Shown here: positions 1 to 64,000 of the stretch, one piece after another
Layout of the letters: every line of letters starts with the position of its first letter
Position numbering within the stretch: the stretch's first letter is position 1
Source: Sulfuricurvum sp.
GTDB taxonomy: Bacteria; Campylobacterota; Campylobacteria; Campylobacterales; Sulfurimonadaceae
Length of the DNA stretch: 64,000 bases
Assembly: GCA_024637295.1 (NCBI GenBank)
Contig: JAGXFL010000001.1
Location: 190,215-254,214 of the forward strand
Direction: 5' to 3'
Made by a program: the position numbers and the translations under genes
Notes under the pieces: generated by a model
Database searches by the model: none
The model's input: only the letters and a program-made list of their open reading frames with translations
Told to the model about the DNA's origin: nothing

Positions 1-1
1 C

Positions 2-289
2 AGTGGCGAACTTGATGAGACGTTGATCTATTTTGAAGAGGCATTGTCCCGTTTTGCAGCGAAACACCCTGCAATTTTTATGGAGCATGTCGGATTTGGT
101 CTTATGCGCGGATTGCGTGTTGTGGATGCGGATACCTTGGGCAAGATTATCAATGCGGCACGTCTAGAAGGTGTCATCGTACTCAAAGCAGGGCGTAATA
201 CCCTCCGCTTCCTTCCACCTCTTACGATTACCAAAGAGGACATCAACGAAGGATTTGCACGGCTTGAAAAAGCGATGGCAAGCTTATAA
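2..289 (+). CDS. argD: acetylornithine aminotransferase, C-terminal part (cut by window start)
   Basis: The reading frame is open from base 2, so the start lies outside the window; about 95 C-terminal residues are visible. The segments GLMRGL and LRFLPPLTITKEDI are typical of the C-terminal domain of class-III PLP aminotransferases of the ArgD type, which transaminate N-acetylglutamate semialdehyde to N-acetylornithine in arginine synthesis. The PLP lysine lies in the missing part. ArgD versus a close paralogue (GabT, BioA) cannot be settled from the tail alone, but the RFLPPL motif favours ArgD. The next gene starts 8 bases later on the same strand. Confidence 0.8.
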   Translation, partial: SGELDETLIYFEEALSRFAAKHPAIFMEHVGFGLMRGLRVVDADTLGKIINAARLEGVIVLKAGRNTLRFLPPLTITKEDINEGFARLEKAMASL

Positions 290-297
290 GGTCACTA

Positions 298-1287
298 ATG
301 CTTTTTAGTGAATACATACACGAGTGGCTGTATGGAAAAAATGGCTATTACGGATCATACCATCCCATCGGAAAAAAAGGGGATTTTTACACCGCAGTGA
401 GTACCTCCAAGTTTTTTGGCGGTTCGATCGCACAGCACATAATTAAACGTATTGATGAGGGGTTTTTAGCTCCCGATTCTATTATTTGTGAGATCGGTGC
501 GCATCATGGCTATTTGCTTGCCGATATTATTGAGTTTTTGCATACTCTTCGCCCCCAATTGCTGCAAACCTTGAGATTTGGGATTATTGAGCGGTTTGAT
601 ACGTTACAGACGCAGCAAAAACACTATTTTGAAGAGTCATTTGGGGATGCCGTTACATTGGAGCATTATCACGATGTCACTGAGATAGAAGCTTCTTGTG
701 CTTTTTTCATCGCCAATGAGATATTTGATGCTTTTGCGTGTGAACTTTTTTACAAAGGTAAAATCGGTCGCTTGGAAGAGGGAAAAGTGCTCTTTGACGT
801 AGAGTCACCTGAATGTTCAGAACATGCTTTAAAGTATAAAAAAGATCGTGGGGAAATCGCGGTAGGATACGAAGCCTTTGCTCAATCGATGAGCAGCAGT
901 ATTGAAAAATTTGAGTTTATGAGTTTTGATTACGGGGAATTGGATGCGCGCAGTGATTTTTCGATTCGCGTCTATCAAGAGCACAAAGTCTATCCTCTAT
1001 TTGATGAAACATTAGACATGACAAAAGCATTTGGAACCACGGATATCACCTATGATGTCAATTTTTCCCATGTGAAAGAGGCATTTGAAGCGCAGGGGCT
1101 AAAATGCGTACAGTACGCGACTCAGTTGGTTGCACTCGTAGAGATGGGAGTTTTGGATTTACTCTCGATGTTGAAAGAAAAAGCAAGCGATGAAATCTAC
1201 ATCCAAGAACTCGAAAAAGTAAAAGTGCTCATTACCCCATCTCTCATGGGGGAACGGTTCAAAATGATCCGTTTTATACAAGAATAA
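298..1287 (+). CDS. MidA/NDUFAF7-like SAM-dependent methyltransferase (COG1565)
   Basis: This 329-residue protein has the arrangement of the COG1565 family: an N-terminal YYGSYHPIGKKGDFYTA segment, a SAM-binding EIGAHHGYL loop at about residues 65-73, and ANEIFDAF at about 139-146. The mitochondrial homologue NDUFAF7/MidA methylates an arginine of a complex I subunit; whether bacterial members do the same is not established. It lies directly downstream of argD and 18 bases before thiS, so co-transcription is likely. The family call is firm and the substrate unknown. Confidence 0.8.
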   Translation: MLFSEYIHEWLYGKNGYYGSYHPIGKKGDFYTAVSTSKFFGGSIAQHIIKRIDEGFLAPDSIICEIGAHHGYLLADIIEFLHTLRPQLLQTLRFGIIERFDTLQTQQKHYFEESFGDAVTLEHYHDVTEIEASCAFFIANEIFDAFACELFYKGKIGRLEEGKVLFDVESPECSEHALKYKKDRGEIAVGYEAFAQSMSSSIEKFEFMSFDYGELDARSDFSIRVYQEHKVYPLFDETLDMTKAFGTTDITYDVNFSHVKEAFEAQGLKCVQYATQLVALVEMGVLDLLSMLKEKASDEIYIQELEKVKVLITPSLMGERFKMIRFIQE

Positions 1288-1305
1288 AACCAGACAGGGG
1301 AAACG

Positions 1306-1506
1306 ATGACGATAAAAGTAAATGGTGAAAAGAGAGAGTTTGCAGAAGCTACTACACTTCAACAACTGATACACTCACTGGGGTTGGAATCCAAAGTGAT
1401 GGCCGCCGCTGTCAATATGCAAATCGTTAAACAAGACGCATGGGATCAAGCGGTTTTGAACGATGGTGATACCATCGAATTGCTGGATTTTGTGGGCGGT
1501 GGGTGA
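1306..1506 (+). CDS. thiS: sulfur carrier protein ThiS
   Basis: This 66-residue ubiquitin-fold protein ends in DFVGGG. The terminal Gly-Gly is the hallmark of ThiS, adenylated by ThiF and thiocarboxylated to donate sulfur for the thiazole ring of thiamine. An internal segment, AAAVNMQIV, matches the ThiS pattern of a short strand after the helix. A GGGGAA ribosome site sits just before the ATG. No other thiamine gene is visible nearby, so the partners must be elsewhere. A MoaD-type carrier is less likely given the short length. Confidence 0.85.
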   Translation: MTIKVNGEKREFAEATTLQQLIHSLGLESKVMAAAVNMQIVKQDAWDQAVLNDGDTIELLDFVGGG

Positions 1507-1510
1507 ATCG

Positions 1511-1804
1511 CTATTGATGTTGTAAGAGCTTCTCATACTTCATTTTGAGGATGAGATATTCTTTATTCAGGTCTTCATACGCTTTCTTATAATCAATCTC
1601 GCATTCCTCATCTGATGCTTTTTCATCACGAGGTATTTCAATGGCACTTTTTTGTGTTTTGGGATTGAGTATGTAGGTCACCTCTTTACCATTTTCTTCT
1701 TTTACTACGGTTTGCAGTTCACCATTCATCGTTTTTTTGATGACCGTGTGGGTGCTGAGACGATAGAGCGATGCGTATTTTTGTATCGTTAGTAATTCTT
1801 CCAT
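1511..1804 (-). CDS. small protein with HTH-like N-terminus and coiled-coil tail
   Basis: This 97-residue protein is not recognised as a characterised family. The N-terminal 30 residues (LLTIQKYASLYRLSTHTVIK) look like a MerR/excisionase-type helix-turn-helix in which the recognition helix follows LST. A short strand region and an acidic linker follow, then a Lys/Glu-rich C-terminal helix from about residue 70, likely a coiled coil. An AGGAAA ribosome site precedes the ATG. It begins 11 bases after the rlmI stop on the same strand, so it is probably co-transcribed. A DNA-binding role is inference only. Confidence 0.6.
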   Translation of the reverse strand: MEELLTIQKYASLYRLSTHTVIKKTMNGELQTVVKEENGKEVTYILNPKTQKSAIEIPRDEKASDEECEIDYKKAYEDLNKEYLILKMKYEKLLQHQ

Positions 1805-1815
1805 TGTTGTGTTTC

Positions 1816-2988
1816 CTATAAAGCTGTTTTGCGTAATACGATACCGCTGAGATACGCGGAGTTTGGGATATTGAGAATATACGGGTGATCTTCGTCTGCG
1901 CGTAAGAGTTCAATCACTTCGAGAGGAATACGCGCCTTTGTCGATGCTTCCAGAGAGAGTTCCAGCAAATCATTCATGGCAACATGATGGGAACACGAAA
2001 ATACTGCGACAATACCATTTTCATTTAAGAGTTTTAAAGCCGCAGAGAGAAGGAATTTAAACCCTTTGATCGCCCCTTCGGCCTCTTTTTTGGTCTTGGC
2101 AAAGGGAGGGGGATCGAGGACGATGCAGTCATACGTATTTTTGGTCATCTTCTCTAGGGTTAAAAAATCAAAGGCGTCTTGCTTGATAATCTCACAGGTC
2201 TCAAAACCGTTGAGGGTGATGTTTTGCGCTACTTGTGCCAGTGCATGATCGGCAAGATCGATAAAACGGACATGTGCTCCATTTTTGAGGGCATACAGAC
2301 CAAATCCACCCGCATTGCAGAAAATGTCCAGTACTTTATCGTCTTTGTGAATATGGTGAGCAACGGCTTGACGGTTTCGGCGTTGATCGAGGTAAAATCC
2401 GGTCTTTTGTCCCTCGTACAAATTGACGACAAAGGAGATACCGTTTTCGGAAATGGTGATCTCTTGGGGTACTTCGCCGTAAATAACACCATTTTTGGTT
2501 TCGATTCCCTCTTTTGCACGGACTTTGATGTCCGATTTGTCAAAAATCCCTTTGGGATTGAGCACCTCGATGAGTGATTGAAGAATCTCTTTGCGAAAAC
2601 ACTCCATTCCCAGAGTATTGATCTGTATCGCGGCATAACCGTTGTACCAATCGACGATCAGTCCGGGTAAAAAATCGGCTTCAGAGTGAACGACACGATA
2701 GGCATCGCAAGTACTTGTTGTATTTGTCCGTTTTTTTAAGGCTTGTTGCAGGCGTGCGGTGAAAAACTCTTGATCGATCTCTCTTTGCTCAAACGTGAGA
2801 ATACGGACAGAAATTTTACTTTTTTGATTGATGTACCCACGGCCTAAAAATTCACCGTTGTGGGAGAGGACATCGATTACTTCACCATCCTTAATGTCTG
2901 TAGGAGAGACAAGCTCGTTTTGATAAACCCAGCAAAAAAAACTTTTGAGTTTATAAGAGGCGCTTTTGGTAATGGTGACGTTTTTCAT
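1816..2988 (-). CDS. rlmI: class I SAM-dependent rRNA methyltransferase, RlmI-like
   Basis: The 390-residue protein has an N-terminal PUA domain (about 1-75) and a C-terminal Rossmann methyltransferase. YEGQKTGFYLDQRRNR at about residues 195-210, the SAM motif VLDIFCNAGGFGLYA, and the catalytic-type motif VLDPPPFAK are all diagnostic of the RlmI/YccW group, which makes m5C1962 in 23S rRNA. Length matches the family (about 396 in E. coli). Site specificity in this organism is inferred. It is divergent from the outer-membrane protein gene at 3159. Confidence 0.85.
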   Translation of the reverse strand: MKNVTITKSASYKLKSFFCWVYQNELVSPTDIKDGEVIDVLSHNGEFLGRGYINQKSKISVRILTFEQREIDQEFFTARLQQALKKRTNTTSTCDAYRVVHSEADFLPGLIVDWYNGYAAIQINTLGMECFRKEILQSLIEVLNPKGIFDKSDIKVRAKEGIETKNGVIYGEVPQEITISENGISFVVNLYEGQKTGFYLDQRRNRQAVAHHIHKDDKVLDIFCNAGGFGLYALKNGAHVRFIDLADHALAQVAQNITLNGFETCEIIKQDAFDFLTLEKMTKNTYDCIVLDPPPFAKTKKEAEGAIKGFKFLLSAALKLLNENGIVAVFSCSHHVAMNDLLELSLEASTKARIPLEVIELLRADEDHPYILNIPNSAYLSGIVLRKTAL

Positions 2989-3158
2989 GTATTTCCTGAT
3001 TTTGTCCCATTAAAAAGCTATGTGACGGATGGCGCAATGGTATCATAGAGGTCGTTATAAGGTCATAAAAATAGAGAAACTTATAGTAGATACTAAAAGA
3101 AGTTGTGTTACTATAAAGCGAATATATGACAAAGGTCAGCAATGGAGAATCCACGAGT

Positions 3159-4148
3159 ATGAGATTTCATAAACTAGCTTTATCAATTATATTAGCCGCT
3201 TCGTTGCAGGCAGAGCCCTATACATTGGGGCAGGGCTATCAGGTTAATGATATGGTGAATGTGGGTGGTTATTTTTCGAGTGAATTTGCGAAAAAAGGGG
3301 CTCAGGAAACCATCACTCTCGATGATGTTGCAGTCATGGCATATGGGGATATTGATCCGATGCTTTCGTACATGGCAGAACTTGAAGCGGTTGGTTTCTA
3401 CAGTCATAATATGACAACGGGAGTAGAGACCGGAGACCGAAAATTCCATATTGAACGTCTTTACGGGGATTTATGGTTATCTGATGCTTACAATATCCGT
3501 TTTGGTAAGCAGATTACACCCGTGGGTTATTGGAACAAAGAACCGATCAATGTTTTGCGTGATTCATCATCCAACCCTCTGTACAGTGTCCTGTTGTTTC
3601 CAAAGTTTTTGACGGGTATTGATATCAATGGTTTTATTCCAGGGGCAGAAGGGGCAAAATACCATCTTTTTGGACAAAATAATCGTGATTTAGATCCGGG
3701 TTATATCAATATTCCCAATACTCATTTTTTTGGTCTATCGGTAGAAAAAGAGCTCCCGTCGGATTGGACGGCAGGGGGAAGTATCGGTGATTATATTACG
3801 GCGGTGGGCAATCAGCACACACGTTACGTACAGGTCAATGCAAAATATGATGATGCCACATGGCAGATGATGGCTGAGGGGCTAGTGGCGAAAAGTGAGT
3901 ATGATGATACATCATCTGACAATACGCTTTCCGGATATGTGCAGGGGATGTACCGTTACAATCCGCAGCATGCAGTCATCACTCGTGTTGAACACTTTAC
4001 CGATCACCATAGACAGTATGAGGACAATATCGCTGTTGTGGGTTACAGCTATCGTCCTTTGTATCCTGTATCTCTCAAAGGGGAGTATCAATGGCATTCT
4101 CTAGAGCATGAGAATCGCATATTGTTCTCTTTTTCGGTACTTTTTTGA
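3159..4148 (+). CDS. outer-membrane beta-barrel, porin-like protein
   Basis: The start at 3159 is preferred over an in-frame start at 3126 because GGAGA lies about 10 bases upstream and the protein then begins with a clean signal peptide (MRFHKLALSIILAASLQA). The mature part of about 310 residues is rich in alternating aromatic strands, has DLWLSDAYNIRFGKQITPVG early on, and ends in Phe (FSFSVLF), the usual signature for BAM insertion. It resembles phosphate-selective or general porins of Campylobacterota. It overlaps the next gene by 4 bases and begins a three-gene operon ending in an HD-GYP protein, suggesting a link between solute uptake and signalling. Confidence 0.75.
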   Translation: MRFHKLALSIILAASLQAEPYTLGQGYQVNDMVNVGGYFSSEFAKKGAQETITLDDVAVMAYGDIDPMLSYMAELEAVGFYSHNMTTGVETGDRKFHIERLYGDLWLSDAYNIRFGKQITPVGYWNKEPINVLRDSSSNPLYSVLLFPKFLTGIDINGFIPGAEGAKYHLFGQNNRDLDPGYINIPNTHFFGLSVEKELPSDWTAGGSIGDYITAVGNQHTRYVQVNAKYDDATWQMMAEGLVAKSEYDDTSSDNTLSGYVQGMYRYNPQHAVITRVEHFTDHHRQYEDNIAVVGYSYRPLYPVSLKGEYQWHSLEHENRILFSFSVLF

Positions 4149-4549
4149 TGAAAGCGCTACTTTTTGCAATTGGACTTTCAATGACGCTCTTGGGCTCTCA
4201 GTATGTTTTGATTGTTTCTAAAAAGAGCGGTATTGGATCATTAAGCACACAACAGGTCAAAGAGATATTTTTACAAAAACGTCATTCAATAGGGAGCGAG
4301 CGTGTCATTCCTCTGAATTTGGTGGGACAGCATGAATCTCGAATATTGTTTGAATCCAACGTTCTTGGTATGGATCGTGATCGGTTGAACAATTACTGGG
4401 TCAAGCAGCATTACGAAGGGGTTTCCCCTCCATTGACACAAGGTTCATTTGAATCGATCAAAGCATTTGTTCAATCAGTTGATGGTTCTATAGGATGTGT
4501 ACCAATGTCAATGGTAGATTCTAGCGTAAAGGCTGTCTATGAGTTTTAA
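4145..4549 (+). CDS. small periplasmic PstS-like (PBP superfamily) domain protein
   Basis: A 134-residue protein with an N-terminal hydrophobic segment that can serve as a signal peptide (to about residue 18). The pattern LSTQQVKEIFLQK, then VIPLNL, then a stretch around SRILFESNVLG resembles the single-lobe PBP-like domain of phosphate-binding proteins (PF12849), far shorter than full PstS (about 320). It overlaps the porin by 4 bases and the HD-GYP gene by 11, so translation of the three is probably coupled. A role as ligand-binding partner of the sensor is inference. Confidence 0.7.
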   Translation: MMKALLFAIGLSMTLLGSQYVLIVSKKSGIGSLSTQQVKEIFLQKRHSIGSERVIPLNLVGQHESRILFESNVLGMDRDRLNNYWVKQHYEGVSPPLTQGSFESIKAFVQSVDGSIGCVPMSMVDSSVKAVYEF

Positions 4550-6047
4550 ACTCAAAACCATTCTCTTATTTTTAGGGATCAGTCTTATACCGTATGCTTT
4601 GACAATGGTTTTTTTGGGAAATTCTTTTCGGGAGGAGCAGTATGAGGCTGTGACCAAAGAGATGAACGCGCAGATTGACCTCACGGTACAGCGTATCGAT
4701 CAGCATCTCAGTACGCTAAAAAATGATATGCAGTTTATGGCTAAGTCCGATGTCATGAATGACTTGTATACCCAAGATTTAGATAAACGTATTGCTTCTA
4801 TGTTGTCGGCCAAGAAATACGATATGAAAATGCTTGGCGAGTTCTATGTCCTCAATGATAATGCAATGGTAGTGGCATCAAGTGACTTTGCTGCGATCGG
4901 GAAGCATCTCAAAACCGAGACATTCTTCAGTGTCCCTGTTATCTCTAATTTGACGCAACAACCTATAGGTACTTTAGTGGTTACCTATGCATTAGAAAAT
5001 TTTAGCCCCTTTTTTGAGAATGTAGCCGAACGCCATTATTATATTATTCATCATGACGGAAGTATCCATCTGCGCCCTAATGCATTTGAAGAAGCACTGA
5101 AGGTTTCACGTACACTCAAAAGTAAACCTGATACTACGGTAGTGTTGGAAGAGGAAAAAGAGTTTGCGTATCATCTGTTGAACAAGTACGAGCAATGGTT
5201 TATCCTTTTATTGATTGTGGGGGCAGGATTTATTGCTACAGCTGCCTATTTTGTAGCGACGTCGCTTATCCGTCCTGTTATTACCCTTTCAAAAGTTGCT
5301 AAAGAGATCACGCGTACCCAAGACTATACCCAAAGAGTCAGTGTAGATCGGGACGATGAGGTAGGACAGCTATCTGATGCGTTTAACATGATGATCGGCG
5401 GTATGTATCATGCTTTGGAAGAGATTACGCAACTTAATACAGAGATCGAGAATACACAGCGTGAGGTTGTATTTACGATGGGTTCTATCGGTGAAAGTAG
5501 ATCCAAAGAGACCGGGAATCATGTAAAACGGGTTGCGGAGTATACCAAACTGCTCGCATTGTATTATGGATTGGATGAATCGGAAGCGGAGATGCTCAAA
5601 CAAGCATCACCGATGCACGATATCGGCAAAGTGGCTATTCCAGATGCCGTACTTAACAAACCCGGACGATTTGATGAACATGAACGCAAGATCATGGATA
5701 CCCATGCAGCACTTGGATATGATATGCTCAAAAACTCTCATCGTACTTTGCTGGTTATGGCTGCAACAGTGGCTTATCAACATCATGAGAAATGGGATGG
5801 AAGTGGCTATCCAAGAGGATTAAGCGGTGAAGATATCCATATTTATGGGCGTATTACGGCATTGGCGGATGTATTTGATGCATTGGGAAGTGATCGCGTG
5901 TATAAACAAGCGTGGGAAGATGAAAAAATATTTGCCTTTTTCAAAGAAGAACGTGGCAAGCACTTTGATCCCAAACTGATCGATATCTTTTTTGATAATT
6001 TGGGTGAGTTCTTGGCGATTCGTGAACGTTTCAAAGATATTTTTTAA
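4539..6047 (+). CDS. membrane HD-GYP domain c-di-GMP phosphodiesterase with HAMP
   Basis: 502 residues: TM1 at about 7-27, a periplasmic sensing region of about 190 residues (probably a Cache-like fold), TM2 at about 225-247, HAMP at about 248-300, a short helix, then an HD-GYP domain from about 320. The metal site HDIGK and the GYP signature HHEKWDGSGYPRG are intact, so it is probably an active c-di-GMP hydrolase. It is the last gene of the porin/PBP/HD-GYP operon, so its periplasmic domain may read the upstream PBP-like protein. The ligand is unknown. Confidence 0.88.
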   Translation: MSFKLKTILLFLGISLIPYALTMVFLGNSFREEQYEAVTKEMNAQIDLTVQRIDQHLSTLKNDMQFMAKSDVMNDLYTQDLDKRIASMLSAKKYDMKMLGEFYVLNDNAMVVASSDFAAIGKHLKTETFFSVPVISNLTQQPIGTLVVTYALENFSPFFENVAERHYYIIHHDGSIHLRPNAFEEALKVSRTLKSKPDTTVVLEEEKEFAYHLLNKYEQWFILLLIVGAGFIATAAYFVATSLIRPVITLSKVAKEITRTQDYTQRVSVDRDDEVGQLSDAFNMMIGGMYHALEEITQLNTEIENTQREVVFTMGSIGESRSKETGNHVKRVAEYTKLLALYYGLDESEAEMLKQASPMHDIGKVAIPDAVLNKPGRFDEHERKIMDTHAALGYDMLKNSHRTLLVMAATVAYQHHEKWDGSGYPRGLSGEDIHIYGRITALADVFDALGSDRVYKQAWEDEKIFAFFKEERGKHFDPKLIDIFFDNLGEFLAIRERFKDIF

Positions 6048-6117
6048 TAATATACTCATAAAATTATAATTAAAATAATGATATATTATGTATATAAAAA
6101 GATGTCGGAGTGTGTGA

Positions 6118-7287
6118 ATGCAGGATGTATTGATCATTGGCGGAGGGATTGCGGCGATAGAAGCAGCAATTTTTTACAAAAAAGAGGGATTTGACGTAGA
6201 ACTTGTCAGCGAAAGAGACTATTTGTTTATCTACCCGATCTCGATTTGGATTCCACTTGGGATTACATCATTTGAATATGCTTCTATGCCGCTTGAAAAA
6301 CTGGCAAAACGCCATGGCTTTACATTTACACACGACACGATCATCGAAATCAACGGTTCAGAAAAAAAAGTTCTTCTTCAAAATGCAGGGATACGTAAAG
6401 CCCAGAATCTTGTCATTGCGATCGGTTCTGGAAAAATGAAACATGAGGGGCTTGAGAATACACTCTCTATATGTGCAGCACCTGAGCAGTCACTTATGTT
6501 AAAGCAGCGTATCGATGAGTTGGTTGCACGTGGAAGCGGCAAGATCGCCCTTGGTTTTGGCGGTAATCCAAAAGACAGCAGCGGTGTACGCGGTGGCCCA
6601 GGGTTTGAGTTGCTATTTAATCTTCATCATCATCTTGCAAGTAAAGGGATTCGAGAAAACTTTGAACTGACATTTTTTGCACCCATGAGTGAACCGGGTG
6701 CTCGCATGGGAAAAAAAGCGCTAGCAATGATGGCGGCAATGTTCGAACGTAATAAAATAGGAACACGTTACGGTCAAAAAATAAGCCGCTTTGAGTCAAC
6801 GGGTATTGTTTTTGAAGATGACAGTGTTTTGCCAAGTGATCTTACGATGTTTATTCCCGCAGGTGACGGTCATGCACTTATCAAATGCAGTGATTTACCG
6901 CAAAACGAAGCCGGATTTATTCGTATCAATGACTATTGTCAAGTCGAAGGCATTGAGGGATGGTATGCGATTGGAGACGTTACAGCTCTTCAAGGACCTG
7001 ATTGGAAAGCAAAACAAGGACACGTAGCGGAAGTCATGGCACGTAACAGTGCACATAACAGTGCGATTGTATTGGGTCTCAAGAAAGGGGAGCTAAAAGG
7101 ATACCAAGAGCACCTAACGATTTTATGTGTGATGGATATGGGCAATGGGGCTGGTTTTGTCTATCGCAGTGATACTAAAGCACTTTTGATCCCTATGCCG
7201 GTTATCGGGCATTGGATCAAGATCGCTTGGGGTTGGTATTATAAATGGAGTAAGATGAAATTCATTTTACGTATTCCTGGACTCTAA
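6118..7287 (+). CDS. FAD-dependent oxidoreductase of the SQR/NDH-2 fold
   Basis: This 389-residue flavoprotein has two FAD-binding motifs, IIGGGIAAIEAA at the N-terminus and GWYAIGDVTAL at about residues 280-290, and a C-terminal amphipathic region (PVIGHWIKIAWGWYYKW) that could dock it to the membrane. The overall layout is that of sulfide:quinone oxidoreductases. However, the usual central redox cysteine is replaced by a GGNPKDSSGVRGGPGFE stretch, leaving only C119 and isolated later cysteines. It may be an SQR relative with another substrate. The AT-rich 70-base gap upstream probably holds its promoter. katG follows 91 bases downstream. Confidence 0.7.
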   Translation: MQDVLIIGGGIAAIEAAIFYKKEGFDVELVSERDYLFIYPISIWIPLGITSFEYASMPLEKLAKRHGFTFTHDTIIEINGSEKKVLLQNAGIRKAQNLVIAIGSGKMKHEGLENTLSICAAPEQSLMLKQRIDELVARGSGKIALGFGGNPKDSSGVRGGPGFELLFNLHHHLASKGIRENFELTFFAPMSEPGARMGKKALAMMAAMFERNKIGTRYGQKISRFESTGIVFEDDSVLPSDLTMFIPAGDGHALIKCSDLPQNEAGFIRINDYCQVEGIEGWYAIGDVTALQGPDWKAKQGHVAEVMARNSAHNSAIVLGLKKGELKGYQEHLTILCVMDMGNGAGFVYRSDTKALLIPMPVIGHWIKIAWGWYYKWSKMKFILRIPGL

Positions 7288-7289
7288 AA

Positions 7290-7308
7290 GGAAAAATAAT
7301 TATCATTT
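7290..7308. promoter_or_regulatory. Fur/PerR-like box upstream of katG
   Basis: The segment ending AATAATTATCATTT matches about 12 of 19 positions of the Fur/PerR-type GATAATGATAATCATTATC consensus by eye. It lies about 75 bases upstream of katG, where peroxide- or iron-responsive repressors act on catalase genes in Campylobacter. The surrounding DNA is AT-rich, so chance similarity is possible. Confidence 0.35.
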
Positions 7309-7375
7309 AAGTTTATTAATCATAGTATATGTTGATTTATGTTCTTATTTAAGTTAAATTTTACATCAGGAGTAG

Positions 7376-9559
<2,184 letters not shown>

Positions 9560-9582
9560 TATAAAATTTTAATGCTTTTGGA

Positions 9583-10155
9583 CTATAAAGACTTTTTCAT
9601 GTATGCGGCAACCAAAACGATTTGAGTTCCGTTGATTTTTCCCTCAATAAACTTTGCATCATCGGTCAGATGGATATTTTTGACAATGGTTCCCCGTTTA
9701 GCCGTGAAATTTGCCCCTTTGACATCAAGGTCTTTGATGAGCGTTACCGTATCACCTTCTTGCAAGATTGTTCCATTGCTGTCACGATGAACGGTTGACC
9801 CTTCTTCATCCGTCGTACCTGCGATGAGTTTAACCGCATCAGCCCATGTTTTCGTCTCATCTTCAAGATACATCATATCGAGCAACTCTTGATTTCCTAG
9901 TGCTTGCAAAAGACGGTAAGAGATCACTTGAACAGCGGGTGTTGTGCTCCACATACTGTCGTTAAGGCAACGCCAGTGATTGGCGTTTAGTGTTTGAGGG
10001 TTTTCAATTTGGTTTTCACATGTGTCACAAATATAAATTGACTGTTCTGCTGAACCGTCACTTGGGAGGACTTGATGAACTCGGAGGCTCTCAGTTGCAC
10101 CGCAAAGCTCACATTGGTTGTTACTTCTTTGAATTAATGTTTGTTCTATACTCAT
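9583..10155 (-). CDS. PhnA/YjdM-like zinc-ribbon protein
   Basis: The 190-residue protein has an N-terminal zinc ribbon with CELCG and CDTC pairs (about residues 15-55). It ends with the conserved PhnA C-terminal domain (GDTVTLIKDLDVKGANFTAKRGT through VAAYMKK), an SH3-like fold. Despite its name, the family is not shown to hydrolyse phosphonates in most bacteria and is often annotated only as PhnA-domain protein. It is longer than E. coli PhnA (111 aa) because of a middle segment of about 65 residues. It overlaps the stop of acpS by 4 bases. Confidence 0.8.
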   Translation of the reverse strand: MSIEQTLIQRSNNQCELCGATESLRVHQVLPSDGSAEQSIYICDTCENQIENPQTLNANHWRCLNDSMWSTTPAVQVISYRLLQALGNQELLDMMYLEDETKTWADAVKLIAGTTDEEGSTVHRDSNGTILQEGDTVTLIKDLDVKGANFTAKRGTIVKNIHLTDDAKFIEGKINGTQIVLVAAYMKKSL

Positions 10156-10520
10156 TGTTTTCCTTTTATGATGTTTGATTCAAGCGTTACAACGGCGATA
10201 GCATAATCACCGTCATGGGTAATAGATACAGATGTATCGGTTATGTTAAACAGAGCAGTTACGTGGTCGCTTAGGCATATAAGAGGGGCGCCTTTGGAGG
10301 TTTTGGATAGCACTATATCATGAAAACCACATTCATGACCTATACCGCATCCCAATGCTTTGGCACATGCTTCCTTGGCAGCCCAAAATCCTGCGGCAGT
10401 GCGCGGATTTTTGATAAGTGCTATTTCACTGTTAATTAAAAACTTATGAAGCCCTCGATTGCCAAAACGCTCTATGAGGCGTTTCATGCGATCGATTTTT
10501 ATGAGATCGATACCGATCAT
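10152..10520 (-). CDS. acpS: holo-[acyl-carrier-protein] synthase
   Basis: 122 residues with the two AcpS signatures: MIGIDLIKIDRM at the N-terminus (magnesium-binding Asp) and FWAAKEACAKALG at about residues 45-57. It transfers 4'-phosphopantetheine from CoA to acyl carrier protein. It follows fliL by 6 bases on the same strand, the arrangement known from Helicobacter and Campylobacter, which supports a Campylobacterota host. Length is normal. Confidence 0.93.
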   Translation of the reverse strand: MIGIDLIKIDRMKRLIERFGNRGLHKFLINSEIALIKNPRTAAGFWAAKEACAKALGCGIGHECGFHDIVLSKTSKGAPLICLSDHVTALFNITDTSVSITHDGDYAIAVVTLESNIIKGKQ

Positions 10521-10526
10521 ACGTAT

Positions 10527-11099
10527 TTATTGAACGACGAAATCGGTAAAATAGACATTTTTGATTTTTCCGTCTTTGACGCGTTGATTAAGATCGCCTA
10601 CGATCTCCTCTTTGAGAGATTCTTTACCTTTAACGGTTGATATCTCTTCGAGCGATTTTCCTGAAAGAATTCTGATGATAACATCACGCAGAACCGGTTT
10701 TTTGGTCTCAAGCTCAAGAGCCAGTTCTTCACCTTCAAGTTCAAGGTTCATCTCGACTTTTAAGTAGCGTCTGCCGCTTTCTGAGAGGAGATTGACGGTA
10801 AATAAATCAAGTGGAAACATGATCCCAACTTCTGCTAACGATTCTCCTCCACTACTGCTGCCATGTGCCGGTGCACCATGCTCACCTTCAGCAGGTGCTT
10901 CTGTAGTGTGCGCGCTCGCTTCTTGATGTGTTGAAGCCTCTGCTCCATGGTCACCTGACATCAATGCAAAAATAACACCACCAATGACTAAAATAAGTAC
11001 CAATACGGCGATAATAATAATCAGGAGTAAATTTCCCGATTTCTTTTTTTCTTCGCCTTCTGGGGCTTTATCTTTATCTTCGTGTTCTTTTCCAGCCAT
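10527..11099 (-). CDS. fliL: flagellar basal-body-associated protein FliL
   Basis: 190 residues: a short Lys/Glu-rich cytoplasmic N-terminus, one hydrophobic helix at about residues 24-47 (LLLIIIIAVLVLILVIGG), a His/Ala/Glu-rich linker, then the periplasmic FliL domain (LFTVNLLSESGRRYLKVEMN), ending in VYFTDFVVQ. FliL forms a ring around the stator units of the flagellar motor. An AGGAG site lies 8 bases before the ATG. No other flagellar gene is in the window, as is usual for scattered flagellar loci of this group. Confidence 0.92.
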   Translation of the reverse strand: MAGKEHEDKDKAPEGEEKKKSGNLLLIIIIAVLVLILVIGGVIFALMSGDHGAEASTHQEASAHTTEAPAEGEHGAPAHGSSSGGESLAEVGIMFPLDLFTVNLLSESGRRYLKVEMNLELEGEELALELETKKPVLRDVIIRILSGKSLEEISTVKGKESLKEEIVGDLNQRVKDGKIKNVYFTDFVVQ

Positions 11100-11129
11100 A
11101 CAGTGCTCCTGATCTAATTTAATTGTTTA

Positions 11130-11138
11130 ATTGTAGCA
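11130..11138 (-). promoter_or_regulatory. extended -10 box for fliL-acpS
   Basis: On the minus strand the bases read TGCTACAAT, an extended -10 element, about 30 bases upstream of the fliL start. No clear -35 is seen, which is normal for sigma-70 promoters of this group. The same 119-base gap must also hold the promoter of the divergent lipoprotein gene. Confidence 0.45.
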
Positions 11139-11218
11139 GAATATCAATATCACATACCTAAGGTTGTTTTCGATAAACTTAGATTAATAGCATTCTTAGA
11201 TGTCTACAAAGGAATTAG

Positions 11219-11734
11219 ATGCGTTCACTACTGTTTTTTACTTTTTTTCTTATGATGGTCACGGGATGTTCCGTCACTACGTATAACCGGACAATTACAC
11301 ACGGTAAGATTGAAAACTCCGATATTGTTATTACCGCTGATGATAAAAGCTTTGTCTTAAAAGGGGATTTTACCTCACCGTTTCAAAGCTCTACTCTGTA
11401 TAACTCCCTCGAGATGCCTGACAGATATTTGCCGCAGGCCTACAGACAAGCGTTGCACCATGGTGCGAAACATGTCCGTATAAAAACCCCTACAAGCGAT
11501 AAAGAGTTGTTTGGTGTCTTAGCATTGGATAAAGCGGATGATGAGGGAGTAGGGCCTAGTACGCAGTCATACAAGATCATTCTCCCGCAAGCCTATATCG
11601 ATGCAGCAAAGAATGGGAAGATTTCGGTTGTCTATGAGTATTATAAGCTTAAAAATGACGGGATTATTGACGTTGGTAATATAAAAGAGCGTTCATGGAT
11701 CCTATGGTTAAGTGATCAGGATGTTTTTAGATGA
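11219..11734 (+). CDS. putative lipoprotein of unknown function
   Basis: 171 residues. The N-terminus is a lipoprotein signal with lipobox VTGC (Cys17). The rest is a soluble beta-rich domain with no motif I can name. It overlaps the next gene by 4 bases, and that gene is 9 bases from a MlaE-type permease, so the three likely form one envelope-related operon. AAAGGAA lies 7-8 bases before the start. Confidence 0.65.
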   Translation: MRSLLFFTFFLMMVTGCSVTTYNRTITHGKIENSDIVITADDKSFVLKGDFTSPFQSSTLYNSLEMPDRYLPQAYRQALHHGAKHVRIKTPTSDKELFGVLALDKADDEGVGPSTQSYKIILPQAYIDAAKNGKISVVYEYYKLKNDGIIDVGNIKERSWILWLSDQDVFR

Positions 11735-12327
11735 AAAGACTTTTTCTTTTTTTAGCAAGCGTGAGTGCGTATTCAGCTGATTTGATCTATTTGTCCAATG
11801 ACGTATCTCAAGCAAATATTGAATTGATCGCTCAAAAGTATCAGAAGCCTTTGTTGTTAGGTGAAAGTGGTGTTTATTTGATCCCAAGTGAATGCCAGAG
11901 TGAGCGTTATTATGGCGGAGCGAGTGAGGGTGTTTTAAATACCGTAAAGGGACCGATGCGTGCAGAGTCTGTTTTGACTACGCAAGAAGTATTTGAAGCT
12001 AAAGATGAAAAAGAGATCGTTAAAAAAATTGAGCTAGATAAAACATTTGCCATCGCAGATGGAAAAGTTGCCAAAGATTTTTTAGAGGACAAAGAGGGGC
12101 GAGGCTACGGCGGAGCAAGTGAAGTCCCTCTTGTTATTCATAATGAAATCCAAGTTTCAGTTACTAAGGAAGTGATCAAAACACAAGCAACGACGAAGAT
12201 ACAACATCCTACTTGTCAGATGCTTTTTGATGGATCAGGGTATAAAATCGGTTCTTTGGATAATGGGCGATTGTATGTCAACGGAAGTTTTAGCTCTGTC
12301 GAAAATAACACGGTTCTTTTCCGCTAA
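11731..12327 (+). CDS. exported protein with paired YGGASE motifs, unknown function
   Basis: 198 residues with a short signal peptide (MKRLFLFLASVSAYSA). No known domain is recognised. It carries two copies of YGGASE, at 11911-11928 and 12106-12123, separated by an acidic, lysine-rich helix region, which suggests a duplicated binding or assembly element. Two cysteines (about residues 55 and 163) could form a disulfide in the periplasm. It sits between the lipoprotein and mlaE genes with overlap and a 9-base gap, so it probably works with them. Confidence 0.6.
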   Translation: MKRLFLFLASVSAYSADLIYLSNDVSQANIELIAQKYQKPLLLGESGVYLIPSECQSERYYGGASEGVLNTVKGPMRAESVLTTQEVFEAKDEKEIVKKIELDKTFAIADGKVAKDFLEDKEGRGYGGASEVPLVIHNEIQVSVTKEVIKTQATTKIQHPTCQMLFDGSGYKIGSLDNGRLYVNGSFSSVENNTVLFR

Positions 12328-12336
12328 AGGGTATTA

Positions 12337-13128
12337 ATGGAAAAAATACTAGGTTCAATAGGCCGCCCTTTTTTGACTATTTTGGATGTTATAGAACGTT
12401 TTGGCATCTTTATACTGTTTCAGGCAAAGCTTGTTCCTCTTTACGCACATGTGATGAGACGTCCCAAGATATTGTTGACTCAAATCGATGTAATAGGGCT
12501 TGGATGTGTTGGTGTTGTAACACTGACAGCATTGTTTACAGGGATGGTTGAGGCGATACAGTTGTACGGCGGATTTCATCAGTTTGGGATTGAGAGTTTT
12601 ATCGGATACACCATTTTTCTTTCTATTACCAAAGAATTGGGACCCGTTTTTGCATCGCTAATGCTTATCTCCCGTTCTATTAGTGCAATGGCGGCAGAAC
12701 TTGGGACGATGAGAGTATCGGAGCAAATTGATGCAATCGACATTTTGGGTGTCAATTCAAAAGAATATCTCATTGCACCGCGTATTGTTGCTACGGTTAT
12801 ATCGTTGCCATTATTGGTTATATGGTTTGACTTTGTCGCCATATCATCAGCATACTTGATCTCAACGAATGTGTTGGGGATCAATCCAATCGCGTATCAA
12901 GAGACGCTGATGCGCTTGGGTGAGTTTGATGACATCATGACAGGGGTTATCAAAGCCGCAGTATTTGGATTTATTGTCAGTTCTATTGGAAGCTATATCG
13001 GTTATCACACCAGTGGCGGAGCACGTGGAGTAGGGGAGTCTACTATCAGTGCAGTTGTTTATTCTGCAGTGGCGATTTTCATCACCAACTACTTCATATC
13101 TTCTCTCTTTTTGTATTTGGATTGGTAG
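12337..13128 (+). CDS. mlaE: MlaE-family ABC transporter permease
   Basis: 263 residues, the usual MlaE/YrbE size, with about five hydrophobic segments. The conserved ELGPVFASLMLISRSISAMAAELGTM stretch at about residues 104-129 is family-diagnostic (coupling helix plus invariant E). MlaE forms the membrane core of the MlaFEDB phospholipid transporter. Here neither an ATPase (MlaF) nor an MCE protein (MlaD) is adjacent, because the next gene is convergent. They must be encoded elsewhere, or the two upstream exported proteins replace part of the system. Confidence 0.9.
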   Translation: MEKILGSIGRPFLTILDVIERFGIFILFQAKLVPLYAHVMRRPKILLTQIDVIGLGCVGVVTLTALFTGMVEAIQLYGGFHQFGIESFIGYTIFLSITKELGPVFASLMLISRSISAMAAELGTMRVSEQIDAIDILGVNSKEYLIAPRIVATVISLPLLVIWFDFVAISSAYLISTNVLGINPIAYQETLMRLGEFDDIMTGVIKAAVFGFIVSSIGSYIGYHTSGGARGVGESTISAVVYSAVAIFITNYFISSLFLYLDW

Positions 13129-13131
13129 GAG

Positions 13132-13812
13132 CTATTCCGCTAATTCACTCAGCGGATAAAATTGATAGCTATCAGGATCATAATAGTCGATTGCACCTGT
13201 TTCAATGTCATAGTACCATCCGTGTATAAAGAGCTTTTCTTCTTGGGCTAATTTCTTGACGTATGGATAGGTAAGAAGGTTTTCGATCTGAGTTACAACA
13301 GAAAACTGTTCAGTTGCCCGAAGTAATTCGTCTTGCGGTGCATTCGCCCCTAGTGCCGTAATGGCCATTGATTTTGCTTTCTCTCCCAATGTCAGCCATT
13401 TTCGAGTATGAACCATCGTTGTAGCGCTTAAAGAGGTGTACAATGCAGCAATGGCCCCACAGTATGAGTGTCCACATATAATAATTTCAGAGACATTAAG
13501 GACATTTACCGCATATTCGATAGCCGAAGCAGTTGAGTGAAAATCTTCATCCGGTTTATACGGAGCTACAAAGTTTCCGACATTACGGACAACAAACAGG
13601 TCACCCGGCTGTGTCTGTACGATCAAATCGGGAATAACACGTGAATCAGAACATCCGATAAATAAAGCTCTTGGGTTTTGACCCTCTCGAACGAGTGTAA
13701 GCAATTGGGTTTCGTGCTTTTTAAAATAAGTTTGCTTGAAGGTCTCATTTCCTTTGACGAACTCTTGCAGCAGTAAAGAGCTTTGGTCAGAACCATTTAA
13801 ACCTAGTGACAC
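13132..13812 (-). CDS. beta-class carbonic anhydrase
   Basis: About 226 residues. The zinc site is complete: CSDSR (Cys-Asp-Arg) and CGHSYCGA (His and second Cys), as in beta carbonic anhydrases, which interconvert CO2 and bicarbonate. Two starts are possible: TTG at 13830 or GTG at 13812. I prefer GTG because AGGGA lies 8 bases upstream. Either one overlaps the end of the preceding small gene. No signal peptide is seen, so it is cytoplasmic, fitting a CO2-fixing lifestyle. Confidence 0.93.
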   Translation of the reverse strand: MSLGLNGSDQSSLLLQEFVKGNETFKQTYFKKHETQLLTLVREGQNPRALFIGCSDSRVIPDLIVQTQPGDLFVVRNVGNFVAPYKPDEDFHSTASAIEYAVNVLNVSEIIICGHSYCGAIAALYTSLSATTMVHTRKWLTLGEKAKSMAITALGANAPQDELLRATEQFSVVTQIENLLTYPYVKKLAQEEKLFIHGWYYDIETGAIDYYDPDSYQFYPLSELAE

Positions 13813-14075
13813 TCTTTGATCCCTAGACAATGTAAGATCTTCTCAAACACTTCGCCACCTTCACGGTCGGCATCGTCATGATATTCAATAGTGATCATTT
13901 TTTTACCTTGTGTGACATCGCCTCCATAGGTAACCGGTGTCAGTGAACATCCTTGCGAACATTTTACGATAGCATCTTCAATTTGTTGTTTTTCTTCTGG
14001 GGTTGTGTACGCTAGTGAAAGTTTAGAATAGCGCTCTTCGGATTTATGATCTGCAACGATAAAGCATTCGGTCAT
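13803..14075 (-). CDS. small conserved-looking protein, unknown function
   Basis: A 90-residue soluble protein upstream of, and overlapping, the carbonic anhydrase gene by about 10-28 bases depending on its start. It contains CSQGCS in the middle and HCLGIKECH at the end, four cysteines and several histidines that could bind a metal or form a redox pair. No family is recognised. The tight overlap suggests translational coupling with the carbonic anhydrase. An AAGGATAACC stretch precedes the start. Confidence 0.6.
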   Translation of the reverse strand: MTECFIVADHKSEERYSKLSLAYTTPEEKQQIEDAIVKCSQGCSLTPVTYGGDVTQGKKMITIEYHDDADREGGEVFEKILHCLGIKECH

Positions 14076-14121
14076 GATGGTTATCCTTTAGGTGTATTAG
14101 GGTTATTATACGTAATTTAGG

Positions 14122-15474
14122 TTAAAACCATTCTAACAATTTGCTGACTTCGTCGATTTCATAGCATTTCATGGTGGTTTTTTCAAGCGGTTTTTTGGGT
14201 ATAAGCGCTTTGGTGATCTGTTGTGAAGCTGCTTCTTTTAGACGAGTATCGAGTTGATATACTTCGCGTATATCGCCTACGAGTGAAACTTCACCGATAA
14301 ATACCGTTTCTTTTGAGATGGCACGGTTGCGAAAACTGCTGATAATCGCTGCAAGAATCGCTAGGTCAGCAGAGGTTTCCATGATCTTGATCCCGCCTGT
14401 GATGTTAACAAAAACATCATAACTGTTGAGTGGAATTTCAAGTTTGCGCTCCAATAGGGCAAGAAGCATATTAAGGCGATTATTATCAAATCCTGTCGCT
14501 TGACGTTTTGGATTTGGGGCATGGGTGTCACTGACGAGTGCCTGCACTTCCAAAACGATAGGACGGGAACCTTCCATGATGACGGTGAGAGCCGAGCCGC
14601 TTTGGGATTTACTGCGGTTAAAAAAGCGTGAAGAGATGTCTTTTGCCGATACCAACCCCTCAGAACGCATTTCAAAAACACCGATTTCGCTCGTAGGACC
14701 AAAACGGTTTTTAAATCCGCGCAAAATACGCAGTTCATGACCGCTGTCCCCTTCAAAATACAAGACGACATCTACCATGTGCTCCAATACCCTAGGCCCC
14801 GCGATCGAACCCTCTTTGGTGATGTGCCCGATGATGAAAATAGCGATTTGCCGCTCTTTGGCGATGCGCATCAAATCAAACGTGATTTGGCGTACCTGTG
14901 TCACCGAACCCGGTGCTGAACCGATCGTTTCGGAATACATCGTTTGGATGGAGTCGATGATGATACACTCATACGAGCGCTCATGCAGTTCGGTGAGCAC
15001 TTTTTCGAGGCTTATCTCGGCGAGCAAATAGAGATTATCGACATTGGCATTGAGACGTTTCGCACGCAGTTTGATCTGTCCCGCACTCTCTTCGCCCGAA
15101 ACATACAGAACGTTACGGTTCTGACGCGCGAGATTCGATCCGATTTTAAGTAGCAGAGTTGATTTTCCAACCCCAGGACTACCGCCGATAAGGACCAAAG
15201 ATCCAGGGACAATTCCGCCACCTAGTACCATATCGAGTTCTGCATCATCACTCGTATAACGCTGGACATTTTCTTCTTCAATCTTGGTAATCTCTTGTGC
15301 TTTGGCACAATCCAATGGCGAAGATGAAGCGACGAGTTTGACAATATCCTGCTGTTGCTCATTGAGTTCAATGAGACAATCCCATCCACCGCAGTTGGTA
15401 CATTTTCCCATCCACTTAGGCGTCGTAAATCCGCAGTGCTGACATTCAAAGAGGGTTGTTTTTTTCTTTGCCAT
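14122..15474 (-). CDS. radA: DNA repair protein RadA/Sms
   Basis: 450 residues with the standard RadA plan: an N-terminal zinc finger (CQHCGF and CTNCGG), a RecA-like ATPase with Walker A GGSPGVGKST at about residues 98-107, the RadA-specific KNRFG motif, and a C-terminal Lon-protease-like domain. RadA is a helicase that processes recombination intermediates. Its start shares one base with the ftsY stop (TAATG), so the two are translationally coupled. Confidence 0.97.
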   Translation of the reverse strand: MAKKKTTLFECQHCGFTTPKWMGKCTNCGGWDCLIELNEQQQDIVKLVASSSPLDCAKAQEITKIEEENVQRYTSDDAELDMVLGGGIVPGSLVLIGGSPGVGKSTLLLKIGSNLARQNRNVLYVSGEESAGQIKLRAKRLNANVDNLYLLAEISLEKVLTELHERSYECIIIDSIQTMYSETIGSAPGSVTQVRQITFDLMRIAKERQIAIFIIGHITKEGSIAGPRVLEHMVDVVLYFEGDSGHELRILRGFKNRFGPTSEIGVFEMRSEGLVSAKDISSRFFNRSKSQSGSALTVIMEGSRPIVLEVQALVSDTHAPNPKRQATGFDNNRLNMLLALLERKLEIPLNSYDVFVNITGGIKIMETSADLAILAAIISSFRNRAISKETVFIGEVSLVGDIREVYQLDTRLKEAASQQITKALIPKKPLEKTTMKCYEIDEVSKLLEWF

Positions 15475-16361
15475 TATTCGCTAGGTTCTGCGACGTAAAT
15501 CGCATCCAAAATCCCATCTACAAAGGCGTATTTGTCAAACGGTATCAAATGCTCAGGCTGTTCGCCCACACCGATGTAGAGGATAGGCAGTTGTAAGGCA
15601 TAGGCGATAGAGAAGACTGATCCCCCTTTGGCAGTACCGTCAAGCTTAGTGATGATGATCCCATCCACTCCGACCATTTCATTGAACGCTTTGGCTTGCG
15701 CGATGGCGGAACTGCCTTGCGTCCCATCGAGAATGAGGATTTTACGGTGCGGTGCGCCTGTGTGTGCTTTGTCACAGATACGGACGATTTTTTTGAGTTC
15801 ATTACCCAGATTGGTTTGGGTATGTAAACGTCCTGCAGTATCGATGATAACCTGCTCAAATCCTCTCGCTTTGGCCGATTCGATGGTGTCGTAGGCAACG
15901 GCACTGGGATCATGCCCTTGGCGTGAAGAGACGATCGGAATTTCGAGCTTATCCGCCCAGCGGGTGAGTTGTTCGATCGCTGCGGCGCGGAAGGTATCTG
16001 CCGCACCCAGTATGACCCGTTCGCCGTTGTTGAGATAGTGTTGAGCCAGTTTGGCAATGGTGGTGGTTTTACCCGCCCCGTTAACACCGATGATGAGCGT
16101 TACCGTAGGTTTATTCGGATTTTCGGGGAGGGTATTTTGGGCGTAATTAAGGGTTGCGAGCAATTTTGAACGCAGTTGCTCTCGCGTGATCTCATTTTGG
16201 TAAAGTTCCCGTAGGATGATCTCAACAAGATCGTATTCAACGTCAGATTCCAGAAGAATATTTTCAAGTTCATCTTTGGATATCTTGAGTTTTTTTTCTG
16301 GGACGATTGCGCTAATTGCATCAACGGTTTTTTGCAGCCCTTTTTTGATAAATGAGAACAT
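15474..16361 (-). CDS. ftsY: signal recognition particle receptor FtsY
   Basis: 295 residues comprising the NG domain with only a short acidic/amphipathic N-terminus (no long A domain, as in other Campylobacterota). The GTPase motifs are clear: G1 GVNGAGKTTT at about residue 92, DTFRAAA, DTAGR and TKLDGTAKGG. FtsY docks SRP-ribosome complexes at the membrane. It lies between the TlpA-like gene (2-base gap) and radA (1-base overlap) in one minus-strand operon. Confidence 0.97.
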   Translation of the reverse strand: MFSFIKKGLQKTVDAISAIVPEKKLKISKDELENILLESDVEYDLVEIILRELYQNEITREQLRSKLLATLNYAQNTLPENPNKPTVTLIIGVNGAGKTTTIAKLAQHYLNNGERVILGAADTFRAAAIEQLTRWADKLEIPIVSSRQGHDPSAVAYDTIESAKARGFEQVIIDTAGRLHTQTNLGNELKKIVRICDKAHTGAPHRKILILDGTQGSSAIAQAKAFNEMVGVDGIIITKLDGTAKGGSVFSIAYALQLPILYIGVGEQPEHLIPFDKYAFVDGILDAIYVAEPSE

Positions 16362-16363
16362 CG

Positions 16364-16921
16364 TTATTTATCCAAAGCTGACGCAATGTCACTGTCCATA
16401 ATCTCTTCTTGCGTTGCACCCATGTAGTGTGTGACGTATTTACCGTTTTTATACATAATCATCAATGGAATCGGAAATTGTTGACCGACTCCGATAGTCG
16501 ATGCGATAGAACGGGCAAGGGATTGATTTTCCGCTTTATTGGAGATCAGATAATTACCTTCATAGGTCTTTTTGAAATTTTCAAGCTCGTCATTGGAAAC
16601 ATCGTCTTCAATAGTGATACCCATGATGATGAGATCATCACCGTATTTTTTTTGCAGATTTCCAAGATGGCGTACTTCAGCACGGCAAGGAGGACACCAT
16701 GTGGCAAAGACATCAAAAAGGACGACTTTGTCCTTACCCGCATCCAATGTAAAATTGGTACCTCGTTTTTCAACGACATATGCTTTTCCTTGGGTGTCTA
16801 GTAGATGAAATGTTGCTGTAGAGACAATAGCATCTTCTGCGGATTCTTCACCACATCCTGTCAGTAATAATAAGCTTAAAAGGGGAATAAATAGTGTGGT
16901 AAAACGCATTTTAATGTCCAT
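16364..16921 (-). CDS. TlpA/ResA-like thioredoxin lipoprotein
   Basis: About 185 residues starting at the ATG at 16921 (MDIKMRF) or at 16909. Both give a lipoprotein signal with lipobox LTGC. The domain has the active-site WCPPC in FATWCPPCRAEV and the cis-Pro region FPIPLMIMYK. Proteins of this kind reduce periplasmic cysteines, for example apocytochrome c heme sites, which suits a host with many cytochromes. It starts the TlpA-ftsY-radA operon. Confidence 0.88.
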   Translation of the reverse strand: MDIKMRFTTLFIPLLSLLLLTGCGEESAEDAIVSTATFHLLDTQGKAYVVEKRGTNFTLDAGKDKVVLFDVFATWCPPCRAEVRHLGNLQKKYGDDLIIMGITIEDDVSNDELENFKKTYEGNYLISNKAENQSLARSIASTIGVGQQFPIPLMIMYKNGKYVTHYMGATQEEIMDSDIASALDK

Positions 16922-16958
16922 TTGATAGAATATGTGATTATAACACGAAAGGGTTAAT

Positions 16959-17552
16959 GTGACCAAAAGTGATTTTCGTACGTATTGTCTTAAGCGGATG
17001 AGAAACCTTTCTGCAGCAGGAAAGTGTTACCGTGATGCTCAAGTCAACCGTTATCTCATGGATATATTGCGAAAAAAGAAGGGTAAACACATTTTATTTT
17101 ATTGGCCTTTTGGTTTTGAAGCAGATATTCGCAAGAGTATTTGGGCTTTACGCTCTAAAAAATCATTATATTTGCCGTTTATGGATGGCGAAAGTTTCAA
17201 GATGGTACCATTAAGATTACCGTTGGATCGTAAGGCTTTCGGGATTTATGAACCACGGTTTTCGAATTTAAATATTAAAATAATTGATGTAGCTATTGTC
17301 CCTGTTGTGGGTGTGGATGGATCCTTTTGTCGAATCGGTTTTGGCAAGGGTATGTATGACCGATTTTTTCCCACACTCAAGTCGAAACCATTAACCATTT
17401 TTGTACAGTCGCACCCCTGTTTGACTACAGAAAAGCTGTGCGACGAATATGATATATCAGGGGATTTGTTGATCACACCACGCGGGGTGGATGCTAATAA
17501 GGAATCACATGTTAAACGAACTACTCATAGGAAGCGGTATAGCCGCTTGTAG
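16959..17552 (+). CDS. 5-formyltetrahydrofolate cyclo-ligase
   Basis: 197 residues beginning at GTG (an overlapping ATG two bases earlier leads straight to a stop). The signature GFGKGMYDRFF and the preceding VPVVGVDGSFCRIG segment identify the 5-FCL family, which converts 5-formyl-THF to 5,10-methenyl-THF using ATP. AAAGGG precedes the start by 6 bases. The last 44 bases overlap the start of the RNase Y gene, so the two are coupled. Confidence 0.9.
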   Translation: MTKSDFRTYCLKRMRNLSAAGKCYRDAQVNRYLMDILRKKKGKHILFYWPFGFEADIRKSIWALRSKKSLYLPFMDGESFKMVPLRLPLDRKAFGIYEPRFSNLNIKIIDVAIVPVVGVDGSFCRIGFGKGMYDRFFPTLKSKPLTIFVQSHPCLTTEKLCDEYDISGDLLITPRGVDANKESHVKRTTHRKRYSRL

Positions 17553-19077
17553 TGGGGTAGTCGGTTTTTTAATTTCAAAAAAAATATCTTCTGCAAACTC
17601 TGAGCTTTATCTAGCACAAGCTAAGGCTAAAGCCAGTGTGATTGAGTCAGAAGCACATATCATTTTAGAGCGTGCTACCTATCGATCCAATGAGATCGAA
17701 AAAGAGGCTCAGCGCAAATACGATGAGGCCTATGAACGGGTTAAACGTGATCTAAGTGATAAAGAAGCCAAGATCCTCCAGATGGAACATGATTTTGAAC
17801 AGTTTCGTCAGGGTGAATCGGAAGTATTACGTATTCAGCGTTTGGCAATCGATAATGCTCGACTTGGTCTGAAACGTAATGAGAGTGCATTAGAGAAATT
17901 AAAAGAAGACTATCACCAAAAAGGGATAAAAATCACGTCGCTGCTTGAAGAGCGCTCACATCTATCGGTGCAAGAAGCAAAATCCATGTTGATGGAGCAG
18001 GTACGTGAAAACGGACGATTAGAGATCGCGAGATTGACGCGTGAACTTGAAGAGCAGAGTAAAGAGCAGCTCAAGCGCAAAGCCGATTATATCCTTGGAC
18101 AAGCAACGGCACGCTTTGCCGGTGAATTTGCATCTGAACGTCTTATCAGTGTTATCCATCTGGACAGTGATGAACTCAAAGGACGGATCATCGGTAAAGA
18201 GGGACGTAATATCAAGAGTCTGGAAATGATCTGTGGCGTTGACATCATCATCGATGAAACGCCCAATACGATTTTGGTCAGTTCCTTTAATCTTTTTAGA
18301 CGGGCAATTGCTACGAAGACAATTGCAATACTAGTTGAAGACGGGCGCATTCAACCTGCCCGTATTGAAGAAGTGTTTCAAAAAGTCACGGATGAGTTTG
18401 AAGAAGCGATTTTACGAGAGGGTGAAGAGATTGTCTTCGATCTTGGAGTAGGGTCAATGCATCCGGAGTTGATGAGACTCATAGGCCGTCTTCGCTATCG
18501 CTCAAGTTACGGTCAAAATGCCCTTGCCCATACTCTGGAAGTGGCTCATTTGGCAGGTCTTATGGCTGCAGAGATGGGAGGTGATGTCAAACTGGCACGT
18601 CGTGCAGGCTTATTGCACGATATCGGTAAATCGTTGACGCAAGAAGCAGGTGGAAGTCATGTCGATCTAGGGGCGGAAATCTGCCGACGTCTTAATGAAA
18701 ATCCGGTTGTCATCAATGCGATCTATGCGCATCATGGACACGAAGAGATGGAAACGGTCGAATGTGCCGCAGTTTGTGCCGCTGATACACTCTCAGCAGC
18801 CCGTCCTGGAGCACGACGTGAAGTCTTAGAGAGCTTCTTGCGTCGTGTGACGGATATTGAAAACATTGCAACGCAAAAATACGGTGTTAAACAGGCTTAT
18901 GCGATCAATGCGGGACGAGAAGTACGGGTTATCGTCAATGCACAAAGCATCAATGATGATGAGAGTTTTTTACTGGCACGTGAGATTGCAGAGGAGATCG
19001 GACAAAAAGTCCAGTTTCCGGGTGAGATCAAAGTCAATGTTATTCGTGAAAGCCGCGTAGTCGAATACGCGCGCTAG
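17509..19077 (+). CDS. rny: ribonuclease Y
   Basis: The start at 17509 is chosen because TAAGGAA lies 6 bases upstream; an in-frame codon at 17491 has no such site. The 522-residue protein has an N-terminal membrane anchor, a long Glu/Lys-rich coiled coil (about 30-190), a KH domain around LKGRIIGKEGRNIK, and an HD domain with HDIGK. This is the standard RNase Y plan, an endonuclease that starts mRNA decay at the membrane. Length matches the family (about 520). Confidence 0.97.
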   Translation: MLNELLIGSGIAACSGVVGFLISKKISSANSELYLAQAKAKASVIESEAHIILERATYRSNEIEKEAQRKYDEAYERVKRDLSDKEAKILQMEHDFEQFRQGESEVLRIQRLAIDNARLGLKRNESALEKLKEDYHQKGIKITSLLEERSHLSVQEAKSMLMEQVRENGRLEIARLTRELEEQSKEQLKRKADYILGQATARFAGEFASERLISVIHLDSDELKGRIIGKEGRNIKSLEMICGVDIIIDETPNTILVSSFNLFRRAIATKTIAILVEDGRIQPARIEEVFQKVTDEFEEAILREGEEIVFDLGVGSMHPELMRLIGRLRYRSSYGQNALAHTLEVAHLAGLMAAEMGGDVKLARRAGLLHDIGKSLTQEAGGSHVDLGAEICRRLNENPVVINAIYAHHGHEEMETVECAAVCAADTLSAARPGARREVLESFLRRVTDIENIATQKYGVKQAYAINAGREVRVIVNAQSINDDESFLLAREIAEEIGQKVQFPGEIKVNVIRESRVVEYAR

Positions 19078-19097
19078 ATACCTGTATACTGGTATCT
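19076..19097. terminator. hairpin between convergent rny and heme-protein genes
   Basis: AGATACC (19076-19082) pairs perfectly with GGTATCT (19091-19097) around an 8-base loop, followed by a T-rich TACTTTTAT. It overlaps the rny stop and lies 6 bases before the end of the convergent gene, so it may end transcription from both sides. Confidence 0.5.
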
Positions 19098-19102
19098 TAC
19101 TT

Positions 19103-19666
19103 TTATCGCTCTACGGGGATATCGACGACGATCATTCCCCGTAAATCCCCCATCTTATACCCTGTTGCCCGATCATTTGGATAAGCGGCTTTTATAGCAC
19201 GCCCCAATTCGGATTGTGGATCAACAGTTCCGTGACATTTGAGACAAGCTTCATTATTGATGAGAAGCGGTTTGTAATAATGATCCATGGAACCATCAGC
19301 GGCTATTTCATATGCAGGAAGGGGTTGTCCCGCAGTGAGTTTTTCTTGCCATCTACTTAATATAGATGATTCTGTAGCATTGGCACGATTTTGAGGATTA
19401 CGCTCAAGCATGCTTACACGCTTCACGGTGTAATGAGTCATTGTTGAAATCTCATGAGTAAGTGATGGAGCACTTGCGTTACAAAATCCTAAAGCAGCGA
19501 TTAGACCATTCTTTGTCATCTGTGCTTTAAGCTCACCACCTAATTTTTGGATCAATGCAGTGGAAACGGTATCACCGATTTTTGCACTGTTTTCATTAGA
19601 ACTGTTTTGAGCAAAAATTGGAAGAGATAGTAAAAGAGAAGAGAATAGTAAAGTTGAAACTTTCAT
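19103..19666 (-). CDS. periplasmic c-type heme protein, DUF3365 (Tll0287-like)
   Basis: The start at 19666 gives a 187-residue protein with a signal peptide (MKVSTLLFSSLLLSLPIFA). Residues around ACLKCHG form a CxxCH heme site. The GFCNASAPSLTHEIS and YYKPLLINNEACLKCHG segments match DUF3365, a fold related to heme-based sensors and to cyanobacterial Tll0287. The longer reading frame that overlaps the upstream transporter gene is not needed. The gene ends 22 bases after the CDF gene on the same strand. Confidence 0.8.
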   Translation of the reverse strand: MKVSTLLFSSLLLSLPIFAQNSSNENSAKIGDTVSTALIQKLGGELKAQMTKNGLIAALGFCNASAPSLTHEISTMTHYTVKRVSMLERNPQNRANATESSILSRWQEKLTAGQPLPAYEIAADGSMDHYYKPLLINNEACLKCHGTVDPQSELGRAIKAAYPNDRATGYKMGDLRGMIVVDIPVER

Positions 19667-19688
19667 TTTAGTCCTTTGGTCAAGAGAT

Positions 19689-20576
19689 TTAATGGTCTTC
19701 ATCAATGTTTTGCGAATCATCATAAGGGTCAAGATGGACAAGTGCGTGCACCGTATTGTCAGGAAAGAGTCCGATAAGGGCAAGTTCGATTTTGTCTCCC
19801 ACTTGATGAGCATCGAATAAGGAAGTGCTGATATTGAAGACGATATGAACACTGACATATATCTCAGAAGCTGAGCGGCGTGTTCGTAAGTCATGATAGG
19901 AATTGATCGCTTCTTCCTTATCCAAAATGGATTGGATCTTTTTGACATCGTCCGGTTCTAGTGCCGCATCAAGCAGCATCAGTATCCCCTCTTTGATGAG
20001 AGGAAATGCGGAAAAAAGCATATAGGCACTAATCCCAATACCTAAAAGTGGGTCAATAAACGTGTAATCAGTCAGTGCTATAAAAGCCAAAGAGATTAAA
20101 ACGGCTCCATTACTTAATAAGTCTGTCTTGTAATGAAGGGCATCGGCTTTGATGACCATATTGCCCGTTCTTTTGGCGACTATATTTAAAAATATTACTA
20201 GCCCTGCTGTGATAAGCAAAGAGATGATCATAACGCCCAATGAGGCTTGAAGATGGGAAATAACACTTCCTTGGACCATTTTTGAGATTGCTTCATAGAG
20301 GATAAACAATGCTGAAAGGCTGATGATGGTCCCTTCAATAACGGCAGCTAAAGGCTCCAGTTTTTTACGACCGAAGTTAAAAGTCTCATCGGGTTCTTTA
20401 TCTGAGTTGTGGAGGGCAAAATAGTTAAAAGCAGAGACAACAAGGTCCAGCAATGAGTCAATAGCAGAAGCCAAAACGGCAACGGAACCGCTGATAATAC
20501 CGACGGTGAGTTTCAATGTCACGAGAATGAACGCAACACTACTGGAAATAAGGGTGGCTTGTTTTTCAATACGCAT
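19689..20576 (-). CDS. cation diffusion facilitator family transporter
   Basis: 295 residues: six predicted TM helices in the first 200 residues and a cytoplasmic C-terminal domain. DSLLDLVVSAFNYFAL (first metal-binding Asp pair) and ADALHYKTDLLSN (second HxxxD site) are the conserved CDF zinc/iron-binding elements. It probably exports Zn2+ or Fe2+ in exchange for protons. The C-terminus ends in an Asp/His-rich tail (DPYDDSQNIDEDH), a possible metal-sensing extra. The exact metal is not determined. Confidence 0.92.
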   Translation of the reverse strand: MRIEKQATLISSSVAFILVTLKLTVGIISGSVAVLASAIDSLLDLVVSAFNYFALHNSDKEPDETFNFGRKKLEPLAAVIEGTIISLSALFILYEAISKMVQGSVISHLQASLGVMIISLLITAGLVIFLNIVAKRTGNMVIKADALHYKTDLLSNGAVLISLAFIALTDYTFIDPLLGIGISAYMLFSAFPLIKEGILMLLDAALEPDDVKKIQSILDKEEAINSYHDLRTRRSASEIYVSVHIVFNISTSLFDAHQVGDKIELALIGLFPDNTVHALVHLDPYDDSQNIDEDH

Positions 20577-20636
20577 GATAGGATTTTAGCCTAATATCGA
20601 TAAAATTATTGTACCTACATGAGACAAGGGTGAGTA

Positions 20637-20765
20637 TTGAGTATTTTTCAAAAATCCATTATCAATTCTATCAAACAAGATGCCATCCTTCTTTATAAAT
20701 TTAAAATTGATGTTATGGTGTATACGTTGAGTGAGGATGAGATTGCGATTGTGGAGGGGAATTGA
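20637..20765 (+). CDS. possible 42-residue leader peptide before the putAbiC gene
   Basis: A TTG-started frame of 42 codons ends in TGATG, its stop overlapping the ATG at 20765. Its content (FQKSIINSIKQDAILLYKF) is plausible but unknown. No good ribosome site precedes it. It may be a translated leader or simply open by chance in an AT-rich region. Confidence 0.25.
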   Translation: MSIFQKSIINSIKQDAILLYKFKIDVMVYTLSEDEIAIVEGN

Positions 20766-21645
20766 TGGAAAAAAAAATTCAAAAAAACTAAATAAATTAT
20801 ATTATTTAGTTTTTATCGCCTTAATATTATTACTTATTGTTTTAAGTATTTATTTTTGGAATTTTCATAATAGTTTTTCTGCCAATAAAGTAGAATGGGG
20901 AATATTTGGGGATTTTGTAGGAGGTACACTTAATCCGCTTTTTGCTCTTTTAAGCTTGTTCGCCATTCTGTACACAATCAAAATTCAAACTCAAGAACTC
21001 GAATATACAAGAGAAGAGCTTCAAGCGACTAAAGAAGAATTGGCAAAATCGAGAATTGCTCAAGAAGAACAAAGTGAAGCTTTTAAAATTCAAAATCAAT
21101 CAATAGCGCAACAAACTTTTGAAAATACGTTTTATAAGCTTCTTGAATTCTTAGAGACATGTAGAAGGGATATCAAAGATGATAGTGGGCATATCGGTAA
21201 ATATGCTATAGAATTTTTTTTTAACACATTTAAAGATGTTTATTTGCGTACCAATCAAGGTTCTGAATATAATCCAATTCATGTTTTTGATGAAACTTGC
21301 AAATGTTTAGAAGGTGTAAAAAATGAGTATGAAGTTTTTTATAAAGTATATGGAAATGAATTGGGACAATACTTTAAAGTTTTGTATAACATTTTAAAAT
21401 TTATTGATACCAATGAATCTGTCACAAACAAAAATATATATGCTAATCTACTTAGAGCACAGCTCTCCAGATACGAATTGTCTTTGCTTTTTTATAATTG
21501 TTTAAGTGATTTTGGTGAAGAAAAAATGGCTCCTTTAATAAAAAAGTATCATATACTGAAGCATTTAGAAGAGTGTTATTTACCAAACGAACATCAATAT
21601 CTGTGGAATGAGTTTAACAATAAAAACGAGAACAAGCTGAATTAA
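20765..21645 (+). pseudogene. putative phage abortive infection protein (putAbiC), frame broken at an A9 tract
   Basis: The ATG at 20765 has a strong GGAGGGG site 5 bases upstream, but its frame closes after eight codons. The long frame (about 290 codons) starts again inside the run of nine A at 20769-20777; one extra A would join them. The product has two TM helices, a coiled coil with TREELQATKEEL, and the FENTFYKLLEF and LRAQLSRYELSLLFYNCLS segments typical of putAbiC (PF16872) membrane proteins. It could be a sequencing error, a phase-variable gene, transcriptional slippage, or a recent pseudogene. An in-frame GTG at 20731 or ATT at 20761 are weaker alternatives. Confidence 0.65.
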
Positions 21646-21651
21646 AATGAG
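21636..21651 (+). repeat. 16-bp direct repeat, copy 1 (spans the putAbiC stop)
   Basis: GCTGAATTAAAATGAG occurs here and again, identical, at 22786-22801. This copy includes the putAbiC stop codon. The two copies bracket the zeta-kinase cassette at a distance of 1,150 bases. Confidence 0.8.
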
Positions 21652-21692
21652 CAAAGATGGTACAATGAGCTTAAATCAAAAAAGTATAATAC

Positions 21693-22367
21693 ATGAAAAA
21701 TGAAGTCGAAGAAAAAGCCCTCTCGTTTTTGAAAGAGCATAAAAAAGGTTTTATCTCATCCTATACGCATGGTCTCAAAACGGTAGAACCGAAAGTAGCG
21801 GTTTTTACCGCAGGTATGAGTGGTGCAGGTAAAACAGAGTATGCGCAGGATCGAAAAAATAAAGAACCATATTTACTTCATATTGATACTGACGATATAC
21901 GAAACTTTTTCAAACCCGTGGGATACGATGGGCAAAATGCTGATCTTTTTCAAAAACCTGCAAGCAAGGGTGTTCATAAGCTTTTTGATGAATCGGTTAA
22001 ACTGGGATACTCGATCATTTTGGATTCTAATTTTGCCGATTTTGATTTAGCTCAAAAAAACATAATTAGATTATTGGCAAAAGGGTACTTGATTAGTATC
22101 AATTATATCTACAATACCCCGAAACTATGCGCTGAGTACGCTTCGATACGCGAAAGCGTGACAAACCGAAAAGTACCTTTGGAAGTCGTTTTTGAGAGTT
22201 TACAAAAATCGTTTGAAACGACGTTGATGATTAAAGATTTATTTGGCGATAGTATCGTTTTAAATCTCTTTCATCGTGAAGATAATAAAGAGTATGGTAA
22301 TATTTCTTCAGAAGAATTTTTTACAATTTTAGAAAACAAAATGGTGGCGGTGTCAAATGAACAGTAA
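21693..22367 (+). CDS. zeta-toxin-like P-loop kinase
   Basis: 224 residues with Walker A GMSGAGKT at about residues 41-48, then LLHIDTDDIR (substrate/catalytic Asp region) and GYSIILDSNF, the layout of the zeta toxin/PezT family that phosphorylates UDP-N-acetylglucosamine and blocks cell-wall synthesis. It is AT-rich, with no clear ribosome site and a TATAAT just 3 bases before the ATG, so translation may be weak or leaderless. It overlaps a small downstream gene by 11 bases. No classical epsilon antitoxin is upstream. A non-toxic kinase is also possible. Confidence 0.75.
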   Translation: MKNEVEEKALSFLKEHKKGFISSYTHGLKTVEPKVAVFTAGMSGAGKTEYAQDRKNKEPYLLHIDTDDIRNFFKPVGYDGQNADLFQKPASKGVHKLFDESVKLGYSIILDSNFADFDLAQKNIIRLLAKGYLISINYIYNTPKLCAEYASIRESVTNRKVPLEVVFESLQKSFETTLMIKDLFGDSIVLNLFHREDNKEYGNISSEEFFTILENKMVAVSNEQ

Positions 22368-22584
22368 TATGAGTAAGTTTATCAATAGTGAACATTACAA
22401 GCGATTACAAGAGATTGCCCAGTCCGATACATTCAAACGAATTCAGCAAATCACGCAGTCCGAGCATTATCAAAGTGCAATGAAAATGCTCCAAAAGAAA
22501 GAATCAGTGATACATAAAGATACATTGGTTCAAATAGCAAAATATCAATCGGAAATGATGGAAAGAGTCAAAGCCGTTTCGTAA
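22357..22584 (+). CDS. small helical protein downstream of the zeta-like kinase
   Basis: 75 residues (71 if the second ATG at 22369 is used), almost wholly predicted helix, with an internal repeat of about 12 residues: SEHYKRLQEIAQ, SDTFKRIQQITQ, SEHYQSAMKMLQ. No family is recognised. It overlaps the kinase gene by 11 bases, the spacing typical of co-translated toxin-antitoxin pairs, so an antitoxin role is a fair guess. In classical epsilon-zeta loci, however, the antitoxin comes first. Confidence 0.55.
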   Translation: MNSNMSKFINSEHYKRLQEIAQSDTFKRIQQITQSEHYQSAMKMLQKKESVIHKDTLVQIAKYQSEMMERVKAVS

Positions 22585-22610
22585 AGTAAAGAGGGTTTTT
22601 ATACCTTTAA

Positions 22611-22700
22611 GCAATAGTTTTTCTTGTAAGTGGGAATACAATTAATGAAGAAGATTTTGAGAAACTGAAAAATAAATTGTGAGAGCTGATGAAGCTGTGA
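22611..22700 (+). pseudogene. possible decayed C-terminal coding remnant
   Basis: One frame reads a coding-like stretch containing NEEDFEKLKNKL, a TGA, then ELMKL and a second TGA. It is preceded by a stop and has no start, so it looks like the end of a lost gene. It could also be chance in low-complexity DNA. It lies inside the repeat-bounded cassette. Confidence 0.25.
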
Positions 22701-22709
22701 GTTGTTCCC

Positions 22710-22725
22710 CTTGGGTTGCCCCAAG
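22710..22725. terminator. GC-rich hairpin at the end of the accessory cassette
   Basis: CTTGGG and CCCAAG form a perfect 6-bp stem with a TTGC loop. There is no T-run after it, so it is more a structural or intergenic repeat element than a proven terminator. It is the only GC-rich spot in the 225-base gap. Confidence 0.35.
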
Positions 22726-22785
22726 CGTAGTCCCGAAGGAAATTTGTACAAGAATTATAGCACAAAAAATATAAATGGGCGACTG

Positions 22786-22801
22786 GCTGAATTAAAATGA
22801 G
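22786..22801 (+). repeat. 16-bp direct repeat, copy 2 (just before cmoB)
   Basis: Identical to 21636-21651. It lies 9 bases upstream of the cmoB start codon. Its position suggests that the DNA between the copies was inserted between putAbiC and cmoB. Confidence 0.8.
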
Positions 22802-22809
22802 GGAATATA

Positions 22810-23706
22810 ATGGACATTAACGCAATACGAGAAGAGCGGCAAAAATGGATGACATGGAAAAACATAGCACCACTGCGTGAGGCGATAGATAAACTCCCCG
22901 ATATTACTACCACAGCGAGCTTGGGTGACACCGTAACGCTCAAAAGCGATCAAGCGGTAGATTTGGATGCGCTGGAGAAAACAGCGCGACTAATGATGCC
23001 GTGGCGAAAAGGGCCGTTTGATCTCTTTGGTCTTTTTATCGACACCGAATGGCGCAGTGACCAAAAGTACAATTTTTTACGCCCCTATTTTAATCTTACG
23101 AATAAAAAAGTAGCCGATATTGGGTGCAATAACGGCTATTATATGTTTCGATTTCTCGAAGACTCCCCTGCCAAAGTCGTCGGATTTGATCCTTCCGCGC
23201 TCTTTAAATCCCAATTTGATTTGATTAACCATTTTGTGAAAAGCGAGATTGTTTATGAACTTTTGGGTGTGGAGCATTTACCGTTTTACGAAGAAAAATT
23301 TGATGTGATCTTTTGCTTGGGTGTTTTGTATCATCGAAGTGATCCCGTTGCGATGTTAAAGGCATTGTTTCAAGGGTTGGAAAAAGGGGGAGAACTTTAT
23401 CTCGATACGTTTATCATCGAGGGAGAAGAACCTTATGCCCTTTGTCCCCAAGGAAGTTACTCAAAGATTACCAATGTTTATTTTGTCCCAACACTTAAAG
23501 CATTGGAAAATTGGTGTATTAAGGCGGGCTTCACAAGTTTTGAAGTATTGGGAACAGTGGTAACAACTCACGAGGAACAGCGAAAAACTGACTGGATTGA
23601 ATCCCAAAGCCTTGAAGATTTTTTGAATCCGGACGATAGTACCAAAACAGTAGAAGGATATCCCGCACCCATACGCGGTTATGTTCGACTCAAAAAGGGG
23701 CAATAA
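22810..23706 (+). CDS. cmoB: tRNA U34 carboxymethyltransferase CmoB
   Basis: 298 residues, slightly shorter than E. coli CmoB (323) as in other Campylobacterota. [23 protein letters not shown], the SAM loop [13 protein letters not shown], and [12 protein letters not shown] are characteristic. CmoB uses carboxy-SAM to make 5-carboxymethoxyuridine at tRNA position 34. The carboxy-SAM synthase CmoA is not next to it. It overlaps the thioesterase gene by one base. Confidence 0.92.
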
Positions 23707-24188
23707 TGGATGAAACACTAGAAGATCAGGATGATTTAGCACATTTTATCAGTAAAGAACAAACCGATTTAGTGACGCATATGCGAATCAATAACAATTT
23801 TAGCGGTGAAGTTGCTAAGATCAGTCCCGGTTATGCAAAAATAGTTTTGGATACGGTTGAAGTAATGAGAGCTGATGATATGGGTATGGTTCATGGCGGA
23901 TTTATCTTCAGTGCGGCAGATTATGCGGCAATGGCTGCGGTCAATGAGCCGAATGTGGTTTTAGCATCGAGTACGTGTCTATTTCTATCACCGGTACGTG
24001 TGGGGGATCAAGTCTCATTCGTAGCAGAAGAGCATCAAAAAGAGGGGAGAAAACGTACCGTTAACGTAAAAGGGTATGTTTACGATATCAAAGTATTCGA
24101 AGGGGAATTCAAGACGGTCATTACCGATCGTCACGTACTACGTCTTGACTTATTAAAAAATACCGAAGAATTACGGCAAGACGCTTAA
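23706..24188 (+). CDS. hotdog-fold acyl-CoA thioesterase (PaaI-like)
   Basis: 160 residues with the hotdog signature DMGMVHGGFIFSAADYAAMAA (helix with the catalytic-type Gly/Asp region) and VRVGDQVSFVAEEHQKEGRKRTV (strands). These enzymes hydrolyse acyl-CoA or acyl-ACP thioesters; the substrate cannot be read from sequence. It starts on the last base of cmoB (TAATG) and ends 1 base before the convergent metallo-hydrolase gene. Confidence 0.8.
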   Translation: MDETLEDQDDLAHFISKEQTDLVTHMRINNNFSGEVAKISPGYAKIVLDTVEVMRADDMGMVHGGFIFSAADYAAMAAVNEPNVVLASSTCLFLSPVRVGDQVSFVAEEHQKEGRKRTVNVKGYVYDIKVFEGEFKTVITDRHVLRLDLLKNTEELRQDA

Positions 24189-24189
24189 T

Positions 24190-24786
24190 CTATTCCAGTC
24201 TGTGTAGCCAATAATCAACATTGCGCTGTTCATGGAAAAGAGTCGTTTTCTCTCCATGCCCCGGATAAAGAGTCTTGTCTTCTTGTAACAAGCACATTTT
24301 TTTCAAACTGTTTTTCATATCTTCCGGACTTGAGTAGGGAAAATCGTATCGTCCTATAGAATCATGGAATAAAAAATCACCACTGAACATGATATCTCTA
24401 ACTTCTATCATAGAACATCCTGGGCAATGCCCCGGAAAATGGTGAAATTTTATTTCTACACCATCAAAATCAAATGTCTGATCTCCTTGTACTTCTACAT
24501 CTGGAAAAGAGGGAGGAAGGTCAGGCATCCATTCACTGCTTTGGAGTAAAAAGACATCTCCTTTTGGGGTATACAACGGGATATTCAATTTAGTTTGAAG
24601 CTCATGATTGCTCCATACATGGTCAAAATGGCCATGAGTGTTGAGAATGGCAATAGGGTTGGTCACATTTTTCACTACCCATTGGGTTGCTCCGACGCCA
24701 GGATCGATGATGAAGTCTTTTCCGTCAATTTTTAAAATATAACAATTCGTTTGATACGGCCCCATTGGTTGTCTGAGTAATTCCAT
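24190..24786 (-). CDS. MBL-fold metallo-hydrolase (glyoxalase II-like)
   Basis: 198 residues with the metal motif THGHFDH (HxHxDH) at about residues 51-57, later HFPGHCPGC, SGDFLFHDSIGR, and GHGEKTT near the C-terminus. This complete set of ligands fits the hydroxyacylglutathione-hydrolase-like branch, which also includes persulfide dioxygenase relatives. The short C-terminus lacks the extra helical domain of true GloB, so the substrate is uncertain. Confidence 0.85.
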   Translation of the reverse strand: MELLRQPMGPYQTNCYILKIDGKDFIIDPGVGATQWVVKNVTNPIAILNTHGHFDHVWSNHELQTKLNIPLYTPKGDVFLLQSSEWMPDLPPSFPDVEVQGDQTFDFDGVEIKFHHFPGHCPGCSMIEVRDIMFSGDFLFHDSIGRYDFPYSSPEDMKNSLKKMCLLQEDKTLYPGHGEKTTLFHEQRNVDYWLHRLE

Positions 24787-24830
24787 GCTGTTTGGCTCTT
24801 TTTTTAGTCAAATTTTATCATAATACGCCC

Positions 24831-25643
24831 ATGGAACTCTACAGCACTCTTGAAAATATCCTGACACTACAAAAGCCAAGCGACAAACTGGATGCGTTTA
24901 AAACATTTTACAGTGACTATCTAGCGGGTAAAGTGACCAAAGAAGAGGATTTGTCTCCTGTGATATTTGACAAACCGTCGTATGCGGGATACATGAATTA
25001 TTGTGATCAAAAAGAGGCGCCAAGACGTAGTAAACTAGGGGCTATCCGAGGGCAGATTTTACTGCTACATTCGGTTGCTCATATTGAGTACAGTGCTATT
25101 GATCTGGCTCTTGATGCCGCTTATCGTTTTCGTGATGTAGGAGATGAATTTACGGCAGACTGGCTCAAAGTAGCCGACGATGAAGTGCGTCATTTTAAGA
25201 TGCTTGAGGCACTATTACATGAAATGGGGAGCTTTTATGGAGAGCATATTATCCATGATGCTCTGTTTGAGGCTTCGAAGAATACCCAGACCCTTCTGGA
25301 GCGAATGGCGGTAGTCCCACGCTATTTAGAAGCAAACGGTTTAGATGCTACACCGTTGATACTCAAAAAACTTGAACCCTTGCAACACGACCCAATGGTG
25401 GCCAAAATCATTGCCGCATTACAGATTATATTGGACGAAGAGGTTGATCACGTACGCCGAGGTGATCGGTGGTTTCAGTATGCTTGCGAGCGTGAGCAGG
25501 TAAGCCCTGATGTCTTTTTTGAGATCATAGAACATTATTATCCGCAAAGCCTACCTCGTAAAATTGCGATCAACTGCGATGCTCGAAAATTGGCCGGATT
25601 TGAGTGCAGTGAATTGGAAAAAATCTCATTAGTTAAATGTTAA
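24831..25643 (+). CDS. DUF455 family ferritin-like protein
   Basis: The start at 24831 gives 270 residues. HSVAHIEYSAIDLALDAAYRF and DWLKVADDEVRHFKML supply the paired Glu and ExxH motifs of a ferritin-like four-helix bundle, and DEEVDHVRRGDRWF gives the second pair. The fold usually binds a di-iron centre. Members of COG2833/DUF455 have no firmly assigned reaction. It is followed by nadE after 60 bases of promoter-like DNA. Confidence 0.82.
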   Translation: MELYSTLENILTLQKPSDKLDAFKTFYSDYLAGKVTKEEDLSPVIFDKPSYAGYMNYCDQKEAPRRSKLGAIRGQILLLHSVAHIEYSAIDLALDAAYRFRDVGDEFTADWLKVADDEVRHFKMLEALLHEMGSFYGEHIIHDALFEASKNTQTLLERMAVVPRYLEANGLDATPLILKKLEPLQHDPMVAKIIAALQIILDEEVDHVRRGDRWFQYACEREQVSPDVFFEIIEHYYPQSLPRKIAINCDARKLAGFECSELEKISLVKC

Positions 25644-25665
25644 CAACTTAACGCAAAATATTAGT

Positions 25666-25687
25666 TATAATACAAAACGTTTATAAT
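25666..25687 (+). promoter_or_regulatory. two tandem -10 boxes upstream of nadE
   Basis: TATAAT occurs at 25666-25671 and again at 25682-25687, 33 and 17 bases before the GTG start. The first is well placed to drive the nadE-DegT-lpxK-argB run. No -35 match is clear. Confidence 0.5.
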
Positions 25688-25703
25688 TTTACAAGGTTTT
25701 GAT

Positions 25704-26504
25704 GTGAGTAGATACACACTTATCAGTCATCATTTGGAAAACTTTCTAAGTAGTGAAGTCCGTAAAACAGGCTTGCAAAAAGTCGTTCTTGGACTTAGCG
25801 GCGGTCTTGATTCGGCAGTAGTCGCTGTTTTGGCACAAAAAGTTTTCGGTAATGATTTACTGTGTGTGAAGATTCCTTCGCATTATTCATCTCAAAACAG
25901 CATCGACGATGCGGATGCTTTGTGTGAGAAATTTCATATTCGAAGTGAAGTTACAAGTATAGAACCTATGTTACGTGCATGTGAAACGAAGGATATGTCA
26001 CCCTTGAGAATCGGTAATTTCTCAGCACGTTTGCGTATGGCAACCCTTTTTGATGTATCGGCACGGGAAGGCGCTTTGGTTTTGGGAACGAGTAACAAAA
26101 GTGAGCTAATGCTTGGATACGGAACATTATATGGTGATTTAGCAAGTGCTATTAATCCCATAGGTGATCTGTATAAAACGGAAGTCTTTGAGTTGGCCCG
26201 CTATCTGGAAGTCAATGATTCTATTATCGCTAAGCCCCCATCGGCGGATTTATGGGAAGGGCAGAGCGATGAGTCGGAAATCGGTTATGCTTATGTTGAT
26301 TTGGACCGTGTTTTAAAAGGGTATGTTGAATTGCGGCATACCAAAGAAGAATTAATCCATGCGGGTGAAGATCCACAATTAGTGAATATGGTAATCGAAC
26401 GGATTTATAAAAATCAGTTCAAGCGTAAGATGCCGATTATCGCAAAATTGACATCGCGTACCATCAATCATGATTTTAATTATCCAAGAGATATAACTTT
26501 ATAA
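25704..26504 (+). CDS. nadE: NH3-dependent NAD+ synthetase
   Basis: 266 residues, GTG start, no glutaminase domain, so ammonia is the nitrogen donor. The P-loop-like LGLSGGLDSAVVAV (SGGxDS) at about residues 31-44 and later GTSNKSELMLGYGTLYGD are diagnostic. The enzyme amidates nicotinic acid adenine dinucleotide. It heads a run nadE-DegT-lpxK-argB. The order nadE-lpxK-thrC is known from Campylobacter, so the genes between are lineage-specific insertions or losses. Confidence 0.95.
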   Translation: MSRYTLISHHLENFLSSEVRKTGLQKVVLGLSGGLDSAVVAVLAQKVFGNDLLCVKIPSHYSSQNSIDDADALCEKFHIRSEVTSIEPMLRACETKDMSPLRIGNFSARLRMATLFDVSAREGALVLGTSNKSELMLGYGTLYGDLASAINPIGDLYKTEVFELARYLEVNDSIIAKPPSADLWEGQSDESEIGYAYVDLDRVLKGYVELRHTKEELIHAGEDPQLVNMVIERIYKNQFKRKMPIIAKLTSRTINHDFNYPRDITL

Positions 26505-26514
26505 GGAGAATCCT

Positions 26515-27633
26515 ATGAGTATTCCATTCTATCGAGTCGATGTCGGCGGTGATGAACGTGAAAAAATTGATGAAGTATTGGATGGTGAAGCACCTGATAT
26601 CGTCCAAGATCTAGAATCGGCATTTGAATCGTATATTGGCGCAACGTATGCCCTCGCAACATCACATGGAACTAGCGCATTGCATTTGGCGATGTTGGCG
26701 ATTGATCTAAAGCGTGGCGATAAAGTGCTGTGCTCTATCAATGCGTTTCCCTCAATCCCTGAAGTTGTACGTCATTTTGATGCAGAACCTATATTTATCG
26801 ATATTGATGCGGATACTTATAACATTGATTTGGACAAGCTTGAAAATTATTTGTCTATCCATAAATCAAAAAAACTCAAAGCGGTTATTGTCTCACATTC
26901 TGCTGGTCAAAGCGTTGATCTTGACCGATTGTATGAAATTGCTAAGAGTTATGATGTCAAAATAGTCGAAGATGCATCGGATGCATTAGGTGCAACGTAT
27001 AAAGGGCAAAAAATAGGTTCAACGGGTGCGGATATCACCTGTTTTGATTTTAGTCCCCATTTGCGCCGAAATGTATGTAATGGCGGTATGATGGTCAGTG
27101 ACGATGAAGATATCATAGAACGGGCAAAATCGTTGCGTTATCATGCACTAGTCGTTGATGATGACGCGTTAGGGTATGTCTATGATGTAACCGATATCGG
27201 TAGCGAGTACTCTATGAGCCCTCTAGATGCGGCGACAATCTTGGTACAGCTTGAAAAGCAAGATGATATTATCGCGCGTCAACAAGAGATCGCAGAAATC
27301 TTTAATGAACGACTTGCAGAGGCGCCTCACGTTACGCTTCCTGTGGTGAACCAAGATCACAGTTTTTCGCTTTATATTCTTAAAATCGATAAAAATCGTG
27401 ATTCATTTGCACGTGAGCTTTCTACTGTTGGTATCGAGACGGGACTTCATTACATCCCATTGCATTTGATGAGTTACTATAAATCTAAATATTCATTGCG
27501 TATCAATGATTTCCCAATTGCATTGCGTAACTACAGTCAAGTACTTTCTATTCCTAACTATGCTGCTTTGAGTGATGATGAAGTGAATGAAATCTGTGAT
27601 GCAATCTTAGACGTGGCTTCAACACGCGTTTGA
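26515..27633 (+). CDS. DegT/DnrJ/EryC1/StrS-family protein lacking the usual PLP lysine
   Basis: 372 residues, standard length for sugar aminotransferases. ATSHGTSALHLAMLAI and VEDASDALGATYKGQKIGSTG are typical PLP-binding elements. At the expected internal aldimine site (27040-27093) the sequence reads CFDFSPHLRRNVCNGGMM, with no lysine; alignment to the usual FxPxKxxxxxxGGM puts Leu at the Lys position with His beside it. Family dehydratases such as ColD use His here, so a non-transaminase reaction is possible. It sits between nadE and lpxK with 10-base and 4-base junctions, hinting at an envelope-sugar role. Confidence 0.78.
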   Translation: MSIPFYRVDVGGDEREKIDEVLDGEAPDIVQDLESAFESYIGATYALATSHGTSALHLAMLAIDLKRGDKVLCSINAFPSIPEVVRHFDAEPIFIDIDADTYNIDLDKLENYLSIHKSKKLKAVIVSHSAGQSVDLDRLYEIAKSYDVKIVEDASDALGATYKGQKIGSTGADITCFDFSPHLRRNVCNGGMMVSDDEDIIERAKSLRYHALVVDDDALGYVYDVTDIGSEYSMSPLDAATILVQLEKQDDIIARQQEIAEIFNERLAEAPHVTLPVVNQDHSFSLYILKIDKNRDSFARELSTVGIETGLHYIPLHLMSYYKSKYSLRINDFPIALRNYSQVLSIPNYAALSDDEVNEICDAILDVASTRV

Positions 27634-28544
27634 AACGGGTAATCACCTTTTGGGTCGAGGGGTATTTTTATCACCCCACGACAGCACAACAATTTCTTTC
27701 CATTTTTCTGTACCCGCTATCTCTTATTTATTGTCTAATCGCGTGGATCCGTTATACATCCAGTACCCCTAGAGATTTTGGGATTCCAGTTGTCAGTGTC
27801 GGAAATCTGACGGTAGGTGGCAGTGGAAAGACTCCTTTGGTTAGCGCGTTGTGTGTATCGTTTAAAAAGCCTGCTATTGTTTTACGAGGGTATGGAAGAG
27901 AAAGTCATGGGCTTGTGGTTGTAAGAGATGAGAGTGGCATTGTATGCGATGTCTCTCAAAGCGGCGATGAAGCGATGCTGTATGCGCACAATCTACCTCA
28001 TGCCATCGTCATCGTGAGTGAAAAACGCGACGCAGCCATAATGATGGCAAAATCTTTTGGGTGTGAAGCGGTCTTTTTGGATGACGGTTACGGTAAACAT
28101 ACGATCCAAAAGCTGGATTTGGTGATTGGTGTGGATACTCCCAATAGCTTTTGTCTGCCAAGCGGCCCCTATAGAGAGCGTTTATGGAATGGAAAAAAAG
28201 TGATTATGGTGGATGAGAACCGTTCTTTTACCCGTAAAGTCCACGTGGAGAATGCAACGGCTAAGATGGCTCTGGTGACCGCTATCGCACGACCGCAACG
28301 ACTTGATGCATATTTACCTGAGGTGGTGGATAAATTCTATTTTGAAGACCATCATTTTTTTACGCAAGCAGAATTGGTAGCAATTTTGGAGCGAACTGGG
28401 GCTATGAGTTTGCTCGTTACTCAGAAAGACTTTGTTAAAATAGCGCCTTTTAATCTACCAATATCGTTACTGGCGTTAGACCTAGAATTGAATCGTGAAT
28501 TAATAGAGACCGTAAGGGAGTACGTACATGCAAAAAAAGATTGA
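27630..28544 (+). CDS. lpxK: tetraacyldisaccharide 4'-kinase
   Basis: 304 residues with an N-terminal hydrophobic anchor (about 18-40) and the P-loop VGNLTVGGSGKTPLV at about residues 53-67, which is specific for LpxK. It phosphorylates the lipid A precursor at the 4' position on the inner face of the membrane. It overlaps the DegT-family gene by 4 bases and argB by 17, so translation is coupled. Confidence 0.95.
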   Translation: MKRVITFWVEGYFYHPTTAQQFLSIFLYPLSLIYCLIAWIRYTSSTPRDFGIPVVSVGNLTVGGSGKTPLVSALCVSFKKPAIVLRGYGRESHGLVVVRDESGIVCDVSQSGDEAMLYAHNLPHAIVIVSEKRDAAIMMAKSFGCEAVFLDDGYGKHTIQKLDLVIGVDTPNSFCLPSGPYRERLWNGKKVIMVDENRSFTRKVHVENATAKMALVTAIARPQRLDAYLPEVVDKFYFEDHHFFTQAELVAILERTGAMSLLVTQKDFVKIAPFNLPISLLALDLELNRELIETVREYVHAKKD

Positions 28545-29379
28545 AACCGTTAGAACGCTGATGGACGCAATGCCGTTTATCAAAGAGTTTCGTGATGAGA
28601 TCATTGTCATCAAATACGGCGGTTCAGCACAAAGTTCGGATGCATTGAAGGCTAAATTTGCTCAAGATATTGTGTTACTGCACCTTGTCGGCGTCAAAGT
28701 AGTAATCGTTCATGGCGGCGGTAATCGTATCAGCGAATTGTTGTCGGATTTGAAGATACCTACCCAGTTTATTGACGGTGAACGTGTCAGTACTCCTGAG
28801 GTCATGCGTATTGTCGAGATGGTCCTTAGCGGTGAGATCAATAAGCAGATCACCTCACTGCTGAATTCTCACGGAGCCAAAGCGATAGGAATCAGCGGAA
28901 AAGATGCCCATTTCCTCAAAGCAAAAGCAAAAGATGCCGTGAAGTTTGGTCTTACCGGGCGCGTTGAGAGTGTCAAAGCGGATGTTATCCATAATTTGTT
29001 ACGTGAAGGTTTTATCCCCGTTATTGCCCCTATCGGTGCTGATGATGAAGTGGGTCATCCAGGATACAACATCAATGCTGATCTCGCGGCATCTGCTATC
29101 GCTGCGGCAATCGGTGCATGTAAAGTTATTTTCATGACGGATACTCCAGGGGTTCTTAACAATGATAAAGAGCTTTTATCGACTCTTAGCGAAGCACAAG
29201 TGGAAGCATTGAAAACAGACGGAACGATACATGGCGGTATGGTGCCAAAAGTGGATGCGTGTCTTGAAGCGGTTGATGGAGGGGTAGAAAAAGCCCATAT
29301 AATCGATGGACGTATTGATCATGCTATTTTGCTTGAGATATTTACGTCTGACGGGGTTGGAACGCAGATTACTCTTTGA
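28528..29379 (+). CDS. argB: acetylglutamate kinase
   Basis: 283 residues. IVIKYGGSAQ (phosphate loop Lys), VIVHGGGNRISELL, and NINADLAASAIAAAIGA are the conserved substrate and ATP sites of the amino-acid kinase fold, and MVPKVDACLEAV lies near the C-terminus. It catalyses the second step of arginine synthesis. The start within lpxK has a fair AAGGGAG site. The argD end at the other side of the window belongs to the same pathway but is not linked in an operon. Confidence 0.96.
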   Translation: MQKKIETVRTLMDAMPFIKEFRDEIIVIKYGGSAQSSDALKAKFAQDIVLLHLVGVKVVIVHGGGNRISELLSDLKIPTQFIDGERVSTPEVMRIVEMVLSGEINKQITSLLNSHGAKAIGISGKDAHFLKAKAKDAVKFGLTGRVESVKADVIHNLLREGFIPVIAPIGADDEVGHPGYNINADLAASAIAAAIGACKVIFMTDTPGVLNNDKELLSTLSEAQVEALKTDGTIHGGMVPKVDACLEAVDGGVEKAHIIDGRIDHAILLEIFTSDGVGTQITL

Positions 29380-29464
29380 TCTGCATCACCTGTGAGAAGT
29401 GATTTTCTCAATAGCCTTCGTTAACTTTTCTAAATCCAAGCCATATATTTCAACCAATTTATTA

Positions 29465-29518
29465 TAGCTACTAATTAGAAAAAATTATATCTATGTGGTA
29501 TAATTTTTCTTCTAGCTA
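29465..29518. promoter_or_regulatory. nested dyad with TATAAT upstream of the sensor kinase
   Basis: AGAAAAAATTATA (29477-29489) is nearly inverted at TATAATTTTTCT (29499-29510, one bulged A), and TAGCTA flanks both sides. The right arm begins with TATAAT, a -10 box 40 bases before the kinase start. The dyad could be an operator or the terminator of the argB operon. Confidence 0.45.
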
Positions 29519-29543
29519 ATTTGAGAGGTCTTTTGGTGAAACA

Positions 29544-30941
29544 ATGAAAGCACTATTAAAGTATTTACAGCTTTTATTGACTATCGGTGACAAAGAATCG
29601 GATACAGAAGAAGAAAAACGCCAGCATGGTTTTCTGATTTATATGGGCTTACTTATGAGCTCTGGTGGTGTTTTATGGAGTACGTTGTGTGTTTTCAACG
29701 GATTATATCTCCCAGCTATGGTTCCATATACTTATATTGTCGTTACCATTTTGAACTTTACGTACTTATACCATACAAAAAACTTCATCGTGACACAAAA
29801 TATTCAGATATTCATGTCGTTGCTGCTCCCATTTTTCTTTCAGTTTTTACTGGGTGGGTTTGTAGCAAGCGGCGGAAATGTCCTTTGGTCTGTATTGGCA
29901 GTTTTTGGAAGTTTTACCCTTAGAAGAAAAAAGATGACAGTTGTGTGGCTGGTCTTGTTTATTCTTTTGATGATATTTAGCGGAATCGTTGATTCGCAGG
30001 CAAAAAGATTTGACATTGGCTTATCTGAAGGGTATATTATTTCCTTCTTTGTTCTTAATTTTGTCCTGACGATCTCTATTATATTTAGTCTTTATTATTA
30101 TTTTGTAAGCAGTGAGGAAGAAGCGAGATTAAAACTTCAAGCAAGTTTAGAGCAACTTCATCTCGCTCAAAATCAGCTTATTGAATCTGAAAAAATGGCT
30201 TCACTGGGTGCTCTTGTCTCAGGAGTTGCTCATGAGATTAATACTCCATTGGGAGTTGGACTGTCCGGTATCTCACAAATTGAGCATGAGGTTAAAAAGC
30301 TAGAAGGAAACTATAGCGATCAGACATTGACTGAAGAAGCATTTAGGAATTATATTTCCACAACAAAACAGCTGGTGACTACGATTCGTGATAGACTTAA
30401 CAATGCAGTTGCTCTTGTTAGATCGTTTAAAAATATTTCGGTAGACCAACATTTTGAAGATATACGAGAATTTAATCTTAAGACGTACAGTGACGATCTT
30501 CTCTTAAGTCTTCAAAATCAGCTTAAAAGCAGAAAAATTACCGTTGTTAACTCTATTGACAGCAACATGATTATTGAAAGTTACCCCGGTATATTTTCAC
30601 AGATACTTTCAAATTTAATTCTTAATTCTATTAAACATGGATTTGAAGACGATAGCTACGGTACATCTGAAAATCTTATTAAGATCTCTATTGATACGAT
30701 TAATGATACATTGGTACTGCACTATGAAGACAATGGAAAAGGGATTACTGATGCGATAGAAAAACGAATTTTTGATCCATTTTTTACAACTAAACGAGGG
30801 CAAGGGGGAAGCGGGCTTGGACTCAATGTCGTTTATAATCTTGTGACACAAAAACTTGGGGGGACATTGGATATTGTTCGAGTTTCACCACATGGTCTTG
30901 GTTTCACTATCGTTTTGAATATTCCGGTCAAAAAGGTTTAA
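29544..30941 (+). CDS. membrane sensor histidine kinase
   Basis: 465 residues: about six TM helices in the first 200 residues with little periplasmic sequence, a coiled coil (EEEARLKLQASLEQL), a dimerisation/phosphoacceptor domain with VAHEINTPLG (His at about residue 228), and an ATPase domain with N box, DNGKGI, and GGSGLGLNVV. The sensor appears to be the membrane region itself. It lies 3 bases before a REC-EAL gene, its likely cognate partner, and the pair sits between argB and thrC. Confidence 0.9.
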   Translation: MKALLKYLQLLLTIGDKESDTEEEKRQHGFLIYMGLLMSSGGVLWSTLCVFNGLYLPAMVPYTYIVVTILNFTYLYHTKNFIVTQNIQIFMSLLLPFFFQFLLGGFVASGGNVLWSVLAVFGSFTLRRKKMTVVWLVLFILLMIFSGIVDSQAKRFDIGLSEGYIISFFVLNFVLTISIIFSLYYYFVSSEEEARLKLQASLEQLHLAQNQLIESEKMASLGALVSGVAHEINTPLGVGLSGISQIEHEVKKLEGNYSDQTLTEEAFRNYISTTKQLVTTIRDRLNNAVALVRSFKNISVDQHFEDIREFNLKTYSDDLLLSLQNQLKSRKITVVNSIDSNMIIESYPGIFSQILSNLILNSIKHGFEDDSYGTSENLIKISIDTINDTLVLHYEDNGKGITDAIEKRIFDPFFTTKRGQGGSGLGLNVVYNLVTQKLGGTLDIVRVSPHGLGFTIVLNIPVKKV

Positions 30942-30944
30942 AAT

Positions 30945-32645
30945 ATGGCGAATATAAAATTTGCAAAAGAAAAACAAAGTGATTTTCAGGTCAAAAAAAT
31001 AGTGCAAAAGATCTTGATTGTTGATGATGATCAGTCGATTCACGATATCACTAACATGGCATTAAATGCGATGGAGTTTTCTGATTTTGAGTTAGAGGTA
31101 TTTAGTGCTTACAGTGCTAATGAAGCAAAAGAAATACTCAAGCAGGAGAGTGATATTGCTCTTGCTTTAATTGATGTTGTCATGGATACACCTGAAGCCG
31201 GTCTTGATTTGGTCAACTATATTAGAAACGACTTACAAAATAAACTCATAAGACTTATTGTACGTACGGGGCAGGCAAACGATTTTCCTCAGATGCATGT
31301 CATTCAACATTATGATATCAATGACTTTAAAGAAAAAACCGAACTGACACTTGAGCGTCTCTATACGACCATTCGTACTTCAGTCAAACAATATGAACAA
31401 TTAATAGAACTTCAGAATAAATACGAAGAGACGTATCGTCAGTTGACGACAAACTCACTTACACGTCTGCCAAATCGTGTTAAACTGATCGAAGATTTTT
31501 CAAAAAAATCCAATCAGACTCTTATTCTGATTGACATTATCGGGTTTAGTATCATCAATGATACCAATGGCTATGCTGTAGGTGATTTTGTTCTCAAAGA
31601 GCTTGGGGGCTTTCTCATGGCGATGTACAGCAGCAGTTTTAATGTCTATCATCTTAATAACGATTTATTCGCTCTTGTAACGACGGTAGAAAATATGGAG
31701 CATTTAGTCGCAACCGTAGAGAAGATAAAAGATGATATCTCAAAACTCCATATTGTGACGGATAACTTCAATAAAACGATTGAGACCACAATAGGTGTCG
31801 CCTATCAAACGGAAGAAGATGTTATGAGGAAAGCAGAGCTTGCACTCAAAGAAGCTCGTAATACAGGGAGAAATCAGATCAAGTTTTACTCTAGTGATCT
31901 TAAGGTTATTCAAAAGATCAATGATACAAACCAATGGGCACCCATTATTAAGTACGGGCTAGAGCATGGTGGTTTAATAGCATATGCACAGCCGATACAT
32001 CGAGTTGACGACAAAAGTATTGTCAAATATGAATTACTGGTGAGATTGCAGCATGAAGAGACTGTTTATGTACCATTACAGTTTCTTGCAGCTGCAAAAA
32101 ACAGTGGGCAACTTTACAATATCTTTAAATTTATGTTTGAACAAGGATGTATTCTAGCAGTTAAAACAGGTCACCGTTTTAGTATTAACATCAGCGATTG
32201 TGAGCTTAATAATACAGGCTTATTAGAATTCATCAATACGACCATAAAAAAATATTCGGTAAATCCGAGACTGCTTTCACTTGAGATTTTGGAGTATAAC
32301 GCGATTAGCCATTCGATTGAAATCAAGGAGATGTTAATTACCATCCATGCTTTGGGAATTGAACTGATTGTTGATGACTTTGGAGTACAATGTTCTAACT
32401 TTGGGCAAACAGAACATTTACCAATTAGCACACTTAAAATAGATGGTTCCTATATACAAAATGTGCATAAATCAATCAACAGTCAGATTGTGGTTAAAAC
32501 TATTCAAACATTTGCTCGAGAAAAAGGGCTCAAGCTAATCGCTGAGTTTGTTTGTGATGAAGAGGTCTTTAATAAAGTAAAAGAACTTGGCATAGAATAT
32601 GTGCAAGGATATTATTTATCCGAACCTGCACCTTTTGAGAGCTAG
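30945..32645 (+). CDS. response regulator with DUF3369, degenerate GGDEF and EAL domains
   Basis: 566 residues. REC domain (about 24-150) with VDDDQ, phosphoacceptor in LALIDVVMD, and the DUF3369-type YDINDFKEKTELT. A GGDEF-like domain (about 165-300) whose signature is replaced by LNNDLF (31652-31669), so no cyclase activity is expected. A C-terminal EAL domain (about 325-560) with YELLVR, LEILE, VDDFG, KIDGSYI and VQGYYL, which keeps the metal and catalytic residues and is probably an active c-di-GMP phosphodiesterase. Its activity is likely gated by the upstream kinase. Confidence 0.9.
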   Translation: MANIKFAKEKQSDFQVKKIVQKILIVDDDQSIHDITNMALNAMEFSDFELEVFSAYSANEAKEILKQESDIALALIDVVMDTPEAGLDLVNYIRNDLQNKLIRLIVRTGQANDFPQMHVIQHYDINDFKEKTELTLERLYTTIRTSVKQYEQLIELQNKYEETYRQLTTNSLTRLPNRVKLIEDFSKKSNQTLILIDIIGFSIINDTNGYAVGDFVLKELGGFLMAMYSSSFNVYHLNNDLFALVTTVENMEHLVATVEKIKDDISKLHIVTDNFNKTIETTIGVAYQTEEDVMRKAELALKEARNTGRNQIKFYSSDLKVIQKINDTNQWAPIIKYGLEHGGLIAYAQPIHRVDDKSIVKYELLVRLQHEETVYVPLQFLAAAKNSGQLYNIFKFMFEQGCILAVKTGHRFSINISDCELNNTGLLEFINTTIKKYSVNPRLLSLEILEYNAISHSIEIKEMLITIHALGIELIVDDFGVQCSNFGQTEHLPISTLKIDGSYIQNVHKSINSQIVVKTIQTFAREKGLKLIAEFVCDEEVFNKVKELGIEYVQGYYLSEPAPFES

Positions 32646-32679
32646 AGAGCGGTAGAGTTATTTTCAGATAGATAGTCTA

Positions 32680-32709
32680 AGCCATCCATGATGGCTCCTT
32701 TGATATAAT
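32680..32709 (+). promoter_or_regulatory. hairpin followed by thrC -10 box
   Basis: GCCATC (32681-32686) and GATGGC (32690-32695) form a perfect short stem, extended by one A-T pair, followed by TCCTTT; it may end the kinase-EAL transcript. TATAAT at 32704-32709 lies 27 bases before the thrC start and is a good -10 box. Confidence 0.45.
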
Positions 32710-32735
32710 CATACAAAAATTTGTAAAGCAGCATT

Positions 32736-34205
32736 ATGAAATTTATTGAAACACGTGGAAATGATGGAATCAATCCGTTAGAAACGACTTTTTCAGAAGC
32801 GATCTTAAGTCCTATTGCCTCTTTTGGCGGTTTGTATGTTCCTAAAGAGCTTCCTGTTCTTGGTGAGTCATTTTTGACCAAACATTTAGGCTCTAGCTAT
32901 AAAGAGTTGGCTTCAGATTTACTTTCCACACTCAATATCGATATAGATGCTTCTGTGATTTCCGAGGCGCTCTCTTTATACGATAAATTCGATGATCCTA
33001 GCAACCCTGTTCCGGTAGTAAAAGTACGTGATGATTTGTATGTAAGCGAACTGTATCATGGTCCTACACGTGCGTTTAAGGATATGGCATTACAACCTTT
33101 TGGAGTCGTGCTATCATCAATCGCGCAAAAGCGTGGAGATGAGTACTTGATACTTGCAGCAACCAGTGGAGATACGGGTCCTGCTGCATTGGAAACCTTT
33201 AAAAATCGTCCCAATGTACGTGTTGTATGTCTCTATCCCGATGGAGGAACATCGGATGTACAGCGTCTTCAAATGGTGACGGAAGATGCGCCTAATCTCA
33301 AAGTCATCGGTATACATGGGGATTTTGATGATGCCCAAAGTGCACTTAAACGTCTTTTGAGTTCTGAAAGTTTTAATGCAGCGCTTAAAGCAAAAAATAT
33401 TTCTCTCTCAGCTGCTAATTCAGTCAATTTTGGTCGCATTATTTTTCAGACGATCTATCATGTTCACAGCTATCTCGAACTGGTACGCCAAAATGTCATT
33501 ACTATGGGTGAAAAGATCTATTTGGATGTGCCAAGCGGAAATTTCGGAAATGCATTGGGTGGATATTATGCCTATAAGATGGGGTTACCGGTTGAGAAGA
33601 TCATTATTGCTTCGAATGAAAACAATGTCCTGACCCGTTTGATCAATACGGGACGCTATGATCTGCGCGGTGAAAAAGTTGTCCCTACAACATCACCTGC
33701 AATGGATATATTGATCTCAAGCAATGTTGAGCGAATATTATTTGATTTCTTTGGTGCGCAGCGTACAAAAGAGTTGATGCAATCATTGGAGAGTAATCGT
33801 TTCTATGCGCTAACGGACGATGAAACAATGAAAATACAAGAGCTGTTTTCAGCTGATTATTGTAACGGAGCTGAGGGCAAAGGATACATCAAAGAAGCCT
33901 ATGATGCCGGTTATCTGATGGATCCTCATACGGCAACTTGCTTTAAAGCATACGATTGCTGTTCAACGAAGCCCATCAAAACGATAGTCTATTCGACAGC
34001 AGAATGGACGAAGTTTTCACCAACAATTGCAAATGCGTTGACGGGTGAAAACGATGCAAACGATATTGATGCTCTTAAGTCAATCGCACATACAGCCAAT
34101 ATTTCGATTCCCTCAGTCATACAAGGACTATTCTCAAAACCGGTTATACAAGATACGGTTATTGACAAAGAGGATATTGAAACCGAAATCCTTAAATTTC
34201 TTTAA
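32736..34205 (+). CDS. thrC: threonine synthase
   Basis: 489 residues, the long ThrC form of Proteobacteria. The N-terminal TRGNDGINPLETTFSEAIL, the PLP lysine motif GPTRAFKDMALQPFG (Lys at about residue 116), and AATSGDTGPAALE (phosphate-binding loop) are diagnostic. It converts O-phosphohomoserine to threonine. Its position after nadE and lpxK mirrors Campylobacter, except for inserted genes. Confidence 0.96.
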   Translation: MKFIETRGNDGINPLETTFSEAILSPIASFGGLYVPKELPVLGESFLTKHLGSSYKELASDLLSTLNIDIDASVISEALSLYDKFDDPSNPVPVVKVRDDLYVSELYHGPTRAFKDMALQPFGVVLSSIAQKRGDEYLILAATSGDTGPAALETFKNRPNVRVVCLYPDGGTSDVQRLQMVTEDAPNLKVIGIHGDFDDAQSALKRLLSSESFNAALKAKNISLSAANSVNFGRIIFQTIYHVHSYLELVRQNVITMGEKIYLDVPSGNFGNALGGYYAYKMGLPVEKIIIASNENNVLTRLINTGRYDLRGEKVVPTTSPAMDILISSNVERILFDFFGAQRTKELMQSLESNRFYALTDDETMKIQELFSADYCNGAEGKGYIKEAYDAGYLMDPHTATCFKAYDCCSTKPIKTIVYSTAEWTKFSPTIANALTGENDANDIDALKSIAHTANISIPSVIQGLFSKPVIQDTVIDKEDIETEILKFL

Positions 34206-34221
34206 TGTAGTGTGTTATGAA

Positions 34222-36417
34222 TTAGACGTCACCTTCAGCGACTAATTCAGCACGGGTTAGCTTAAGTCGTTGTGCTAATTCGGCAGCGAGACTTTGCATA
34301 AACTGAAATACCGCTTTTTTATGATGTTCTGAAAATGCATCAAATGCCTCGCGTGTGATGACATACAAATCCGTATCAGTGGCCGCTACGACATTGGTAT
34401 AATGCGGGCTTCCATCTAAAAATGAAAACTCTCCGAAAAAATTATTTTGCCCTATGGTGTTGAGATGGACATTTTTACGGTTTTCTATAGGAAGCATAAC
34501 ACGCACCAAACCACGGCGTATCAAAAACATTTCTCCTGTTCCTTCTCCTTGTGAATATATCACCTCTCCTTTGTGAAAGGAGAGGCATTTTACGAGGCTT
34601 TGAATCTCGGCTAATGTATCCTCTTTTCGGTCTTTAAAAAGGGTAAAGTCGCGTAATTGAAGAAGTTCTTCTTGCTTTTGCTCAATCCTATTATCTTTGA
34701 TGATAGCATTTTCGGTCCACTCGATCGCATCTTCCAAATCATCAAAAAGTTTGATGGGGCTCAAGTGTTTTAACAAGCCGACTTGATTGAAATAACTTTC
34801 TAGATCATCCCCTGTAGGCAGTTTGTGCGGTAAACGGCTTAGTATAAGATAGCCGTTTTTGTCATGAAGCATATCTTTGATCTGTAGTAAAATATGTGCT
34901 GCAGTCAGATCGACCGTTTGTACGCGCTTCATATCGATAATAATGTATTTTTTGGTTTTAAGGTCCTCTTGTAGCATGGCATAAAGCTGATTTGCCGTTC
35001 CAAAAAACAGACTTCCATGTAATTCATAGACTGAAAAATCGGATCCTTTTTCGAGTAAAATATCGGTTTCAGCACGATTGCGGATCAGTTTGCTTTTGAT
35101 ATCTAGCCCATCCGTATGTCGATTGACAACGGATGTTCCAATTTGCTGTGCAATATACAAAATGATAGCTAAGATCAATCCGACACCTGAAGCTGCTATG
35201 AGACTAATCGTAATAGCTGTCATGGCAACGGAAACTATAATCAAAAAATCTAGGGCAGTTTTGCGTGATTGTAGTAATTGTATACTGTGTTTATCGATCA
35301 TTCTAAAACCGATGATGATAAGAATTCCTGCCAACGATGCAATAGGAATCCAGGCAATCAGACTTCCAAGTATGAGGAAAGCTACAATTCCCATAACTCC
35401 TTGTACTAAGCCGGAAAGTCGTGATGATGCACCGCTTGAGAAATTGATCATCGTCGGCCCCATTGTCCCAGATCCTGGCATCCCTCCAATCAAGGTAGAG
35501 ACGATATTGCCTGTCCCTTGAGCGATTAGTTCTTGATTGGGATTATGAAAAGAATGGGTCATACTATCCAGCACGATACAGGTTTTTAGTGTGTCAATGG
35601 AGAGGAGTGCCGCAAGGGTCAATGCCGGGAAAAAAAGGATTGAAATATCATTCCACGCTAGATGGGAAAGATTTTGAAATCGCTGGATAAAGGTATCTAT
35701 GAAGTTGATACCATCTCCGTTACCAAGTTGACCGATGATGTAGGGGCTGTCGATTTGCAGCAATGAAGGATCGATAAGTCCAATGGCAAAATAACTACAC
35801 ACCCCTGTGGTTAAAGCAATGACAACAGCTGGGATAGTCTGAAACAGTTTATTTGCGAACAGCATTGCCAAAATGGTTGCCGATCCGACAGTGACACTTT
35901 GCCATTGCCACAAAGAAGAGTTTTGCAAACTTTCCCAAAAATGGAACTCTGATGGCATACCTAAAAATTTGGGTGCTTGGGAAGCGATGATGTATAGACC
36001 AATACCGCTTAAATATCCGCTTACGACAGGAAAGGGCATGTATTTTATCAATCGTCCCAGACCAATAGTACCAAACGTGATTTGTATGATTCCTGCTAAC
36101 AGTGCAACCACCATTAGCATAATAAAAATCGTATCAGGATTGACACCCAGCGTCATATATTCAAGAGCAAATGCCGATAAAACAGCCGCAGCAGGAGCAC
36201 TTGGTGCAGAGATCAAACGATCAGTTCCCCCCAGCATCGATGCGGTTATACCTATAGCTACGACTCCTAAAATACCGGCTATCGCCCCATAAGCTACATA
36301 GTGACCACCCAAGGTTGCATAAATCGTTACACCAAATGCGATTGCGGCAGGTAAAGCAACCAGCATAGCTGAAGTACCACCCCATAGATCGCCTGCGATA
36401 TTGTTGGATTTTATCAT
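34222..36417 (-). CDS. SulP family transporter with STAS and cyclic-nucleotide-binding domains
   Basis: 731 residues: a SulP/SLC26 anion-transporter core with 12-14 TM segments (about 1-420; SAPSAPAAAVLSAFALE and GMPGSGTMGPTMINF are conserved), a STAS domain (about 445-555, FFGTANQLYAML and DLTAAHILLQI), and a C-terminal cNMP-binding domain (about 600-720, GEVIYSQGEGTGEMFLI and NNFFGEFSFLDGS). The substrate may be sulfate, bicarbonate or another anion. The cNMP-type domain is an unusual addition suggesting ligand gating. It is convergent with thrC. Confidence 0.88.
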   Translation of the reverse strand: MIKSNNIAGDLWGGTSAMLVALPAAIAFGVTIYATLGGHYVAYGAIAGILGVVAIGITASMLGGTDRLISAPSAPAAAVLSAFALEYMTLGVNPDTIFIMLMVVALLAGIIQITFGTIGLGRLIKYMPFPVVSGYLSGIGLYIIASQAPKFLGMPSEFHFWESLQNSSLWQWQSVTVGSATILAMLFANKLFQTIPAVVIALTTGVCSYFAIGLIDPSLLQIDSPYIIGQLGNGDGINFIDTFIQRFQNLSHLAWNDISILFFPALTLAALLSIDTLKTCIVLDSMTHSFHNPNQELIAQGTGNIVSTLIGGMPGSGTMGPTMINFSSGASSRLSGLVQGVMGIVAFLILGSLIAWIPIASLAGILIIIGFRMIDKHSIQLLQSRKTALDFLIIVSVAMTAITISLIAASGVGLILAIILYIAQQIGTSVVNRHTDGLDIKSKLIRNRAETDILLEKGSDFSVYELHGSLFFGTANQLYAMLQEDLKTKKYIIIDMKRVQTVDLTAAHILLQIKDMLHDKNGYLILSRLPHKLPTGDDLESYFNQVGLLKHLSPIKLFDDLEDAIEWTENAIIKDNRIEQKQEELLQLRDFTLFKDRKEDTLAEIQSLVKCLSFHKGEVIYSQGEGTGEMFLIRRGLVRVMLPIENRKNVHLNTIGQNNFFGEFSFLDGSPHYTNVVAATDTDLYVITREAFDAFSEHHKKAVFQFMQSLAAELAQRLKLTRAELVAEGDV

Positions 36418-36428
36418 TATAAAAATCC

Positions 36429-37376
36429 CTATTTGCGAATTTTCTTATTATTTATTATAGGCAGATTGTTTTCCATCAATGCTAATTCCTCATCTCCGCG
36501 AGACAAAATATTTTTGGATATTGTAAGCTTTTTAGTTGTTTTTGTGGAATATGATACGGTATTTAAAACATGTTTAAAACAGTTCAAACGGGCTTTTTTC
36601 TTATTGTCGGAACGTATAATGATCCATGGTGTTAGCGTGGTATGGGATGCAAAAAGCATGGAGTGTTTAGCCAGTGTATATTGATCCCAGAGATCCTGTG
36701 ACTTTTGGTCTACAGGAGAGAGTTTGAACTGCTTGAGAGGATCTGTTTTGCGTTCTTTGAATCGTCTTGCCTGCTCGTCTTTTGAGACTGAAAAATAAAA
36801 TTTAAACAAGATGATTCCTGAATTTACGAGCATACGCTCATATTCTGGTACTTGATGCAAAAATCGTTGATGCTCGTCTTCAGTACAAAATCCCATGACG
36901 GGTTCTACTCCGGCTCGATTGTACCAACTACGGTCAAAGAATACCATCTCACCGGCGCTTGGAAGATGTTGTGTGTAACGTTGAAAGTACCACTGTGTCT
37001 TTTCAACATCGGAGGGCTTGTCAAGTGCTACAACACGTGCACCGCGAGGGTTTAGATGCTCAGTCATCCGTTTGATTGTTCCACCTTTTCCCGCAGCATC
37101 ACGTCCTTCAAAAATCATGAGGATTTTGAGACCTTTGTCTTTGACATGATTTTGCAGTTTAAGCATCTCTATTTGGAGTTCCTTGAGCTCTTCCTCATAT
37201 TTTATGACACTTTGTTTGACCCAAATGGGTAAACGTTCTTCTTTATCACCCTTATTACGGTTCTCTTTTTTTTGTTCTTCAATACTTAATCGGCGATCTG
37301 GGTGGACAACATCTGCTGTCATCTGCGCCTCGGCTATTTCTACTCTAGCCATAGAACTTTTTGAATTCATAGACAT
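36429..37376 (-). CDS. ppk2: polyphosphate kinase 2
   Basis: 315 residues with Walker A FEGRDAAGKGG at about residues 90-100, Walker B FFDRSWYNRAGVEPVMGF, and the lid RFKERKTDPLKQFKLS, the pattern of PPK2-type enzymes that transfer phosphate between polyphosphate and nucleoside di- or triphosphates. The N-terminal 45 residues are charged and less conserved, so a later start is possible. The subclass (GTP- or ATP-forming) cannot be told by eye. It lies 11 bases upstream of the SulP-cNMP gene and is likely co-transcribed. Confidence 0.93.
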   Translation of the reverse strand: MSMNSKSSMARVEIAEAQMTADVVHPDRRLSIEEQKKENRNKGDKEERLPIWVKQSVIKYEEELKELQIEMLKLQNHVKDKGLKILMIFEGRDAAGKGGTIKRMTEHLNPRGARVVALDKPSDVEKTQWYFQRYTQHLPSAGEMVFFDRSWYNRAGVEPVMGFCTEDEHQRFLHQVPEYERMLVNSGIILFKFYFSVSKDEQARRFKERKTDPLKQFKLSPVDQKSQDLWDQYTLAKHSMLFASHTTLTPWIIIRSDNKKKARLNCFKHVLNTVSYSTKTTKKLTISKNILSRGDEELALMENNLPIINNKKIRK

Positions 37377-37414
37377 ACCTCTATATTCTTTTTTTCATTG
37401 TAGCCCAAAAACTT

Positions 37415-39328
37415 TTAAAATGATGCTTTTAGGAGTGAATCGAGTTCTTTTACGTTATAGGTAGATGCAAAACACGAATTCTCTCCACATAGTAAATAAC
37501 CTGCAGTACTTTCATCTGCTTTGAACAAGACAAACGGATAACTTAATGGTTCGCATTGCTGGAGTAATGTTTTAGGGGCTTTTACAATACGGTCGCCTTT
37601 GAGATAGCGAACCGTTTGTTCGGTAAGTTTAGGATAATAGATGGGGCTTTTCATCAGTTTAATTGAAATGTATTCGAGACTTTTGAAAGCGAAATGGCGG
37701 TATTTTCCGTCAATAAGACTGCCCAGACTGAGCAATACATCGACCATGATGGCCATAGCGCTGGGATACGAGCCATCGTCAAGCTCGCAGACTGTCGGGA
37801 AAGCGCCACGGCTGAAATACCACTGTCCATTTGTGTAGAAGAGTTCCAGTGCTTTGTTACACAACTGTTGGGCTCGTATGAGATAGACTTCGTCAAAGGT
37901 AGATTCATAAGCGTGTATCAAGGTATCGCAAAGATAAGCATAATCTTCTAAAAATGCTTCGATTTTGGGTGTTTTGTGGATGAGTGTCGTGTGATACAGT
38001 ACGTCATCGATAAACATGGTCGAGAGCAGGGCATCTAAAGATGTGATGGCTTGTTTGATATAAGTAGGTACTTGCTTTCCTAAAACAAATAATGCTTTAA
38101 TCATCATTGCGTTCCATGCAACATTTATCTTACGGTCAATAAAGGGATAGAGACGAGGTGTGCGTAATTTTTTAGCTTCGAGCACAAAAGCATCAAACCA
38201 GATCGGACGTTCCAGTGTGGCAAGGGTGATGATACAGCTGCCTTCAAAATTTCCGCTAGGGGTAATTTTCAGTAACCCTACCGCTTCATTAATATCGCTG
38301 ACGTTTGCGTTTTGCAGTGTTTGAATGATTTCATCATAGGTATAGACAAAATATTTCCCTTCATGTCCCTCTGTATCCGCATCACTGGCGTTGTAAAACA
38401 AATTATCTTCCATCATAAAATTCATCATAAAATCGGCAGTCTCGGTCGCGGCTCTTAGATATAATAGATTGTTAAATTGGACAGATGCGAGTGTATACAG
38501 CTCACACAGTAGGGCATTATCGTAGGTCATTTTCTCAAAATGAGGTATTAACCACGTCTCCTCGGTACTGTAACGGCAAAATCCACCATCTATGAGGTCG
38601 TACATTCCCCCACGTGCCATACCATTAAGGGTTTGAGTAATGATATTTTTTCTTTGGGGATCCGATTCGAGTTGCTCAAGTTTCATAAGCGTTTTGAGAG
38701 TCGAAGTGTGCGGAAATTTAGGTGCTTTGGAAAATCCGCCGTTAACAGTGTCAAAATTATGTTCGGCTTGTTTGTTATATTGTATGATGATTTTTTCATC
38801 CAGTTTAGTAGCTTGGGTCGGGGTATCTTTGGGTTGCATAAAGCCCATGATCTCATCGGCATTTTGAAACAGCTTCTCATCGTTTTGTGCCACTTTATCG
38901 GCAACAATGGCGGTAAGTTCACTAAAGCCCATCATCCGTTCACGATTGTAGGGAGGCATATAGGTGGCGGCATAAAAGGGTTTGTTCTCCGGTGTACAGA
39001 AGATAGACAGTGGCCAACCGCCGCTACGACGGTTGAGCAGCATATGGAGTTCTTGAAAATGCTTATCGATGTCAGGACGCTCTTCACGGTCGACTTTGAT
39101 ACAGATGAGATGCTCATTGACAAATGCGGCGATCTCTTCGTTTTCAAAAACGTCGTGTTCCATCACATGACACCAATGGCAGCTGCTGTATCCTATGGAG
39201 ATAAAAATGGCTTTGTGTTCTCGTTTGGCTGTTTCAAATGCTTCATCACACCAAGGATACCAGTGAAATGGGTTGTCTTTGTGTTGTTGTAAGTAGGGTG
39301 AATCTTCGAGGGCTAAACGGTTGGACAT
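37415..39328 (-). CDS. DUF255 thioredoxin-domain protein (YyaL-like)
   Basis: About 637 residues; the start at 39328 is chosen because GGAG lies about 8 bases upstream. The N-terminal thioredoxin-like domain carries [13 protein letters not shown], the DUF255/Spermatogenesis-associated protein 20 signature, followed by DREERPDID. The rest is an (alpha/alpha)6 barrel like N-acylglucosamine epimerases ([17 protein letters not shown]). No reaction is firmly known for the family. It is divergent from the second SulP gene. Confidence 0.88.
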
Positions 39329-39432
39329 AGGTGGCTCCATAAAAATATGGCATAGTGTAGCATTTGAGGCTATAAGAGAGCTGAAATAGTAAAGGTGCTA
39401 GACTTTATCCATCAAACCAAAAGGAGAGATGG

Positions 39433-41097
39433 GTGTTACGATCTTTACATGATACCTTGCAACCGCGCATCGTTTCGTATTATAAAAAACACGGGTTTTC
39501 TAAAGAGGACTTTTATGCTGATGCCCTTGCAGGTTTGGTAGTGGCTATTGTTGCATTACCCTTGGCTATGGCCATTGCCATCGCTTCGAATCTTCCGCCC
39601 GAGCGAGGCCTTTTTACGGCAATTGTAGCTGGATTTGTGATTTCTGCACATGGAGGGAGCCGTTATCAAATCGGTGGTCCAACTGCCGCCTTTATTGTGA
39701 CGGTAGCCATGGTCGCTATGAAGCATGGATATGAGGGGTTGGTGCTCTCCACGATTATGGCGGGTGGGATATTGATGATAATGGCGTCAGTACGAGCAGG
39801 GGAATTGATTAAATTTATCCCATATCCAGTGATCGTTGGGTTTACGTCGGGAATCGCATTATTGATTGCTTTTTCTCAGATACGTGATCTATTCGGGCTT
39901 TCGATCACGACTATTCCTCCTGATTTTATCCACAAACTTTTTGTTTATCTCAGTCACATCAATGAGACCAATTTTTATGCAGTTGCCGTAGCGGTAGGGT
40001 CACTGGCTATTATGATCGTTACAAATAAATTTATCCCAAAAATTCCAGGACCTATTATTGTGGTGAGTGTATCTGCTTTGGCAGTATGGGGGTTGAACCT
40101 CCCTGTGGAAACCATCCAAAGTCGTTTCGGCACTATTCCGACAACATTACCTGCACCGACATGGCCTGATATCACGTTTGAAAAATTACGCCTTTTACTT
40201 CCTGATGCGATTACGATTGCGACACTAGCTGCCATCGAGTCGCTCCTTTCTGCTGTTGTAGCTGATGGGATGACTGGAACAAAACATAAATCCAATGCTG
40301 AACTTTTAGGGCAGGGTATCGCCAACATCGCATCAGGTATTTTTGGAGGCTTACCGGCTACCGGTGCAATCGCTCGAACTGCAATCAATATCAAATCAGG
40401 GGCTAGGACACCTGTTGCCGGAATCATGCACGCATTTTGGCTATTTATATTTATGTTTTTTTTCGCCTCATTGATTGTGAAAGTCCCATTGGCTGCATTA
40501 GCCGCTATTTTGTTGATGGTGGCGTGGAATATGTCGGAGATCAAACATATTCGTGAAATCATGGTTGCTCCAAAAAGTGATCTGATGGTATTGCTAGTTA
40601 CATTTTTATTGACTGTGTTGGTAGATTTGAATTTTGCAATACAAGCGGGGATCGCACTGGCATCTATTTTGTTTATCGATCAGATGATGAAATCGACTAA
40701 AATCACCATTGTCGATTCCGAAGAAGACGATCCTGATTCGATACACAATAAATCGATTCCACAAGGGGTCGATGTCTATGAGATACAAGGTCCTTTATTT
40801 TTTGGAGTCGCCGAAAAACTACTTGATACGCTTTTGTTGTTTGATAAACCTTCACATGTTTTTATATTGCGTATGAGGCATGTTCCATTGATTGATGCGG
40901 CAGGATTGCATGCCATTGAGATACTGTATGAACGTCTGAACAGCAGAAATACGGTGTTGATATTATCAGGGGTAAATGGACACGTGCGAAGATTTTTAAA
41001 ACAGAGCCATATCGATCAAAAAATTGGAGAGGATAAGATTGTAGATCATATTGACAGAGCGTTAGCTATAGCAAGTACTATTGTTAACAGAGTATAA
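39433..41097 (+). CDS. SulP family inorganic anion transporter with STAS domain
   Basis: 554 residues; GTG start with AAGGAGAG about 6 bases upstream. A SulP core of about 12 TM helices (PLAMAIAIASNLPPERGLF, GGLPATGAIARTAINI) and a C-terminal STAS domain (about 440-545, FGVAEKLLDTL and PLIDAAGLHAIEILYE). This is the common YchM/DauA-like layout, without the cNMP domain of the other SulP gene 3 kb away. It could carry sulfate, dicarboxylates or bicarbonate; the nearby sulfur-oxidation genes make sulfate plausible. Confidence 0.92.
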   Translation: MLRSLHDTLQPRIVSYYKKHGFSKEDFYADALAGLVVAIVALPLAMAIAIASNLPPERGLFTAIVAGFVISAHGGSRYQIGGPTAAFIVTVAMVAMKHGYEGLVLSTIMAGGILMIMASVRAGELIKFIPYPVIVGFTSGIALLIAFSQIRDLFGLSITTIPPDFIHKLFVYLSHINETNFYAVAVAVGSLAIMIVTNKFIPKIPGPIIVVSVSALAVWGLNLPVETIQSRFGTIPTTLPAPTWPDITFEKLRLLLPDAITIATLAAIESLLSAVVADGMTGTKHKSNAELLGQGIANIASGIFGGLPATGAIARTAINIKSGARTPVAGIMHAFWLFIFMFFFASLIVKVPLAALAAILLMVAWNMSEIKHIREIMVAPKSDLMVLLVTFLLTVLVDLNFAIQAGIALASILFIDQMMKSTKITIVDSEEDDPDSIHNKSIPQGVDVYEIQGPLFFGVAEKLLDTLLLFDKPSHVFILRMRHVPLIDAAGLHAIEILYERLNSRNTVLILSGVNGHVRRFLKQSHIDQKIGEDKIVDHIDRALAIASTIVNRV

Positions 41098-41136
41098 ATA
41101 TTCTTTGTTTCTACTGTAAATAAACTATTTTTAATA

Positions 41137-41142
41137 TATACT
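41137..41142 (+). promoter_or_regulatory. possible -10 box of the Hvf-like operon
   Basis: TATACT lies 33 bases before the peptide start in a very AT-rich 78-base gap. No -35 is evident, and the alternative sigma factors known to drive such operons elsewhere cannot be excluded. Confidence 0.3.
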
Positions 41143-41175
41143 GCTTACTGAAATAATATGTTAAAAGGAGTTAAA

Positions 41176-41421
41176 ATGACAAAAAATGAAATCGCAGCAC
41201 TTGTACTGGGTGCGTCTTTGATGAGTGCTCCAATGGCAATGGCGAATGAAGCAGCTGCAAAATGCGGTGCAGGGAAATGTGGTTCTAAGATGAAAGCATC
41301 GGAAGCAAAAGAAAAAGTAGCTGATGCAAAAGCGAGCGATGCTAAATGCGGTGCCAATAAGATGAAGGCACCAGAATCAAAAGAAAAAGCAGCCGATGCA
41401 AAATGCGGTAGTAAAAAGTAA
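41176..41421 (+). CDS. hvfA: HvfA-like exported precursor peptide (cysteine KCG repeats)
   Basis: The start at 41176 is chosen because AAAAGGAG lies just upstream; the in-frame ATG at 41158 would place that site inside the gene. The 81-residue product has a signal peptide (cut likely after AMA) and a low-complexity Lys/Ala tail with exactly four Cys, each in KCG (one as AGKCG). The tail contains a two-fold repeat of KCG, KMKA, E, KEK and ADAK. Precursors of this kind are modified on Cys-Gly by MNIO enzymes to oxazolone/thioamide or thiooxazole groups that bind copper. The modifying enzyme is encoded 12 bases downstream. Confidence 0.78.
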   Translation: MTKNEIAALVLGASLMSAPMAMANEAAAKCGAGKCGSKMKASEAKEKVADAKASDAKCGANKMKAPESKEKAADAKCGSKK

Positions 41422-41433
41422 GGGCAGCTGGGG

Positions 41434-42255
41434 ATGAATACTTTTCACGGATGCGGTCTAGGTTTACGTCGGGAATTTTTGGAAGACTTTATCAGTTTAA
41501 AAAAAAAGCCCGATTGGATCGAAATCACTCCTGAAAATTGGATATTCACCCCACACCGTTATCGTGAGAGTTTTGAGCAGATTATGGGATCATTGCCTGT
41601 AGTCGCTCATGGTGTCTCACTCTCTATTGGTTCACCAGAGCCGATCGACAAAAGTTTTTTAAAAGAGATAAAAGCTTTTTTGGATCGATATAAGATTGAA
41701 CACTATTCGGAACATTTGAGTTTTTCATCATTGGGTGGGGTACAGACATATGAATTGCTCCCATTGCCGATGACACGTTCGATGGTGATGCATATCGGAG
41801 ATAAGATCAAGCGGGTGCAGGATTTTTTACAACGTCCGTTGATCTTGGAAAATGCGAGTTATTATCTGGCGCCGTACAATGAGATGCATGAAGTGGATTT
41901 TATTAATGAAATAGTGCAATACGCTGATACGAAACTCCTGTTGGATGTGAATAATGTCTACGTAAACGGGACCAATCATGGATTTGATCCGGATGATTAT
42001 ATCCGCCAAATACCACCTTCACGTGTTGCGTACATGCACATTGCAGGACATCTTGAATACCCTGATGAGGTTTTGCTACTGGATACTCATGGTGAAGCCA
42101 TATGTAAAAAAGTATGGAAGCTGTTAGACAGAACACTTAAAAAAATAAACGTACCTGTAATGATTGAACGTGACAACAATATCCCGCCATTAAAAGAGCT
42201 GATGCAAGAGTATAAAAAACTCTCCAAGATCGTTGCCAAAAGAGGTACAAAATGA
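41434..42255 (+). CDS. hvfB: DUF692 multinuclear non-heme iron oxidase (MNIO), HvfB/BufB-like
   Basis: 273 residues, TIM-barrel DUF692 family. The expected metal ligands are visible in order: EITPENW, VAHGVSLSIG, HYSEHLSFS, ILENASYY, LLLDVNNVYVN, MHIAGH, LLDTHG, and VMIERDNN. Family enzymes (MbnB, TglH, HvfB, BufB) use two or three irons and O2 to rearrange peptide cysteines. A GGGG site precedes the ATG. It overlaps hvfC by 4 bases (ATGA), so the two proteins are made in step and probably form a complex, as in MbnBC. Confidence 0.92.
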   Translation: MNTFHGCGLGLRREFLEDFISLKKKPDWIEITPENWIFTPHRYRESFEQIMGSLPVVAHGVSLSIGSPEPIDKSFLKEIKAFLDRYKIEHYSEHLSFSSLGGVQTYELLPLPMTRSMVMHIGDKIKRVQDFLQRPLILENASYYLAPYNEMHEVDFINEIVQYADTKLLLDVNNVYVNGTNHGFDPDDYIRQIPPSRVAYMHIAGHLEYPDEVLLLDTHGEAICKKVWKLLDRTLKKINVPVMIERDNNIPPLKELMQEYKKLSKIVAKRGTK

Positions 42256-42950
42256 AAACAGAGACCGCGGTAATGAAGCGTTTTGTACAGATCATTCAAA
42301 ATGACGAAGCCCTGAGTAATCCTTTTCGAAACCGATTGCAGGTGTATCGTGATATGGTCCATTTTAGATTTGTGGAGACCATAGAAAATATCTATCCCAT
42401 ATTATGCAAAAAATTGGGTCCACAACTGGTGCATGAATTGATTCGCGAATTTATTGCAAAAGGAGCAAAAAATCCATTTATCGTAAAGATGTCTCAAGAG
42501 TTTGGAGATTTTTTGCGCCATAATCCCAAGACAAAAGGGTATGGCTTTTTAGAAGACTTATTGTGGTTTGAATACAGCGAATTGGATCTCTTGAACAGAG
42601 ATTTTAACGAGGTTAAAGCAGGATTTGATTGGAATACACACTACATACTCTCATCCTCTTCATTGATACGAAATCTAAGCTATAAAGTATATACAGGTGA
42701 GTTTGAATCGCCCTGCATTGCATCGCTTATCCTTTATTATAATTTTGATGAGAAACGTGTTTATTTTGAAGAGATAACCCCTTTTGCGCAACAACTCATC
42801 GAACAGTTACAAAGTATGACTCTCGAAGGTGCTGTGAGTGTATTGGCGCAGATGTATGAACTGGATACTAAGGTATTGCGTGAAAGTGTTGAAACATTAG
42901 TCAAAAAGTGGTGTAATCAACGGATTTTAATCAAATTAACGGAGGTGTAA
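42252..42950 (+). CDS. hvfC: DUF2063-type partner protein, HvfC/BufC-like
   Basis: 232 residues. The N-terminal third (RLQVYRDMVHFRFVETIENIYPIL, then RHNPKTKGYGFLEDLLWFEYSEL) has the DUF2063 pattern. The domain is annotated as putative DNA-binding, but in characterised loci its relatives recognise the precursor peptide and bring it to the MNIO enzyme. The context (overlap with hvfB, 1 base before the DoxX gene) supports that role here. No DNA-binding motif is apparent. Confidence 0.8.
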   Translation: MKTETAVMKRFVQIIQNDEALSNPFRNRLQVYRDMVHFRFVETIENIYPILCKKLGPQLVHELIREFIAKGAKNPFIVKMSQEFGDFLRHNPKTKGYGFLEDLLWFEYSELDLLNRDFNEVKAGFDWNTHYILSSSSLIRNLSYKVYTGEFESPCIASLILYYNFDEKRVYFEEITPFAQQLIEQLQSMTLEGAVSVLAQMYELDTKVLRESVETLVKKWCNQRILIKLTEV

Positions 42951-42951
42951 G

Positions 42952-43383
42952 ATGTATCCATTAAAAGAAAAAATAGAAACGCTACTGAACAAAGGACAAG
43001 ATGTTTCATTGTTGTTTTTGCGTTTAGTTTTAGCGTATGGCTTTTATGAGCCTGCAATCACTAAATGGTCCGATATCGGTGCAGTAGCAATATGGTTCGG
43101 TGAAGATCTAGGGATCCCTTTCCCACTGTTAAATGCTTATATGGCTGCATCCACGGAGATGGTAGGAGTCGTATTAATGGTGTTGGGGCTTGGTGTGCGT
43201 TTTATTGCCTTGCCGATGATGGTGGTCATGGTAGTTGCTATTGCTACAGTGCATCTGGCGCACGGGTTTTCATCGGGGAATAATGGATTTGAGATCCCTT
43301 TGTACTATTTTTTAATGCTATTTACGCTGGCCACTCATGGCGGGGGAGTATTCGGGATGGATTATTTTTTTAAAAAATTATAA
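42952..43383 (+). CDS. hvfD: DoxX family membrane protein, HvfD-like
   Basis: 143 residues with four hydrophobic helices (about 17-35, 57-78, 80-101, 112-132) and the DoxX pattern of FLRLVLAYGFYEPAITKW and ALPMMVVMVVAIATVHLAHG. GGAGGT precedes the start by 5 bases. DoxX proteins accompany many MNIO/RiPP loci and may move electrons or help export or redox of the product; the reaction is unknown. It closes the four-gene operon. Confidence 0.82.
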   Translation: MYPLKEKIETLLNKGQDVSLLFLRLVLAYGFYEPAITKWSDIGAVAIWFGEDLGIPFPLLNAYMAASTEMVGVVLMVLGLGVRFIALPMMVVMVVAIATVHLAHGFSSGNNGFEIPLYYFLMLFTLATHGGGVFGMDYFFKKL

Positions 43384-43388
43384 GAACC

Positions 43389-43442
43389 ATTAACATTGTT
43401 AATCATTGATTTCCTTTTTCTTACAATAAGATATGCTAAAAT
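43389..43442 (+). promoter_or_regulatory. 15-bp palindrome and extended -10 box upstream of dsbD
   Basis: ATTAACA-T-TGTTAAT (43389-43403) is a perfect inverted repeat, operator-like. TGCTAAAAT (43434-43442) is an extended -10 box 34 bases before dsbD. The palindrome lies about 30 bases upstream of that -10, where an activator would bind. It could also be a hairpin ending the Hvf operon. Confidence 0.5.
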
Positions 43443-43475
43443 AGTGCATAGTTAAGTAATTAAAAGGTTCTAAAA

Positions 43476-45311
43476 ATGCGGATTATATTTTTAATGTTTT
43501 TTTCTCTGTCTCTTTTCGGGTTCGGTTTTCTTCAGCCTGATGAGGCATTCAAGCCAAGAATCAGTCAAATCAATAAAGATACGATAGGTATTGATATCGA
43601 TCTTGGAGAGAATATCTATCTTTATAAAAGTAAACTCAAAGTCGAAGATGCCAATCTAAAGGATGGTATAGACTTTAAGTCTGTAAAAATGGGTGAGTCC
43701 GTCGATCATGACGGTGAACAGGTCTTTTTTTCTTCCCCTAAAATTCGTATTCAACTGTTGAAGAAAAGTGTTCTAAATGGGGATCATAAAGTCAAAGTTA
43801 ACCTTAGTTATCAAGGGTGTTCATCGGCAGGTTTGTGTTATGAGCCTATGGATACGACGTTGGAGATATCCGTTGATACGGATCAATTGGATGGCGTTAA
43901 AACGGCTGAACCTTCCGTGATCAAAGCAGATGCGGTTGAGGTAAAAGAAAAAAAACCAATTGTTGTCGATGAACAAAATAAGATCGAAGAACCTATTGAT
44001 GCACAAAACGTTTCTGAAACCGATCAGATTGCCAGTGTTATTCAAGGTGGGAGTATTTGGCTGATAATTATCAGCTTTTTTGGATTTGGATTGTTGCTTT
44101 CTCTAACCCCATGTGTCTTTCCTATGATCCCTATTATTTCTTCTGTGATTCTAGCGCAAGGCGAGGGTGTTGGCACTAAAAAAGCATTTTGGCTTTCACT
44201 TGTATACGTGTTGTCAATGGCGGTTGCCTATACGATTGCAGGAGTATTAGCTGGGCTCTTTGGCGCTAATTTGCAAGCAGCCTTTCAAACACCATGGATT
44301 ATTACGGTTTTTGCCCTTATTTTTGTAGCATTGTCTCTCTCTATGTTTGATCTATATGAGCTTCAGATTCCAAACTTTATTCAATCACGGATCTCTAAAT
44401 TTGGAGGAAAGCGTAGCGGTGTTATCGGTATCGCGATTATGGGATTTTTGTCTGCACTGATTGTTGGACCGTGTGTTGCAGCACCGCTAGCAGGAGCTTT
44501 GATTTATATTGGTCAAACAGGTGATGCTCTACTTGGAGGTATTGCACTCTTTATGCTTAGTATTGGAATGGGTGTTCCATTGCTTATCGTAGGGACTACA
44601 TCGGGTAAATTTATGCCGAAGCCTGGCATGTGGATGGATGTCATTAAAGCGATTTTTGGGGTGATGCTGCTTGGTATCGCTATTTGGATGATTGGGCGTG
44701 TATTGGATGAAAACACTACGTTGTTACTGTGGGGGGGCTTGGCAATATTTGTTGCGATTAATATGAATACGCTAGAACCATTAGGTATACATCCCCCTTG
44801 GAGCTCACGTGCTAATGTGAAAGCGCTAGGCTTTATGATACTGCTGTATGGAATGTCATTGCTTGTAGGGGGAATGGCAGGTGCTAAAAATATTTTACAT
44901 CCGCTTGATCCTTTTGTGGCTAAAAGTCAAGTTACTTCAGTTGCAGTGACAGCACATAAAACATTTGAAAAAATTACGTCAATTGAAGAATTAGATGCCA
45001 TTTTGGTAGAAAATAAAGGCAAAAAGATAATGGTCGATTTTTATGCCGACTGGTGCACGTCGTGTAAAGAGTTTGAAGCTAAAACGTTTAGCGATCCAGC
45101 TGTACGTGCAGAAATGGATAAATTGGTTTTTGTCCAAGTCGACGTAACGGCCAATGATGCCGCATCAAAAGCATTTACGAAAAAATACGGTATTTTCGGT
45201 CCCCCTGCCATTTTGTTTTTCGATGAAAATGGCAATTTGAACAATAATGAAACAATTGTGGGATTTAAAGAGCCGCAAGAATTCTTAGATCATCTAAGAG
45301 GATTGAAATAA
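43476..45311 (+). CDS. dsbD: thiol:disulfide interchange protein DsbD
   Basis: 611 residues in the classical three-part plan: signal peptide, N-terminal periplasmic domain with GCSSAGLCYEPMD (paired Cys), a central membrane domain of eight TM helices with LTPCVFPMIPI and IVGPCVAAPLAG (the electron-carrying Cys pair), and a C-terminal thioredoxin domain with DWCTSCKEFE. It moves electrons from cytoplasmic thioredoxin to periplasmic thiols. It follows the Hvf-like operon by 92 bases on the same strand. Confidence 0.94.
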   Translation: MRIIFLMFFSLSLFGFGFLQPDEAFKPRISQINKDTIGIDIDLGENIYLYKSKLKVEDANLKDGIDFKSVKMGESVDHDGEQVFFSSPKIRIQLLKKSVLNGDHKVKVNLSYQGCSSAGLCYEPMDTTLEISVDTDQLDGVKTAEPSVIKADAVEVKEKKPIVVDEQNKIEEPIDAQNVSETDQIASVIQGGSIWLIIISFFGFGLLLSLTPCVFPMIPIISSVILAQGEGVGTKKAFWLSLVYVLSMAVAYTIAGVLAGLFGANLQAAFQTPWIITVFALIFVALSLSMFDLYELQIPNFIQSRISKFGGKRSGVIGIAIMGFLSALIVGPCVAAPLAGALIYIGQTGDALLGGIALFMLSIGMGVPLLIVGTTSGKFMPKPGMWMDVIKAIFGVMLLGIAIWMIGRVLDENTTLLLWGGLAIFVAINMNTLEPLGIHPPWSSRANVKALGFMILLYGMSLLVGGMAGAKNILHPLDPFVAKSQVTSVAVTAHKTFEKITSIEELDAILVENKGKKIMVDFYADWCTSCKEFEAKTFSDPAVRAEMDKLVFVQVDVTANDAASKAFTKKYGIFGPPAILFFDENGNLNNNETIVGFKEPQEFLDHLRGLK

Positions 45312-45333
45312 TCAATTGGTGCGCTAAGTACGA

Positions 45334-45864
45334 TTACATTTTCTCTTCAACCAATTTTTCTAAAATATACAACTGCATGTTTTTATGCGGTATCTCTTTA
45401 TCAAGCGCATCTGCATAGATCATTGCCACTTCTTTGGCATGACGATCGTAATCAAAATGGGGGAAATGGTTTTCCCAGCCTCTTTTAACAATCTTCATAG
45501 CAACGGTATCGATTAAATACTCTTTAAAAATGGCATACGTAGCAAAAAACATCCCGGTAAACAATATGGCCATTATCATCAGTAGATGGCAATCTAGTTT
45601 TGCGAGTTTTGCATGGAATAAAATAGCCGGTGTAACAATAATTAAGTGCCATAACACAATGAACACAATATAGCTTTTTCCGACACTCATACGAAATCCT
45701 GGAACGTTGCCTTCAAGTTTTAATCCATCTTGGTACATCTTATTAGTATGCAGCAGTTCACGCAATAGCATCGGTGAGTCACTGAGGGTAAATATATAGG
45801 GAAGTATTGTTTCTTGCATAAAAGTAGTGATGCTATTATTGATCCAAGACGTGATTCTAAGCAT
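45334..45864 (-). CDS. two-TM membrane protein, unknown function
   Basis: 176 residues with two hydrophobic helices (about 70-85 and 95-115) and polar N- and C-terminal domains. No family is recognised. It overlaps the end of lpxB by 8 bases on the same strand, so it probably belongs to an envelope operon with lpxB and the upstream cytochrome. Confidence 0.6.
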   Translation of the reverse strand: MLRITSWINNSITTFMQETILPYIFTLSDSPMLLRELLHTNKMYQDGLKLEGNVPGFRMSVGKSYIVFIVLWHLIIVTPAILFHAKLAKLDCHLLMIMAILFTGMFFATYAIFKEYLIDTVAMKIVKRGWENHFPHFDYDRHAKEVAMIYADALDKEIPHKNMQLYILEKLVEEKM

Positions 45865-46909
45865 GTTGTGTTTCCTTTAGTAATTCGCTGACGCGTTTTG
45901 CGCTTCCATGTTGTAGCAGTGCTCGTAGTTTCACTGCGTCACGAAAAAATTGTTCTTTATCCATTTTAAGATAGCTATTATACAGATTTTCAGCCGTAAC
46001 TTCATGTTGGATGAATTCAGGGTGCAAAGTTATACCATAAGCGTGAGAGAGTAAAAGATTGGCGAGTCCTGCGTATTGAAGTTTAATGAGAGCACGACCT
46101 ATTATATAATCGAGTTTCTTGGCAACATAGACAAGGACAAACGGGGTTTTGATGAGTGATGCTTCCAGTGTCGCCGTTCCGCTACAAATAAACGCAAAAT
46201 CTGAATTAGCCAGCGTGACATGTGCATCGTGAGTAACGGTAAAACCACTGATGTCTCCATACAGTTTATCTATTGTGGCATCATTAAAATGTGTAGGGAT
46301 GACGAGCATCGCTTCACACGTAAGACGTGAGCGAACGTTCCGGTAGACGTCCATGAGTTTTTTGATCTCACCGGGTCTGCTTCCCGGCATAAAGGTAATT
46401 ATACCTGTTGGCGTCAAATCGGTTTTTTCGACAGTAATCTCATCCAAAAGAGGGTGTCCAACATACTCTATAGGTGCCATTGGTGAATAGTAGGATGGCT
46501 CAAAAGGCAAAATCGAAGCGAGTTTTGTAATGGTCTTTTCCAAAACGGGAATCCGTTTTTTCTTCCATGCCCATGCTTGTGGAAGGATATAGTAAATGAT
46601 CTCTTTATTGGGATAGCGTTTGCGGATTGCTTTGGCCAAGGGAAGGTTAAAGCCCGAAGAATCGATAAGCAGTACTTTATCAACCTCGCTTGCGAGTTCA
46701 ACCATCTGATCTTTAAGACGAAAAAAGAAGGGGATCTTTTTGAAGACATCCACAAACCCCATGATGGCTGTTGAGCGTAAATCAACAATACTTTCACCCA
46801 AAGCAGCATCAAATATACCGCAAATATCTACATCCTCTCCTAGTTCTTTCATCAGGTATTTGAAGTGAACATTAGCAGAATGCTCAAGTGCCGAGACTAA
46901 TATTCTCAT
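45857..46909 (-). CDS. lpxB: lipid-A-disaccharide synthase
   Basis: 350 residues, slightly shorter than E. coli LpxB (382), as usual in Campylobacterota. The N-terminus MRILVSALEHSANVHFKYL replaces the common SGEASGD pattern, and ITFMPGSRPGEIKKLMDVY and FAFICSGTATLEA are the conserved glycosyltransferase B elements. It joins UDP-diacylglucosamine with lipid X. It overlaps the upstream cytochrome gene by 4 bases. Confidence 0.92.
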   Translation of the reverse strand: MRILVSALEHSANVHFKYLMKELGEDVDICGIFDAALGESIVDLRSTAIMGFVDVFKKIPFFFRLKDQMVELASEVDKVLLIDSSGFNLPLAKAIRKRYPNKEIIYYILPQAWAWKKKRIPVLEKTITKLASILPFEPSYYSPMAPIEYVGHPLLDEITVEKTDLTPTGIITFMPGSRPGEIKKLMDVYRNVRSRLTCEAMLVIPTHFNDATIDKLYGDISGFTVTHDAHVTLANSDFAFICSGTATLEASLIKTPFVLVYVAKKLDYIIGRALIKLQYAGLANLLLSHAYGITLHPEFIQHEVTAENLYNSYLKMDKEQFFRDAVKLRALLQHGSAKRVSELLKETQHA

Positions 46910-47265
46910 GATCCGCCATCTCCTTTGATACTGCGTTGTGTTGTTTGATGACTCTCATTTTCATGGTATTGCGAAAGAAATATGATCAGTTTTTGAATTT
47001 GCGCATCACTGAGCTCTTGAGCAAAGGGAATCATCATTTGTGATTGTTGATTATCGGCAATCTTTTTCCGATAACGCTGTAGTTTATAGTTTAGAAATGC
47101 TTGGGGTCTATAGGCCAAACCTGGATACTGTGCGAGCCCATTGGCATTGACTCCATGGCATCCGTTGCACCCTTTGGCAAAATATATCTTTTTTCCTTCA
47201 TCGTATGCGTGATCGGAAGCCATAAGCCCAATCACACATATCAAAAGCCAAACGACCACTCGCAC
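46906..47265 (-). CDS. monoheme cytochrome c
   Basis: The GTG at 47265 is the likely start: AAAGGGA lies a few bases upstream, and a signal peptide follows (VVVWLLICVIGLMAS). The 119-residue product has a heme site CNGCH in KGCNGCHGVNANG and an axial Met region QSQMMIPFAQELSDAQ, a class I cytochrome c. An upstream extension of the frame would run into the divergent gene and is rejected. A periplasmic electron carrier is likely. Confidence 0.82.
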   Translation of the reverse strand: MRVVVWLLICVIGLMASDHAYDEGKKIYFAKGCNGCHGVNANGLAQYPGLAYRPQAFLNYKLQRYRKKIADNQQSQMMIPFAQELSDAQIQKLIIFLSQYHENESHQTTQRSIKGDGGS

Positions 47266-47326
47266 ACTATCCCTTTTTAAACGTTCATAGATTACAATAA
47301 CATTATTATAGCTAAACGGGAGTCCT

Positions 47327-48544
47327 ATGCTTATTTGCAATGCCATAATTTGTGATATAGACGGAAATCGTCGCGAAGATGTGAAAATAGAAAACGGTAT
47401 TATCACGCAAATAGGGTCCAATCTTGTGGACGATGAATGTATCGATGCTACTGGATGCTATGTGATTCCGGGGTTGGTAGATACCAATGTACGCTTGAAA
47501 GATCTTCAGCTCAGTGGTAAAAATATTGAGTCACTATCGCGCGAAGCATTAAGCGGCGGGATTAGTAGCGTCGTATTGAGTGGTGAGATGGTTGGCCGCG
47601 TAGACAATGAAATCACTCTTGAATTTGTCCAAAAACATCAGTTGCATGCCAATGGAGCGCGAATTGAATGTGCGATCAGTGCGCTGAGCGAAGAAGGCAA
47701 CCTTAGTAATATTGCACTGCTTCTTAAAAAAGGGGGTAAAGCTCTCTATACCAAAACGATCAGTGATTACAATTTAATTATGCGCATGGCACAATATCTC
47801 AAAATGGCAGGAAAATCATTGTTCTATCAAGCGCAGGACAAGAGTCTTAGTGAGAGTGGTGTGATGTGTGATGGAGAAACAGCAACATCTTTGGGACTAC
47901 CCGGTATCCCTTCTATATCAGAAGTCGTCCATATCGCTTCGATGATTGAAATAGCACGAGAATTCGGAATTAAGATTATTTTCAAAAGTGTCACTGAACC
48001 TCGAACAATCGAGTTAATAGCTCAAGCACGACAAGAAGGCGTAGATGTGGAGTGTGAAGTTGCAATACACCATCTATTACGCAGTGATGAAGCTTGCAGA
48101 GGCTATGACACGGATGCTAAAATCAATCCCCCTTTGGTCAGTGAATCAAAACGAATGAAGTTGATCGGCGCTTTAAAAAACGGAAATATTCACGCATTAA
48201 GTGCATTGCATCAGCCCAATTCGGATGTTTATAAAGACATTACATTTTACGATGCCAGTTATGGTACAACATCCATAGGGGAATATTTGCCGTTGTGTTA
48301 TACGCATTTGGTACAAAGTGGTTTGATTGATATGTCGACACTTGTCCGTTTGGCATCGTATGTACCTGCATTACAAGCAGGAATTGAGGTTCCAAAGATT
48401 GCTGTAGGTGAAAAAGCCAACATTGTCTTGTTTAATCCAAATGAATCATTGAGTGTGGGACACCATCACTCACTTTATAAAAATGAGACTTTGACCGGCC
48501 GTGTAGTAATAGCTGTTATAGGAGATGAAATCACTCGCTTTTAG
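47327..48544 (+). CDS. dihydroorotase homologue without metal ligands (PyrC'-like)
   Basis: 405 residues with the overall amidohydrolase layout (short N-terminal beta strands, VIPGLVDTNVRL, EVAIHHLLRSDEA, C-terminal IAVGEKANIVLFNP). The HxH metal motif, normally in GLVDxHVHLRDPG, reads VDTNVRLKD here, the middle histidine region reads YQAQDKS, and the catalytic Asp region reads ALHQPN. It is therefore probably inactive, like the non-catalytic PyrC' proteins that scaffold aspartate carbamoyltransferase in some bacteria. Confidence 0.82.
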   Translation: MLICNAIICDIDGNRREDVKIENGIITQIGSNLVDDECIDATGCYVIPGLVDTNVRLKDLQLSGKNIESLSREALSGGISSVVLSGEMVGRVDNEITLEFVQKHQLHANGARIECAISALSEEGNLSNIALLLKKGGKALYTKTISDYNLIMRMAQYLKMAGKSLFYQAQDKSLSESGVMCDGETATSLGLPGIPSISEVVHIASMIEIAREFGIKIIFKSVTEPRTIELIAQARQEGVDVECEVAIHHLLRSDEACRGYDTDAKINPPLVSESKRMKLIGALKNGNIHALSALHQPNSDVYKDITFYDASYGTTSIGEYLPLCYTHLVQSGLIDMSTLVRLASYVPALQAGIEVPKIAVGEKANIVLFNPNESLSVGHHHSLYKNETLTGRVVIAVIGDEITRF

Positions 48545-48846
48545 AGTGATTTGGCATTTCGAAATTCGGCGATCTCCGCCTCGACCATCTCATCGATCAT
48601 TATGGTATAAAGTTTTGTCAGAAGATTGGGTGAGACACCCAGTTCCATGGCATGGGTACGAATACTGTCCATTATCGTTTCCATTCTCTCTTTTCCTTTG
48701 ATCTCTTCTACAGACTCTTTGAATTGTGCTGCTTGTTTGACATAGGCGTTGCGTGCGGCAATAAGTTCTACAATCTGATGATCAAGTTCATCAATATAAT
48801 GGCGTACTTCTTGAAGTGATGAACACGCTTCTATTTTCATGTGCAC
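48541..48846 (-). CDS. chorismate mutase (AroQ type)
   Basis: 101 residues, all-helical. RHYIDELDHQIVELIAARNAYVKQAAQFK is the typical AroQ helix 1 with the Arg/Lys active-site residues, followed by a charged loop (EIKGKERME) and two more helices. It converts chorismate to prephenate. There is no attached prephenate dehydratase, so it is monofunctional. It overlaps the stop of the convergent dihydroorotase homologue by 4 bases. Confidence 0.85.
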   Translation of the reverse strand: MHMKIEACSSLQEVRHYIDELDHQIVELIAARNAYVKQAAQFKESVEEIKGKERMETIMDSIRTHAMELGVSPNLLTKLYTIMIDEMVEAEIAEFRNAKSL

Positions 48847-48999
48847 TAATTCCTTATTTACGGGATGATATGTGTTAATGATAACACAAAGTGTATTTTT
48901 TACCGATAAGTAGTTATTTTATTTTAATTTGGGATTTTTTTATTTTTTGTTACTAATGTGATAAATAGCACCATGTTAGGGGTATGAAGAAAAATATTA

Positions 49000-49020
49000 T
49001 GTGATATTTGTGTGATATTT
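49000..49020 (+). promoter_or_regulatory. tandem direct repeat upstream of the FccB operon
   Basis: TGTGATATTT at 49000-49009 is repeated exactly at 49011-49020, a spacing of 11 bases or one helical turn, with a weaker third match (TATGATTTAT) at 49021. Tandem sites in this phase are typical of response-regulator binding. They lie about 115 bases before the fccB start in an AT-rich 289-base gap. TATAAG near 49040 may be the -10. Confidence 0.5.
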
Positions 49021-49135
49021 TATGATTTATTATAGATAGTATAAGATAACACTCTTTAATATTTAAAAATAATTAAGCCTATGACTGTTAGGATACACGT
49101 CTAAGCAAAATCTTATAAATGAAAAGGGGATTACG

Positions 49136-50497
49136 ATGGGACTATCAAGAAGAGATGCGATGAAATTCACTGGATTAGCTGCAATTACAGCTGCCGCAAG
49201 TGGTTACGCAAAAGGTGACAAGGCTGCTACTAAGTCAACAGCAAAAGGTGTAATTTTAGCACCAGCACCTATTCCGGCTGCAAAAGGACAACGTGTTGTT
49301 ATTGTAGGGGCAGGACCCTCTGGTTTGACTATTGCAAAATACATCAAAAAAGGAAATCCTAAAGTAGATGTAGTTTTGTTGGACAAACGTTCAGTCTTCA
49401 TGTCTGGTTTTTTAAGTAACTTGGTAGCTACCGGAGTACTTCCATTAGAATTTATTACGCATGACTTTCTAGAAGGTGCACGTAATGGAAACTATAATTT
49501 TTTACAAGCAACGGTACATGATATTGACCGTAAATCCAAAACGGTATTTACCAATGAAGGTATTGTCAAATATGATGTCCTTGTATTAGCTCCTGGTATC
49601 GATTATGATTATTCACATTGGACAAAAGGTGATATTGAGCTTGAGACAGTACTTCGTACAAAATTTCCTGCGGCATTTATTGCAGGTAGTGAGACATTGA
49701 CACTTAAATCGAAAATCGAAAACTTTGAGGGTGGAAATTTTGTAGTAACGGTTCCTGGCGGTAACTATCGTTGTCTGCCTGGACCATATGAGCGTAGTTG
49801 TCTTATCGCGGATTATTTTAAGAAAAATAAGATTAACGGTAAAGTAATCATTTTGGATGAAAATGCGGATATTACGATCAAAGCGGCTGGTTTCCACTCT
49901 GCATTTGATCAAATGTACAAAGATTATATTACCTACATTCCAAGTGCAACGATTGATACTATTGATCCATATAAACAAAAGATCACTACTGAGTTTGGTC
50001 AGGTGATTGAGTTTGCAGATGCGGCTCTTTATCCTCGTGTTCGCGGTAATAAACTGCTGGAGATTGCCGGTGTTGCAAAAGACAGTCCATCTAATAAAGC
50101 TGAAGCGAACATTGATCCGTTTACGTATCAAGTTATCGGGGATAAAAATGTCTTCTGTGCAGGTGATGTGCGTCCTATGGGCTTTAGTAAATCAGGTAAT
50201 ACTGCAAATACTGAAGGTAAAATTGTTGCAGCAAACATTGTCAAATATTTGGGTGGACAGGAACTTAGCCGTAAAACATGGAGCTCTCCATTGACGGTAT
50301 GTTTCTCGGCAGTCAGCGCTAATCCTGATCTTCGTGCTATTTCAGTACATGCAGAGTATGCGTATAATGACGCTAACAAAGCATTTGCTTTTGCCAATGC
50401 AGGTATGAATGAAAAATGGGATGGAACTGAAGGTCTTGATGGCGGAAAAGGTCTAAAAGAATGGGGTAAAGGTCTTTACCGCGATCTATTTAATTAA
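49136..50497 (+). CDS. fccB: sulfide dehydrogenase flavoprotein, FccB-like (FCSD)
   Basis: 453 residues. The N-terminus carries a Tat signal (SRRDAMKFTG), so the folded flavoprotein goes to the periplasm. FAD motif VVIVGAGPSGLTIAKY at about residue 53, the FCSD redox-cysteine segment YRCLPGPYERSC, and a C-terminal FCSD domain with LTVCFSAVSA (second Cys). FCSD oxidises sulfide and passes electrons to a cytochrome c. Here a Rieske protein and a small cytochrome follow instead of a diheme FccA. Confidence 0.9.
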   Translation: MGLSRRDAMKFTGLAAITAAASGYAKGDKAATKSTAKGVILAPAPIPAAKGQRVVIVGAGPSGLTIAKYIKKGNPKVDVVLLDKRSVFMSGFLSNLVATGVLPLEFITHDFLEGARNGNYNFLQATVHDIDRKSKTVFTNEGIVKYDVLVLAPGIDYDYSHWTKGDIELETVLRTKFPAAFIAGSETLTLKSKIENFEGGNFVVTVPGGNYRCLPGPYERSCLIADYFKKNKINGKVIILDENADITIKAAGFHSAFDQMYKDYITYIPSATIDTIDPYKQKITTEFGQVIEFADAALYPRVRGNKLLEIAGVAKDSPSNKAEANIDPFTYQVIGDKNVFCAGDVRPMGFSKSGNTANTEGKIVAANIVKYLGGQELSRKTWSSPLTVCFSAVSANPDLRAISVHAEYAYNDANKAFAFANAGMNEKWDGTEGLDGGKGLKEWGKGLYRDLFN

Positions 50498-50505
50498 TGA
50501 TTACA

Positions 50506-50531
50506 TGTACGGTGCCAAGGGGCATCGTGCA
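50506..50531 (+). promoter_or_regulatory. stable hairpin between fccB and the Rieske gene
   Basis: TGTACGGTGCC (50506-50516) pairs with GGCATCGTGCA (50521-50531) over 11 pairs including two G-T, with an AAGG loop. It begins 8 bases after the fccB stop and lacks a T-run, so it is likely an mRNA-stability or partial-termination element that sets different expression of the two genes. Confidence 0.6.
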
Positions 50532-50616
50532 AGATATATTCGAAAAATTGTGATATTTTTGGTATATGTCTTGGATATTATTTTAAGAAAAAAAATAATG
50601 AAAGCGAGGAGAGAAA

Positions 50617-51345
50617 GTGGAAAGACGAAATTTTTTAAAAATCATGGCTGCCGGTGCGACAGTTATAGCTGTCAATCCTTCATTGATACGTGGGAACTTG
50701 TATGCGGCTGACGGGCGCCTATATGCTGCGTATGAAAAAGCGCAGTTGGTTGATGCGGTCGGTAATCCGATAAAGGCATCGGCATTGGATACTGAGATGA
50801 CCTATATCTTCAATTACCCGTATGCATCTACACCGTGCATGATTATCAACCTTCCTGAACCGACCCAACAGGAAGTACAACTAAAATCTGATAGTGGCGA
50901 AGAATATGTGTGGAAAAGCGGAGTAGGTAAAAATCGAACTATTGTGGCTTATTCTGCTATTTGTCCACATCAACTCACTCATCCGACGCCAAATGATAAT
51001 TTTATTCAATATGTCCCTAAATCAAAACCGACTATGGCGTATGACAACAGCGGTGTTATCGTTTGTTCCTCTCATCTTTCGGCATACGATGCCAAGGCTG
51101 GTGCAAAAAATCTTCGTGGTGCAGCTACACAGCCATTAGCCGCTGTTGTGTTGGATGTTGCCGCAGACGATACGATTTGGGCAGTTGGAATCCTAGGACC
51201 TGATAAGTTTCAAGACTATTTCAAATCGTTTAAGCCTGAGCTCAAAGAGTTTTACGGTGGAATAGCGCAAGGCAAACAGTTAGTCTCTATTTCAGCGAAA
51301 ACAGTTAAATTAACCGAATATTCTAAAGATGTTATTCAATACTAA
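50617..51345 (+). CDS. Tat-exported Rieske [2Fe-2S] protein
   Basis: 242 residues, GTG start with GAGGAGA upstream. The Tat signal ERRNFLK leads into a hydrophobic stretch. The Rieske ligands are CPH and CSSH (in AICPHQLTHP and IVCSSHLSAYD), but the two extra cysteines that form a disulfide in bc1-type Rieske proteins are absent and the spacing between the boxes is long (about 31 residues). This suggests a distinct, likely lower-potential protein. It probably links the FCSD flavoprotein to the cytochrome encoded next. Confidence 0.85.
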   Translation: MERRNFLKIMAAGATVIAVNPSLIRGNLYAADGRLYAAYEKAQLVDAVGNPIKASALDTEMTYIFNYPYASTPCMIINLPEPTQQEVQLKSDSGEEYVWKSGVGKNRTIVAYSAICPHQLTHPTPNDNFIQYVPKSKPTMAYDNSGVIVCSSHLSAYDAKAGAKNLRGAATQPLAAVVLDVAADDTIWAVGILGPDKFQDYFKSFKPELKEFYGGIAQGKQLVSISAKTVKLTEYSKDVIQY

Positions 51346-51354
51346 GGGGCAACT

Positions 51355-51765
51355 ATGAAAAAAATATTGACAGCGATTGCTCTAGTGTCTTTACTAGCAG
51401 GATCACTTAATGCAGCAGACAATGAGCATCGTACAATGCTTATGAAAGATATGCGTACCATGTTGGATGCAATGGAACAGATTCAACGTGGCGGTTTTTA
51501 CAGTTCATCCGATGAAATGAAAATCGGGGTTAAAAAGTTACAAGGGACATTGAAAACGTTAGAGAGTGATGAAATCAAATGGATCTTGCCAAAAGATCAA
51601 GTCTATGCATATAAATTTGCCCAAAAAACAGCGAGTATGTTACGTTTATATTCGAATGATATGATCACATCGATTGATGCTGGACGTATGGATGATGCAT
51701 TGGAAGATTATAGCCAGCTACTAAAGCAATGCAGCTCGTGTCACATCCGTATTCGTAATTGGTGA
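51355..51765 (+). CDS. small c-type cytochrome with C-terminal heme
   Basis: 136 residues with a signal peptide (MKKILTAIALVSLLAGSLNA). The only heme motif, CSSCH, is at the extreme C-terminus (KQCSSCHIRIRNW), the position found in cytochrome c'-like four-helix proteins. The rest is helical. It lies 9 bases after the Rieske gene and is the likely electron acceptor of the FccB-Rieske pair. Confidence 0.8.
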   Translation: MKKILTAIALVSLLAGSLNAADNEHRTMLMKDMRTMLDAMEQIQRGGFYSSSDEMKIGVKKLQGTLKTLESDEIKWILPKDQVYAYKFAQKTASMLRLYSNDMITSIDAGRMDDALEDYSQLLKQCSSCHIRIRNW

Positions 51766-53268
51766 TTAGGCTCTTTTTGCTTGTCGCTTAGGAGTCACTT
51801 GTTTCTCGATGCTTTTTGGTCCCTCTTTGGAGACATCATGTGTCAAGAAATAAGGAATCCGTCTTCCAGGGGTTGTCTCAATATCTTCAATCAGTCTATT
51901 TTGTATGACTTCAAGTGGTGTATTGGGTAATAAATAGTCGTACATCAACGATATTTGACGATCAAGCGATATTTTCCATGTTGATAAAGTTTGTGTAAAT
52001 ATCCATTCACTAAATGCATAAAATCCGTTAAATACTTTTCCATCCTGCCATAATAATCGAACACTTTTATCAAAATTTCCGCTGTTATAGTAAAGATCCC
52101 AAAAACGGGCAAACCGTTTCATCTTTTGGATCTGTGTAAAACTAAGAAGATTGTTTTGCAAAATATCATAGGGCGGAATATCACTATAGATCATACCGTG
52201 TTCTTTGTCATGGCGTGATAGAGTAGTCCCTGATAGATTTTTGAGTATTCCGATTTGTATCTCGCTGTGGGTAAGGGAACAGAGCTGATCGAGATTACGT
52301 CCGAATCCTTCGAGCGTTTCTGCTGGAAGTCCAACGATTAGATCAAGGTGCATATGGGCTTTGGTCTCATTCTCTAAGAAGCGCAGGTTCTCATAAATCT
52401 TTTCAAGTCGTAAAGGACGATTGATCCCCTTTGCAATCACGGGATCAAGGGTTTGAATACCGATTTCAAGCTGCAATGATCCTGGAGGGAATAATGCGAT
52501 TTTTGATTTAAGTACATCGGGAAAATGATCTGGAATTACTTCAAAATGGGCAAAATAAGGCGGCTCTTTGGAGAGAAAAAAGTCCAATATACGGTTAGCA
52601 AATGTCATATTGAGATTAAATGTCCGATCGATGAACTTGAAACTACGCGCTCCACGTTTCCATAGTACTTCAAACTCTTCTAACAGCTCATCAAGTGGGA
52701 AATTGCGTACCTTTTCATCGATAGAAGAGAGGCAAAACTCACACTCAAAGGGGCATCCGCGTGATGCTTCCACATAGATGGTGCGGTGTTGTATGTCTTC
52801 ATCGTTGTAGGCTGTGTAGGGTAATGCAATAGCTTTTAAATCAGGCATGGGCGCACGTATGAAACGCTCTGTTGGTATGACACCGTCCAATACATTTTTG
52901 CACAGTTCATAAAAGGCGATTTCCCCTTCACCGCTAACAATGTAGTCGGCATTGTCAAAATTGACACGGTGAGGCATGTATCCAGCTTCCGGTCCACCTA
53001 GGACGATTATTGTTTCAGGAGCTACTTTTTTGACTATTTCGATGAGTTGAGCCGTTTCGGAAGCATTCCATATATAGACACTGATCCCAATGATTTTTGG
53101 GTTATGTTCGAGAATCACTTCGGCAATGCTTTGTATCTGCTCATTGATGGTAAACTCAACGATCTGCGTATCGTTTTGGAGTTCTTTCATATTGGCATAG
53201 AGGTATCGTAGACCTAATGCAGTATGCGCAAAGCGTGCATTAAGTGTTGTAAGTAAAATAGGGGTCAT
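51766..53268 (-). CDS. B12-binding radical SAM protein (DUF4080)
   Basis: 500 residues: an N-terminal cobalamin-binding-like domain (GISVYIWNASETAQLIEI, VLGGPEAGYMP), then a radical SAM domain with EASRGCPFECEFCLSS (CxxxCxxC cluster) at about residue 170, and a C-terminal DUF4080. Some relatives methylate or otherwise modify unactivated carbons; no substrate is known for DUF4080 members. It overlaps the ParA-like gene by 4 bases, and the C-terminus is very basic. Confidence 0.85.
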   Translation of the reverse strand: MTPILLTTLNARFAHTALGLRYLYANMKELQNDTQIVEFTINEQIQSIAEVILEHNPKIIGISVYIWNASETAQLIEIVKKVAPETIIVLGGPEAGYMPHRVNFDNADYIVSGEGEIAFYELCKNVLDGVIPTERFIRAPMPDLKAIALPYTAYNDEDIQHRTIYVEASRGCPFECEFCLSSIDEKVRNFPLDELLEEFEVLWKRGARSFKFIDRTFNLNMTFANRILDFFLSKEPPYFAHFEVIPDHFPDVLKSKIALFPPGSLQLEIGIQTLDPVIAKGINRPLRLEKIYENLRFLENETKAHMHLDLIVGLPAETLEGFGRNLDQLCSLTHSEIQIGILKNLSGTTLSRHDKEHGMIYSDIPPYDILQNNLLSFTQIQKMKRFARFWDLYYNSGNFDKSVRLLWQDGKVFNGFYAFSEWIFTQTLSTWKISLDRQISLMYDYLLPNTPLEVIQNRLIEDIETTPGRRIPYFLTHDVSKEGPKSIEKQVTPKRQAKRA

Positions 53269-53849
53269 TGATCAGAACTTTTAAAATACTGACCATCGGT
53301 CGTGAAGAGTTTGAGAATCTTATGATATTCGCTGTAGGCTTGTTTATAAAGGTGCTGTGTATGTTTGCTTGATTCGTATAACTCACTGGCACTCATACCG
53401 GTTTCAAGGGCATTTTTAAGTAGCTTAGTACGGCGTAGATAGGTAAATGCGAGATTTGGGAAGTGCTCATGTATTTTTTGGCGAATTACAGCAGCATCAT
53501 TTGGGTTGTCAATCATATTGGCAAAAACGAGCAGGGTTTTCTCTTTGTAATTTTTGATAAAGATCAAACTCTTCATAATAGAATTAAGATCATTGATTGT
53601 GGCAACAAGGATAATATCGGAAGCGCGTAATATCTCATCGGCATGTTGTGCGTCAAAGCCGCCAAAATCGTAGACAGTATCGGGATGTAGAGGGATCTTA
53701 TTGGGATAATAGCGGGCATTTTTATATTTGTTTAGTACCACGGACATATCATTGGTCGCATAGCGATATCCTAGGTCTTTTGCCAGAGAAAAAGCAAGAG
53801 AGGTCTTTCCGACTCCCCCTTTAGTCGATGCGATAGAGATAATAGCCAT
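53265..53849 (-). CDS. ParA/MinD-type ATPase
   Basis: 194 residues with the deviant Walker A STKGGVGKTSL at the N-terminus and the Walker B-like VYDFGGF. It lacks a DNA-binding N-terminus and has no ParB neighbour, so it is not a plasmid partition pair. It may position or load the adjacent radical SAM protein or another machine. The translation overlap with that gene suggests joint function, but the cargo is unknown. Confidence 0.82.
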   Translation of the reverse strand: MAIISIASTKGGVGKTSLAFSLAKDLGYRYATNDMSVVLNKYKNARYYPNKIPLHPDTVYDFGGFDAQHADEILRASDIILVATINDLNSIMKSLIFIKNYKEKTLLVFANMIDNPNDAAVIRQKIHEHFPNLAFTYLRRTKLLKNALETGMSASELYESSKHTQHLYKQAYSEYHKILKLFTTDGQYFKSSDQ

Positions 53850-53926
53850 TGTGTTCCATAATTATTGTTTTTGCAACTATAGCATAATAGGGTATACTCT
53901 AACTAAAATTAGCAAAGTGAATATTA

Positions 53927-55549
53927 ATGAATTTATTATCCAAAAATGCCCCGCTTGAAGAATCGATCAAAAAAATGGAAGCAGTCCTTGTTGATGTCGG
54001 ATGTGAAGCAATTTTTTCGCAGGAAAAACATCCTTTGGAATATTGTTATTCGGTTAATTTAGCCTCCATCGAAGCACCACGACATATCTACTCTAATGGC
54101 AAGGGGATCATTTCGGATGCGTCAAAAGCTAGTGCATTGGGTGAATACATTGAACGGCTTCAAACAAACAACTTTTTTATTGATTTTCATTTGCCAAACC
54201 GAAAATATTATCCCGATGAGGTAGCATTTGAGTTTGGCGGCGCCTATCTCAACGATGAATTGCGTAAGATCTATAATCCTGATGGCAGTCTGGGTGATGA
54301 AGAACTCGTAGATTACAACAGTGATTATGAGGATAAGATCGTCGCATTGCCGTTTCAAAAATACTCTGATGGTCAAACGGTCTATGTCCCTATCAATATC
54401 CTTAGCAACCTTTATGTGAGTAATGGACTTGCGACAGGCAATACTCCTGAGGAAGCAAAAGTACAAGCACTCAGCGAGATTTTTGAGCGTTATGCCAAGA
54501 TAGAGATCATCAAAAACGGTTATGCGCTTCCAAAGTTTCCCGATGAAGTAATACATTCCTTTGAGAGATTGAGTCACGATCTGCATGCCTTGCGCGCGCT
54601 TGGGTATATTGTCGAGATTTTGGATGCGTCATTGGGCGGACAATTTCCCGTTACGGCGATATCGCTTATTAATCCTCTGAACTCTACGCTGTTTGTATCC
54701 TTTGGTGCTCATCCTATATTGCAAGTCTCACTGGAGCGTACGATGACCGAGCTGATGCAAGGTCGTGGTTTGGAGAATCTGGACGCGTTTGAAGTACCGA
54801 CATTTGATATGAGTCTGGTTTCGGACAGTTTCAATCTCGAATCTCATTTTATCGACTCCAACGGCAAGCTCGGGTTTGGATTTTTGAGTGCTAAAAAGAG
54901 TTTCAAATACACTGGATGGGATTATAAAGGCGAGGGAAGTCGTGATGAATACGATTACTTGCTGGGTATTCTCAAGACGATGAAGAAAGAGATGTACGTA
55001 CGAGAGTACAATTATCTAGGATTTTATTCGTGTCAGATGATCGTGCCCAGTGTCTCGGAAGTCTATCCGATAGAGGATCTTGTCTATAACAACAAAAATA
55101 ACGGCAAGCTCATACGTGAGATGGTTTTGAATTTTTCACAGTTTGATCCTGAAGAGATTTTGGATTATGTAGAATCGCTTGAAGATACTCTCAATGTTGA
55201 GAAATATATAGGGGTCATCTTTGAGAATAATTTTACGATGGCCCAATTTAAAGCGCAAATCTATTTGTTGGCCGGCAATGCTCAAGAATCAATCTCTCTA
55301 CTAGAATTTGGAACGAATAAAATGGGGCATATTGTAGCGGAGCTTGTACGTATGGGCGAGGCAGAACTTCCGTGGGAGGAGTATGAAGAAGCGTTGTTTG
55401 ATGTCTATGGTAAAGAAAAAGTGGAACAAGCGCTTAGTATCATTGAGGGCGAGGAGTACTTGATCGATGTGACATTACACCAAGACTATCACAATATGCT
55501 AAAGCTGTATGATCGCTTGGAAGTAAAAAAAATGAAGATAGGGCAATAG
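53927..55549 (+). CDS. ycaO: YcaO-domain protein (ribosomal S12 methylthiotransferase accessory type)
   Basis: 540 residues. The ATP-binding YcaO motifs are present: SKASALGEYIERL at about residues 65-77 and VQALSEIFERYAK at about 180-192, with the ISLINPLNSTLFVSFGAHP region following. The C-terminal 120 residues are helical (TPR-like), as in E. coli YcaO, which assists beta-methylthiolation of S12 by RimO. Standalone YcaO with this layout is usually housekeeping, not RiPP-forming. A TATACT box lies in the 77-base gap upstream. Confidence 0.87.
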   Translation: MNLLSKNAPLEESIKKMEAVLVDVGCEAIFSQEKHPLEYCYSVNLASIEAPRHIYSNGKGIISDASKASALGEYIERLQTNNFFIDFHLPNRKYYPDEVAFEFGGAYLNDELRKIYNPDGSLGDEELVDYNSDYEDKIVALPFQKYSDGQTVYVPINILSNLYVSNGLATGNTPEEAKVQALSEIFERYAKIEIIKNGYALPKFPDEVIHSFERLSHDLHALRALGYIVEILDASLGGQFPVTAISLINPLNSTLFVSFGAHPILQVSLERTMTELMQGRGLENLDAFEVPTFDMSLVSDSFNLESHFIDSNGKLGFGFLSAKKSFKYTGWDYKGEGSRDEYDYLLGILKTMKKEMYVREYNYLGFYSCQMIVPSVSEVYPIEDLVYNNKNNGKLIREMVLNFSQFDPEEILDYVESLEDTLNVEKYIGVIFENNFTMAQFKAQIYLLAGNAQESISLLEFGTNKMGHIVAELVRMGEAELPWEEYEEALFDVYGKEKVEQALSIIEGEEYLIDVTLHQDYHNMLKLYDRLEVKKMKIGQ

Positions 55550-55565
55550 GTGTAAAGCCTATTGC
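55543..55565. terminator. bidirectional hairpin between ycaO and the RhlE-C-like gene
   Basis: GCAATAGG and CCTATTGC pair perfectly over 8 bases with a 7-base loop, overlapping both stop codons. On the minus strand a T-rich run (TTTTTTTT) follows soon after, so it should at least terminate leftward transcription. Confidence 0.65.
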
Positions 55566-56674
55566 TTATCTTCTGATGGCTTGAGAGATTTTACGCTGAT
55601 ACGACGTGGTGCACGTTTGGGTACTGTGTCTGTTTGGGCAGGTTTTGGCTTATCGTATGATGGTTTGGCATTATTATAGGGCTTCTTATCACCGTAAGGT
55701 TTTTTGTCTCCGTACGGCTTCTTATCACCAAATGGTTTTTTATCTCCAAAAGGTTTCTTGTCTCCGTACGGTTTTTTATCTTCATAAGGGCGCTTATCAT
55801 CTTTGTTAAACGCTTGTTTCCCTTCATACGGTTTACGCTCAGGATTGAAAGGTTTTTTTCCCTCATCATTCTTTTTGGTTTTATCGTTTTCACCGAAAAA
55901 TTTTGGTTTATTGACGAATGCAGTTTTGGTGAATTTTTCCGCATCGCTTCGTGGTGTACCATCGATATAATGATTTCGTTCTCGAGTTTTGGTACCAAAA
56001 ATTGGTTTTCCATTTTCGTCTTTGCCTAAAAATTCGGTAGGTCTGGCCTTTTTGTCCCATGGATTTTTTGACTCAGATCTATTGCCCTCATACGGCTTGC
56101 GAGCAGGACGGCTATCGTCTCGTGGGCCGCGATCTTCACGTTTAAAATCAGGTCTTGCATCATCACGACGAGGTTTAAAATCACGTTTAGCGGGGCGTGA
56201 CGGATTGGCACGCTCTTCCTCACGTTTGGCACGTTGTGCCGCCATCTCTTCTTTGTTCTTTTGTTCTACTGCGATTCCGAAGCTTGGTTCAAAACCAGCA
56301 ACGGGTTCTTGGGTTATGGTACGACCGAAAAGCGTTTCGATAGCATACAGATGTTTTTGATCTTCTGCGCCCAACAAGATAATAGCAAACTCTTTTGCAC
56401 GTGCATAGCGTGTCATATAGATGATCGCTTTTTCAGGCAGATCGTAACTGATAACGATGTCATACATCGTTTCGCTTGGCTGCACTAAATCACTGTCGTT
56501 TACGAGGGTGATCTCTTTTGTTTGGGTTACGTCAATCGCTTTTACATCATGGGCAGTTACGATGAGGATTGATCGGGCAGGATTTTGAGAGATTACAAAA
56601 TTTAGCAACTCTGTTTTACGGGCACTATTACAAGGGTGTATACGGTGGTTCTGACGTTTGATAGTTGATGACAT
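55559..56674 (-). CDS. helicase-C-like single domain with disordered basic repeat tail
   Basis: The start at 56674 has AAGGA 6 bases upstream. The 371-residue product begins with about 115 residues resembling the second RecA-like domain of RhlE-type DEAD-box helicases (SARKTELLNFVISQNPARSI, then YDIVISYDLPEKAIIYMTRYAR), but there is no first RecA domain and so no Walker A or DEAD box. The rest is a long Arg/Lys/Asp-rich disordered tail with seven KKPYGD-type units. It probably binds RNA or helps assemble granules; this is inference. Confidence 0.68.
   Translation of the reverse strand: MSSTIKRQNHRIHPCNSARKTELLNFVISQNPARSILIVTAHDVKAIDVTQTKEITLVNDSDLVQPSETMYDIVISYDLPEKAIIYMTRYARAKEFAIILLGAEDQKHLYAIETLFGRTITQEPVAGFEPSFGIAVEQKNKEEMAAQRAKREEERANPSRPAKRDFKPRRDDARPDFKREDRGPRDDSRPARKPYEGNRSESKNPWDKKARPTEFLGKDENGKPIFGTKTRERNHYIDGTPRSDAEKFTKTAFVNKPKFFGENDKTKKNDEGKKPFNPERKPYEGKQAFNKDDKRPYEDKKPYGDKKPFGDKKPFGDKKPYGDKKPYGDKKPYNNAKPSYDKPKPAQTDTVPKRAPRRISVKSLKPSEDKQ
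55670..55795 (-). repeat. seven 18-bp tandem repeats coding KKPYGD
   Basis: Units of 18 bases encode KRPYED, KKPYGD, KKPFGD, KKPFGD, KKPYGD, KKPYGD and KKPYNN. The array lies within the tail of the helicase-C-like gene. Length change by slippage would keep the frame. Confidence 0.85.
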
Positions 56675-56787
56675 GAAAGTCCTTAGGAGTGTAAACCTCT
56701 GACGCGAGGCTAAGGTAAGCTGGAGAGCGTACGATTGATTATTAAGCGTATTATAGCGTATAGATACTTTTAGAGACACATAAAGTA

Positions 56788-56804
56788 ATCTTTCGGATAA
56801 AGAT
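56788..56804 (-). terminator. possible hairpin after the deacetylase gene
   Basis: ATCTTT and AAAGAT pair around a 5-base loop just past the deacetylase stop. The following minus-strand sequence (TACTTTATG) is only moderately T-rich. Confidence 0.35.
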
Positions 56805-56808
56805 CCTG

Positions 56809-57648
56809 CTATTTTTTAAAAAGCCTTTGCAGCCATGAGCAACAACCCCAAGGCTTTGAGACAGAGGGTTGATCACGGTATGCTTTAAGCCAAAGCATAT
56901 CATCTAATTTGACAAACGTATATCCTTGAGCTTTTAGTATCTCGATAACTCTCGGTAAAGCAGCTACGCTGACCCGGTTACGGTGCATGAGGATGATATC
57001 ACCGTTGCGGATATTACTTGTGACGTTTTGGATGACAGCATCAGGGTCTTTGAGTGTCCAGTCCAGTGAGTCCAAAGACCAAAGAACTGTGGTCATATTA
57101 TGATCATTGATCGTATCGACTACGAGAGGATTGATGGAACCGTAGGGTGGACGAAACAAGAGAGGATACTTACCCGTAATGGATTCAATACGCTGTGAGG
57201 CACGCTCAAGCTGCGCATCCATAGCTGTGATATTCAAATCAGTCATACGAGGATGATTGAAACTATGATTTAGTACAAGATGCCCCTCATCAAACGTCCG
57301 TTTGACAACAGTGGCGTTGTCATCTTTCATCGTACCGCCTATCATGAAAAATGCGGCTTTGACATTCTGCTCTTTGAGAATATCCAACAGCTTATAGGTA
57401 TTATTCTCATCGGGTGCGTCATCAAACGTAAGGGCAATATTTTTAGTATCGGTATCACCGTTGACGACCACATTTTTATACGTGCCGTGCTGGATAGGCG
57501 TGACGGTAGCAGTGCGCCAATGACCCAAAAAAAGTGTCATATTGGCATCCAGAAGAAAAGAGTTTCCGCGTATGTCGTAGATGGTTTTCTCTTGTGCGTG
57601 TAAAAAAGTCCATAAGATCAGTAAGCTTAACAGGGTGATTTTTTTCAT
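56809..57648 (-). CDS. exported polysaccharide deacetylase (NodB domain)
   Basis: The start at 57648 gives 279 residues with a signal peptide (MKKITLLSLLILWTFLHA). The NodB motifs are complete: TFDDAPD (catalytic and metal Asp), HSFNHP (metal His pair), and RPPYGSINP. It likely removes acetyl groups from a cell-wall or surface glycan in the periplasm. It overlaps the flavoprotein gene upstream by 4 bases. Confidence 0.9.
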   Translation of the reverse strand: MKKITLLSLLILWTFLHAQEKTIYDIRGNSFLLDANMTLFLGHWRTATVTPIQHGTYKNVVVNGDTDTKNIALTFDDAPDENNTYKLLDILKEQNVKAAFFMIGGTMKDDNATVVKRTFDEGHLVLNHSFNHPRMTDLNITAMDAQLERASQRIESITGKYPLLFRPPYGSINPLVVDTINDHNMTTVLWSLDSLDWTLKDPDAVIQNVTSNIRNGDIILMHRNRVSVAALPRVIEILKAQGYTFVKLDDMLWLKAYRDQPSVSKPWGCCSWLQRLFKK

Positions 57649-58910
57649 GGTTGTATTTCTCCTAAGTGTCCAGCTGTATACCCACTTGCAAATGACCATT
57701 GCAGATTGTATCCACCGCAAGGGCCATCCAGATTCATAACTTCGCCGCAGAAGAACAGACCGTTTAGTATCTTACTCTCCATTGTCTCGGGGCGTATCTC
57801 TTTTAACGATACGCCGCCTCGAGTTATCATGGCCATTTTAAATCCATCGTGTCCGATGACGGTAATCGGTGTCCACGCAAGGAGTTTGAGCAGTTTGTCG
57901 CGTTGCAGACCGGGAAGTTTGTTGAACCCGATATCCGGGTCAGCAAGGGCCAGAGTACATATTTCTCTAGCAAGAGGTTCGGGTAATAGAGTTTTAATAT
58001 GAGTTAATATTGACTGTTCCGGATTTTTATGGATCTCATTTTTGATATGTTCGAGCAGTTGCCCTTCGTTTAGTCCCTTAGTGAGATTCATCAGTAAGGG
58101 GACTTCGCCATACTTTTCGATGAGTGGGGTGATTTCTCGGGAGACATCCAAGACTACAGGGCCACGAATACCGTGCGAGGTGAATATCAGATCCCCTTTT
58201 GCTCGGATATTTTTGGCTTTTGGCAGATCGACACGGATCTCTACTTTGGCAATAGTGTCCGCTCGACAGTTATCTACCCATGTCTCTTTGGTGCGTAAGG
58301 GCATCATCGCCGGATGAAGCTGGGTAATCTTATGGCCTACATCTGATGCTATGGTAAAGCCATCTCCTTGGGCACCCAATTGCGGATAGCCAAGACCGCC
58401 GGAAGCGATGATGACGTTTGGTGCGCTGTAGGTATGTTCTGCGGTACTGGCTCCCGTAATGCGGTCTGCTTCGTATTGGACAGATTTAACACGAGCATTG
58501 CAGATGAGGGTTATCCCAAGACGGGTCATCTCTTCTTCTAATGCGGTGATAATACTCACCGAACTGTGGGAAACGGGAAAGACGCGGTATCCGTCAGGGG
58601 CATGGCTCTCGACACCGATCTGGGAGAAAAACTGCATAAGGGCTTTATGATCAAAAGAGGTGAGCGCCGGTGTCATAAAACGGCCGTCACGCCCAAACCT
58701 TGCCATAAACTCATCATTGGAGAGGGTATTGGTCAGATTACAGCGTCCACCCCCTGTAGCTTTTAGTTTGGCGGCGATTTTAGAGAGTTTTTCCAGTAGA
58801 AGTACTTTTTTATCCTTGCGTGCCGCTGTGATAGCGGCGATAAGACCTGCTGCACCTGCGCCTACGACGATAACATCAAAAGAAGGAGGTGTGGCATTTT
58901 GCATACGCAA
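57645..58910 (-). CDS. HI0933/BaiN-family FAD-dependent oxidoreductase
   Basis: 421 residues with the N-terminal FAD motif IVVGAGAAGLIAAITAA, the family signature LKATGGGRCNLTN at about residue 50, ASGGLGYPQLGAQGDGF, and the C-terminal FCGEVMNLDGPCGGYNLQWSFASG. HI0933-like proteins are flavoenzymes of mostly unknown substrate. The linked deacetylase overlap suggests co-transcription but not shared chemistry. Confidence 0.92.
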   Translation of the reverse strand: MRMQNATPPSFDVIVVGAGAAGLIAAITAARKDKKVLLLEKLSKIAAKLKATGGGRCNLTNTLSNDEFMARFGRDGRFMTPALTSFDHKALMQFFSQIGVESHAPDGYRVFPVSHSSVSIITALEEEMTRLGITLICNARVKSVQYEADRITGASTAEHTYSAPNVIIASGGLGYPQLGAQGDGFTIASDVGHKITQLHPAMMPLRTKETWVDNCRADTIAKVEIRVDLPKAKNIRAKGDLIFTSHGIRGPVVLDVSREITPLIEKYGEVPLLMNLTKGLNEGQLLEHIKNEIHKNPEQSILTHIKTLLPEPLAREICTLALADPDIGFNKLPGLQRDKLLKLLAWTPITVIGHDGFKMAMITRGGVSLKEIRPETMESKILNGLFFCGEVMNLDGPCGGYNLQWSFASGYTAGHLGEIQP

Positions 58911-59004
58911 TTATAGCGGTACGGCAAATGAAAATCAAAATGACTCCAATCTGTTAGTCAATACGGATCCATTCATGTGCTATGATATACAAAAAGGAGT
59001 ATTT

Positions 59005-59214
59005 ATGGACGCATTGCAAAAAGAACTCGATAGTCGAAAAGCGGAGATACGTAAAGAACTGCAGTTACTGTTTAAAGCCAATATGACGATCACAGATTGG
59101 GATGTTCCTGAAGTAGACGATCATGAAGCGGCCAAAAAGATAGTTGCTATTATGCAAGAAGCTCTCAATGAGATAGCAACAGATGTAACGGCTGGAAAGT
59201 ACGATTTTTATTAA
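59005..59214 (+). CDS. small helical protein, unknown function
   Basis: 69 residues from the ATG at 59005, with AAGGAG 6 bases upstream. The sequence is predicted mostly helical and includes a Trp-Asp-Val-Pro segment (ITDWDVPEVDDHEAAKK). No family is recognised. It lies 26 bases before the methyltransferase gene and may be its partner. Confidence 0.6.
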   Translation: MDALQKELDSRKAEIRKELQLLFKANMTITDWDVPEVDDHEAAKKIVAIMQEALNEIATDVTAGKYDFY

Positions 59215-59240
59215 TCATAAGGAAAGAGGAGTATGTATAT

Positions 59241-59846
59241 ATGACAGAACGATTTGATAAAGTTGCACAGGAGTGGGACAGCGGTGATATGCGCCAAAAC
59301 ATTGCAAGCGCTGTTTTTAAAACGATTGCCAGCCGTATAGCATTACTTAACACGATGGAGATCATGGATTTTGGAACAGGGACGGGCTTATTGAGCTTTA
59401 AACTAGCCCCTATGGTCCGATCGGTTACAGGGGTAGATCTTTCAGCGGGTATGTTAGAACAGCTAGAAGCCAAAAACAGTGCTGCAGTTCATGTGAGCAC
59501 AGTATTGCAAGACATCATGTCACAACCGTTGAAGCAAACGTTTAACGGTATCGTTAGTTCCATGGCTATGCACCATGTCGAAAATACAAAAGCGTTATTT
59601 GAGACGTTTTATGCCCATCTAAAGCGTGACGGTTTTATAGCCATTGCTGATTTGGAAGAAGAGGACGGGACGTTTCATGCACAACACGGTAATGATGGCG
59701 TACACCATTTGGGATTTAACAAAGATCTCTTACGCGAGACGATTGAAAAAGCAGGTTTTAAAAATGTACGCTTTCATGATGCCTACACTATCAAAAGAGA
59801 AGATGGAAGCTATCCGATATTTTTAGTAACGGCTATGAAATCATAA
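59241..59846 (+). CDS. class I SAM-dependent methyltransferase
   Basis: 201 residues with SAM motif MDFGTGTGLLSFKLA at about residues 42-56, VDLSAGMLEQLEAKN, and AMHHVENTKALFETFY, the methyltransferase_11/12 pattern. It resembles small-molecule or ubiquinone/menaquinone-type methylases, but the substrate cannot be told. No CmoA link, since the sequence lacks CmoA features. Confidence 0.85.
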   Translation: MTERFDKVAQEWDSGDMRQNIASAVFKTIASRIALLNTMEIMDFGTGTGLLSFKLAPMVRSVTGVDLSAGMLEQLEAKNSAAVHVSTVLQDIMSQPLKQTFNGIVSSMAMHHVENTKALFETFYAHLKRDGFIAIADLEEEDGTFHAQHGNDGVHHLGFNKDLLRETIEKAGFKNVRFHDAYTIKREDGSYPIFLVTAMKS

Positions 59847-59912
59847 GAGTCAAGTTTTTTATAGAGTCTAAAGGGTATCATTTGAAACCTAAACTCCTAA
59901 AAAGTGATACGA

Positions 59913-60950
59913 ATGACACGAATAGCTCCCAAGTCTCCAAGCGCACATATTGCTTCAACGATCGTTTTAGAATTGCAGTCTTATTTTGTAGACGCTCTCA
60001 ACAACCTATCAAAGACCCTTGGATCGGACAAACCATTTAGTCCGGTAGAGTGGTTTCGTGATGCTGGAACACATGGAGGGGGAGTACGATACGAAGCCGT
60101 AGACGAACAACTTTTTGATCGCGGTTCAGTCAACTATTCACAAGTCCACTACGATGACGATGAAACCAAAAAACTCTCTTCCGCAACGGCAATCTCTACG
60201 ATCATTCATCCTAAAAATCCACTAGTGCCTTCAATGCATATGCATATCAGTTGGACACAAATGCGTGATGGAAGCGGATATTGGAGAGTCATGGCTGATC
60301 TCAATCCCAGCAATTCGGATGCATCGGATACCCAACGTTTTGAGAAGATGCTTCAAGAGGTTGCAGGAAGCTATTATGACGAAGGGAGCGCGCAAGGAAA
60401 ACGTTATTTTTATATTCCTGCGTTAGAGCGTCATCGTGGTGTTTCTCATTTTTATCTTGAAAATTTTAACAGTGGGGATGAGGTCGCTGATCAATCCTTC
60501 GCATTGAGTTTTGGTAAAGAAGTGATTGATACGTATATTAGCATCATAGATAATGCGATACAAAATCATACGAAATATGATGAGGTGGCACTCATCAATC
60601 AGCTGAACTATCATACTCTGTATTTATTTCAGGTACTGACACTAGATCGCGGTACGACATCGGGACTGTTGATACACGATCAAAACGATGTCGGTATTAT
60701 GGGATCCTTGCCGTCACATGTCGATAAGGCGCTATTGCAATCATGGGTCGGGAGATTGAACGGGGTACAAAACGATCTTTTGCAAGGTATCGTTGATGCT
60801 TTGGGGGAGGGCAATAAAGTGCTCGTAGATGAACCGATCAAAGCAGTTTTAGCCAATGTTGTTCGTCACCATTATAAAACCCATCCTGAGGCGATTGCAT
60901 TGCAAGCAAGCGGTGATCATATACCACCGACGGTTGACAATCATCGCTAA
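59913..60950 (+). CDS. hemF: oxygen-dependent coproporphyrinogen III oxidase, divergent
   Basis: About 345 residues; ATG at 59913 (a GTG at 59904 is possible). WFRDAGTHGGGVRYE, VNYSQVHYDDDE, HPKNPLVPSMHMHI, RGVSHFYLENFN and LTLDRGTTSGLLI match the HemF conserved blocks, but with many changes from E. coli HemF and a C-terminus longer by about 40 residues. It decarboxylates coproporphyrinogen III using O2. An oxygen-requiring heme enzyme fits a host that meets oxygen at least part of the time. Confidence 0.85.
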   Translation: MTRIAPKSPSAHIASTIVLELQSYFVDALNNLSKTLGSDKPFSPVEWFRDAGTHGGGVRYEAVDEQLFDRGSVNYSQVHYDDDETKKLSSATAISTIIHPKNPLVPSMHMHISWTQMRDGSGYWRVMADLNPSNSDASDTQRFEKMLQEVAGSYYDEGSAQGKRYFYIPALERHRGVSHFYLENFNSGDEVADQSFALSFGKEVIDTYISIIDNAIQNHTKYDEVALINQLNYHTLYLFQVLTLDRGTTSGLLIHDQNDVGIMGSLPSHVDKALLQSWVGRLNGVQNDLLQGIVDALGEGNKVLVDEPIKAVLANVVRHHYKTHPEAIALQASGDHIPPTVDNHR

Positions 60951-61055
60951 AAATACAGGGACTATACGTTGATATAGTTTATGACATTGTGAATTATCGA
61001 TTTTAGTGCTAATATATAACAGTATTAACAAAACATTTCCGCAGGGATGTATTAG

Positions 61056-61967
61056 ATGATTTATAAATGGATACTGTTTTTATTATTGATAGTGTTCTCT
61101 GGATGCCGAAATGAAGCAGGAAATGACAATTATACCCCATTGTATTCTACGACACGACCACTTTCCACACAACCTGTTTATATCTTCGGAGTCCATCCAC
61201 TGCATAACCCAACGCACCTTTTTGAAGTCTACCAGCCAATGATCGATTATATCAATGAACGTCTTGTCGGGGGTCAGCTGCGACTTGAGGCATCACGGGA
61301 CTATCCGTCATTTGATAAAAAACTGTTGGAGGGTCATTTTGATTTTGCTCTTCCTAATCCCTACCAAACGGTAACCGCTTCCGATCATGGATACAGGATA
61401 TTTGGCAAGATGGGGGATGATCAAAACTTCAGAGGAATTATTCTTGTACGCAAAGACAGTAATATTAACAGTGTCGATGATCTTAGAGGTAAAACTATCA
61501 GTTATCCTGCCTCAACAGCCCTTGCCGCTACGATGATGCCGCAGTGGTATCTCTATGAGCATGGTATAGATATCAACAAAGATATCATAAACAGTTACGT
61601 CGGTTCACAGGAGTCGTCGATTATGAATGTCTATCTGGGCAAATCAGCCGCTGCGGCTACTTGGCCTCCGCCATGGCGTGCATTTGTTAAAAAACGCCCT
61701 GAAGTAGGCAAAGCGGTAATGGTTAAATGGGAAACGTTTTCTCTTCCAAATAACGGACTGGTGGCTCGAGGGGATGTTCCCGATGCGATTATAAAACAAG
61801 TGGCACAGATCATCATAACACTGCATACGCATGAAGAAGGAAGAAAAATTTTACGTGGGATGGAGCTTAGTAGATACGAGAAGGCAGATGATAAAACGTA
61901 TGAGCCCGTGAGGGAGTTTATCAAAAAGTTTGAAACCAAAGTCCGTCCGATAAGGGGTAACCAATGA
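61056..61967 (+). CDS. PhnD-like phosphate/phosphonate-binding lipoprotein
   Basis: 303 residues with a lipobox FSGC (about residue 17). FGVHPLHNPTHLFEVYQPMIDYIN is the family opening, followed by DFALPNPYQTV and LRGKTISYPASTALAATMM (ligand-binding lobes). These PBPs bind phosphonates, phosphite or related anions, but no ABC transporter genes are adjacent. It overlaps the histidine kinase gene by 4 bases, so it is more likely the sensor's ligand-binding partner than a transport protein. Confidence 0.85.
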   Translation: MIYKWILFLLLIVFSGCRNEAGNDNYTPLYSTTRPLSTQPVYIFGVHPLHNPTHLFEVYQPMIDYINERLVGGQLRLEASRDYPSFDKKLLEGHFDFALPNPYQTVTASDHGYRIFGKMGDDQNFRGIILVRKDSNINSVDDLRGKTISYPASTALAATMMPQWYLYEHGIDINKDIINSYVGSQESSIMNVYLGKSAAAATWPPPWRAFVKKRPEVGKAVMVKWETFSLPNNGLVARGDVPDAIIKQVAQIIITLHTHEEGRKILRGMELSRYEKADDKTYEPVREFIKKFETKVRPIRGNQ

Positions 61968-63841
61968 TAAAGAATCTATTTAAATTCACCTCCTTGAGTT
62001 TTCGCGCCCAACTGATCTATGGCATCGGATTTTTCTTGACATTTCTAATTTTTATTTTTATTTATATAGAAACGTCTAATAACAATACCTCTACACGCAA
62101 AAGGGAGATGACCCAAGCTGCTGATAGCAGTTTGGTTTTTGCGTCGATGGTGAAAACATGGATGATGAGTAATGATTATGTAGGACTGGAAGAAGCTCTT
62201 GACAATTTTTCGATGTATGATGATTTGATATTCGCTGCGGTTATTAGTATGGATGGAAAAGTGATTGCCCATACTGATAGAAGTCTACTAGGTGAATATG
62301 TAGCCGACAAAGAGCGTATTTTATTTTTGAAACAAGCGCATAAGAAGCAAGACACTAAAGTGAAGATTTTACAGTATAGAGATTATATCGATATTTTCAA
62401 AGTGATTCACAATAATGACCAGCATATTGGAATGATTCATCTCCGGTTTGACCAACAACAAGCAGCACATGAGATAGCGATGAGAATTTATGAAGGGGTG
62501 GGCTTTGGATTGTTGTATCTCTTAGCTACCTTTGTGGTGCTTTATCTGATCGTCAACACATTTACTAGGCGACTTTCATCTCTGTTTGAAACCATTAGAC
62601 AAGTACATAAAGGAGATAAAGAGGTAAGAGCTGTTGAAGATGGCACGGGTGAGTTGAACATTTTATCTCATGAGTTTAATCTGATGCTAGATGCGATCAC
62701 ATTGGGAGAAAAAGTCTTGCAAAAAACAAAAGAGCAATTAGACTATGCTGTCAAGGGAACCCGTGATGGACTTTGGGACTGGGATGTTGATACTGACACC
62801 ATCTATTTCTCCCCACGATTTAAAGAGATAATGGGATATGAAGACAATGAGTTTCCAAACTCGCTAAAAGCATGGGAAGCAAGTATCCATCCTGATGATA
62901 TGGCAAAAGTTACACAAGCGATTGAATTGAGTCACTCAAAGCCAGGTATTTTTTATGAGAGTATTCATCGTATTCTAAAAAAAGACGGAAATTGGATATG
63001 GGTAATGGATCGTGCTCAAACCATTTTTAATGAAGAAGGAAAAGCTGTCCGTATGGTCGGTTTTTACACCGATATCACCAAACAAAAACAGTTAGAACAG
63101 GAGCTTTTGGAACAAGAAGAGATGATGATCGCACAGTCACGACATGTGGCTATGGGAGAGATGATAGGGATGATCGCCCATCAATGGAGACAACCTATTA
63201 CCGTGATTGCGATGGGGGCTAATAATATGCTGGCCGATATTGCCCTGGAAGACGTTCATATTGAGAACTTCAAACATGAGTCACAGCAAATCCTAAAACA
63301 AACGGAGTATCTTTCTAAAACGATCGATGACTTCAGAACATTTTTCCGCCCAAATAAGGAAAAAGATGAAATCAAAGTCATCGATATTTTTAATGAAGCC
63401 CGGCAGATCATGGGTAAAAGTCTTGAAAACCATAATATCGAGCTTACTTTCGTCGATAACAGCAATGAGACCTTATTGACGTATTCGCGTGAACTGTTGC
63501 AGGTTGTTTTAAATCTTCTCAAAAATGCCAAAGAAGCGCTGGAAGCCAGGAATACAAAAGATCCATACATTAATGTCACTATCGAAAATTTAACGGAGAG
63601 TATCGTTTTCACGGTTTGTGATAATGGCGGCGGGATAGATAAGGCCATACTGGAACGAATCTTTGAGCCTTACTTCTCTACAAAAGATGACAAAACGGGA
63701 ACCGGATTGGGGCTTTATATGTCTAAAACGATTATTGAAAAGCATCTGCATGGAACCATTCGTGCCAGTAATGACGAAAAAGGTGCTTGTTTTACGATTG
63801 TACTACCAAGAATTTTTAATGGAGAGTCAACGAATGAATGA
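61964..63841 (+). CDS. HAMP-PAS sensor histidine kinase
   Basis: 625 residues: TM1 about 17-37, a periplasmic domain of about 145 residues, TM2 about 180-205, HAMP about 205-255, PAS with GLWDWDVDTDTIYFSPRF at about 270-380, a kinase domain with IAHQWRQPITVI (phosphoacceptor His at about 406), and DNGGGIDKAILERIF plus GTGLGLYMS in the ATPase domain. The HQWRQP box is typical of Campylobacterota kinases. It is coupled to the PhnD-like gene and followed by a response regulator gene overlapping by 8 bases. Confidence 0.92.
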   Translation: MIKNLFKFTSLSFRAQLIYGIGFFLTFLIFIFIYIETSNNNTSTRKREMTQAADSSLVFASMVKTWMMSNDYVGLEEALDNFSMYDDLIFAAVISMDGKVIAHTDRSLLGEYVADKERILFLKQAHKKQDTKVKILQYRDYIDIFKVIHNNDQHIGMIHLRFDQQQAAHEIAMRIYEGVGFGLLYLLATFVVLYLIVNTFTRRLSSLFETIRQVHKGDKEVRAVEDGTGELNILSHEFNLMLDAITLGEKVLQKTKEQLDYAVKGTRDGLWDWDVDTDTIYFSPRFKEIMGYEDNEFPNSLKAWEASIHPDDMAKVTQAIELSHSKPGIFYESIHRILKKDGNWIWVMDRAQTIFNEEGKAVRMVGFYTDITKQKQLEQELLEQEEMMIAQSRHVAMGEMIGMIAHQWRQPITVIAMGANNMLADIALEDVHIENFKHESQQILKQTEYLSKTIDDFRTFFRPNKEKDEIKVIDIFNEARQIMGKSLENHNIELTFVDNSNETLLTYSRELLQVVLNLLKNAKEALEARNTKDPYINVTIENLTESIVFTVCDNGGGIDKAILERIFEPYFSTKDDKTGTGLGLYMSKTIIEKHLHGTIRASNDEKGACFTIVLPRIFNGESTNE

Positions 63842-64000
63842 TTTACAGATAATACGTGAAAAAATCAACCCTTTGCGTGTATTGATTGTTGATGATGAAG
63901 ATGCTATACTCGAAGGGATGATTAGTTTTATGCAGAAGTTTTGTGGACATGTTGATGGTGCTAAGAATGGTGAGATTGCTTTGAAAATGGTACAGGAACA
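63834..64000 (+). CDS. response regulator, N-terminal part (cut by window end)
   Basis: The ATG at 63834 lies inside the kinase gene end. The visible 55 residues are the start of a receiver domain (RVLIVDDEDAILEGM, acidic pocket Asp pair). The phosphoacceptor and any output domain are beyond the window, so the type of regulator cannot be stated. It is the likely partner of the kinase. Confidence 0.8.
   Translation, partial: MNDLQIIREKINPLRVLIVDDEDAILEGMISFMQKFCGHVDGAKNGEIALKMVQE

Follow-up and report, generated by a model that had tools for sequence, protein, structure and literature searches.

A captophorin-type hvfABCX operon in Sulfuricurvum and the Campylobacterota branch of its MNIO

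Loci that pair an MNIO with a type 1 partner (MNIO-PME1) number over 24,000 (PMC13097082). In FonABC, HvfABC and NgoABC, the modification made is a 5-thiooxazole (PMC13097082). At Lys-Cys sites, HvfBC and FonBC install 5-thiooxazoles that bind copper, with a loss of 4 Da per cysteine (PMC13097082, PMC13419390), the products of FonA and NgoA bind copper (PMC13097082), and the active cofactor of HvfBC has been characterized (PMC13419390). A copper phenotype is described for bufferins (PMC12452194). Captophorins have so far been studied in Pseudomonadota, and our literature search found no paper that brings Campylobacterota or Epsilonproteobacteria together with MNIO, bufferin or DUF692.

The DNA analyzed here, a stretch of 64,000 nucleotides called the window, comes from Sulfuricurvum, in agreement with the campylobacterote source supposed in an earlier note on the same sequence. 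At 41176-43383 it holds four genes that form an HvfABC(X)-type operon (oxazolin/captophorin, "Buf_EGKCG"), composed as follows:

41176..41421, + strand: hvfA, 81-aa precursor; putative signal peptide at about residues 1-23 (AMA|NE), then a 58-aa core with four KCG
41434..42255, + strand: hvfB, 273 aa; MNIO (PF05114), TIM barrel; Asn248 at the place of FonB Phe250
42252..42950, + strand: hvfC, 232 aa; MNIO partner, DUF2063 with an RRE-like C-terminal domain (PME type 1)
42952..43383, + strand: hvfX, 143 aa; DoxX-family membrane protein

All genes are on the + strand with gaps of 12, -4 and 1 bp, hvfB and hvfC sharing 4 bp, and AAAGGAG stands in front of the hvfA ATG. Both the open reading frames and the profile scans agree with the four tightly spaced genes (precursor, MNIO, DUF2063 protein, DoxX protein) that the earlier note had described. 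The scores lie above the cut-offs for NF050137 (KCGExKCG, HvfA family) on hvfA (22.6 vs 19.5), NF050144 (HvfX) on hvfX (121 vs 80 bits), PF09836 on hvfC (37.6 vs 27.2), PF07681 on hvfX and PF05114 on hvfB (322 bits). The equivalog cut-offs are missed by the precursor (NF050188, HvfA; 25 vs 95), by hvfB (332 vs 360, still its best NCBIfam match) and by hvfC (85 vs 142). The gonophorin precursor, which is proven by experiment, is likewise under the HvfA equivalog cut-off (48 vs 95), and for that reason the miss does not rule out membership.

The earlier note had called the locus HvfABCD/bufferin-like. The first half of this label can be sharpened to the HvfA/Buf_EGKCG (Lys-Cys captophorin) branch, whereas the second does not hold in the sense of a DUF2282 bufferin: the Pfam scan of the precursor gave no match, DUF2282 included, so that it is not a Buf1 bufferin. 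Methanobactin membership finds no support either, since the MbnB model scores 44 bits on hvfB against a cut-off of 325 and the partner is a DUF2063 protein, not MbnC. The A-B-C gene order recurs in nearly all Campylobacterota loci found, and the B-C order in all. The operon is another case of a known and numerous kind, not something fundamentally new.

The precursor carries exactly four KCG in its 81 residues, a number never equalled in 100,000 shuffles. Its two-fold internal repeat, KCG..KMKA.E.KEK..DAKCG, which the earlier note had also pointed out, is real, as none of 5000 shuffles scores as high. The N-terminus, read as a pattern, has Lys in the N-region, a hydrophobic core and AMA|NE, i.e. 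a putative Sec-type signal, which fits the small exported peptide suggested before. The four motifs are AAKCG, AGKCG, DAKCG and DAKCG, with Glu at position 1 in 0/4. The strict EGKCG five-residue repeat, the commonest but not the sole captophorin motif, is thus absent from the window HvfA; other five-residue motifs, including AKCGA, count as captophorin motifs (PMC13097082). The mature 58-mer has a calculated monoisotopic mass of 5813.88 Da unmodified and 5797.75 Da if four sites are modified. The calculated LysC pieces (MH+) would shift from 1394.65 to 1386.59 for NEAAAKCGAGKCGSK and from 964.45 to 960.42 for ASDAKCGANK upon modification. According to a published caution, the mature product may be a single polypeptide or a set of fragments (PMC13097082).

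The metal ligands that the earlier note saw in the MNIO are conserved with 3BWW: the putative ligand columns HGVSLS, EHLSF, EN, DVNN, HIAGH, DTHGE and ERD are shared by the two proteins. The HvfB model (pLDDT 86) has 3BWW as its best PDB match at 1.7 A, followed by TglH and MbnB. Asn175, Asp242 and His244 are essential in HvfB (PMC13419390), and these N, D and H residues, mapped through 3BWW numbering, fall on conserved columns of the window enzyme. In the tree (midpoint root), the HvfBs from Campylobacterota are grouped together (support 99/98), and their sister group is the pseudomonadotal HvfBs, whose precursors have EGKCG repeats; bufferin-type MNIOs fall outside.

For HvfC, which is only distantly similar to HvfC/FonC-type partners, the model is of low confidence (pLDDT 61), its alignment being a shallow one drawn from a subset of the loci. 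Its top PDB matches, 3DEE (NgoC), TglI, PqqD and a leader-bound RRE (TbiB1), fit a DUF2063-RRE partner as far as such a model goes.

We have good confidence that hvfABCX is a captophorin operon that makes a 5-thiooxazole peptide, which is exported and buffers excess periplasmic copper. In the proposed mechanism, HvfC would present HvfA to HvfB by means of its RRE-like domain, and HvfB, with a mixed-valent di-iron site, would oxidize the cysteine of each Lys-Cys-Gly by four electrons to the 5-thiooxazole, which is the ring expected by analogy. All four HvfA sites would be modified, amounting to about -16 Da in total. HvfA would then exit by Sec, with cleavage of the signal peptide near AMA|NE. 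The cationic product of 58 residues would bind Cu(I) by its ring thiols in the periplasm and buffer excess copper. HvfX, as an inner-membrane protein, would assist at some step. For the window product, both the 5-thiooxazole chemistry and the copper binding are assigned by analogy with the characterized systems, and we infer the physiological role, the role of HvfX and the regulation of the operon.

The copper handling proposed in the earlier note is kept as the best guess, by analogy. It is backed by Campylobacterota relatives, in some of which the hvf locus adjoins genes for CusA/CzcA-type efflux and in others genes for two-component regulators. A CusA/CzcA-family RND permease, an adaptor and an outer-membrane-type protein lie upstream of hvfA in three loci (L054 1353-6670, L057 1410-6727, L059 779-6121), two of which have a YceI-like gene between this set and hvfA. 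An OmpR/PhoB-type response regulator and a histidine kinase are encoded downstream of hvf in L048, L050, L052, L055, L060, L061 and L062; the pair is found 3' of hvfC/hvfX in several genera (L048 4207-6046, L052 8989-10804, L055 9158-10967, L061 10095-11898, L062 9459-11268). It is likely a dedicated regulator of the operon, absent from the window copy, although at curated cut-offs the two-component regulators of hvf loci are not assigned to metal. Against the copper reading, no copper gene adjoins hvf in the window, where SulP, DUF255 and dsbD are native or unrelated neighbors, and the profile match of the efflux genes to the CusA/CzcA family is not one that singles out copper.

In a possible, if rather unlikely, alternative, the chemistry is the same and the main task is another. 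The peptide may handle a different soft metal such as silver, cadmium or zinc, or it may serve against stress of an oxidative or reactive-sulfur kind, which would suit a sulfur oxidizer. The DoxX gene of the operon would fit redox stress, the RND genes beside the relatives belong to a family that is not copper-only, and other metals and stresses have been raised for such clusters (PMC12452194). On the other hand, every tested 5-thiooxazole peptide binds copper (PMC13097082), and one related locus (L058) has a copper-type P-ATPase, along with an ArsR-family regulator, within 6 kb of hvf. The copper-buffering captophorin stays the preferred reading, and it suggests thiol-rich metal buffering in sulfur oxidizers, where copper meets sulfide.

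FonB Phe250, beside the catalytic Asp249, is conserved in Lys-Cys MNIOs and replaced by Asp in Cys-Lys ones (PMC13097082). In the corresponding column, placed by reference to 3BWW (ERDF) and to the ERDD pattern of bufferin-type enzymes, Asn is present in 31/31 Campylobacterota HvfBs and Phe in 27/27 readable pseudomonadotal HvfBs, the latter gathered by HvfB alignment and not by motif. The motifs differ too: of about 202 motifs from Campylobacterota, 13 have Glu at position 1 (6%), compared to 221/235 gammaproteobacterial ones (94%), a set gathered with the HvfA profile, which favors EGKCG; 30 loci gathered by HvfB alignment instead are almost all EGKCG as well. An NPF...GY segment follows the signal peptide in 22/29 gammaproteobacterial precursors and in 0/30 from Campylobacterota. 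It is important to note that these differences in Asn, motif and leader are one comparison, not many, because all follow one phylogenetic split.

In Acinetobacter and Neisseria, the motif, the leader and the Phe vary apart. The absence of NPF...GY is not a feature of Campylobacterota only, as the gonophorin and Moraxellaceae precursors also lack it. Outside the phylum, Asn and Glu-poor motifs do not strictly go together: a Phe enzyme of Acinetobacter accompanies DAKCGA, and in one gammaproteobacterial case the enzyme has Asn and the motifs are DGKCG and EGKCG.

We tentatively propose, as a real possibility short of a probable one, that in the Campylobacterota branch the Phe to Asn replacement, CGAGKCG/DAKCGA in place of EGKCG, the leader and HvfC changed together, so that the enzyme would follow another substrate code and might also modify its peptide in another pattern. 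With Asn for Phe beside the catalytic Asp and the EGKCG Glu absent from all four sites, turnover or specificity could differ, and judging from the sequences the branch-specific changes could make a functional variant. The new subtype suspected in the earlier note is borne out only in part: a subtype signal runs through the phylum (Phe to Asn, Glu-poor motifs, no NPF...GY), but the KMKA and KEK blocks do not mark one. These blocks are fast-changing linkers that vary even among close Sulfuricurvum relatives, and similar DAKCGA-xK repeats are also present beside an Acinetobacter plasmid MNIO. With the same fixed change next to the catalytic base in thirty-one enzymes, and with another cysteine motif, the branch is a natural experiment on the choice of cysteine.

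That the branch modifies its peptide differently, e.g. at the paired CGAGKCG cysteines only or to another oxidation product, we consider improbable. The changed selectivity residue (Asn 31/31 vs Phe 27/27) and the changed motif (Glu in 6% vs 94%) speak for it, and a two-repeat AKCGA variant is modified only once by FonBC (PMC13097082). However, FonB F250A and F250D still yield 5-thiooxazole (PMC13097082), the Acinetobacter DAKCGA precursors are paired with a Phe enzyme, and the catalytic and metal residues of HvfB are unchanged. That HvfA is an unmodified cysteine-rich metal-binding peptide, with the MNIO idle or acting on something else, is very improbable: one locus, L063, does have an MNIO and partner without an adjoining KCG precursor, but the precursor adjoins the enzyme in nearly all loci, the frames are intact, the ligands are conserved, and the MNIO-DUF2063 pairs characterized so far modify their own precursors (PMC13097082).

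In L063 (6999-8493), the gene upstream of the MNIO and HvfC-like pair resembles HemB; here the precursor may be encoded at another place, or else the enzyme has another target.

The closest named relatives of the operon are in five Sulfuricurvum MAGs (HvfB identity 82-88%; one labelled just Epsilonproteobacteria). In one search of relatives, hvf was found in 6/37 Sulfuricurvum genomes, the window genome counted, with a second, partial copy in 1/6. This second copy (L064 10276-10788, same place as L011) consists of an hvfA and a partial hvfB, whose match stops at the contig end and for which two TAG stops were reported in the search. An even draw from Campylobacterota gave an MNIO over cut-off in 26/397 genomes; an HvfB alignment match was found in 145/398 pseudomonadotal genomes, a rough comparison since the query was another. 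Outside the genus, the nearest HvfB (G327, 70% identity) is from another family of the same order; within the family of Sulfuricurvum itself, a second genus has a copy at 57%. A closer HvfB in another family than in the same one suggests, on sequence grounds, transfer of hvf within Campylobacterota or uneven loss.

In the hvf-bearing Sulfuricurvum genomes, the operon lies upstream of dsbD with a PPK2 gene on the other side, and in 2/6 of them a same-strand DUF255 gene neighbors it on the non-dsbD side. In several hvf-less Sulfuricurvum genomes, the DUF255 gene adjoins dsbD with a gap of roughly 130-170 bp. The DUF255-dsbD gap is a variable spot of the genome, and the hvf operon is a patchy cassette there. 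DsbD and DUF255 are ruled out as parts of the system, as their genes adjoin without hvf in other Sulfuricurvum. In other hvf-less genomes (e.g. L168 7557-11085), the same gap holds ArsR-like regulator, porin-like, rhodanese-like and DsrE-like genes.

Two features were recognized in front of hvfA:

41083..41098, + strand: TTAACAnAnTATRAAT, an element conserved on alignment of the sequence in front of six Sulfuricurvum operons; candidate site for a regulator
41134..41144, + strand: probable -10 region TATATACT of the hvf promoter, with the conserved TATACT

In 6/6 Sulfuricurvum loci the TATACT box precedes the hvfA start, at -37 to -39. In the six related sequences, the TTAACA element, which is degenerate in L013, lies 43 or 52-54 bp upstream of this box, and this difference of one helical turn fits a regulator that would be bound at the element. 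The full pattern has a single exact copy in the genome, and its one-mismatch matches equal the reversed-pattern control. A generic promoter and terminator scan gave no excess over shuffles, and an Rfam search around the operon gave no match.

In the window genome, and among the loci compared only there, a SulP gene (39433-41097) lies directly 5' of hvfA. The TTAACA element overlaps its last codons, and its C-terminal residues are not the ones seen in other SulP copies. This agrees with an insertion at a later time that left the control region of hvf intact. Being at this place in the window genome only, SulP is ruled out as a part of the system. Another SulP transporter (window 34222-36417, 731 aa) is kept near the locus in Sulfuricurvum; in its C-terminal part it matches CRP-type regulators, which bind cyclic nucleotides.

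Compared to the known systems, the locus resembles HvfABC oxazolin of Haemophilus influenzae and FonABC fontiphorin of Fontimonas in the A-B-C order, the repeated KCG, the DUF2063-RRE partner and the MNIO, whose metal ligands and Arg-Arg pair are the same. It differs in having AGKCG/DAKCG where these have EGKCG, Asn where they have Phe beside the catalytic Asp, and no post-signal NPF...GY, which is found in most gammaproteobacterial precursors; the DoxX gene of the window operon is absent from fon. With NgoABC gonophorin of Neisseria gonorrhoeae (NgoC = 3DEE; PMC13097082) it shares a precursor without NPF...GY and mixed motifs, and 3DEE is the top match of the window HvfC model, whereas in the gonorrhoeae system the selectivity site is Phe, the motifs are EGKCG/EGSCG and the HvfB is 41% identical to that of the window.

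The Acinetobacter ursingii pAURM-2 and Moraxella plasmid clusters have ADAKCGA-xK repeats close to those of the window, a DoxX gene nearby and HvfBs 46-47% identical to the window enzyme, the best of the plasmid set. They differ by a Phe enzyme, a divergent DoxX gene and a sigma-70 factor in the cluster, to which pAURM-2 adds a zf-HC2 protein. The pAURM-2 cluster (L104 2079-4919), with DAKCGA, the sigma-70 factor and the zf-HC2 protein, indicates that captophorin-type genes travel by plasmid, along with a regulator pair of their own. On the Moraxella plasmid (L103 1017-4944), an IS4-family transposase gene separates the MNIO from the DUF2063 gene. The Buf1 (DUF2282) and Buf2 bufferins, finally, have in common with the window locus the MNIO, DUF2063 and DoxX genes and, as predicted for the window peptide, an exported copper-binding product, and differ from it in the precursor family and motif and in their MNIOs, which lie outside the HvfB group in the tree.
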